From positions 1 through 33,644 of the forward strand of contig JACMQI010000038.1 in assembly GCA_014377045.1 (NCBI GenBank): 33,644 nt of DNA. The letters are read 5' to 3'. Under the pieces are notes generated by a model. It was given only the letters and a program-made list of their open reading frames with translations. It did no database searches and was not told the DNA's origin. The translations under genes and the position numbers were made by a program. This stretch comes from a candidate division SR1 bacterium. Lineage in GTDB: Bacteria > Patescibacteriota > JACMRA01. Below are positions 1-33,644 of this stretch, piece after piece. Every line of letters starts with the position of its first letter. Position 1 is the first letter of the stretch.

Positions 1-14
1 ATTTATTTTATCGT

Positions 15-44
15 AAAAAAATCCCACTTTTAGACAAGAGTGGG
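15..44 (-). terminator. Rho-independent terminator of the GlcG-like gene
   Basis: Read on the minus strand, a CCCACT/AGTGGG stem with a loop of about 10 nt is followed at once by A and seven T. It lies about 20 bp beyond the stop of the minus-strand gene ending at 66, so it probably ends that transcript. Confidence 0.75.
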
Positions 45-65
45 TAAGTAAAATTTAGTGTAATT

Positions 66-557
66 TTAAGCAAATATTAAAGTGGCGTTACTTACTGCAA
101 GCCAAGTATCTTTTATTACAAATCCAGCTTTTTGAGCTACCATCATCGCCGTATAGATATTTTCTATATCAGTTGCGAATCCAAAAACTCCAATTCCACC
201 TACAATTTCTAAATTATTATTAAACAACGGTACTCCTCCTTTTGCTATTGTAAGGTGCTTTCTTGAATTAAGATCAGATTTGTAGGTCAATAATCTCAAA
301 TCGCCATTAATTTCTTCATATCCACTTAACTCCATTAAAAGTACACTTGTTTGAGCTTGTTGTAAACTAATACGTTTTATTTTGGATTCAAGATCATCTG
401 TCAAATTTGATGATAAACTATGGATTATTTTTCCATTTCTATCTACGATTGACATCCAAGCTATTACACTTAGATCATATTGAGACTCTTTTAAGAAAAT
501 ATTAGCTATTTGGTGTGTATTGAAATAATTAACATCTTTGCTGTTCATCGCATTCAA
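66..557 (-). CDS. GlcG/HbpS-like (heme-degrading-domain family) protein
   Basis: A 163-aa soluble protein. The C-terminal half contains the sequence GGVPLF followed about 10 residues later by VGGIGVFG, which matches the conserved GG.P....(VGAIGVSG) core of the GlcG/HbpS family (PF03928). Members of that family bind heme or small ligands, or are of unknown role, and often sit beside redox or catabolic genes. No signal peptide is visible, so it is probably cytoplasmic. The N-terminal half is divergent and carries no motif I recognise. It lies 50 bp downstream of the glucan phosphorylase on the same strand and could be read through from it, although a poor TTGACA element (600-605) also lies upstream. 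A second Met occurs at codon 4. The family call rests on the glycine-rich C-terminal motif; substrate and function are unknown. Confidence 0.6.
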   Translation of the reverse strand: MNAMNSKDVNYFNTHQIANIFLKESQYDLSVIAWMSIVDRNGKIIHSLSSNLTDDLESKIKRISLQQAQTSVLLMELSGYEEINGDLRLLTYKSDLNSRKHLTIAKGGVPLFNNNLEIVGGIGVFGFATDIENIYTAMMVAQKAGFVIKDTWLAVSNATLIFA

Positions 558-607
558 GATAAAATTACTATTTCTAGTTTTTATTTTTTATTCGATTTTT
601 GTCAAAT

Positions 608-2302
608 TTATATTGATCTGTAAATATAAGCTTCGATGATATACTCCATTAACATTCGATGAGTATTGAAATAGCTTCCATTAATTGCAATAGACTGTTT
701 CATGACTTTTACCCATTCCGTTTTATTTGCAAATAGTGGTAATATAGTTTCATCTAACTTAGCATACATACTTATTAATTCGTCAGCTATACAGCGATCG
801 CCTACGCATATTTCACCAATAGCCCAACCTGTTATACCTTCAATACAACCCTCTATCCACCAGCCATCTAAAATAGAAAAGTTTGGTACACCATTAAGAC
901 TAGCTTTCATACCTGATGTTCCTGAGGCTTCTAGGGGTGGGATAGGGTTGTTTAGCCAAATATCTACACCATTTGTAATTAGTTTCCCAATATCCATATT
1001 ATAATTTGGAATAAAGAGTATTTTGATATTATCCGAAGTCTGTTGGTTTATTTTATATATTTGTTCTATTACTTTTTTACCTTCTGAGTCATTTGGATAA
1101 GCTTTTCCAGCAAATACAAACTGAAGACCTCCATGTTTTTTGGCTATAAACTCTAGTTTTTCAAGATCAGTAAAAATAAAATTGTGGCGTTTATATCCTG
1201 CTGCACGTCTAGCGAATCCAATAGTAAAAATATTAGGGTTAAATTCAGCTTCATTAAGTTCTTTATATTTACTTATTTCATTAAATAAATCTAGTTTAGC
1301 TTTTGCGTGCGCCTCTAAAATCAAGTTGTCTTCTATCCTCATAGCTTCACGTAAACTAAATGCCCAAGTACGCCACTCAGGAATTGATTTATCAAAAATA
1401 CTCGCTAAGTATGGACTGGTCCAAGTACTACTATGAATACCGTTTGTAATTGCCTTTATAGTGTATTCAGGATACATTTGCTGGCTTACTTCTTGATGTT
1501 TTAGTGCCACACCGTTTGCATATTTAGAAAATTCTAAGCAAAGTTTCGCCATATTTAGCGTTTCGTCGTCCTCCCAAAGTTTAGCTGGAATATGTTTAAG
1601 ATATTTTGTTTCTAGTAATTCTTCAAGGCGACTCTTACTCCATTTTTCATGTCCTCCGATAAGGGGAGTGTGTGTTGTGAAGCAAACATGCTGTTTTACT
1701 ATATTTTTATCTATATATTTTTCAAGTAGAGCAAGAGTTACCATGCTAGCGTGGGTTTCATTTAGATGATAATTATCAAATATGTCATAACCTAAATCAA
1801 ATAGAACTTGCACACCCCCAATACCGAGAACTGCTTCTTGAATAATTTGATTTTGTATAGGATACAAGTTGGAGTTTAGTGAACGGATAAGTTCTGAATT
1901 TGAAGGTAAATCGGTATCAAGGAAATAAATAGGTATATGGTGATCTCCACTTTTTAATAGATATTGCCAAATTTGTATTTCTACTTTTTCATGCTGGACA
2001 ACAATAGTAGTTTTTATTGGTAATTTTTCTAAGATACTTTCGTAATTCCAAATATCAGACTCTTCAGTTTGTAAACCATTTTTGTCTATATTTTGTTTAA
2101 AATAACCATTTTTATATAACAGTGATACTGCTACCATATTATATTTTAAATCAGCTGCCGCTTTTATGGTATCTCCAGCTAAGATACCCAATCCTCCAGC
2201 ATAATTTGGAATTCGAGGATCAAATCCTATTTCCATACTAAAATAAGCAGTATTTAAAGTTGATTTTTCTTTTTTGTTTAATAGGTTGGAAGTTGTAGTC
2301 AT
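608..2302 (-). CDS. glgP: Alpha-glucan (glycogen/maltodextrin) phosphorylase, short GT35 type
   Basis: Predicted to release glucose-1-phosphate from alpha-1,4-glucans using pyridoxal phosphate. The start of the family is seen as AYFSMEIG and the glycine loop NYAGGLGILAGD; a NETHA segment, FTTHTPL and NGIH follow, then the phosphate/PLP region around residue 470 as EASGTSGMKASLNG, in which the lysine is the PLP lysine. At about 564 aa it is the compact bacterial/archaeal form, without the extra N-terminal region of the 800-aa enzymes. The frame is open to 2320, but I place the start at 2302: a TTGTCA-17-TATACT promoter (2310-2338) would put the transcription start at about 2303, just at this Met. 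It is divergent from the V-ATPase gene. With the mutarotase at 21.4 kb it points to use or storage of glucans. The function is secure; the start is inferred. Confidence 0.9.
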   Translation of the reverse strand: MTTTSNLLNKKEKSTLNTAYFSMEIGFDPRIPNYAGGLGILAGDTIKAAADLKYNMVAVSLLYKNGYFKQNIDKNGLQTEESDIWNYESILEKLPIKTTIVVQHEKVEIQIWQYLLKSGDHHIPIYFLDTDLPSNSELIRSLNSNLYPIQNQIIQEAVLGIGGVQVLFDLGYDIFDNYHLNETHASMVTLALLEKYIDKNIVKQHVCFTTHTPLIGGHEKWSKSRLEELLETKYLKHIPAKLWEDDETLNMAKLCLEFSKYANGVALKHQEVSQQMYPEYTIKAITNGIHSSTWTSPYLASIFDKSIPEWRTWAFSLREAMRIEDNLILEAHAKAKLDLFNEISKYKELNEAEFNPNIFTIGFARRAAGYKRHNFIFTDLEKLEFIAKKHGGLQFVFAGKAYPNDSEGKKVIEQIYKINQQTSDNIKILFIPNYNMDIGKLITNGVDIWLNNPIPPLEASGTSGMKASLNGVPNFSILDGWWIEGCIEGITGWAIGEICVGDRCIADELISMYAKLDETILPLFANKTEWVKVMKQSIAINGSYFNTHRMLMEYIIEAYIYRSI

Positions 2303-2309
2303 TCTTTGG

Positions 2310-2338
2310 AGTATATTCATTATTTTTTGTTATGACAA
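2310..2338 (-). promoter_or_regulatory. Promoter of glgP
   Basis: On the minus strand TTGTCA (2338-2333), a 17-nt spacer and TATACT (2315-2310). The predicted transcription start coincides with the ATG at 2302, implying a leaderless mRNA and arguing against the upstream in-frame ATG at 2320, which lies inside the promoter spacer. Confidence 0.6.
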
Positions 2339-2392
2339 GAAATCAGTAGTAACTTGACGAAAAAACTAATACTTCAAAGTCTAAAATAGATT

Positions 2393-3799
2393 ATGTTAGC
2401 ATATAAAACTATCCACGCCATAAAAGGCCCTCTTTTATTTGTCAATAAAACTGAAAATATCGGATATCAAGAGTTGGTAAATATTATAGACTCTGCAGGT
2501 AATAAAATTTCAGGCCAGGTCATTGCTTTAAATAATGACACGGCATTAATTCAGCTTTATAAAGATGGTACTGGACTTCAAATTGATGGAGCAAAAGCTA
2601 TCTTTCTTGGTGATACAAAAAAGTTTGCACTTTCTCCAAGTCTGCTTGGTAGGACTTTCAATGGTAGCGGATCTGCTATAGATAACTTAAAAGTTTTAAA
2701 AGGTACTGAAATTGATGTGAATTTTGGCTTTGACGTTTTACCCGATAAATATCGAGATATAAATGGCGCAGCTATAAATCCATTTAGAAGGAGTGAGCCA
2801 CATGACTTTATCCAAACTGGTATCTCGTCTATCGATCTTACAAATACTATTGTAAAAGGTCAAAAAATACCTATTTTTAGCGGTTCTGGTTTGCCTGACT
2901 TAGAACTCCTTGTACAAATCGCTACTTCTGCAAAAACAAATGACCCAAATGACAAGTTTGTAGTAGTAGTAGCTGGTGTGGGTATAACTAACGATCAGTA
3001 TTTGTATTTAAAAGGTGAATTGGAAAAAACGGGTGCTTTGGCAAGAACAGTCATGTTTATTAATACTGCTTCTGATTCTGTTGTTGAAAGACTACTTACT
3101 CCACGTTTAGCCCTTACAGTTTCTGAATATTTAGCATATGATCTTGACTATTCTGTTTTGACATTGACTTTTGATCTTACTAATTATGCTAATAGTATGC
3201 GAGAAGTTAGTAATAGCAAAAATGAGATACCAGGTCGAAGTGGATATCCAGGATATTTGTATACTGATTTAGCAAATTTATTAGAGCGAGCTGGTACGAT
3301 CGATGGAAAGATCGGATCTATAACTCAAGTTCCTATTTTGACTATGCCTAATGATGACAAGACTCATGTGGTCCCAGATCTTACTGGCTATATTACTGAA
3401 GGACAAATAGTTCTTGACCGTACACTTCACAAACGAGGTTTTACTCCACCAATAAATATTTTAGCTTCATTGTCCCGTCTCAAAGATAAAGGTCAGGGAG
3501 AAGGTAAAACACGAGAAGATCATGGACAAGTGGCAGATCAGATGTTTGCGTCACTTTCAGAAAGCATCCGTCAAGAAGAGCTTTCACTTGTATTAGGTAA
3601 AGATTCACTCACTGATACAGGTCAAAAATATCTAGAGTTTTATAAACAATATCTAGAGACTTTTATAAATCAGGGTAAAGCCAATCGATCTATAGAAGAA
3701 ACGCTGACTATAGCTTGGGATTTATTTAGTATATTACCACGGGAAGAACTTAAAAAAATCAAGCAGAATATGTATGATAAGTACGGTATAAAAAAATAA
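2393..3799 (+). CDS. atpB: V/A-type ATPase subunit B (regulatory, non-catalytic)
   Basis: This 468-aa protein is the non-catalytic nucleotide-binding subunit of the V1/A1 sector of a V/A-type H+ or Na+ ATPase. Family landmarks are present in order: a beta-barrel N-terminus, PFRRSEPHDFIQTGISSID, a degenerate P-loop region (FSGSGLPD in place of GxxGxGKT, as expected for subunit B), EIPGRSGYPGYLYTDLA, GSITQVPILTMPNDDKTHVVPDLTGYITEGQI and the RLKDKGQGEG stretch. Length is normal. Such genes usually sit in an operon with A, D, E, F, I and K subunits. Here the left neighbour is divergent glgP and the right neighbour is an unrelated convergent gene, so no partner is in the window. No good promoter is evident; TAAAAT lies just ahead of the ATG. 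Confidence 0.93.
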   Translation: MLAYKTIHAIKGPLLFVNKTENIGYQELVNIIDSAGNKISGQVIALNNDTALIQLYKDGTGLQIDGAKAIFLGDTKKFALSPSLLGRTFNGSGSAIDNLKVLKGTEIDVNFGFDVLPDKYRDINGAAINPFRRSEPHDFIQTGISSIDLTNTIVKGQKIPIFSGSGLPDLELLVQIATSAKTNDPNDKFVVVVAGVGITNDQYLYLKGELEKTGALARTVMFINTASDSVVERLLTPRLALTVSEYLAYDLDYSVLTLTFDLTNYANSMREVSNSKNEIPGRSGYPGYLYTDLANLLERAGTIDGKIGSITQVPILTMPNDDKTHVVPDLTGYITEGQIVLDRTLHKRGFTPPINILASLSRLKDKGQGEGKTREDHGQVADQMFASLSESIRQEELSLVLGKDSLTDTGQKYLEFYKQYLETFINQGKANRSIEETLTIAWDLFSILPREELKKIKQNMYDKYGIKK

Positions 3800-3810
3800 T
3801 GGTACTATTA

Positions 3811-3825
3811 ATATTATACGAAGTC
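3811..3825 (-). repeat. Copy 1 of the GACTTCGTATAAT motif
   Basis: On the minus strand the sequence reads GACTTCGTATAATAT. It lies in the gap between the convergent atpB and the 190-aa gene. The same 13-bp core recurs at 6591-6605, 26529-26546 and 26646-26663. Confidence 0.6.
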
Positions 3826-3840
3826 AGTAAAATTAATTAT

Positions 3841-3869
3841 AAAAAAATCCACCATATATTTATGATGGT
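3841..3869 (-). terminator. Terminator of the 190-aa gene
   Basis: On the minus strand an ACCATCA / TGGTGG stem (one wobble pair) with a short AT loop runs into A and seven T. It lies 14 bp past the stop at 3884. Confidence 0.65.
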
Positions 3870-3883
3870 AAATAAGTTATAAC

Positions 3884-4456
3884 TTATAAAATTACTGGTT
3901 GATTTGGATGAAAGATACTGCCATATTTAGTAATAATTTCCTCCCAAGTACTTTCAAATGAGTCTCCATCGATAGGAGTGCTATCTAATGATAATGCATG
4001 ACAACTCCAAAAATCTATACATTGGTTACGCATTCGTAGACCTAATTCAGTTTGCGGATCGATTCCAAGTGAAATAGGCTCCAGAGTTGATAGTGTACCA
4101 TCACTGCAATATGCGGTAATTAGTTCGTAATGTGTTTTTTCTACAGGTTTAGTAACCATTGCAATTTTACTAGCAGGGTTTGAGGATTCTTTTGAAACAT
4201 GAGTTGGTGCTTTTCTATTGCGACGAAACGCAAATAGATTTGCAGAATTTGTTCTAACTAAACTACATAACCCCCAATTTCCTAAATAATCAAACAGATC
4301 AATATAACTTGTTTGTTGTGTATTCGGTGGTGTAAGAAGACTTGCACTAAGCTCTATTAGCTCCATTGTTACTTCAGGATGAGCAAGTAAATGCTCAATT
4401 GTAATCTCTGGAACAATCAGATTTGCACCATTAGCTAAAATAAAAGTAGTTTCCAT
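3884..4456 (-). CDS. Uncharacterised 190-aa protein, possibly RNase-toxin-like fold
   Basis: No firm family. Residues 1-60 look alpha-helical. The middle has a basic patch, FRRNRKAPTHV, followed by a segment in which a predicted strand ends in HYELITAYC, and later FWSCHAL. The order of basic R.P motif, hydrophobic strand LITAY and FW.xHAL reminds me of an uncharacterised bacterial family in which the core reads roughly PSR...V.V.L....YVLITAF.G...EPW...S..FW..HAL. That family has been thought to resemble small ribonuclease toxins; this is from memory and unverified. The product is cytoplasmic with no signal peptide. It starts at an ATG preceded by AGGA. It stands alone between a terminator and the flavoprotein gene; no antitoxin-like partner overlaps it. 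Confidence 0.5.
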   Translation of the reverse strand: METTFILANGANLIVPEITIEHLLAHPEVTMELIELSASLLTPPNTQQTSYIDLFDYLGNWGLCSLVRTNSANLFAFRRNRKAPTHVSKESSNPASKIAMVTKPVEKTHYELITAYCSDGTLSTLEPISLGIDPQTELGLRMRNQCIDFWSCHALSLDSTPIDGDSFESTWEEIITKYGSIFHPNQPVIL

Positions 4457-4546
4457 ATTTATTGTATCCTAAGATTAAATCTTTTCTAGTTTTTCATGTA
4501 AATAAGCTTTCGTCAAGGTTTAAGACATTGTTTTATATATTCAAAG

Positions 4547-5239
4547 CTATTTCTTTGCCAATAAAAATTTTTCAGTTATTACTTTATTAGAATCAAATTC
4601 ACTTACTTCTAGCAATTCTTGCATTTCTTTGATCATGTTTGGGTTTCCGCATAAATAGAAGTCGTAGTTTACATACTTTATAGAATGAGTTTTATAATAG
4701 TCAGTTACCCTTCCATTAAATTGATCATTTTTAATATCTGCTTTTTCACTAATACAAATTGTATATTTAACAATCTTGGTATCTAGGTATCTAGACAAAT
4801 AATCATATTCATTAGATTTGACCCCAAATAAAATTTCTACATCTTCTTTTTCTTTATTTGATAATTGAGAGATCATAGCTATGATAGGCGCTATACCAGT
4901 ACCAGTAACTATAAAAACTTTTTTACGCAGTGAGGGTAAAAGTGTAAATCTTCCAACAGGTCCAATACAAGCAAATTCAAGTGGAGGTAAATTGGTTGAA
5001 AAATACGTTGAAGCAAGACCATTTGGCAAGATGTCTACTATAAGGGTTAATTTAGTTTTATTTGATATAGTTTCTAGTTTTGATATAGAGTAAGACCGGT
5101 ATTTACTATTTCCAAAGTCTATATTTATATATTGTCCAGGCTTATAGTTTATTAGCGTTTCTTTAGTTTCCAAAACTATTTCATATACTGTGGGAGCAAT
5201 TTGAGTTTTGGTGGTCCAAGTGGCGGTGAATCGGGGCAT
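4547..5239 (-). CDS. Ferredoxin-NAD(P)+ reductase-like FAD oxidoreductase
   Basis: A 230-aa flavoprotein of the ferredoxin-NADP reductase superfamily. The FAD-binding barrel carries YKPGQY, the RSYS flavin motif at about residues 48-51 and GPVGRF. The NAD(P) domain carries GTGIAPIIAM and the C-terminal YLCGNPNMI. There is no 2Fe-2S domain, so electrons must pass to or from a separate partner such as a ferredoxin or a membrane carrier; the partner is not in the window. Length is normal for the single two-domain form. It has its own predicted promoter (5259-5287), divergent from uvrD. The fold is secure; substrate and physiological role are not known. Confidence 0.85.
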   Translation of the reverse strand: MPRFTATWTTKTQIAPTVYEIVLETKETLINYKPGQYINIDFGNSKYRSYSISKLETISNKTKLTLIVDILPNGLASTYFSTNLPPLEFACIGPVGRFTLLPSLRKKVFIVTGTGIAPIIAMISQLSNKEKEDVEILFGVKSNEYDYLSRYLDTKIVKYTICISEKADIKNDQFNGRVTDYYKTHSIKYVNYDFYLCGNPNMIKEMQELLEVSEFDSNKVITEKFLLAKK

Positions 5240-5258
5240 ACATTAATAATCTCTAGTT

Positions 5259-5287
5259 ATTATGATTAATTAATTTTATCTTGGCAA
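5259..5287 (-). promoter_or_regulatory. Promoter of the flavoprotein gene
   Basis: Minus strand TTGCCA (5287-5282), 17-nt spacer, CATAAT (5264-5259). The predicted start leaves a leader of about 13 nt before the ATG at 5239. Confidence 0.5.
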
Positions 5288-5334
5288 ACATAACAATCTT
5301 TTATTTTGCTGTTTTAGCTATTACAGCTCACTTT

Positions 5335-5364
5335 TTGACAAAAACCCTGTTTCCGTTGTACTCT
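5335..5364 (+). promoter_or_regulatory. Promoter of uvrD, leaderless
   Basis: TTGACA (5335-5340), 18-nt spacer, TACTCT (5359-5364). The predicted transcription start is at 5371-5372 and the ATG is at 5372, so the mRNA should begin at or one base before the start codon. Confidence 0.65.
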
Positions 5365-5371
5365 TATCACT

Positions 5372-7615
5372 ATGTTACACCCCCTTATTACTGAACCCTC
5401 GAACCTTGATATATTTACTGAAACTCAGCATAAAATAATCGAAAACCTCAATGATCGACAACGTGAAGCTGTTTTAAGTACCACAGGGTCCAATCTGATC
5501 ATTGCTGGAGCTGGAAGTGGTAAAACTGCTGTACTTACGAGAAGAGTTGCTTATTTGATTTCTCAGGGTATCACGCCTGGACAGATACTCTGTCTTACGT
5601 TTACTAATAAAGCGGCGGCTGAGATGAATAAGCGCGTACGGTCCTTGCTTGATAGTGTACAAATAAACTTGCCATACATAGCTCCTTGGCAGCAAGATTA
5701 CCTACAAAACCCACTTCTTTGCACATTTCACTCTCTTGGGGTACGCATTTTACGTGAGTTTGGCGATAAAATAGATCTCAAAAAGGAGTTTAGTATCTTG
5801 GATAGTGATGACCAAAAAAAGATCGTTCGCCAAATACTTAAAGAACTTAATATTTCTGAAAAAAATCTTCAACCAAGTCTTGCTATTTACTTTATATCTC
5901 AATGTAAACAAGCTTCACTTGTTTCATCAGAATCAAATAAAATATCTAAAGACTTTTTGCCTATTTTTCATCAAATCTATGCTAAGTATGAAAGTCAATT
6001 AAAAAAAAGCCAGATTGTAGATTTTGACGATTTGATTCTTTTACCATATATTATTCTATCTCAAAACCAAGATATACGTCAGATTTTGTATGATCGCTGG
6101 CATCATTTGATGGTTGACGAGTTTCAGGACACCAATCCAGCACAGTTTGAACTTATAAGACTTTTGATGCCACTTGAAGGCTTGCGACTGGAAAAAGAAA
6201 AATCTTTGTTCGTAGTAGGAGATGATGCACAGAGTATATACGGCTTTCGTGGCTCTAAAATAGAGATTATTTTAAATTTCCAAGACGAATATCCTGGTAC
6301 TAAAGAAGTAGTTCTTAATCAAAACTATCGATCTGTACAACCCATTTTGGATCTTGCTGAAAAAGTGATCGCACATAATCCCAATCAAAAGAAAAAAGAC
6401 TTGTTTACCAATAATAGGGAAGTAGTAGATGTGCATTATTATGTTGCCCGCAACGATCGTGATGAAGCTGAATTTATCCTCCGCAAGCTACAAGAGTTAT
6501 ATATAAATGAGCAAAAAGCTGATATAAAAAAAGTAAAAAGTAGCTCAGAGTTGATCTTTGAGGCCGATGAAAATTCATATATAACTAAAGATTATACGAA
6601 GTCAAAAGATTTTGTAAAAAAGAAAGATCCAATAAGTTCAATGTTCGATATTTATTTAGAGTCTGATGACAATTTTGGAATCTCGCGAACTGGATTATAT
6701 GACCCATATTCGTGGCAAGTACCAGAAATCAAATGGAAAGAAATCAAGAAACTGGATGAAGTTGTAATTTTATATCGAACTCATTCTCAATCACGATCAA
6801 TAGAAGAAGTATTACTCAAACACAACGTACCTTATAAATTGGTTTCGGGTACTCGCTTTTTAGATAGAAAAGAAATAAAAGATATTATTGCCATGCTCAA
6901 ATTTCTAGCTAATGGAAGTGATAGAGTAAGTATGGGCCGATTTTTACCATTGATCATGGATGGGGTAGGGCCAAAAACATTAGGAAAAATGATCGCTTAC
7001 CTTGATGACTTTGATTATCCGCTAGCACCAAAATATGCTCAAATGCTTATGGATTTGATAGAAAAAATGCAACGGTGCTGGACCACAAATTCAACGTTGA
7101 TCGAGTTAACAAAAGAGTTACTTACTATTACTGGCTATATGAAATATCTTAAATCAGAATATCCTGTCAAAGACGAATTTGAAGCACGTGTAGAAAATAT
7201 TGGTGAGATCTACTCACTTATGTTTCCATTTGACGAGGACAAAGAAATGCCACTTACAGAAAAATTAAATCAGTTTTTAGCTGCTGTTATGCTAATGAGT
7301 TCATTAGAAATGGATGAAGCAGATGATGTACCAAAAATTAGCCTCATGAGTCTCCATCAAAGTAAAGGTCTAGAATATGAAACAGTGTTTTTAGTAGGTG
7401 TGGAAGATGGTCTTTTACCACATCAAAATAGCTTTTTTGAAGTAGGAGGTATGGAAGAAGAGGTTAGGCTAGCATATGTGGGAGTAACTCGGGCAAAAAA
7501 ACATTTATATCTCACAAGTGCAGAAAGTAGAATACAGTTTGGACAAATAAAGGCTAATCCAATTAGTAGGATATTCAGGCCATTTCTTGACGTGCAGGTA
7601 AAAAGGACAAGGTAA
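5372..7615 (+). CDS. uvrD: UvrD/PcrA/Rep family ATP-dependent DNA helicase
   Basis: A 747-aa superfamily 1 3'-5' helicase, expected in nucleotide excision repair, mismatch repair or replication-fork maintenance. Motifs in order: Q motif LNDRQREAV, Walker A AGAGSGKT (45-52), motif Ia LCLTFTNKAA, Walker B VDEFQDT (about 248-254), GDDAQSIYGFRG (III), QNYRS (IV), SLHQSKGLEYETVFLVG (V) and RLAYVGVTRAKKHLYLT (VI). All catalytic residues are present. Between FILRKLQEL and DEVVILYRTHSQSR, where PcrA/UvrD has a short link, there are about 65-75 extra residues (roughly 377-455), rich in Lys, Asp and Ser. That insert contains one copy of the GACTTCGTATAAT motif in reverse. The C-terminal RNA-polymerase-binding extension of PcrA is missing or short. 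Confidence 0.95.
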   Translation: MLHPLITEPSNLDIFTETQHKIIENLNDRQREAVLSTTGSNLIIAGAGSGKTAVLTRRVAYLISQGITPGQILCLTFTNKAAAEMNKRVRSLLDSVQINLPYIAPWQQDYLQNPLLCTFHSLGVRILREFGDKIDLKKEFSILDSDDQKKIVRQILKELNISEKNLQPSLAIYFISQCKQASLVSSESNKISKDFLPIFHQIYAKYESQLKKSQIVDFDDLILLPYIILSQNQDIRQILYDRWHHLMVDEFQDTNPAQFELIRLLMPLEGLRLEKEKSLFVVGDDAQSIYGFRGSKIEIILNFQDEYPGTKEVVLNQNYRSVQPILDLAEKVIAHNPNQKKKDLFTNNREVVDVHYYVARNDRDEAEFILRKLQELYINEQKADIKKVKSSSELIFEADENSYITKDYTKSKDFVKKKDPISSMFDIYLESDDNFGISRTGLYDPYSWQVPEIKWKEIKKLDEVVILYRTHSQSRSIEEVLLKHNVPYKLVSGTRFLDRKEIKDIIAMLKFLANGSDRVSMGRFLPLIMDGVGPKTLGKMIAYLDDFDYPLAPKYAQMLMDLIEKMQRCWTTNSTLIELTKELLTITGYMKYLKSEYPVKDEFEARVENIGEIYSLMFPFDEDKEMPLTEKLNQFLAAVMLMSSLEMDEADDVPKISLMSLHQSKGLEYETVFLVGVEDGLLPHQNSFFEVGGMEEEVRLAYVGVTRAKKHLYLTSAESRIQFGQIKANPISRIFRPFLDVQVKRTR
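6591..6605 (-). repeat. Copy 2 of the GACTTCGTATAAT motif, inside uvrD
   Basis: On the minus strand TTGACTTCGTATAAT. It lies in the coding sequence of the extra segment of UvrD, where the plus strand encodes DYTKS. Confidence 0.6.
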
Positions 7616-7669
7616 AAATCGTCATTGTTATTCTATGGGAACTTATGTAAAATCTCCCTATTTTTTTAC

Positions 7670-7698
7670 TTGACAAAACCTAGAATATCCCGTATTGA
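7670..7698 (+). promoter_or_regulatory. Possible promoter of the 153-aa gene
   Basis: TTGACA (7670-7675), 17-nt spacer and TATTGA (7693-7698). The predicted leader is about 30 nt and includes GGAG at 7721-7724. Confidence 0.45.
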
Positions 7699-7736
7699 TA
7701 CTATTAGTTCACATATTTTTGGAGACTATTTTTTTC

Positions 7737-8198
7737 ATGACATCGAGAGAAATACTGAGATTTTTTCAAATTTATTTACCAAGTTCTCAGGGTTATTGGA
7801 GTACAAAAAGAGCTCAGTTAATCGCTTTGCTAATTGCTGCAAACCAGTACCCTTCGTTAATGTTAAGTGTGGGAGATACTGCAAGCGAAGCTAGTAAAAA
7901 AATACTACATTGGCAAATAGGTCGAAATTCTTCAAATTTTTATAAAATCAACAAAGCCATAGTAAGTTGTTATCCTGAATACACTCCAAATAAACCTATA
8001 CAAGTATATTGGACGGTTTCTAAAAAATTAAAAGCGGAACACGAACCAAGTTTTAGCCGATTAAATAAAGATGTTTTATATACCACTTATGCAGAACTTT
8101 ATTTACCACTGGAAATAGGTTTAAAAAGAAAAGTATTACGATGGGAAACTTATTCTAACAAAGAATTAATTTCGGAAATTAAAAAACGTTGTTGCTAA
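7737..8198 (+). CDS. Hypothetical basic protein, 153 aa
   Basis: No family recognised. I place the start at the ATG at 7737, which follows GGAG (7721-7724). The frame stays open upstream to a TTG at 7695, but that codon lies within the predicted -10 box. The protein is basic and soluble-looking, with several aromatic and Leu-rich stretches, a Lys/Arg-rich last third and two adjacent cysteines just before the end. No signal peptide or transmembrane segment is present. It sits in a run of small plus-strand genes after uvrD and is followed 92 bp later by another small gene. Function unknown. Confidence 0.55.
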   Translation: MTSREILRFFQIYLPSSQGYWSTKRAQLIALLIAANQYPSLMLSVGDTASEASKKILHWQIGRNSSNFYKINKAIVSCYPEYTPNKPIQVYWTVSKKLKAEHEPSFSRLNKDVLYTTYAELYLPLEIGLKRKVLRWETYSNKELISEIKKRCC

Positions 8199-8290
8199 TT
8201 TATGGAACCAGGAGATTTTGTACAAACAGAGTCTCTATTTTTTTGACTTTAACTTTGTTTTATCAACAAGCCTATTAGGAGATTTTATAC

Positions 8291-8563
8291 GTGAATGCAC
8301 CATATGATTTGACAGCCTTGATGAGATTTTATAGAATTATCGCAGTCTTAGAATACTGGGGTTTGCTAATGCTTACATTATCTGATCGTCTCAATCAATT
8401 TTTTGAAGGATCAATTCCAAATCTATTTAACAATCTCGAAGACCTGAATCAAGAATATAGTGATACAGAATGGGAATTATTTATAGTTCAAAATAAATTA
8501 TCTAAAAAGCCTAAATTTGAGTTCAATGGACCAAATATATTGCGTTTCGGTTTACCTGGATAA
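8291..8563 (+). CDS. Hypothetical 90-aa protein
   Basis: A small protein starting at GTG, which follows a strong Shine-Dalgarno AGGAG at 8277-8281. The N-terminal half holds a hydrophobic helix (about residues 10-33) that could be membrane-associated. The C-terminal half is acidic and polar and ends in a short hydrophobic tail. No family recognised. It is followed directly by a terminator, so it ends its transcript. The clear ribosome binding site and terminator support a real gene. Confidence 0.5.
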   Translation: MNAPYDLTALMRFYRIIAVLEYWGLLMLTLSDRLNQFFEGSIPNLFNNLEDLNQEYSDTEWELFIVQNKLSKKPKFEFNGPNILRFGLPG

Positions 8564-8580
8564 AATATTAGTTAGCAAAC

Positions 8581-8608
8581 GACTCATAATTAAAATTATG
8601 GGTTTTTT
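8581..8608 (+). terminator. Terminator after the 90-aa gene
   Basis: The CTCATAAT/ATTATGGG stem has one mismatch and a TAAA loop, and is followed by six T. Confidence 0.65.
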
Positions 8609-8714
8609 CTTTGTCATTTTTTATAATCGACAATCGTAACACTATATGAAAGAAACAAGATATTAACATTCTATGACTTTCAATTTAATTTTAATCTATA
8701 TAAATTTATTATCT

Positions 8715-9248
8715 ATGCCTAAACGAATATTCTTACCTATTCTTATTACTACAAGTGTTATTGGAATTGGAACTGGTGCTTATAGTGCTACTAAACCACT
8801 TAACTTATTTGCACAAAACAATTTATCAATTAAATCAAACTTATTAAATAATACCCGAACTATAGAGGAAAGCTTTATAGGTCAGAAACCTAGAAGTAAT
8901 GATTTTGCATTTGCCAGAAGCTTAGGAGTAGATGCTTCTAAAGTAGTAGATGCTCAAACTAAAGTCAAAGATGCAGAAAATAATCTTAAAAATGAGATGC
9001 AATCTATTCGACAGTTCATTAAAGACGCAATTGTAACAAAGGCTAGAGAAAAAAATATAGATCAAAATATCATCGATGATTATATAAATAGCTACCAAAA
9101 ACTAGAGGATACTAAAAAGCAATTACAAGAAAAGGTTTCAAATGATGACTCTACAGTTCAAAGTGTCAAAAATCTAAGAGCTGAATTAAGAGATAATGTA
9201 AAGACTTTTAAAATTGCTGAATTAAGGATCAAAGAAGCTATTGAGTAA
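8715..9248 (+). CDS. Secreted coiled-coil protein, 177 aa, unknown
   Basis: The product starts with a typical export signal: MPKR, then a hydrophobic core (ILITTSVIGIGTGA), then a small-residue cleavage region near YSA. I choose the ATG at 8715 because it gives a normal signal peptide; the in-frame ATG at 8673 would add 14 hydrophobic residues ahead of it. After a low-complexity linker, residues from about 80 to the end are charged and helical with heptad-like spacing (KVKDAENNLKNEM, YQKLEDTKKQLQEKV), indicating a coiled coil. No cysteines or enzyme motif are seen. It is probably an exported or lipid-free surface protein. It precedes the sigma factor gene but is separated from it by a hairpin. 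Confidence 0.6.
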   Translation: MPKRIFLPILITTSVIGIGTGAYSATKPLNLFAQNNLSIKSNLLNNTRTIEESFIGQKPRSNDFAFARSLGVDASKVVDAQTKVKDAENNLKNEMQSIRQFIKDAIVTKAREKNIDQNIIDDYINSYQKLEDTKKQLQEKVSNDDSTVQSVKNLRAELRDNVKTFKIAELRIKEAIE

Positions 9249-9283
9249 AATATAAAATGACATATACAATATACAGCATTAAT

Positions 9284-9308
9284 GGGGGAATAAGTCCCTC
9301 ATTTTTGT
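9284..9308 (+). terminator. Probable terminator after the coiled-coil protein gene
   Basis: A short G-rich/C-rich stem (GGGG..TCCC) is followed by A and five T. It is less stable than the other terminators. Confidence 0.45.
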
Positions 9309-9431
9309 TTAATAGTATATTGACAATAATCTTTAATATTTTTAGGTTGTCATTTTATATGTTTATTTTACGTAACATAATATAGGCTAAACAATATTAC
9401 AAAAGTTGACCCGTGACTAGATCTCACTAAT

Positions 9432-9986
9432 ATGAATACTTCTCAAAGCCTATCCTTCTTTACCTTACCAGACGAGGAAATTATAAAGATTGCTCTTAGT
9501 GGCAATAAAGTTATTTATGAAGAAATTGTTAAACGTTACTATACCAAACTTACAGCATATTTAAGCCGTTTACTGAATTTTAATAAACAAGATGTGGAAG
9601 ATTGTCTTTCAGAAACTTTTCTAAAGACCTATACTCACCTCAATTTATATAATCAAAGTCTCAAGTTTTCTAGCTGGTTGTACCGTATAGCACATAATCA
9701 AGCAGTAGACCTCATTAGAAAAAAAAGCCGTATTCCTACATTTAATCTTGATTGGTTTCAGCATATTCCTGACAAATGTGAATACAGTATTTCTAATGAA
9801 CGACTTGAAAGTGTATTAACTCGACTACCTTTTAAAGAACGAAACTTATTAGTGCTTTTTCATATACAAGAACTATCGCTTGAAGAAATATCAGATATAC
9901 TAAAATTAAAAACAAATACTGTCGCGGTACAATTAAAACGTGCTAGATTAAAAGCCAAGCAGATTATTGAAAAATTCAAATTATAA
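9432..9986 (+). CDS. ECF-type RNA polymerase sigma factor
   Basis: This 184-aa protein has the two-domain layout of group 4 sigma factors. Region 2 (about 15-85) includes FEEIVKRYY-like sequence, a DVEDCLSETFLKTY segment and FSSWLYRIAHNQAVDLIRKKSR, the -10 recognition helix. Region 4 (about 125-180) has LPFKERNLLVLFHIQELSLEEISDIL followed by a helix-turn-helix ending VAVQLKRARLKAK. There is no region 1.1 or 3. It is followed by a membrane protein 29 bp downstream, the usual place for an anti-sigma factor. An imperfect TTGACC lies upstream, but its matching -10 would overlap the ATG, so the promoter is unresolved. Confidence 0.88.
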   Translation: MNTSQSLSFFTLPDEEIIKIALSGNKVIYEEIVKRYYTKLTAYLSRLLNFNKQDVEDCLSETFLKTYTHLNLYNQSLKFSSWLYRIAHNQAVDLIRKKSRIPTFNLDWFQHIPDKCEYSISNERLESVLTRLPFKERNLLVLFHIQELSLEEISDILKLKTNTVAVQLKRARLKAKQIIEKFKL

Positions 9987-10015
9987 CAAATTCATTACAA
10001 ATCAGATTTCACTCT

Positions 10016-10708
10016 ATGATAGCAGAAAAACAGATCTACGACGATATCATTTTGGAAATTAAAAACCAAAATCCAATACCGGTATTATACACAAATATGT
10101 ATACATCATGCATAGTCGCTATTATGATTTTATCATATTTTAGTTCAGTTCTTTTTACAGTATGGCTAGCATATGAAGTCTTTGAAAAAACTAGAGTATG
10201 TAAATTTGAATCTTGCAGTATAGATAGTTATATATTTGGACCCACATATGAATATGGTGCTTTAGCTATAATGCTAGGTACTTTAGTATATTTTTTGTAT
10301 CGATCTACTGATTGGCCGTATGTTAAAGATCGAGTATTTATTGTTTTGACATTGATTTTGGTTGGTACTGCATTATCTGGAAGTACTGTAAACTGGCTAA
10401 AGTCTGCTCATGATCCATTGGCAGAAACCATATACGATATAAAAGATAGCATAAAATTAGCATTACCATGGCGAAATAATTTAGCAAATGTTAGTGCTTA
10501 TAATCATAAATTAAAGCCATTGGTTGGTGTTGTAGAAAATAGCACTGTCAATAATCTTATTTTAGATATGCCTCTTAAACAAAAAATAAATCTTTTCTAT
10601 GAAGATAACTATCCTGAGAATCAAAAGCCAAGAGTAGGTACAAGAGCAGTAGTACAAATTAAACTTATTAATAATGCTTTATACGTAGAATCGGCGGAAG
10701 AACTTTAA
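10016..10708 (+). CDS. Membrane protein, candidate anti-sigma partner
   Basis: A 230-aa protein with three predicted transmembrane segments at about residues 28-54, 78-96 and 104-124, a short cytoplasmic N-terminus of about 25 residues and a polar C-terminal domain of about 100 residues. No conserved domain recognised, and no zinc-binding HxxxCxxC motif of ZAS-type anti-sigma factors. Because it follows the sigma factor by 29 bp on the same strand it is probably co-transcribed and may control it, but this is inference from position only. Two cysteines in the first loop could form a disulfide. Confidence 0.55.
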   Translation: MIAEKQIYDDIILEIKNQNPIPVLYTNMYTSCIVAIMILSYFSSVLFTVWLAYEVFEKTRVCKFESCSIDSYIFGPTYEYGALAIMLGTLVYFLYRSTDWPYVKDRVFIVLTLILVGTALSGSTVNWLKSAHDPLAETIYDIKDSIKLALPWRNNLANVSAYNHKLKPLVGVVENSTVNNLILDMPLKQKINLFYEDNYPENQKPRVGTRAVVQIKLINNALYVESAEEL

Positions 10709-10713
10709 ATTTT

Positions 10714-11034
10714 TTATTGACCTATAAGTGATCCTCCAGAATTAGCTGGGGTAGGCACTATATTTGTTTTATTTGGTGTGCTCCTTTTACTTGTACCTGG
10801 ATTTGTTCCGACATCACCGCTTAGGTTTATACGACCTAACATCACAAACACAGAAAAAATACAAAAGAATAATCCAATTATACGATAAGCGGTTGTGCCA
10901 GTACCTCCACCGAAGCGACGCTCTACAAAATCTAGAAAATAAACTCGATGGTTTAGAATAAATGCATAGTATACCATTGCAATACCACCAGCTAGACCTA
11001 TAAGACCAATAATTAAGTTTGAAAATGAAAACAT
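10714..11034 (-). CDS. Small two-TM membrane protein, 106 aa
   Basis: Two hydrophobic segments (about residues 5-27 and 49-68) are separated by a basic loop containing a glycine run (RRFGGGTGT). They are followed by a Ser/Thr/Pro/Asn-rich tail of about 35 residues, probably exposed. The stop lies only 5 bp from that of the convergent plus-strand membrane protein gene, with no room for an independent terminator. Family and function are unknown. Several CPR genomes carry similarly sized two-TM proteins, but I cannot place this one. Confidence 0.55.
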   Translation of the reverse strand: MFSFSNLIIGLIGLAGGIAMVYYAFILNHRVYFLDFVERRFGGGTGTTAYRIIGLFFCIFSVFVMLGRINLSGDVGTNPGTSKRSTPNKTNIVPTPANSGGSLIGQ

Positions 11035-11137
11035 AAAATATATTTGTAATCTAATTAAAATTTTTAAAGATTGACAAGGGTGAATTTATTTAGCTTAACT
11101 GGGTATAAACTATTTTTACAGTACACACAGAACTAGC

Positions 11138-11166
11138 TTGACCAAAATCCCAATATTTACAATACT
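11138..11166 (+). promoter_or_regulatory. Promoter of the S2P protease gene, leaderless
   Basis: TTGACC (11138-11143), 17-nt spacer and AATACT (11161-11166). The ATG follows the -10 box by 6 nt, so transcription should start at the start codon. Confidence 0.6.
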
Positions 11167-11172
11167 CACTTT

Positions 11173-12603
11173 ATGGACTTTATAATACAAACAATCAATA
11201 TACTTTTTTGGTTTATCATCATTCTTATCCCACTTGTAGCGATTCATGAGTTTGGTCATTTTATTTTTGCTCGCCTTACAGGTGTAAAAGTTTTAGAATT
11301 TGGTATTGGTATTCCGCCTCAATGGATTCGCAAACGCTGGAAAGGCGTGATCTGGTCGCTCAATTATGTTTTACTTGGAGGCTTTGCCCGTATTTATGGT
11401 GACCATGATGCAATAGATGATGCTCATGAAACAAATAAAATAGACCCAAAACTCGCTCGTGACAATTATCAAAAAGATCGTTTAGCCGAAATTATAATCA
11501 ATAAAGAATTAGAGTTTTTCTTAGAAGATAATAATATTGAATATTCTGACGCTATGAAAAGTCTTGAAAATTCCGGTTATTTGGATGGTAAAAATACTAA
11601 TTTTTCTTCTGAAGAAATTGCAGGATTTGATAAAGCTATTAAGCAAATATCTACACTTATAGATTGGGAATTTGATAATAAGATAAATTCTGGAGAAGTA
11701 TTTTACAATAAAAATGTATTTCAAAAAGTTCTGATATTACTTGGTGGCATTACTTTTAATCTTATAACTGCCTTTCTTATATTTTTCTTACTTACGGGTT
11801 TTGTAGGTACTCAAGCTCAGCCTATGCTTCTTGAAGATTACACTAATATAAATAGTAAAGCAACTGTCTTGTCAAAATCAGATTACTTAACTGTATTTTC
11901 AGTACTCAAGGATTCCAATGCTTATAATGCCGGACTTAGAAGTGGTGATTATTTAGTCTCATTTGCTGGCCAAGATCTCCGCACACTCAAAAGTTTTGAT
12001 GATTTTAAGGTTATTGTAGATTCGAATAAAGGTAAATCAGTGCCACTCACATATATCAAAAAAGATAGTGGAGTGCAAAGTCAAACAAACGTGGAACTAA
12101 AAGAATCAAATGGAAAAGCATTATTTGGAGTAAATTCACAAGGTTTTGGATATATGGTAGTATTTAAAGCAAAGGATATAGGTTCAGCAATTTCACTATC
12201 TACTCAACAAGTTTGGAATATATTCAAACTTAATTTTGAGGTACTTGGTAAACTTGTATCTGCTCTCAACCCTTGGGCTCAGGATAAATCAGCATTACAA
12301 TATGTAGGTGGACCAGTAGCAGTAGGTAGTATAGGGCAAAAAATTTTTGATTTTCAAGGTTATAAGGGCGTACTAAATATCATGGCAACAGTATCGGTTG
12401 GACTAGCTGCATTTAATTTGATACCTCTTCCAGCTCTGGATGGTGGCCGTATAGTGATCGTACTACTTAGCAGACTCACTGGTCGAAGAAATAAAAAATT
12501 AGAAGGTGCTGTAATAAGTGTAACTATGTTTGTACTTTTAGGTTTAGGACTTGTAATAGCTATAAATGATGTGTTTAAAATTTCACAAGGTACTTTGTTT
12601 TAG
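11173..12603 (+). CDS. rseP: RseP-like site-2 protease (M50 family)
   Basis: This 476-aa membrane metalloprotease should cut substrates within the membrane. The zinc-binding HEFGH is at residues 25-29 in the first transmembrane segment. The third zinc ligand lies near the C-terminus in NLIPLPALDGGRI. A central PDZ domain (about 230-320) contains SNAYNAGLRSGDYLVSFAGQDL. At least four transmembrane segments are visible. Between the first segment and the conserved FQKVLILLGG segment there are about 100 residues where classical RseP has 20-30; this insert is acidic and helical. The gene lies 1.2 kb from the sigma factor/membrane protein pair, which suggests but does not prove a regulated-proteolysis pathway. 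The enzyme class is secure. Confidence 0.92.
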   Translation: MDFIIQTINILFWFIIILIPLVAIHEFGHFIFARLTGVKVLEFGIGIPPQWIRKRWKGVIWSLNYVLLGGFARIYGDHDAIDDAHETNKIDPKLARDNYQKDRLAEIIINKELEFFLEDNNIEYSDAMKSLENSGYLDGKNTNFSSEEIAGFDKAIKQISTLIDWEFDNKINSGEVFYNKNVFQKVLILLGGITFNLITAFLIFFLLTGFVGTQAQPMLLEDYTNINSKATVLSKSDYLTVFSVLKDSNAYNAGLRSGDYLVSFAGQDLRTLKSFDDFKVIVDSNKGKSVPLTYIKKDSGVQSQTNVELKESNGKALFGVNSQGFGYMVVFKAKDIGSAISLSTQQVWNIFKLNFEVLGKLVSALNPWAQDKSALQYVGGPVAVGSIGQKIFDFQGYKGVLNIMATVSVGLAAFNLIPLPALDGGRIVIVLLSRLTGRRNKKLEGAVISVTMFVLLGLGLVIAINDVFKISQGTLF

Positions 12604-12685
12604 GAACAACTTTATAAAATAATCTTATCTTTATCATGATACCAAATTCTTAAAGAAAAAATAGAAATGGTAAATTCAAAGACTA

Positions 12686-13033
12686 ATGTATTTCTTTTCG
12701 ATACTAACAATTTTGTCTAGTATATTGGTATCTGACTACCCTGCGCAAGCTCAATCAAATCCTCAAGTATTGCTCTGTACTAAATATCATTTTCATAATC
12801 AAATAGTTATCGATTGTGATAAAACTCCTGACTATGATCCAACACAAGTAAATGTTCAAGTGAATGTTAATTCAGCTAATCTATATTCAGTTTATAATGT
12901 AAGTAGATATTATATTTATGACTCTAGTCAGCATAATCTATATCCATCTTTATCCAATTTTAGTTTAAATAATCAATACATAAAGTTTAATTCAATATCT
13001 AATTTCTCTCAATCTTATCAAAAATATCCTTAA
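12686..13033 (+). CDS. Small secreted protein, 115 aa
   Basis: It begins with a signal peptide: hydrophobic residues 3-16 and a cleavage site after AQA (about residue 22). The mature part of about 90 residues is rich in Asn, Tyr and Ser with few charges, and contains two cysteines in a QVLLC...IDC arrangement that may form a disulfide. No domain recognised. It is the first of three consecutive small secreted-protein genes; the later two share a tail that this one lacks. Its own ribosome binding site is weak. Confidence 0.5.
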   Translation: MYFFSILTILSSILVSDYPAQAQSNPQVLLCTKYHFHNQIVIDCDKTPDYDPTQVNVQVNVNSANLYSVYNVSRYYIYDSSQHNLYPSLSNFSLNNQYIKFNSISNFSQSYQKYP

Positions 13034-13091
13034 TGCAAATTCTCCTTTAAACTTAATTGATTTAATTGATTTAGCTGACGGGAGATTTTTC

Positions 13092-13119
13092 TTGACAAAT
13101 TATATTAATTAAGTAATAC
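13092..13119 (+). promoter_or_regulatory. Promoter of the second small secreted-protein gene
   Basis: TTGACA (13092-13097), 16-nt spacer and TAATAC (13114-13119). The leader to the GTG at 13166 is about 40 nt and includes a GAGG ribosome binding site. Confidence 0.55.
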
Positions 13120-13165
13120 AAAAGATAGAAAAGTTTATACTTTTTATTTTATATTGAGGTTTTTA

Positions 13166-13618
13166 GTGAATAAATACATTTTTTCTTCTGTTGCCATTGC
13201 TATAGTTTCGTTATTACTACAACCCGTAATAGCCCAGGCTGACGGAATTGTTATTAAGTTTCGAGTCGGTGATTTCTCAGGCAAAATAGGTGATTTTGAC
13301 CACGATCAAAGATATCGTAATCGTCAGCGTTATTATGATCGTCAATACAATCGGGCTGATTATGATGGTTATTATAATAATCGCCGAACTACAATTCTAG
13401 TTCCTAACTACAATAATAACCAGTGCTACACAGTTGACCAAAATGGCAATAAATATAAAATGAATTGCAATAGCATTCGTCAAAATAATAATGTAGACAC
13501 GAGTGATTATGAAAATAATTACGATAATAATAACTCTAACAATAATGGAGGTGGCCGCACTACTGTATTTTGTCAAGACACAAGAAGAACACAGTGTCGT
13601 ACGGTAACTATTAATTAG
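13166..13618 (+). CDS. Secreted Asn/Tyr-rich protein with two-cysteine tail (150 aa)
   Basis: I choose the GTG at 13166 because GAGG lies about 7 nt ahead; a TTG at 13154 is also in frame. The signal peptide runs to about AQA (residue 26). The mature protein is basic and polar, dominated by Asn, Tyr, Arg and Asp with runs of Asn (NNNNNSNNNGG-like), so it is largely disordered. It ends with TTVFCQDTRRTQCRTV, a tail shared with the next protein. Another two cysteines (QCYTV...MNC) precede the Asn-rich stretch. No family recognised; probably an exported or surface-associated protein. A strong terminator follows. Confidence 0.6.
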   Translation: MNKYIFSSVAIAIVSLLLQPVIAQADGIVIKFRVGDFSGKIGDFDHDQRYRNRQRYYDRQYNRADYDGYYNNRRTTILVPNYNNNQCYTVDQNGNKYKMNCNSIRQNNNVDTSDYENNYDNNNSNNNGGGRTTVFCQDTRRTQCRTVTIN

Positions 13619-13630
13619 TTGAAATTATTA

Positions 13631-13668
13631 AATCGCATAGTGATAATAAATTATGCGATTCTTTTTTT
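13631..13668 (+). terminator. Strong terminator
   Basis: A perfect 9-bp stem AATCGCATA/TATGCGATT with a 12-nt loop is followed by C and seven T. Confidence 0.85.
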
Positions 13669-13706
13669 ATTTTAAGCCTGTAAATAAAAATAATTTAAAT
13701 TTATAG

Positions 13707-13736
13707 TTGACAAATTATTTAAAAGTTTTGTATTAA
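13707..13736 (+). promoter_or_regulatory. Promoter of the third small secreted-protein gene
   Basis: TTGACA (13707-13712), 18-nt spacer and TATTAA (13731-13736). The leader to the GTG at 13777 is about 35 nt with AGGAG. Confidence 0.55.
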
Positions 13737-13776
13737 TTTTAATGCATTTTTTACACTCTACATAAGGAGAAAAATT

Positions 13777-14199
13777 GTGAATTTAAAGTTATCTACTATA
13801 ATCGGAATTGGAGTTTTCCTCGGATCATTGGTTTTATCTTCATTTCCAGCAAATGCAAGCCACTGTCGTCGACACCAGCCTCGACAAAATCAACAAAATT
13901 CAGTGATTTATGTACCATATCAGCAGTCCCAACAATCAAATTATTATCAGCAACGTTCATCATACCGTCACATATTTCAGCGTCGCGCATTAAATCGCCG
14001 AAATAATAATGGTTATTATCCTTATAATAACGGACAGCAAAATGGTAATCAACAAGTATACTACAATAATCAGTATCCAAATAATTATCAGCAAAATAAC
14101 AATGGCGACTATCAGCAGCAAAATCAATCTCAACAAACTACAACATTTTGTCAAGATATGGCAAGAACGCAGTGTCGCAATGTAAACTACAATAACTAG
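13777..14199 (+). CDS. Secreted Gln/Asn-rich protein with two-cysteine tail (140 aa)
   Basis: It starts at GTG after a clear AGGAG. The signal peptide (hydrophobic GVFLGSLVLSS) is followed by a cleavage region at ANA (about residue 27). The mature region is strikingly rich in Gln, Asn, Tyr and Arg with almost no hydrophobic residues, so it is presumably disordered or aggregation-prone. It ends with TTTFCQDMARTQCRNV, matching the tail of the previous protein at most positions, so the two are paralogs that diverged in the middle. The tail holds two cysteines seven residues apart. No known domain. Own promoter and own terminator. Confidence 0.6.
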   Translation: MNLKLSTIIGIGVFLGSLVLSSFPANASHCRRHQPRQNQQNSVIYVPYQQSQQSNYYQQRSSYRHIFQRRALNRRNNNGYYPYNNGQQNGNQQVYYNNQYPNNYQQNNNGDYQQQNQSQQTTTFCQDMARTQCRNVNYNN

Positions 14200-14220
14200 T
14201 TTAATACTAAATATTTTTAT

Positions 14221-14260
14221 TCCCTTGCTTATATTTTTTATAATATACAGGGGACTTTTT
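14221..14260 (+). terminator. Terminator after the Gln/Asn-rich protein gene
   Basis: A TCCC/GGGGA stem encloses an AT-rich inner hairpin and is followed by C and six T. Confidence 0.6.
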
Positions 14261-14278
14261 TACAGCAAGAACCTTTTC

Positions 14279-14307
14279 TTGACAAAAAAGCAGATTATAG
14301 GTTATAT
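14279..14307 (+). promoter_or_regulatory. Promoter of typA
   Basis: TTGACA (14279-14284), 17-nt spacer and TTATAT (14302-14307). It predicts a leader of about 32 nt that is AT-rich with no Shine-Dalgarno sequence. Confidence 0.65.
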
Positions 14308-14345
14308 TCAAATTGAATAATAATACTTAACTAATTAAAAATTAC

Positions 14346-16175
14346 ATGTCAGATTCTGCAGAAAAAATACGAAATATAGCTATCATTGCTCACGTTGACC
14401 ACGGAAAAACTACTCTTGTAGACGGCCTTATAAGGCAAACCCTAGAAATTCGTAACGTTGAAGGTTTGGGAGATCTTATTATGGACTCCATGGATCAAGA
14501 AAAAGAACGAGGTATCACTATTAAAGCGAAAAATGCTTCTATATATTATAACGATTACAAAATCAATATTGTAGACACGCCTGGTCACGCTGATTTTGGT
14601 GGAGAAGTAGAGCGAACTTTACGTATGGTAGACGGTGTAGCTCTTTTGGTAGACGCTCAAGAAGGGCCAATGCCTCAAACAAAATTTGTACTTAAAAAAG
14701 CAATTGAACTTGGTCTTAAAGTACTTATTATTATCAATAAAGTTGATAAACCAGCTGCAAATTGCCCACGCACACTTTCAAAAATTGAAGACCTTTTCCT
14801 AGATTTGGGTGCAAATGACGATCAGATGGATTTTCCAACTATTTATGCAAGCGGAGTTCAAGGAAAAGCAGGTGACAGTGCTGAGAACTTACAAGAAAAT
14901 CTTTTTTACTTTTTAGATAAAGTTATCGAAACAGTTCCACAGCCAAAAATCAATTTAGATGATAGTAGTGAAAACCCACTTCAAATGATTGTATTATCAT
15001 TAAAAGCTGATAGTTTCAAGGGACGCATGGCAGTAGGTCGAATCATAGGTGGTAAAATCACAAAAAATATGGCTATTCAAGCTATGCAAGAAAACGGCAT
15101 AGTAAAGGGTAGGGTAAGTAGCCTCATGGTATTTGATGGACTTGGTGTCAAAGAAATTGAAGTAGCTGAAGCTGGTGAAATAGTCATGGTAGCTGGTATT
15201 GAAACTGTAGGTATAGGAGATACTATTACTACAGAAGCTTACAATAAAGCTCTTGATCGTGTACACGTAGATGAGCCAACAATCCAAATGACATTTGGTG
15301 TAAACACATCACCTTTTGCTGGAAAAGATGGTAAATTGGGTACTTCAAGACAGATTCGTGAACGACTTTATAAGGAGCTAGAAACTAATGTTGGTATGAG
15401 AGTTACTGATGTAGAGTCATCAGCTGATAGATTTACCGTTTCTGGACGCGGTGAGCTTCATTTGTCAGTTTTGATTGAGACTATGAGACGAGAAGGCTTT
15501 GAGCTTGAAGTAAGTAAACCCCAAGTTATTTTTCGTGAAGAAAAAGGTCAGAAGCTTGAACCATATGAAATAGTAGAAATTGACGTTCCTCAAGAATACC
15601 AAGGTATTGTAATGCAAGAACTAGGTCGCCGAGGTGCAGATATTAGTGATATTAGTCCAAATGAAGTTGGTACAGAGTTTCACTTTACTGCAAAGATGCC
15701 AACTCGATCTATCATTGGACTTAAATCCCTTTTGATTACCAACACCAAGGGAACTGTCATTATGCACAACTTGTTTGATGAATACGCCCCGATGGCAAAA
15801 AATATTCAAGTTTCAACTAAACACGGCTCACTTGTTTCTACTGACACAGGTACATCCATGGCCTATGCTCTTGATAATGCCCAAATGCGTGGAGTATTAT
15901 TTATAGGTGCAGCTGTTGATGTTTATCAAGGAATGGTCATAGGACAATGTGCTAAAGATGAAGATTTAGAGCTAAATCCAACTAAAGGAAAACAGATGAG
16001 TAATGTACGATCTAAGTCAAGTGACGATGCTTTGACACTTACTACACCAAGACCCATGGGACTTGAACAATCGCTTGAATATATCGGCGATGACGAGTTA
16101 GTAGAAGTAACCCCAATTAATATCAGAGTAAGAAAAAGATTCTTAGATCCAGGACAAAGAAAGCGAAATAAATAA
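14346..16175 (+). CDS. typA: Ribosome-associated GTPase TypA/BipA
   Basis: A 609-aa translational GTPase related to EF-G/LepA, acting on ribosomes in stress, cold growth and subunit assembly. G1 is AHVDHGKT (15-22), the switch region includes ERGITIKAKNA, G3 is DTPGH, G4 is NKVD and G5 a weaker later motif. Domain II is followed by the TypA-specific C-terminal domain with ERLYKELETNVGMRV, SGRGELHLSVLIETMRREGFELEVSKP, and the late segment RSKSSDDALTLTTPRPMGLEQSLEYI. Length is normal and all motifs are intact. It is monocistronic, with its own promoter and a long hairpin downstream. Confidence 0.96.
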   Translation: MSDSAEKIRNIAIIAHVDHGKTTLVDGLIRQTLEIRNVEGLGDLIMDSMDQEKERGITIKAKNASIYYNDYKINIVDTPGHADFGGEVERTLRMVDGVALLVDAQEGPMPQTKFVLKKAIELGLKVLIIINKVDKPAANCPRTLSKIEDLFLDLGANDDQMDFPTIYASGVQGKAGDSAENLQENLFYFLDKVIETVPQPKINLDDSSENPLQMIVLSLKADSFKGRMAVGRIIGGKITKNMAIQAMQENGIVKGRVSSLMVFDGLGVKEIEVAEAGEIVMVAGIETVGIGDTITTEAYNKALDRVHVDEPTIQMTFGVNTSPFAGKDGKLGTSRQIRERLYKELETNVGMRVTDVESSADRFTVSGRGELHLSVLIETMRREGFELEVSKPQVIFREEKGQKLEPYEIVEIDVPQEYQGIVMQELGRRGADISDISPNEVGTEFHFTAKMPTRSIIGLKSLLITNTKGTVIMHNLFDEYAPMAKNIQVSTKHGSLVSTDTGTSMAYALDNAQMRGVLFIGAAVDVYQGMVIGQCAKDEDLELNPTKGKQMSNVRSKSSDDALTLTTPRPMGLEQSLEYIGDDELVEVTPINIRVRKRFLDPGQRKRNK

Positions 16176-16188
16176 AAAATATAAATAT

Positions 16189-16225
16189 ATTATAGCTTCG
16201 TAGGATTAGCTTACGAAGCTATAAT
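16189..16225. terminator. 14-bp perfect hairpin downstream of typA
   Basis: ATTATAGCTTCGTA and its exact reverse complement are separated by 9 nt. On the plus strand only a poor T tract follows. On the minus strand a T-rich stretch follows, ATATTTATATTTTTT, so it may end transcripts in both directions. The rest of the gap up to 16355 is AT-rich with no gene that I see. Confidence 0.55.
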
Positions 16226-16355
16226 ATTTATAGAGTTAAATCTAATAATGAACGCATATAATAATTAAAATGTATTCATTAATAAAATAATAAATACTAA
16301 GAATTTATTTTAAAAAGATAACATAGACTTTATTATAAAAAGTATTTTTAAGCTC

Positions 16356-16384
16356 TTGTCAAGAGATACTTTATGTGCTAATCA
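16356..16384 (+). promoter_or_regulatory. Promoter of the HEPN-protein gene, nearly leaderless
   Basis: TTGTCA (16356-16361), 17-nt spacer and TAATCA (16379-16384); the ATG is 9 nt after the -10 box. The -35 region lies in CTCTTGTCAAGAG, a palindrome that also reads TTGACA on the other strand. Confidence 0.6.
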
Positions 16385-16393
16385 TAATAATAT

Positions 16394-17371
16394 ATGATCA
16401 AAGATGTTAAATTGGAGCAATATTATGGTTTCTACACTAATAGGCCTTTTTGGGCTATTTCTAAGCCAGATTTTACTAACTCTGAAATTATCCCAAAATT
16501 TACAAGCATGATGTCAGAAGTTATAGCTGAATATGAGGATACTTATTATAAGCTCCGATTTTGTCGTGATGGCATGATACTTTTTCACTCTAAGTTTCCA
16601 AATATTGCTTTTAAACATATTTTAGAATATATCAACACTTTGGGTATTTTGATGGAAAGCGAGACTCATAATTGGATGCTAAAAAAAATGTTTAACGTTC
16701 GTGAGCTTAATCAAGGTGACATTTTTCCTTATACGGTTGATAATTATAAGGTAAAGGGAGTAAATACCTCGCACGTAAATTTTGCTATTTTGCATGAATA
16801 TAATGCTAGATTTCTACCATTTTATATACCGCTTGATTATAATAAAGTTGATTTACAAGGTACTTTCTGGCCAAATTTAATCAAACATACTATTAGTTCT
16901 GATCCGCGTATTAAGTCACGCGAGGGTAGGGTGCTTTCTAAGGAGTTATTTGACAATGTCAACTCCACATTTTCTCGCGTAGTTACAAATTATAATTCAG
17001 TTACTCTCTTAGCACAGATAACTAAATCTGTAGAGCAGTTTGAAAATGGTCGATATGATATAGCTCTCATTTTATCTTGGTTTATTATAGAAACTTATTT
17101 GTATAAGCTATTTCAGGCAAAAGTTCTAAAAAGTATAGGTCAAAAAGAAGACGATATGTCTGCCGCAGAACTACTTAAAATTTTACACCAGCGCCGCGTA
17201 CTTTCGTATGAACTAGTTGGTGATATTCATAAAGTACGCATATTACGCAATAAAATAGCCCATAATACCTTTGAATCTGAAGTTACAGCGCAAGATACTT
17301 TACTTAGTTTTGAAATAATCAAAGAGTTTATTAAACAAGATATTGGGCTTAGCCTTAATTTGAAGTTTTAA
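16394..17371 (+). CDS. HEPN-domain protein, 325 aa
   Basis: The N-terminal 190 residues are unrecognised. The C-terminal part (about 205-315) is all-helical and fits a HEPN domain. It begins FENGRYDIALILSWFIIETYLYKLF and ends with RILRNKIAH, where R285-N-K-I-A-H290 is the RNxxxH signature that forms the nuclease or nucleotide-binding site in HEPN proteins. Related proteins (DUF4145 or abortive-infection types) are often RNases or partners of nucleotidyltransferases in defence or stress responses. The classic MNT toxin-antitoxin partner is not adjacent; the next gene is the N-terminal half of PriA. The family call rests on the motif and helical pattern. Confidence 0.55.
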   Translation: MIKDVKLEQYYGFYTNRPFWAISKPDFTNSEIIPKFTSMMSEVIAEYEDTYYKLRFCRDGMILFHSKFPNIAFKHILEYINTLGILMESETHNWMLKKMFNVRELNQGDIFPYTVDNYKVKGVNTSHVNFAILHEYNARFLPFYIPLDYNKVDLQGTFWPNLIKHTISSDPRIKSREGRVLSKELFDNVNSTFSRVVTNYNSVTLLAQITKSVEQFENGRYDIALILSWFIIETYLYKLFQAKVLKSIGQKEDDMSAAELLKILHQRRVLSYELVGDIHKVRILRNKIAHNTFESEVTAQDTLLSFEIIKEFIKQDIGLSLNLKF

Positions 17372-17389
17372 ACCGGCAATTTAATCCTC

Positions 17390-17418
17390 TTGTTAAGTAT
17401 TATAAAAGATATTAACAT
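17390..17418 (+). promoter_or_regulatory. Promoter of the PriA N-terminal gene
   Basis: TTGTTA (17390-17395), 17-nt spacer and TAACAT (17413-17418). The ATG is 12 nt beyond the -10 box, predicting a leader of about 6 nt. Confidence 0.5.
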
Positions 17419-17430
17419 TAAATATCGTTT

Positions 17431-18564
17431 ATGTACTTCTATAATATTTTAATCAATAAAAAAATACCTAGTATTAGCTTGACTTACAAAAGTGAGATAC
17501 TGATACGAAAAGGAACTTTAGTATCTATTTTATTACGTAAAAATGAGATTTATGGTATCATAGTGGGTACAGTACCAGTCGAAAATGTTGTCGATATTGC
17601 TAAGATAAGTGAAATTAAAAGTGTATTGCCATATATATTTACAAGTCAACAAATTAGACTTCAAAGCGTAATTTCTTATAATACTTTTAACAGTCCGAAT
17701 GTTGTATTAGATGCTTGTTTAAATCCTATATTAAGTTTGACTCAGAAAGACATGAAATTATTAGAACAAAAAAAAGATACTGTTTTATTTAATACTATAA
17801 TACATAAAATAAAAAGTAGAAAAATTGAGTACTATCTTGATACCGAAGTAGTATTGCGTATAATATACATTATACGAATAAGTATATTAGCCTATTTAAA
17901 AGCATTTTTAAAATTAATTAATAGTAATACTCAAAATAATATAAATATACTTATATTATTTCCAGAAAAAAAATACATTGAAAAAGTTTATAAAGAATTA
18001 ATAGATAGTGCTTTTGAAGCCGAGTTCATATCTAAAAATTTAAGTGTTAATATTACTACATTTACTGGAGATAAATCTAAATCTAGTCGACAATCTATTT
18101 ATAATATACTTAGTCTCAATCAATTAGACAAATTTAAAACTCAAATAAATATTATTTTAGCATCTCGCTCTGGTCTTTTTCTACCGTTTGATACCCTGCA
18201 CGATTTATTAGTAATTGATGAAAGTAATTCTATGTATATTCAAGAGCAAAATAGTCTATACTTTGATGCTCGAGAAATAGCTTTCATTCTATCAGAGATA
18301 TTTGGATCGAATTTACATTTTATTTCCAGAGTACCAAGTATTCGGCTTCATAGTTTTTATCCTGAGAGCATTTTAAATAAGTATTTAATTAACGATAAAG
18401 ATATTGATACAAAACCTATTAAAATCAAAGTTACAGGCCAAAATAAGAAAATTGATAAATACAAACTTATATCTGGGCCAGTTTTAAAATTAGTGCAAAA
18501 AAGAGAAAATTTAGACGGATTAGATATCGAAATCATAGACGTTAATTTTAGTGATTGGGATTAA
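17431..18564 (+). CDS. priA: PriA N-terminal half, degenerate helicase
   Basis: This 377-aa protein matches the N-terminal DNA-binding and first helicase domain of primosomal protein PriA. The 3'-end-binding start (TLVSILLRKNEIYGIIVG) aligns with PriA residues near 30-60. The DEEH box is represented by LLVIDESN (residues about 260-266), followed by the YKQEEGPRYHARD-like EQNSLYFDAREIAF and a weak motif III (ISRVPSIRLHSF for SATPSLES). The Walker A (GxTGSGKTE) is not present: the matching position reads YLDTEVVLRII. It ends at EIIDVNFSDWD, which corresponds to the point where PriA moves into helicase domain 2. The rest is encoded 1.9 kb away. It can hardly be an active ATPase on its own. Confidence 0.8.
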   Translation: MYFYNILINKKIPSISLTYKSEILIRKGTLVSILLRKNEIYGIIVGTVPVENVVDIAKISEIKSVLPYIFTSQQIRLQSVISYNTFNSPNVVLDACLNPILSLTQKDMKLLEQKKDTVLFNTIIHKIKSRKIEYYLDTEVVLRIIYIIRISILAYLKAFLKLINSNTQNNINILILFPEKKYIEKVYKELIDSAFEAEFISKNLSVNITTFTGDKSKSSRQSIYNILSLNQLDKFKTQINIILASRSGLFLPFDTLHDLLVIDESNSMYIQEQNSLYFDAREIAFILSEIFGSNLHFISRVPSIRLHSFYPESILNKYLINDKDIDTKPIKIKVTGQNKKIDKYKLISGPVLKLVQKRENLDGLDIEIIDVNFSDWD

Positions 18565-18607
18565 AATACTATTCCCCCTACTCTATATAGTTTTTAGCTA
18601 AAAAACC

Positions 18608-18636
18608 TTGACATCAATACAAATTTTCTTTATATT
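18608..18636 (+). promoter_or_regulatory. Promoter of the TerD-like gene
   Basis: TTGACA (18608-18613), 17-nt spacer and TATATT (18631-18636). The leader is about 48 nt, contains an imperfect CCAAGG/CCTTTGG stem, and ends in GAGG before GTG. Confidence 0.65.
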
Positions 18637-18690
18637 TGCCGTATCCAAGGCCTCAAAACCTTTGGTTTACTTCTTTTATGAGGAATTTTT

Positions 18691-19296
18691 GTGGATATTC
18701 AAATTAAAAAAGGATCTGGTTTGATAGTAACAACAAAAAAATATAATATTGGTGTAATTGCTGAGCTTAGTTGGGATACTACAAAAAGTTGGAAAATTGA
18801 TCTCGATTTATTTTGTGCTGCTACTTCATTTAATCCAATTACAAAAATTTACATGTTAGAAAACATGTCAGCACTATTATATCATGCTAATCTTAAATGT
18901 TATGATGGTGCACTCGTACACTCAGGCTATGAACAAACAGGCGTTAAAGAAGTCGATGATGAAGCAATAACCGTATTTCTAAATAAATTACCAGTAATTA
19001 TAACCGATGTTATTATTGGCGCTTGTATTGATCCAGTTAAATCTATACCTCTTAGTACTTTTAAAAATGCTGCAAATGCAAAAATTACTATTCGAGCACT
19101 TGTTGAGGGCGCTGGCCAACTTAAAGAAATACTGAGTGTAAATCTTCAGACTAAGTTCACAACTGGGATTTTAATTGGAATGTATACTCGAGTTGGTGAT
19201 AATTGGCACTTTGAAACTATCAATCAATCTGTAAAATGCCATACAAATACACCAATTCAAGAAATATTAGAAGCAGTACCGTGTGATTGCCTATAA
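18691..19296 (+). CDS. TerD-family stress protein
   Basis: A 201-aa TerD-domain protein. TerD proteins are Ca2+-binding and linked to tellurite resistance, envelope stress and signalling. The domain has IDLDLFCAAT (DLDxxA motif), then an acidic loop, GALVHSGYEQTGVKEVDDEAITVFLNKLP, which resembles the VHSGDNLTGEGxGDDExIxVDLSKLP signature, and a final strand GILIGMYTRVGDNWHFETIN that matches the family end. Start at GTG with GAGG ahead. It has its own promoter and terminator and lies between the two PriA halves, so it is likely an acquisition. The common TerA/B/C/E partners are not in the window. Confidence 0.83.
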   Translation: MDIQIKKGSGLIVTTKKYNIGVIAELSWDTTKSWKIDLDLFCAATSFNPITKIYMLENMSALLYHANLKCYDGALVHSGYEQTGVKEVDDEAITVFLNKLPVIITDVIIGACIDPVKSIPLSTFKNAANAKITIRALVEGAGQLKEILSVNLQTKFTTGILIGMYTRVGDNWHFETINQSVKCHTNTPIQEILEAVPCDCL

Positions 19297-19323
19297 TAAA
19301 ATCAAGTATATTTATTACATGCA

Positions 19324-19348
19324 ACACCCAAATTTAGGGTGTTTTTTT
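19324..19348 (+). terminator. Terminator of the TerD-like gene
   Basis: ACACCC/GGGTGT stem with a 7-nt loop, merging into seven T. Confidence 0.85.
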
Positions 19349-19409
19349 GAAACAATATTTACTTACTTATTTAATAATACAAACCTTGCGGGGAATCACA
19401 TATATCATG

Positions 19410-19437
19410 ACATTGAAATTAAATGTAATTTCAATGT
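19410..19437. repeat. Perfect 12-bp inverted repeat
   Basis: ACATTGAAATTA and its exact complement are separated by AATG. There is no T tract, so it is not an obvious terminator. It lies in the otherwise empty region after the TerD-like gene. Confidence 0.55.
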
Positions 19438-19608
19438 TAACGATTGATAAATAAATTACAATTAAGTTACAAGAACTGCCTAGTCATGCTAGTAAAATAT
19501 TAGTAAGTTTAAATATCACAAGCGCTGGGTTTATAGCTTTTAAAATTGCTAAAGATAATGATAAAATTAGATTATAATAAATTTAGACCAAGAGTCTAAT
19601 GGAGATAT

Positions 19609-19862
19609 ATGCCAATTTTACTTATGAACGATAGTTTCGAGGATAATTTTGCTAAACTTTTAGAAAGTTACTCAAAACCTAAGTGGTTTATTTTATCCAA
19701 TTATGCTAGAAGCAGCATCTAGATTTTTCTGCAAACATTAACGAAGTTAATTATAAACACAAAATATATGATAATTTTATTTTTATGCACAAATTTAAAA
19801 CCCCAATATCTAAAATAAAACTTTACTTAGAATTACTTGAAAATATACTTTCAGTAAGATAA
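19609..19862 (+). pseudogene. Possible frameshifted small gene
   Basis: An ATG at 19609 after GGAG (19601-19604) opens 37 codons ending at a TAG at 19720. A second open stretch in another frame overlaps it (19710-19862) and continues for about 50 codons. Joined by one frameshift between 19710 and 19722 they give about 84 residues with coding-like composition. The first part (MPILLMNDSFEDNFAKLLES) loosely resembles a receiver-domain start, but I have no real match. Confidence 0.3.
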
Positions 19863-19971
19863 AATTTAATATCATCTAAAATATTGAAAGTACTAAGTTG
19901 CTTCATATTTTTCTGTAAGAAAATGACTCCGAGGTTTTAACTATCGAAGTCGCAAGTGTTAATTTTGATAA

Positions 19972-20397
19972 TTAAAATTTGTCAAAAATATTTGAATTAA
20001 TATAATTTTGTCTATAGTCACCCTTAAGTTTAAGTTTAGGTATACTATATTGTACTAATTTTATGATTCCACTTTCAGGATTATTTGGATTTACAGTATC
20101 TGTAATTATAGAATATATAGACATTTGTCCTTTTTCAACAGGGATCATGTAGGTCGCTGCTGGAGTATTATCAGTGATAAATATTAGCCAATCTCTTTGA
20201 AACGGAATCTTACAAATCTCTTCACCAAATTTTGTGATTATTAATTCATACTCATCATTTACTACAAATGATGATGATCGCATATCTAAAGTATTCTTAT
20301 AAACAACTTGTTTGTAATTTGATGCTAAACACCCAATTAATCTTAAGTGGTGGCCTACAGTAATATGGCAAGCAACTATTTTCAGTGAAGTTTCCAT
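19972..20397 (-). CDS. Hypothetical 141-aa protein
   Basis: No family recognised. The protein is soluble, with alternating strand-like segments (ELIITKFGEEICKIPF, WLIFITDN) and a short basic C-terminus; it may be a small beta-rich domain. It is transcribed from a promoter that overlaps the one used by the PriA C-terminal gene (see 20434-20484). It lies in the block that separates the PriA halves, so it may have arrived with the TerD-like gene. The ATG at 20397 is preceded by a weak GAG. Confidence 0.5.
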   Translation of the reverse strand: METSLKIVACHITVGHHLRLIGCLASNYKQVVYKNTLDMRSSSFVVNDEYELIITKFGEEICKIPFQRDWLIFITDNTPAATYMIPVEKGQMSIYSIITDTVNPNNPESGIIKLVQYSIPKLKLKGDYRQNYINSNIFDKF

Positions 20398-20433
20398 GCA
20401 ATTTGTCTCTAGATATAGTAAATTAACTCTTAA

Positions 20434-20484
20434 AAATTATCATAGAAAATGTCTCTTGTCAAGTCTCGATTTATCTTATAAATT
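20434..20484. promoter_or_regulatory. Overlapping divergent promoters with a shared -35
   Basis: On the plus strand TTGTCA (20456-20461), 17-nt spacer and TAAATT (20479-20484) lead into the PriA C-terminal gene, whose ATG is at 20493. On the minus strand TTGACA (20462-20457), 17-nt spacer and TAATTT (20439-20434) lead into the 141-aa gene. The -35 boxes overlap by five bases within CTTGTCAAG. Confidence 0.6.
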
Positions 20485-20492
20485 TAATATAA

Positions 20493-21431
20493 ATGAACCA
20501 AAAAACTCTATTTATATTTCCCAAACGTGGCTTGTATACTCTAACCAAGTGTACTAACTGTGGCCATGGATTTCAATGTGAACATTGTGACGCCAACTTA
20601 GTTACATATCGTAAATGGGAGAAAAATCTAGAGCTTGTATGTCATCAATGTCAGACATATTATAACTATCCACTAAAGTGTCCAAAATGTGCTAGTACAG
20701 AAATATCGAGCTATTTTGGAGGTGTAGATGAACTTGTAGAAATAGTCGTAAAAGAGTCTGGAAATCCTGTATATAGGTATGATGACAAAAAAAGAAGTAA
20801 AGAAATGGCTATAACCACAAACGCTGTAACTACGCGGATATTCGATCCTTCTATCCCCTACTCTAATTTCACACATATAGTTTTTGTAGAGGCTCAAAAT
20901 CTACTTGCAAGTCCAGACTACTTAGTGCAAGAGGAAATCCATAAGCAATTACTAGAATTAATGCTTTCTATATCAGAACAAACGGAAATTATCTTTGATA
21001 CAAATTCACCTGATCTTGAACTTTTTATTGGTTTAGCACGTTTAGATAAAAACCATCCTGAACATTTAGATAAAAAACAATGGTTTATAAATTTCCTTAC
21101 CACAGAGGCTAAAAGTAGAGAAATGTTTAACTTTCCCCCTTTTGTGAACACTTTACTCTTAACCACTCAACAAAAAAATAAAGATAAATCGTTTGAAATT
21201 ATCAATCACGTACGATCAGAACTTATAAAAATAAAGCAACAATTACCAGATCTTACAATTAGCTCGCCATATCAAGCTAGATTTTTGAAACGTAAAGGTA
21301 TGTTTAGCTATCACGTATTGGTTCGTTTTCCACGCCAGTATAAAGATATTGGTAAACTACGTGAAGAAATTATGCAGCTAGGAAGTATTTATGGAGTACA
21401 GATTAGACTAAACCCTCGGCATCTGTTTTAA
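20493..21431 (+). CDS. priA: PriA C-terminal half, zinc module intact, helicase motifs lost
   Basis: A 312-aa protein matching helicase domain 2 and the C-terminal domain of PriA. It starts with FIFPKRGLYTLTKC (like LFLNRRGYAPxLxC) and has the complete PriA zinc module: eight cysteines in four CxxC pairs at 20/23, 29/32, 50/53 and 63/66. The C-terminal end, with FPPFVNTLLLT and GMFSYHVLVRFP, fits the PriA C-terminal domain. The expected helicase motifs are missing: there is no TGTQMIxKGHDFP and no QVAGRAGR sequence. The ATG at 20493 is predicted leaderless. Together with the gene at 17431 it covers most of PriA apart from a link of about 30 residues. It may serve a structural or DNA-binding role in replication restart. 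Confidence 0.8.
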   Translation: MNQKTLFIFPKRGLYTLTKCTNCGHGFQCEHCDANLVTYRKWEKNLELVCHQCQTYYNYPLKCPKCASTEISSYFGGVDELVEIVVKESGNPVYRYDDKKRSKEMAITTNAVTTRIFDPSIPYSNFTHIVFVEAQNLLASPDYLVQEEIHKQLLELMLSISEQTEIIFDTNSPDLELFIGLARLDKNHPEHLDKKQWFINFLTTEAKSREMFNFPPFVNTLLLTTQQKNKDKSFEIINHVRSELIKIKQQLPDLTISSPYQARFLKRKGMFSYHVLVRFPRQYKDIGKLREEIMQLGSIYGVQIRLNPRHLF

Positions 21432-21438
21432 AACAGAT
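21421..21438. repeat. 18-bp perfect palindrome over the PriA C-terminal stop codon
   Basis: ATCTGTTTTAAAACAGAT is self-complementary and spans the stop codon. It lies in the 21-bp gap between convergent genes. It lacks a loop, so cruciform or bidirectional terminator function is only possible. Confidence 0.45.
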
Positions 21439-21452
21439 AAATATAAATAATA

Positions 21453-22226
21453 CTAACTTAGTATAAAAGCTATACTATTTGACCAAGTTTCCATAGGTTT
21501 TAATAAAATTGGATCATCATTGATAGCGTTTGTCTTTCTAGTGAATGGCTCAATACAAATAAAATCATGATCTACGTTATCTTGAAGTTGTGACCAAAAG
21601 ACGAGATAATTAAAATCTTTTTGATCTCCTTGTTCCAATTGTAAACTTCTTGAATCTGGAAAGCATACCTTAACGAATTTATCAAAATTATAAAAAATTC
21701 CATCATTTTTTTCGTTCCAATTTATTTTATTAGAATCGTAACCTCTAAGATTATTAACAGTCATTTTAGACTTTTGAGTATGCTTTATAGGAAAATAAGG
21801 ATGAATACCTGGTGCTATTGGCATTGGATTTTCGCCATGATTACTTATTTGTAGAGTATAAGTTAGTCTATTATCGAGGAGCTCTAGCTTTATTTTAACC
21901 TTAAAATGAAAAGGATAAATTTTCTGCATCTCAAGAGAGATATCTTGTGTGATTAAAATTAGCTCTATACTCGACTCAGTTTGTTTTCCAATCTGCCACG
22001 GAAAATCACGTCCAAATCCATGCTGTCTAATTTTTTTTCCAGAAATGTTGAAAATATTATCTTTTAAAGAGTTTGCAAAAGGAAATAGTATTGGTATACC
22101 AGACCGACGAATATTTGATCCTTGATAAAACACCCCTACACCATCATGACTCCACTGGACAACTTGACCACTATTTAGCTCTACGGTAAGCTCACTCTTT
22201 CCTGATTTGATTGATACTAATGACAT
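21453..22226 (-). CDS. Aldose 1-epimerase/hexose-6-phosphate mutarotase family
   Basis: A 257-aa galactose-mutarotase-like protein that should interconvert anomers of a hexose or hexose phosphate. Family features: RRSGIPILFPFANSL near residue 45, QHGFGRDFPW at about 88 with the first catalytic histidine, APGIHPYFP at about 145 with the second histidine, and CIEPFTRKTNA at about 230 with the catalytic glutamate. The short length and GIP(I/V)LFP..N pattern fit the YeaD-type (glucose-6-phosphate) or related subgroup, but substrate is not settled. It follows the ligA fragment by 12 bp and is probably translated from the same mRNA. It may work with the glucan phosphorylase. Confidence 0.83.
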   Translation of the reverse strand: MSLVSIKSGKSELTVELNSGQVVQWSHDGVGVFYQGSNIRRSGIPILFPFANSLKDNIFNISGKKIRQHGFGRDFPWQIGKQTESSIELILITQDISLEMQKIYPFHFKVKIKLELLDNRLTYTLQISNHGENPMPIAPGIHPYFPIKHTQKSKMTVNNLRGYDSNKINWNEKNDGIFYNFDKFVKVCFPDSRSLQLEQGDQKDFNYLVFWSQLQDNVDHDFICIEPFTRKTNAINDDPILLKPMETWSNSIAFILS

Positions 22227-22238
22227 AAATAGGTAATT

Positions 22239-23030
22239 TTATTCTTCATAAATCCAACATCCGTAAGCTATAAAACTCAGGTTTCTTTCGCCTACTATTT
22301 TAGAATCTAACTGTCTAATAGTCCCACTTGCAGCATTGCGAGGATTAGAAAATATACCATCAACCCCAATTTGACTCATTTTACCTACTTTTTCTCCAGC
22401 TAAAATAGCTTTATTTAGGTTTTCAAAATCTTTTTTAGTGAAAAATACTTCACCACGTACTTCCATTTTACTTTTAAAATCAATATTTTTAGGAATCGCT
22501 CTAATTTGGTTTATATTTTCTGTAACCAATTCACCAGTCCAGCCATCTCCTCGAGTAGTTGCTGTAGTAAGGACACCATTTTCATATTCTAAACTTATAG
22601 CAAGTCCGTCAATTTTAGGTTCACAAATATAGTGAATTTGAATTTCGTTATCATTAATTTGTAAACTATTTATATTTTCTGAACTAATTTCTAAGTTTTC
22701 TTGAAATTGAAATACATTATTTCGTACTCCATAATCGATCCATCTCTGTTGCCACTCTTCTAGTTCTTTTTTATTAAAAATATCATTGAGTGATAACATT
22801 CGCCTGGTATGACGAGACTTAACAAACTTTTCTGCAACTCCGCCAGCTATAATATAATTCGGACTATTTTTACTGATTTGATCCGGATTTGTAGTTTCAT
22901 ATAGACTAATCTTATGCTTGAGGTCATCGAGGGCTTGTTCAGATATTTCTTCAGTATCAAAAAGATGAACCTGATTGCGAAGTCTATTTACTTCATCTAC
23001 GAGGGTAAGATATTCATTAGATGTTAACAT
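22239..23030 (-). CDS. ligA: LigA N-terminal fragment (partial adenylation domain)
   Basis: This 263-aa protein is the front of NAD+-dependent DNA ligase. Domain Ia is followed by the nucleotidyltransferase domain: the catalytic lysine lies in CEPKIDGLA (K139), followed by TRGDGWTGE, VRGEVFF and FSNPRNAASGTIRQLD. It stops after FIAYGCWIYEE, so motifs IV (DGVVIK) and V (the AxKFP lysine) are missing, as are the OB fold, zinc finger, helix-hairpin-helix and BRCT domains. Normal length is about 670 aa. The next gene begins only 12 bp later, so the remainder cannot be downstream here. The ATG at 23030 is predicted leaderless. It could be a split-gene half or a degenerating gene. Confidence 0.85.
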   Translation of the reverse strand: MLTSNEYLTLVDEVNRLRNQVHLFDTEEISEQALDDLKHKISLYETTNPDQISKNSPNYIIAGGVAEKFVKSRHTRRMLSLNDIFNKKELEEWQQRWIDYGVRNNVFQFQENLEISSENINSLQINDNEIQIHYICEPKIDGLAISLEYENGVLTTATTRGDGWTGELVTENINQIRAIPKNIDFKSKMEVRGEVFFTKKDFENLNKAILAGEKVGKMSQIGVDGIFSNPRNAASGTIRQLDSKIVGERNLSFIAYGCWIYEE

Positions 23031-23036
23031 AAATTT

Positions 23037-23065
23037 ATAATTAAAGAAGTTATAATAATGGTCAA
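23037..23065 (-). promoter_or_regulatory. Promoter of the ligA fragment, leaderless
   Basis: Minus strand TTGACC (23065-23060), 17-nt spacer and AATTAT (23042-23037). The ATG at 23030 follows the -10 box by 6 nt. Confidence 0.5.
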
Positions 23066-23113
23066 TAAGAGAACTGTTGAGGTAGTTTTATGATATAGCG
23101 TCCCTTTCATAGT

Positions 23114-24616
23114 TTAATTTTGTAAATCCAATCCTTTCAACCAGCTTACTAAACTTTTGACCCCATGTCCCGTAGCTCCATCAGTTTGTAAATCATTTTT
23201 TTTGCTATTATATGAACTTCCCGCTATATCTAAATGTACCCAAGGATAGGCCTTATTCTCTATTTTACCGTATTTATCACCTCTAAAATTATTTTGATCT
23301 ACAAAATGACTAAGAAACAATCCTGCTGTGAGATGACCTGCATTTGTACCGGGAAGTGACGTGTTTATGAGATCGCTTATCTCCCCTTTGACGCTTGGTC
23401 GTAGTATTTCTGGAAGTGGTGTGTGCACAGCTAATTCACCCTGCTCTACAAATGCTCTACTTATATCATCAATAAGGTCTTTGTCATTACCCATAACTCC
23501 TGTATAATATTCAGATATTGCTCTTATACATGCTCCAGTCAAAGTGGCTGCATCTACAATGTATTTTGGATTAAAGGTTGTTGCATAACTCAAAGCATCA
23601 GCAAGTGTCAATCTGCCCTCAGCATCAGTATTCCAAATTTCAACCGTTTGTCCTGAATATGTAGTAAGTATATCATCTGATTTATAACTGTTATCGCTTA
23701 CCATATTTTCAGCATACGCACTTATCCAGTGAACTTCTGTGTGCTCGAGGCCTCCAAGCTCTGCCAATGTTTTCATAACACCAGCCATCAAAGCACTACC
23801 ACCCATATCCATTTTCATGGTTCTCATATGCCCTTCAGTTTTTATATCCATACCTCCGCTATCGTATGTTAGTCCCTTCCCTATGAGACAAACTTTTGAA
23901 GTCGACATTTGGTTTTTTGGTTTGAGAGTTATGTGTGATAAAATAGGTTTGAATCTACTTCCTCTTCCGACTGCTGTAATACCTTCCATTCCTATAGCTT
24001 CTAGTTGATCAAAATTTAAAATTTCATGAGTAGCATTTGAGTAGTGTTGAAATTCACTTTTGAGGATTTTTTGAATACTATTTGGATTTAGTGCTTCTGG
24101 AGTTTCTTCAACTAGCATTCTATTTAAAGTAATTCCTTTATCCAAAGCAAAAAGTTCTTTTGAATCTGCTATTGTCATAATGTCTCCTAATCCTTCACCA
24201 AATGAGATATCATAATATTTCTTCAAAGAAGATTTTTTGCTCAAATACTTATCAAACTGCCATGATCTTTGTGAAATACCTAAAATAATCTGTTGTATAA
24301 TTTTAGAAATCTGATACTCTATTGGTATTGCTGAGATTTCAAGTGAGTTAATCTTAGTATTTTCGAATTCGGCTACGATTTTAGCACCTAAAGTGTAGTA
24401 GTTTGGTTTAGCATTTATATCAGAGCTTTTGACTTCTAGTTTATACTCAATACCAACAAATAATGTGTCAATATTTGGAAAATACATAGTTTGACCAAAC
24501 TTTCCCTTGAAATCAATTTTTTCAAGCAATTTTACATGTTCGTGATTTTTGACATTTTCGTTTTTAAGAAAAATGATTTTAGTATGATGAGATTGACTTT
24601 CGATTAGTTGTATCAT
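23114..24616 (-). CDS. pepA: Leucyl aminopeptidase, M17 family
   Basis: A 500-aa cytosolic di-metal aminopeptidase removing N-terminal residues from peptides. The M17 active-site features are visible: LIGKGLTYDSGGMDIK with the metal-binding lysine and aspartate, KMDMGGSA, and the signature NTDAEGRLTLADAL at about residue 330, then TLTGA. The N-terminal 150 residues are the variable macro-like domain. The frame opens at a TTG (24655), but a TATAAT -10 lies at 24639-24644, so the ATG at 24616 (MIQLIESQ) is preferred; this also removes a hydrophobic lead that would mimic a signal peptide. It is encoded between the DnaG and LigA genes on the same strand. Confidence 0.93.
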   Translation of the reverse strand: MIQLIESQSHHTKIIFLKNENVKNHEHVKLLEKIDFKGKFGQTMYFPNIDTLFVGIEYKLEVKSSDINAKPNYYTLGAKIVAEFENTKINSLEISAIPIEYQISKIIQQIILGISQRSWQFDKYLSKKSSLKKYYDISFGEGLGDIMTIADSKELFALDKGITLNRMLVEETPEALNPNSIQKILKSEFQHYSNATHEILNFDQLEAIGMEGITAVGRGSRFKPILSHITLKPKNQMSTSKVCLIGKGLTYDSGGMDIKTEGHMRTMKMDMGGSALMAGVMKTLAELGGLEHTEVHWISAYAENMVSDNSYKSDDILTTYSGQTVEIWNTDAEGRLTLADALSYATTFNPKYIVDAATLTGACIRAISEYYTGVMGNDKDLIDDISRAFVEQGELAVHTPLPEILRPSVKGEISDLINTSLPGTNAGHLTAGLFLSHFVDQNNFRGDKYGKIENKAYPWVHLDIAGSSYNSKKNDLQTDGATGHGVKSLVSWLKGLDLQN

Positions 24617-24752
24617 ACTAATCAATAAGGTAAATAAAATTATAGTGTTCGTCAAATTAAACCTGTTGACAAAATTTACTATACAAATGAAATCTATTTG
24701 TAATTTTCTTAATACTAAGCCATTACTGATTAAACTTAGTAAAGGATTGTTT

Positions 24753-26453
24753 TTATTCTATATTATCCATGCCTTTCAGCTCAAAATAGATACTATATAA
24801 ATTTTCATTCATAAGGATACTATTTATATTCTGATCTAAAAAAGCTTTGATAGTTAACCATAAAGTTTTCTTTTGTTCTGATGGCATATTAGTTACATCA
24901 CCAATAGAAATTATAAGATCCAATTCATCATGTTTATCTAATTTATATGCAGTAAGGGTCTCGTATTCAGTAAGCTGTGGCAGAAATTCTTTGAGGAGAA
25001 TAAATAAATTATCTAATATTGGATTATTATTGTAAGATAAAAGTAAATTCTGAAAAGCGATATAGATCGAAGCTACTTTATTTTGCTTAGTTTTTAAATA
25101 ATTTTGCGAGTTCTTATCTTCCAAATTTATTGTTTGACTTGGATGTGTCACAGATTTGCGATTATTTTCTAAAGTTTTTTCAAGTACATTTTTACTAACA
25201 CCAGTTAATTCATTAAGTTTTGTCATATACTGATCAGTGGAAATAGAATCAAAATACAACATAAAGTCAACGACTTCCAAAATAGTCTTTTTTTGCTCAT
25301 CTGTATGGGCTGAATTTAACCGTGTGTAATACTCTTTTAAAATATAGTCCATATATGGAATAATTTCTAAATTCTTTGTAGAAATTTTTTCAGCTTGGAT
25401 ATATTCATCGAGGTCCTTGTATTTTTCTGGTATAACAGCTTTGTAAACCGTAAACCCGATTTTACTTGCTTCTGAAAAAAGTTTATTTCCCGCTATTTTA
25501 CCAGCTTTATCATTATCGAACGCCATTTCTATAATTTTTGTAAGTTTGAATAAGCTATTCAGCTGAGATTCAGTAAATGAGGTCCCTTGAGACGCTATAG
25601 TGTAGTCAAAGCCACCCTTCACCGCTGCTATTACGTCCATATTCCCCTCAACTATAAGCGCTTTTTTTCCTTGAATAATAAACTTTTTAGCCATATTCAT
25701 ACCAAACCAAAGTGAACTTTTACTAAACCAATCAGTTTGGGGTGAGTTTAAATATTTAGGTCTATCAGTTTTATCATATGGTAAAATGCGGCCAGTAAAT
25801 CCAACAACATTTTGTTTTTCATTTATTACTGGTATCATTAAGCGGTCAGAATATTTATCTCGATATTCTTTGTTTTCCGTTATTTTAAGAAGTCCTATAT
25901 CAGTTAATAATTCTTCTTCTAACTGACCTTTACTTACAAAATTCATCATTAGCCCACCTTTTGGAGCGTATCCAAGGCAAAACTTTTCTATGATAGACTG
26001 GGTTAGTCCGCGTTCAAGACAGTATTTAGTAATTGGATGGGCACGATCTTGAAGAATCTTGAGTAAAATAGTATGATAAATTTTAGCTGACCAGTCTAGA
26101 AGTTTTTGACCTTTTTCAAATTTGCTAATTTTAGATTTACTGATGATTTCTTCTTCAAGAGTTTTTGGTTTGAGCTCTTCTAGCTGAACACCTGCTTTTT
26201 TAGCAAGCTTAACAAGAGTTTCTTGCTTAGAAATATTCTCATAGTCCATCACAAATTTGAAAACATCACCTCCAGCACCACAGCCGAAACAATGCCAAAT
26301 TCCTTTGACTGGACTAATTATAAGTGACGGATTTTTTTCCTGGTGAAATGGACATACACATCGAAAGTTTACTCCTGCAGGTTTGATTTGTATATATTCG
26401 CTTATAACATCTTCTACAGCAATTCGTGATTTGATATTTTCCCAAACTGACAT
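24753..26453 (-). CDS. dnaG: DNA primase DnaG
   Basis: A 566-aa primase that makes RNA primers at the replication fork. The CHC2 zinc finger is C34-P-F-H37 and C55-F-G-C58. The TOPRIM catalytic core has ALIVEGNMDVIAA followed by AFDNDKAGKIA. A C-terminal segment of about 170 residues is weakly conserved and should bind the DnaB helicase. The frame extends 20 codons upstream to 26513, but I place the start at 26453 (MSVWENIKSRIAVEDVISEYI), which matches the family start. A promoter TTGACC-17-TAGATT places transcription start at this ATG. Length is normal. Confidence 0.95.
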   Translation of the reverse strand: MSVWENIKSRIAVEDVISEYIQIKPAGVNFRCVCPFHQEKNPSLIISPVKGIWHCFGCGAGGDVFKFVMDYENISKQETLVKLAKKAGVQLEELKPKTLEEEIISKSKISKFEKGQKLLDWSAKIYHTILLKILQDRAHPITKYCLERGLTQSIIEKFCLGYAPKGGLMMNFVSKGQLEEELLTDIGLLKITENKEYRDKYSDRLMIPVINEKQNVVGFTGRILPYDKTDRPKYLNSPQTDWFSKSSLWFGMNMAKKFIIQGKKALIVEGNMDVIAAVKGGFDYTIASQGTSFTESQLNSLFKLTKIIEMAFDNDKAGKIAGNKLFSEASKIGFTVYKAVIPEKYKDLDEYIQAEKISTKNLEIIPYMDYILKEYYTRLNSAHTDEQKKTILEVVDFMLYFDSISTDQYMTKLNELTGVSKNVLEKTLENNRKSVTHPSQTINLEDKNSQNYLKTKQNKVASIYIAFQNLLLSYNNNPILDNLFILLKEFLPQLTEYETLTAYKLDKHDELDLIISIGDVTNMPSEQKKTLWLTIKAFLDQNINSILMNENLYSIYFELKGMDNIE

Positions 26454-26460
26454 TAATATG

Positions 26461-26489
26461 AATCTAATAAGTATATTATTTTTGGTCAA
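26461..26489 (-). promoter_or_regulatory. Promoter of dnaG, leaderless
   Basis: Minus strand TTGACC (26489-26484), 17-nt spacer and TAGATT (26466-26461), ending 7 nt before the ATG at 26453. Confidence 0.6.
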
Positions 26490-26528
26490 TCTTATTTTTA
26501 TATGTTTTTTCAAAATTTAAAAATATTT

Positions 26529-26546
26529 TTGACTTCGTATAATATA
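26529..26546 (+). repeat. Copy 3 of the GACTTCGTATAAT motif
   Basis: TTGACTTCGTATAATATA, an exact 18-bp match to the copy at 26646, in the gap upstream of dnaG. Confidence 0.7.
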
Positions 26547-26645
26547 AACATAATAATTTTTGTAGAATAAATAAATTTGCTTTGTGCTTTAAAGTAAAAG
26601 TGGATTTTTTAGATTAAATATTTTTTTTAAACGTTAGTAAGTCAC

Positions 26646-26663
26646 TTGACTTCGTATAATATA
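26646..26663 (+). repeat. Copy 4 of the GACTTCGTATAAT motif
   Basis: TTGACTTCGTATAATATA, in the same orientation as copy 3 and 117 bp from it. A 19-codon ATG frame (26666-26725) begins three bases after it. The rest of the 26514-26754 gap is AT-rich and has no other gene. Confidence 0.7.
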
Positions 26664-26754
26664 TTATGTCCTTACTTGAAAGCTTTTTTCCAAAAATTAA
26701 ACATCCCCCTATTATTAAAAAATAAAGAATGTCAATTTTGATAACTTTTAGTTG

Positions 26755-28068
26755 TTATAGTTTTTTGTTTTTGTTTTTTATAAATAAATAAGCTACTATA
26801 CCAATAACTAATGCCATAAGCAAGAGACCTGCAAGCTCTTTTCCTCCTGTACGTGGTAAGGATGCTGTAGCATTTGAAGATGGATTTGTATTAGTCGCTG
26901 GCTGAGTTGCCGTACTTATGACTGAGGGTGCGGCTTTGACATTAATAACTAAACCAAGGTCTTCTTTAGAACCTCCAGCAATCGTACCAAATAACTTAAA
27001 TCCACCTACCCTGTTACCAACAGGAATGTTAGTACAATTAAACGTATTAGAGTCTGATACAGTACATTTCACTATACTATTGCCTTCAACGTTTAATTCC
27101 AAAGTACTTGAGGCAAACATTCCAGTACAGTTTATAAACTTGTTTACTTCTACAGGATTTGGTATACAATTAATACTCGACTTTAATAATGTCAATGGAT
27201 TTACTGGTGGTGTTACAACTGGAGGTAAAGCCAGCACATTAAATGATTTACCTGAATCATATACCTGTCCTATTCCAATCTGAACTCGTAGTGGCTGAAG
27301 TCCAGCTTGAGATGATGTAGGTACTCCAGCACATGTGAGTATATTTCCAGAAGTAATACACTGCCCCGCTGGTGCGGTACCTAAACCAAATTTCATATCT
27401 GCTGGTATAATATATCCTGATCTAATAGTAAGTATACAAGTTGTAGGTTGATTTACATATACTATATTACAACTTATCTCATTAAACGGGCTTGTAATAG
27501 CTCCTAAGTTTTGTGAAATTAGATCATTATAATTTACTAAGTGATTAATAACGCTTATCGTTACATTGGTATCTACAGGAGTCGAATTACCAATTTTACC
27601 GAATATTTTGAAACTTCCTGCTGTGTTACCTACTGCAATATTAGGACAGGTAAATGTACTTAAAGAGAATGTACAATTAGCTAGTGGTAAACCTTCTATT
27701 CCTATAGCTAATATACCTTGTGGTGCAACTCTTGTACTATTAAGAGTTCCGGTGCAACTAACAGTTGTGTTAACTTCTGCGGGATTTGGTGTACAAGTGA
27801 TACCATTTATAGTGTACTGTGAAACAAGATTTGGAATATCTGCAGCAATAAGAGGGAATGCGCTGTTTGTAGCTAAATTGCATGACCCAAATGTAGTATT
27901 AATACCGTATCCATAACATCCGTATGTAGTTGTGTTTGCTTCGGCTGCTTTTGATGTATTTCTTGACTGAGTTAATTGACCAACAATTACATACCCAGAA
28001 ATAAAAATCATTATTAAAGATATATATATGAATATTTTTTTATTGATGTGACTGTATTTCCAAGACAT
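26755..28068 (-). CDS. LPxTG-anchored surface protein with cysteine repeats (437 aa)
   Basis: An N-terminal transmembrane/signal segment (about residues 11-28) is followed by a short YGCYGYG-rich region. There are then three Ig-like repeats of about 80 residues, each with four cysteines; repeats 1 and 3 begin with CTPNPAEVN and CIPNPVEVN and carry a matching VSCTG/INCTG segment, repeat 2 is more divergent. A Ser/Thr/Asn-rich linker leads to LPRTGG, then a hydrophobic helix (LAGLLLMALVIGIVAYLFI) and KNKNKKL, the classic sortase sorting signal. The protein should be covalently attached to peptidoglycan. Its gene follows the Tat-signal peptide by 31 bp and is probably read with tatAC. No sortase gene is in the window. 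Confidence 0.82.
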   Translation of the reverse strand: MSWKYSHINKKIFIYISLIMIFISGYVIVGQLTQSRNTSKAAEANTTTYGCYGYGINTTFGSCNLATNSAFPLIAADIPNLVSQYTINGITCTPNPAEVNTTVSCTGTLNSTRVAPQGILAIGIEGLPLANCTFSLSTFTCPNIAVGNTAGSFKIFGKIGNSTPVDTNVTISVINHLVNYNDLISQNLGAITSPFNEISCNIVYVNQPTTCILTIRSGYIIPADMKFGLGTAPAGQCITSGNILTCAGVPTSSQAGLQPLRVQIGIGQVYDSGKSFNVLALPPVVTPPVNPLTLLKSSINCIPNPVEVNKFINCTGMFASSTLELNVEGNSIVKCTVSDSNTFNCTNIPVGNRVGGFKLFGTIAGGSKEDLGLVINVKAAPSVISTATQPATNTNPSSNATASLPRTGGKELAGLLLMALVIGIVAYLFIKNKNKKL

Positions 28069-28099
28069 AATAATTAGTTTTCATTTTTGATTAACAAAA

Positions 28100-28267
28100 T
28101 TAGGCTCCATACCCATTATTTCCAAAACCTGATTTTGTAGTCGACGAAGATTTAGGTGATTTATTAAATAAAGAGAAAAATCCACCAAAGGAAAAAAATA
28201 GTCCGATGATACCTAAAGATTTTATAAATTGTCGTTTAGTAATTTGTTTAGTTTTGTTTAGGGTCAT
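28100..28267 (-). CDS. 55-aa protein with Tat-type signal sequence
   Basis: A small gene starting 13 bp after the stop of tatC. The N-terminus reads MTLNKTKQITKRQFIKS, followed by a hydrophobic core LGIIGLFFSFGGFFSLF. ITKRQFIK fits the Tat consensus (S/T-R-R-x-F-L-K), with a lysine in place of the first arginine, as is sometimes accepted. After the core only about 20 residues remain, Ser/Lys-rich, ending FGNNGYGA. It is too short to be an enzyme. It may be a membrane-held or processed peptide substrate of the neighbouring TatAC. Absence of a cysteine makes a lipoprotein unlikely. Small Tat-signal proteins with Gly/Tyr-rich ends have been noticed in other CPR genomes, from memory only. Confidence 0.7.
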   Translation of the reverse strand: MTLNKTKQITKRQFIKSLGIIGLFFSFGGFFSLFNKSPKSSSTTKSGFGNNGYGA

Positions 28268-28280
28268 AATAGTAATTTGT

Positions 28281-29009
28281 TTAGTTATTTTGTTTTATAA
28301 TTGTTTTGTTTCTCGAAGCTAATAGGATTGCTAGCTCGTATAGTAAAAGCACTGGAACACAGCTTACTGCCCAAGTAAAAACATCTGGTGAACCAAATGC
28401 TGCCATAAAGATCAGTATTACAAAATAGATTTCTTTTCTTTTGGAAATAAAAAATGATGATGGCAACAAATCAGATCGAATTAGCCCATAAACTAAAACG
28501 GGAGTTTGAAATACTAAAATCATAATTCCAAGCAGACTTGTTAGAAAACTAGTATATTCACTAGCAGTTAAAATTAATTGAGTATTAGTTGGTGTAAAAT
28601 TAAGTAAAAAATGGAGGGTTGAGGGAATTAGAAAGTAAAATCCAAATAAAATAGCAATAAAACTAAGTAAAAAAATCGCAAAAATATACGACGCTATAAA
28701 AGCTTTTTCTTTATGTATTAAAGCTGGACTAATATAGTGCCATATAAATACACTTAAAAAAGGTAGCGAAACAAGCAATCCTGCTAAACTGCAGATATTG
28801 ATTACAAAGAAAAAAGAATCTGTTGGCGATAGAAAATGCAAGGTAAGATTCATGTCTCTTGCTGGTTTAGTAATTAAGTCAACTAGCTGATTTCTGAATA
28901 TAAATGCAATTCCTGTAAATCCAATCCAACTTATCGCTATTTTTATAATTACAAATTTAAGCTCATTTAAATGATCTAAAAATGTAATATCAGTTTTTAC
29001 TTCAGACAT
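28281..29009 (-). CDS. tatC: Sec-independent protein translocase TatC
   Basis: The 242-aa core of the twin-arginine translocase, which recognises Tat signal peptides and exports folded proteins. The start has the family pattern LDHLNELKFVIIKIAI (like HLxELRxRL). The six expected transmembrane segments can be placed. The conserved loop after the first TM and the FxxxxS/TPTDSFF segment (LSPTDSFFFVINI) are present, as is a C-terminal region GSPDVFTW (like SPPDVxSQ). It lies 19 bp after tatA and 13 bp before the 55-aa gene. Confidence 0.94.
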   Translation of the reverse strand: MSEVKTDITFLDHLNELKFVIIKIAISWIGFTGIAFIFRNQLVDLITKPARDMNLTLHFLSPTDSFFFVINICSLAGLLVSLPFLSVFIWHYISPALIHKEKAFIASYIFAIFLLSFIAILFGFYFLIPSTLHFLLNFTPTNTQLILTASEYTSFLTSLLGIMILVFQTPVLVYGLIRSDLLPSSFFISKRKEIYFVILIFMAAFGSPDVFTWAVSCVPVLLLYELAILLASRNKTIIKQNN

Positions 29010-29028
29010 TTACTAGTAGCGATTTATT

Positions 29029-29235
29029 TTATTTGGAAGTTTTTTCTACTACTTCTGTATCAACAACTGGTTTGGAGTTGTTAAGACTTTCTGTTGTGTC
29101 TTTTAACTCTTCTTTAAAACCTTTTACTGCTTTACCGATACTTCTTGCTGCTTCAGGGAGCTTATTTGTACCAAAAAATATAAGCGCTAAAGAACCAATA
29201 ATGAAAAGTTCAGGGAGACTAAAATGTGGGATCAT
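29029..29235 (-). CDS. tatA: Sec-independent protein translocase TatA
   Basis: A 68-aa protein with one N-terminal transmembrane helix (PELFIIGSLALIFFG), the FGxxKLPEAARSIGKAVKGFKEEL amphipathic helix and an acidic-polar tail, the standard TatA/E form. It lacks the longer tail that would suggest TatB, so this is a minimal TatAC system. Its promoter is at 29268-29296. Confidence 0.94.
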   Translation of the reverse strand: MIPHFSLPELFIIGSLALIFFGTNKLPEAARSIGKAVKGFKEELKDTTESLNNSKPVVDTEVVEKTSK

Positions 29236-29267
29236 ATAAATAAATTTTTGTTTTTGTGTGTAGTTTA

Positions 29268-29296
29268 ATTGTATCTCATATTTTGATAATAAGCAA
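29268..29296 (-). promoter_or_regulatory. Promoter of the tatA operon
   Basis: Minus strand TTGCTT (29296-29291), 17-nt spacer, TACAAT (29273-29268). The leader is about 25 nt. Confidence 0.55.
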
Positions 29297-29325
29297 GTTA
29301 AAATTGTAAATGTAATTTAAATTTT

Positions 29326-31308
29326 TTAAGCTTCTATTAATCCAAAGCCTTTCCATGTCCCAGGTGTTCCAGCAGTTATGCAAGTCCAGCCCATATAACC
29401 TCCAGGAGTAGGTGAAGTATTATAAATCACATCTCCCTTGACATAAGTTCCAGTTGTTGGAAAAGCTGAGTCATGCCAAGAAATAGGATCAACATTAGGT
29501 AAAGCATAAAAGTCTGATTTTGCATAGTCTGTCGCATCTTGGTAATAATCAAATTGTACTATTTGTACTTTAGAAAAAAGTATTGTAGTTGAACTGGGGT
29601 TATATGATTTAATTGATAAAGCACCTTCACCAAGAGAATCACCATATACTCCCACATAAGAATGCCAATTATCATCTATCAAAGCAACACCGTTTCCACT
29701 ACCAATTAGTAATCTAACTGGATTAGCTCTTGTTGCGTTAGGTACTTTTATGGATAAGCTAATGACGATATATCTTTTACTATAATCTACATTTTGCAGT
29801 ATGGGACAGTATGTTGCGTTTACAGAAGGAAAAATTACTTCTAAACATTTATTGTTATACAAACCATCATCAGATATAATACTTGGGACACAATTACGCG
29901 ATGTAAATGGACCATTATCAACACCTAAAATACTAGCACAACTACCCCATGGAGCCACATTTTTGTATTTACGAGTAATAATAGAGCGATTATTTTTGGT
30001 TTTCCAAAGATTGGTAGCATTATTTTCACCTCCATTCCCATTAAGATTACCACGCATTGCAAAATCCGTCATAAAGTTTATTACACCTCCATAACCACCA
30101 GATGGAACTTCTGAAATATTATAGCAGTCCAAATAACTTGATGCATCGTACTCTATTTTATCAAATACATTTCCAGCTTCACTGCCTTGAACATAATCAA
30201 GCTTTAGATACGATCGATTTTTTAAGACTATACCATGAGGAAGATTACCGTGTTCGATTACTCCTTTACTATTATCAAAAATAAATTCACGAATTATATA
30301 GTCTTTACCATCAATATTAACTGTTTGACCATAATTTTGGGCATTAGATTCGAACCAGCAGTGGGCAAATTTGAGCGATGCAAGAGTAACTCCAGTACAT
30401 ATTGCTAAAACGCTAATGCCTTTAGTACCCTCCCACCAACAGTTTTCAAATTTTGTTTGATTTTCATCAGTATGATTAACGTTGTTATAATAAACTGCAA
30501 CTTTATTGCCATTAAAAAAACAATGAGTAAAATAATCGAATCCAGAATAGTTATTATTAGCTGCTGGTTGGGTTGAGCCTTTACTAAAAATACCAATATC
30601 TCCACCAAATGTACAATTATCAAATCTACCAAAAAGAGTTGCTTCTTTGTACAAAGCTACTCCGCAACCTCTAATTGTAACTCGAGACATATTGACTGGA
30701 TTATATCCTGCATTTTGCGGTGAGTCAGACTTTGGAATACACTTTACACCATTAGTATTGAAAGCTAAATTAGGGTCATAAGATTTCCTTCCATTTATAG
30801 ATAAGTTTTCTAGGTAATGCTGTCCATTGGCGTGAAAAGTAAAAACATAGCCATCTGGATTAATTGCCGCCATTTGGGTTGAGCCTGTAGATTCTCCAGT
30901 TATTACTATACCTGGCTGCCCCTTGACTTCTACTTCAAAAAAATAAAGGCCGTTTGGGAAAAAGAGTTTTCGATGTACGTCATCAATTTGAGCTGTATTA
31001 ATTGCTGCTTGCACTACAGCACTATCATCTGCGTTGTCATTATATCCAGCTTTACCAATATCTTGAACGTTTATAAAACCTCCAGTATGTTTAACCACCC
31101 AAGCAGTTCCTATCCAAGTATGAAAATTACCTGTACGATTATTAAGGTAAGTTTTACCTTTGTCATCAGCTGTAAGGTTGGTAGGACGGTCTGCAAAGTT
31201 TGTAAAGGAATTGAAAGTTCCACCATTTGCATTATCCGTAGTTTGTGTAATGTAGCTGTTGAGCGGGATTCCCCAGTTGGAATCTCCAATTGTAGGTAGT
31301 TGTTTCAT
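29326..31308 (-). CDS. Beta-helix tailspike-like surface protein (660 aa), paralog 1
   Basis: Begins with LPTIGDSNWGIPLNSYITQ and a collar-like domain (residues 1-80) containing GKTYLNNRTGNFHTW. A beta-helix core follows, introduced by DNADDSAVVQAAINTA, the pectate-lyase-superfamily (PF12708) start. The middle has repeated small polar/aromatic turns (FENCWWEGTKG, FAHCWFES). A beta-sandwich-like region leads to a C-terminal module PISWHDS...GDVIYNTSPTPGGYMGWTC...TPGTWKGFGLIEA. The organisation is that of phage tailspikes and of surface polysaccharide-binding or -degrading proteins. No signal peptide or sorting signal is visible, so its route to the surface is open. Paralog 2 lies 54 bp upstream. 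Confidence 0.83.
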   Translation of the reverse strand: MKQLPTIGDSNWGIPLNSYITQTTDNANGGTFNSFTNFADRPTNLTADDKGKTYLNNRTGNFHTWIGTAWVVKHTGGFINVQDIGKAGYNDNADDSAVVQAAINTAQIDDVHRKLFFPNGLYFFEVEVKGQPGIVITGESTGSTQMAAINPDGYVFTFHANGQHYLENLSINGRKSYDPNLAFNTNGVKCIPKSDSPQNAGYNPVNMSRVTIRGCGVALYKEATLFGRFDNCTFGGDIGIFSKGSTQPAANNNYSGFDYFTHCFFNGNKVAVYYNNVNHTDENQTKFENCWWEGTKGISVLAICTGVTLASLKFAHCWFESNAQNYGQTVNIDGKDYIIREFIFDNSKGVIEHGNLPHGIVLKNRSYLKLDYVQGSEAGNVFDKIEYDASSYLDCYNISEVPSGGYGGVINFMTDFAMRGNLNGNGGENNATNLWKTKNNRSIITRKYKNVAPWGSCASILGVDNGPFTSRNCVPSIISDDGLYNNKCLEVIFPSVNATYCPILQNVDYSKRYIVISLSIKVPNATRANPVRLLIGSGNGVALIDDNWHSYVGVYGDSLGEGALSIKSYNPSSTTILFSKVQIVQFDYYQDATDYAKSDFYALPNVDPISWHDSAFPTTGTYVKGDVIYNTSPTPGGYMGWTCITAGTPGTWKGFGLIEA

Positions 31309-31362
31309 ATATTTATTTTTGTTTATACTTAGTCTATCATTAGTTTTATATATTGTAAAATC

Positions 31363-33324
31363 TTAAGCCTCAATAAGCCCAAAGCCTTTCCAAGTTCCAG
31401 GTGTACCGGCGATAATACAAGTCCAGCCCATATAACCTCCAGGAGTAGGTGAAGTATTATATATCACATCACCTTTAACATACGTGCCAGTGGTAGGAAT
31501 AGCTGAATCATGCCAAGAAATAGGATCACTGGGTGGTAATGCATAAAAGTCTGATTTGAGATAATCTGCTGCTTCTTGGTAAGTTGCAAAAGTTACCCAT
31601 TGTACTTTTGAAAATAAAACTGTATTAGCTATGTTTTGTGAATTTTTGAAAGCCAATCCGTAAGCTGTATCTTTAAAAATACCACAGTATGTGTGCCATT
31701 TATTATCTTTAATAACTATATTTCCTCCTCCGCCTACGTTATTTTTATAAAAATATAAATTTCCATTCGATTGTGGAGACTTTACAGCAAAAGTCAAGAC
31801 AAAATATTGAAGATCACCAGTATTATCATTTTCGATATTAAAAAGTGCATTACTATTATTAATAGGAAAGTCTACTTTATAGCATTTATTTCCGTAAATC
31901 CCATCTCCTGAAATAATTTGAGCTAACGTACCACCGTCGACACCAAAACGTGATCCTACTTGGTTAAAATATTGCCTTGTATGGGTTGGTCGATTATTTT
32001 TAGTTTTATATACATTTAAACCAGCGTTAGTTGCTCCACTTGGATATGATAACATAGCGTATTCTGCCATTACACTTGTACCTGCACCGTAACCACCTAT
32101 GGATGAATCACCTACCATACCTAAATCAAGATAGCTACTTTCGTCATATTGAATTTCATCTAGGTGAATCCCTCCTTCGTTTCCAGTAGCAACGTAATTT
32201 AATCTTAAATACGATCTATCACTGAGGCTAACCCCATTTGGTAAACCTCCATGTTCAATTACTCCCCTAGCAAATTTAAATACAAAACCTTGTATAACAT
32301 ATGTCACTCCATCGATAGTAATATTTTGACCTCGGTTCTGACTATTAGCCTCGAACCAACAATGCGAAAATTTTAGCGACGATAATCCTATTCCAGTACC
32401 TAATGCAAGACAAACTATACCAGGATTACCTTCAAACCAGCAGTTTTCAAATTTAGTCTGATTTTCGTCATAGTTATTTCTATTATCATAGTAGACGCAT
32501 ACTTTTTCGCAACCAGCCCAATAACAGTGATTCCATTGATCAAATCCCGAATAAAGACTTGCATATAATGTACCACCGCCTTTATTAAAAACTCCAATAT
32601 TACAGCCAAAAAAATTTATATTTTCAAACTTTCCAAAAAGACAAGCATCTTTGCGAAGTCCAATATCGCAAGCAGTAAAATTAACATTTTTAATCATTAT
32701 TGGATTAAAGTTAGATTGTTGAGGAACTCCAGGAATAGGGAAACACCTAATACCGTTTGATATTTTTGGATTACCACCACCAAAATCTCCGTATCCTACA
32801 ATGGCCATATCTTCAATATGTTGAACTGACGTAGAGTGAGTAGAAAAAGCATAGCCTCCTGGATTAATGGCTTTAACTTGAGTATTAGCGCCGCCGCTAG
32901 GACCTCCTCTTGAGGCACCAAAAACTGTAATGCACTTGTCTCCAGAAATATTAACTTCAAATGAATATGCTCCGCCAGGTAAATATAATTTATCTATATT
33001 CGAACCTTGCACATAATCAATAGCTGCTTGAACTACTGCAGTATCATTAGTTGAAGTAATTGCTCCATAATCCATGACATTTACAAAGCCACCGGTATGT
33101 CTAACATTCCAAGTTGTGCCTGTCCATTCATGAAAATTGTTTGTTCGATTATTAAGATATGTTTTTCCTTTATCATCTACTGTGAGATTAGTAGGCCTAT
33201 CTACAAAATTTGTAAAAGAGTTAAACCCCCCACCATTTGTATTATCAGTTGTTTGAGTTATATAGCTGTTAAGTGGGACTCCCCAATTAGAGTCGCCGAT
33301 AGCAGGTAATTGTTTATTTGGCAT
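31363..33324 (-). CDS. Beta-helix tailspike-like surface protein (653 aa), paralog 2
   Basis: Same architecture as paralog 1: LPAIGDSNWGVPLNSYITQTT start, GKTYLNNRTNNFHEW collar, TNDTAVVQAAIDY start of the beta helix, FENCWFEGNPG and FSHCWFEANSQ turns, and the same C-terminal module. The N-terminal 80 residues and last 60 residues are nearly identical to paralog 1, whereas the centre differs strongly. That is typical of a variable binding or enzymatic core between conserved ends. It lacks a signal peptide. It is the first gene read from the tandem promoters at 33348-33405. Confidence 0.83.
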   Translation of the reverse strand: MPNKQLPAIGDSNWGVPLNSYITQTTDNTNGGGFNSFTNFVDRPTNLTVDDKGKTYLNNRTNNFHEWTGTTWNVRHTGGFVNVMDYGAITSTNDTAVVQAAIDYVQGSNIDKLYLPGGAYSFEVNISGDKCITVFGASRGGPSGGANTQVKAINPGGYAFSTHSTSVQHIEDMAIVGYGDFGGGNPKISNGIRCFPIPGVPQQSNFNPIMIKNVNFTACDIGLRKDACLFGKFENINFFGCNIGVFNKGGGTLYASLYSGFDQWNHCYWAGCEKVCVYYDNRNNYDENQTKFENCWFEGNPGIVCLALGTGIGLSSLKFSHCWFEANSQNRGQNITIDGVTYVIQGFVFKFARGVIEHGGLPNGVSLSDRSYLRLNYVATGNEGGIHLDEIQYDESSYLDLGMVGDSSIGGYGAGTSVMAEYAMLSYPSGATNAGLNVYKTKNNRPTHTRQYFNQVGSRFGVDGGTLAQIISGDGIYGNKCYKVDFPINNSNALFNIENDNTGDLQYFVLTFAVKSPQSNGNLYFYKNNVGGGGNIVIKDNKWHTYCGIFKDTAYGLAFKNSQNIANTVLFSKVQWVTFATYQEAADYLKSDFYALPPSDPISWHDSAIPTTGTYVKGDVIYNTSPTPGGYMGWTCIIAGTPGTWKGFGLIEA

Positions 33325-33347
33325 ATTTTATATTTCTATTATCTTTT

Positions 33348-33405
33348 ATTATACTTTAAATTTTAAGTTTGTACAAATTGTACTTTAAATTTTAAGTTTG
33401 TACAA
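33348..33405 (-). promoter_or_regulatory. Tandem duplicated promoters of paralog 2
   Basis: Two elements lie 29 bp apart on the minus strand. P1 is TTGTAC (33376-33371), 17-nt spacer, TATAAT (33353-33348). P2 is TTGTAC (33405-33400), 17-nt spacer, TACAAT (33382-33377). Each -35 box overlaps the palindrome TTTGTACAAA. Confidence 0.65.
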
Positions 33406-33408
33406 ATT
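33352..33408. repeat. 28-bp direct repeat with 29-bp period
   Basis: 33352-33379 and 33381-33408 are identical over 28 bp. The repeat carries nearly the whole promoter of the beta-helix gene. Confidence 0.85.
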
Positions 33409-33455
33409 ATACAAGTAGTCAATTATTTTCATTTTACCTATTTTCATTTTTGTGA

Positions 33456-33461
33456 TATAAT
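33456..33461 (+). promoter_or_regulatory. Extended -10 of the last gene
   Basis: TGATATAAT is an extended -10 (TATAAT at 33456-33461); the -35 at 33433-33438 is weak. The ATG lies 9 nt beyond, so a near-leaderless mRNA is predicted. Confidence 0.5.
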
Positions 33462-33470
33462 TATGTTACA

Positions 33471-33644
33471 ATGTTTAAAATATTTAATATCTACAAATTA
33501 TTAAGCTTAATTATATTTTGCGCGTTAATGTTGCTTCCTATTAGTGGGTATGCACAATCTTCAGAAGCTATTACTCCAAAAGCATTGGATACTAAGGCAG
33601 AGGTTATTAAAATCAAGCAAGATAATCAAGATAATCTAAATACC
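33471..33644 (+). CDS. Secreted protein, 5' end only
   Basis: The first 58 codons are in the window and remain open at its end. The signal peptide has a basic start, a hydrophobic core (LLSLIIFCALMLLPIS) and a cleavage site after GYA, next to QSSEA. The mature part begins with a charged segment (KAEVIKIKQDNQDN) that may start a coiled coil. It is transcribed away from the beta-helix genes. Family cannot be told. Confidence 0.6.
   Translation, partial: MFKIFNIYKLLSLIIFCALMLLPISGYAQSSEAITPKALDTKAEVIKIKQDNQDNLNT

Follow-up and report, generated by a model that had tools for sequence, protein, structure and literature searches.

A small Tat-signal protein with a C-terminal YG tag as putative export adaptor for tailspike-like LPWG proteins in Patescibacteria

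A family of small proteins, one member of which is encoded in the tat operon of a candidate division SR1 bacterium, probably works as a minimal adaptor for export: the small protein would provide a Tat signal in trans, dock a folded LPWG spike through its tail, leave the cell with it by TatAC and anchor it on the outside. LPWG designates here a signal-less exoprotein starting LPxxGxDxxWGxxLN, and the tail of the small protein ends in a short YG tag. The two genes occur together within the phylum and beyond it, and the tag recurs on unrelated proteins encoded next to LPWG.

The tat operon and the small-protein family

In the window (the whole stretch of 33,644 nucleotides analysed), transcription on the minus strand follows the order LPWG 2, LPWG 1, tatA, tatC, 55-aa frame and 437-aa surface protein (Table 1), and the successive gaps of 54, 90, 19, 13 and 31 nt make a single operon plausible, the 13 nt being those between the tatC stop and the start of the 55-aa frame. 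Both LPWG proteins of the window start QLPxIGDSNWGxPLNSYI. The 55-aa protein, MTLNKTKQITKRQFIKSLGIIGLFFSFGGFFSLFNKSPKSSSTTKSGFGNNGYGA, carries K-R and not R-R as its basic pair, and just 21 residues stand behind its hydrophobic segment, which bears out the remark of the earlier note that this Tat-type peptide has almost no passenger.

Table 1. Features of the tat operon in the window.
Feature	Position	Strand	Basis
Small Tat-signal / YG-tag protein, 55 aa, ATG start	28100..28267	-	Homologues in 24/380 phylum genomes, shared architecture
Twin-basic motif TKRQFIK, residues 10-16	28220..28240	-	Family consensus [STD]R[KR]xFLK
Hydrophobic segment, residues 17-34, predicted uncleaved signal anchor	28166..28219	-	Sequence and family hydropathy
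C-terminal YG tag GFGNNGYGA, residues 47-55	28103..28129	-	Also on unrelated proteins directly upstream of LPWG genes
tatC	28281..29009	-	PF00902, E=2e-41
tatA	29029..29235	-	PF02416, E=3.5e-15
LPWG exoprotein 1, 660 aa, no signal peptide, tailspike-like	29326..31308	-	Foldseek best matches are phage tailspikes
LPWG exoprotein 2, 653 aa, no signal peptide	31363..33324	-	PHROG tail fibre/spike matches
Sec-type, LPXTG-like anchored surface protein, 437 aa	26755..28068	-	PF00746, E=4.6e-4
YGCYGYG segment after the Sec-type signal of the 437-aa surface protein, residues 49-55	27904..27924	-	Sequence and enrichment in such loci

Elsewhere in the window, an NAD-dependent DNA ligase ORF of 263 aa (22239-23030, minus strand) comprises the adenylation domain only (PF01653); the rest of ligA is absent from its neighbourhood, where an aldose epimerase is encoded instead. 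On the plus strand PriA is apparently split (17431-21431): a TerD-domain gene (18691-19296) separates its 3'BD ORF (17431-18564) from its C-terminal ORF (20493-21431). On the same strand, two neighbouring secreted low-complexity proteins (13154-13618 and 13777-14199) have a common C-terminal FCQDxxRTQCRxV and no Pfam match.

When the window protein alone was used as query, weak matches were obtained in four of the five other genomes of its taxonomic family; intact homologues with the same architecture and a GYGxxxYG end were present in three of these five, and an interrupted one in a fourth (G003). A profile search with a 13-member alignment across a phylum sample of 380 Patescibacteria genomes detected the family in 24, including the frameshifted copy of G003. 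On the G003 contig concerned (C15; loci L004/L055), tatC and the small gene are both frameshifted, the latter with an A8 run, by decay or sequencing error. No small proteins were found in plasmid or phage sequence searches, and a viral scan with the small protein was likewise empty.

The family comprises ~65 small proteins of 53 to ~99 aa (about 70 distinct ORFs once named loci are included) with a plan of helix, twin-basic [STD]R[KR]xFL, single membrane helix, short linker and [YF]G-x3-[YF]G end. Its consensus reads xLLxKEM[DST]R[KR]xFLxxxG, a Gly-containing hydrophobic segment, a variable linker and G[YF]Gx[SNG]x[YF]G, followed by 0 to ~11 residues, and the tag [YFS][GS]x3[YF]G stands within the last 30 residues of 64 of the 67 members, against 2.1 expected from shuffling. 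One degenerate end (NYGHKIQKS) belongs to the second small copy of G081 (L045:12045-12380), which lies directly upstream of LPWG. The small family is under purifying selection: dN/dS was 0.07-0.2 in close pairs with unsaturated dS, drawn from other members, the window copy being without a close relative. With its occurrence in the phylum and its conserved plan, the frame is a real, selected gene, as the earlier note had supposed, conserved in relatives at the amino-acid level and with a dN/dS in the family that is not near 1.

RK or KR instead of RR weakens Tat recognition in model systems. Across the family the twin motif was RK in 45 members, RR in 13, RQ in five, RS in two, KR in one and KK in one. 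The spacing and the F are conserved in the family. The description of the window motif as near-consensus has to be qualified for the basic pair, K-R here and mostly R-K in relatives. The hydropathy cut-off was passed by 66 of 69 members (median maximum 12-mer hydropathy 2.25), and AF2 placed a helix at residues 17-43 of the relative in L140. An A.A in the assumed cleavage region was seen in only eight members and is absent from the window copy, a scarcity of signal peptidase sites that fits an uncleaved anchor. The Tat signal models TIGR01409 and PF10518 gave weak matches in 3 of 13 members, the window protein not among them.

TatC was detected in 33 of the 380 genomes, namely in 23 of the 24 with the small gene versus 10 of the 356 without it (p=5e-28), and the small gene lay within 2 kb of tatC in 15 genomes; the linkage to tatC that the earlier note had proposed to look for in CPR genomes is therefore present. 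In several small-positive genomes Pfam TAT_signal matched mostly the small proteins themselves, so that conventional Tat substrates look few there, as judged from such matches; in TatC-only genomes the same model matched ordinary-sized proteins. A published set included a single Saccharibacteria genome with tatBC; four genes with a TAT motif were reported there, two of which had no known function (PMC6031116). The TatC of many small-positive genomes (e.g., L046:8903-10009, L051:15559-16713) is extended at the C-terminus by ~100 aa, with R[SR][LIV]DG[FIM] as a frequent ending; in TatC-only genomes the protein measures 236-270 aa.

The single strong hydrophobic segment and the prevalence of R-K over R-R would also suit a mere membrane anchor inserted by Sec/YidC, with the spikes leaving the cell otherwise (lysis, phage-like or other export). 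The phage-like nature of the cargo points the same way, as does G002 (68% complete), where the small gene (motif KK) and LPWG are present and TatC was not found. We consider such an anchor unlikely, in view of the distribution of TatC given above, of the recurrent gene order tatA-tatC-small-LPWG and of a TatA in locus L104 that is itself tagged.

LPWG proteins and gene order

The LPWG exoprotein stood repeatedly beside the small gene, in a neighbour version that reads RLPIPGxDxGxWGxxLNxFL. A profile of its first 45 residues, which was built from loci near small genes and may miss distant LPWG versions elsewhere, found LPWG in 22 of the 380 genomes, that is, in 22 of the 24 small-positive and none of the 356 small-negative ones (p=1e-33); with this profile no recognisable LPWG was seen in G001 and G361, both of which have the small gene and TatC. 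From the LPWG side, the small gene was present in 25 of 27 LPWG genomes, nearly all of them chosen for having no small gene in sight near the LPWG gene, and at least two overlapping the phylum sample. Beyond Patescibacteria, the only LPWG matches of the scan came from Acidithrix ferrooxidans, an actinomycete MAG and Mycolicibacterium agri; the small gene is present in each of these three. Common descent by itself hardly accounts for so consistent a pairing in different phyla.

LPWG is directly downstream of the small gene in 11 of the 24 genomes, its match beginning 11-163 nt past the point where that of the small gene ends. Among 55 named LPWG loci, 17 have the small gene directly upstream, with a spacing of mostly -4 to +11 nt and stop and start often overlapping or 2-3 nt apart, and in several loci a GGAG in the last codons of the small gene (YGA end) sits at the position expected for an LPWG ribosome-binding site. 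Such spacing and such a GGAG are what an upstream frame for translational coupling to LPWG, with a peptide devoid of any role, would display; this is extremely improbable in the face of the dN/dS values and of a motif and tail that are conserved even in copies not followed by LPWG (the window, G051, G302, G311). As a translational leader only, the small ORF is rejected, its amino-acid sequence being conserved away from LPWG.

A further reading makes the small protein an accessory subunit of TatAC, a TatB-like receptor or regulator, with LPWG genes as merely frequent neighbours. It draws on the close linkage of the small gene to tatC, on the joint presence of tatA and tatC in the loci read, and on the NCBIfam model NF038009.1 TatB_1 ("twin-arginine translocation system-associated protein"), which matched 13 of 13 tested members almost end to end (best E 3e-18), all scores shown being below its cut-off of 100 bits (best 65.8, window 16.2 bits). 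A related group has therefore, this suggests, already been catalogued by NCBI curators, under a name that hints at a translocase component and is silent on LPWG, tag and phages; the open literature searched contained no publication on NF038009 TatB_1 or explaining the small family. Where the two associations separate (G208, G235 and second copies in G199 and G344), however, the small gene tracks LPWG and not tatC, and in G214 (L086) the order tatC-small-LPWG-small-LPWG indicates that the pair was duplicated as a unit while tatC stayed single. Furthermore, the small proteins match neither PF02416 nor TIGR01410, they have no amphipathic helix past the membrane helix (in AF2 the tail is short and not helical), and the conserved tail would sit on the far side of the membrane. 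Taken together, these observations leave an accessory subunit rather improbable, a little more so than the Sec/YidC anchor.

The earlier note had suggested a dedicated partner or anchor from the position of the frame between tatC and a surface protein. The direction was right, but the main partner appears to be the LPWG proteins, encoded upstream of tatA in the window, and not the LPXTG-type protein that comes next; a quality-control role, also mentioned there, is without support. As main partner, the 437-aa protein is unsupported, not being the conserved neighbour.

In Actinomycetota, a set of small gene, LPWG and YG-bearing stalk was observed in L105/L175 (Acidithrix ferrooxidans contig 26), L106 and L121/L161 (Mycolicibacterium agri), accompanied in Acidithrix by tatA and tatC and, by eye, by island-like neighbours (nucleotidyltransferase-like and regulatory genes). 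This set looks transferred.

The 90 distinct LPWG ORFs carry the motif at the N-terminus, and a convincing signal peptide was seen in none. Their lengths run from short or truncated ORFs up to 1266 aa and their bodies are varied (pectate-lyase-like, tail-fibre PHROGs), with an S74 chaperone encoded next door. The AF2 model of a window LPWG protein was all-beta at modest confidence (pLDDT 58), and in Foldseek searches against the PDB its best matches were phage tailspikes and depolymerases, with K2-2 TSP, Kp7 gp52 and CBA120 TSP4 at the top (E ~1e-8 to 1e-10) and Sf6 TSP also among the best solved ones. The protein is thus predicted to resemble the right-handed beta-helix tailspike fold, as a matter of fold class only (pLDDT 58, TM-scores 0.2-0.4). 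PDB sequence searches with the LPWG domain and the window spike gave no meaningful match, and a spike query returned nothing in the plasmid search and one partial match in the phage search. Tailspikes are folded, in many cases as trimers, and would be better suited to Tat than to Sec.

The YG tag beyond the small family

On the viral contig L141, the gene just before the LPWG fibre ends GFGHGKYSHNKYGEG, and in each of L211-L215, relatives by the L141 LPWG domain, the gene directly upstream of LPWG is tag-ended as well. The tagged proteins of L141, L211 and L213 are related to one another, and that of L214 is unrelated to them except in its last 33 residues. In L104, a TatA homologue ending GQGYGQQGYGEKANS (its tag end also given as GYGQQGYGEKANS) is encoded directly upstream of LPWG. 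Overall, a C-terminal tag was found on 5 of 49 non-small ORFs directly upstream of LPWG versus 0 of 1107 others (p=1e-7), the viral relatives counted here being not fully independent of each other. Since the tag occurs on unrelated proteins next to LPWG, it is likely to be a docking element, as far as sequence comparison can tell.

In the viral loci L142-L144 and L226, LPWG was present and no C-terminal tag was found on its neighbours; a YG-like segment lies close to the N-terminus of those in L143 and L226. A pattern scan of viral DNA for LPWG starts gave no match. In the Streptomyces phages GiJojo, BRock and LuckySocke (L217, L218, L219), the LPWG genes lie, by annotation, inside large tRNA clusters and near genes for Ro-like RNA-binding proteins, not in the tail module.

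A YGxxxYG segment was also observed after the signal, near the mature N-terminus, in 21 of 253 Sec-exported neighbours against 3.5 expected after shuffling, the 21 including a few clearly unrelated membrane proteins and one small-family member; the Gly-Tyr echo between the 55-aa frame and the next protein, pointed out in the earlier note, therefore appears meaningful. The genes of many of these proteins diverge from tatA or the small gene, and several of the proteins terminate in a membrane anchor (e.g., L118, L105/L175, L049, L047, L186). In the Sec-exported YG family A7, full-length tagged forms occurred only in small-positive genomes; domain relatives lacking the tag turned up in three small-negative genomes as well. 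This comparison is confined to a few families. Sec-exported YG proteins, the 437-aa protein of the window included, may be alternative docking sites at the surface.

The enrichment among Sec-exported neighbours could also mean that the YG tag serves in self-assembly or in binding to the wall, with small and Sec-exported YG proteins sticking together or to the envelope and LPWG being one client of several; the small genes of G361 and G001, unaccompanied by recognisable LPWG, agree with this. We nevertheless regard it as very unlikely, given that outside the family, in the loci examined and viruses included, C-terminal tags were found only directly upstream of LPWG, and that LPWG is missing from every one of the small-negative genomes.

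Proposed export and its biological meaning

Returning to the adaptor, we infer tag-LPWG binding, Tat dependence, topology, hand-over and the role of the spike as follows. The signal-less LPWG proteins would fold in the cytoplasm as tailspike-like beta-helices, and their N-terminal LPxxGxDxxWGxxLN domain would bind the GYGxxxYG tail of the small protein, often translated just before. TatC would recognise the small protein by its R[KR]xFL signal, and the complex, already folded, would cross with TatA, the spike being carried along as a hitchhiker. With its signal uncleaved, the small protein would become a membrane anchor that holds tail and spike outside; the spike may then remain there or pass to the Sec-exported stalk proteins with YG segments near their mature N-terminus, and could serve to attach to glycans of the host or matrix or to digest them.

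Signal, tag and cargo as exchangeable modules would fit two variants: the tagged TatA of L104, and a protein of G401 (L174:1447-2706) in which a small-family Tat signal is fused to a passenger of ~360 aa without Pfam match. By eye, this passenger looks beta-helical. An AF2 model of a read-through fusion of small protein and LPWG from L140, computed as a single chain with a shallow alignment and a two-residue linker, gave a membrane helix, a tail with pLDDT below ~65 and no sign of an interface. Against the adaptor stand this model, the prevalence of RK over RR, the lack of recognisable LPWG in G001 and G361, G002 with its KK motif and no TatC found, and the viral loci in which LPWG has no C-terminally tagged neighbour.

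Among the closest known counterparts is the MelC1/MelC2 tyrosinase of Streptomyces, where a Tat-signal helper encoded just before a signal-less cargo is secreted with it as a hitchhiking complex (PMC2758597). The small protein and LPWG share with this pair the lack of a signal peptide on the partner as well as adjacency and co-inheritance, but not the folded helper domain, as only ~20 residues of low predicted confidence follow the membrane segment. Moreover, MelC1 is also required for copper insertion, whereas the small protein is seemingly uncleaved and its cargo is tailspike-like with no known cofactor. In the FAD glucose dehydrogenase gamma/alpha complex (PMC6719666) and in PaoABC (PMC4273604), too, the signal resides on one subunit and a folded partner is co-exported by Tat; the gamma subunit of the former, however, has a folded mature domain of 121 residues, in contrast to the YG tail alone, which is found on unrelated proteins as well. 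By analogy, the proposed system is most likely the hitchhiker principle of MelC1/MelC2, FAD-GDH and PaoABC reduced to signal plus tag.

Tat tail-anchored and signal-anchored membrane proteins are similarly Tat-targeted and held by one membrane helix (PMC10924467), but they usually have large globular domains, and the small protein would receive its folded part in trans. The docking of phage tail fibres and tailspikes, as read from the viral contigs L141 and L211-L215, resembles the bacterial arrangement in placing an LPWG N-domain on a spike-like protein beside a C-terminally YG-tagged structural protein; in bacteria the tag is on a Tat signal peptide or TatA, not on a virion protein.

Tentatively, and somewhat short of what we would call probable, a wider proposal can be made: a phage tail-fibre docking device, made of C-terminal YG tag and N-terminal LPWG domain, would have been domesticated as a modular surface display, the tag having left a virion protein and been placed on a bare Tat signal peptide, on TatA and on Sec-exported stalks in Patescibacteria and, by transfer, in some Actinomycetota. 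Tat would there carry folded tailspikes with a separately encoded signal, and much of the Tat machinery of these organisms would serve this end.

If true, this would equip ultrasmall epibionts in a new manner with interchangeable phage-like spikes for binding hosts or cutting glycans, and would explain, in a specific and testable form, why some reduced Patescibacteria retain TatA and TatC when 347 of the 380 genomes here lack TatC and few other Tat signals can be recognised in those that retain it. It would also point to the likely surface spikes by which these organisms, whose attachment has for the most part no explanation, make contact with their hosts, and the tag shared with phages suggests the origin of the system. 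Should the signal work in trans with ~20 residues behind it, the small protein would be a natural Tat escort of very small size, and tag and receptor would form a ready pair for exporting folded proteins.
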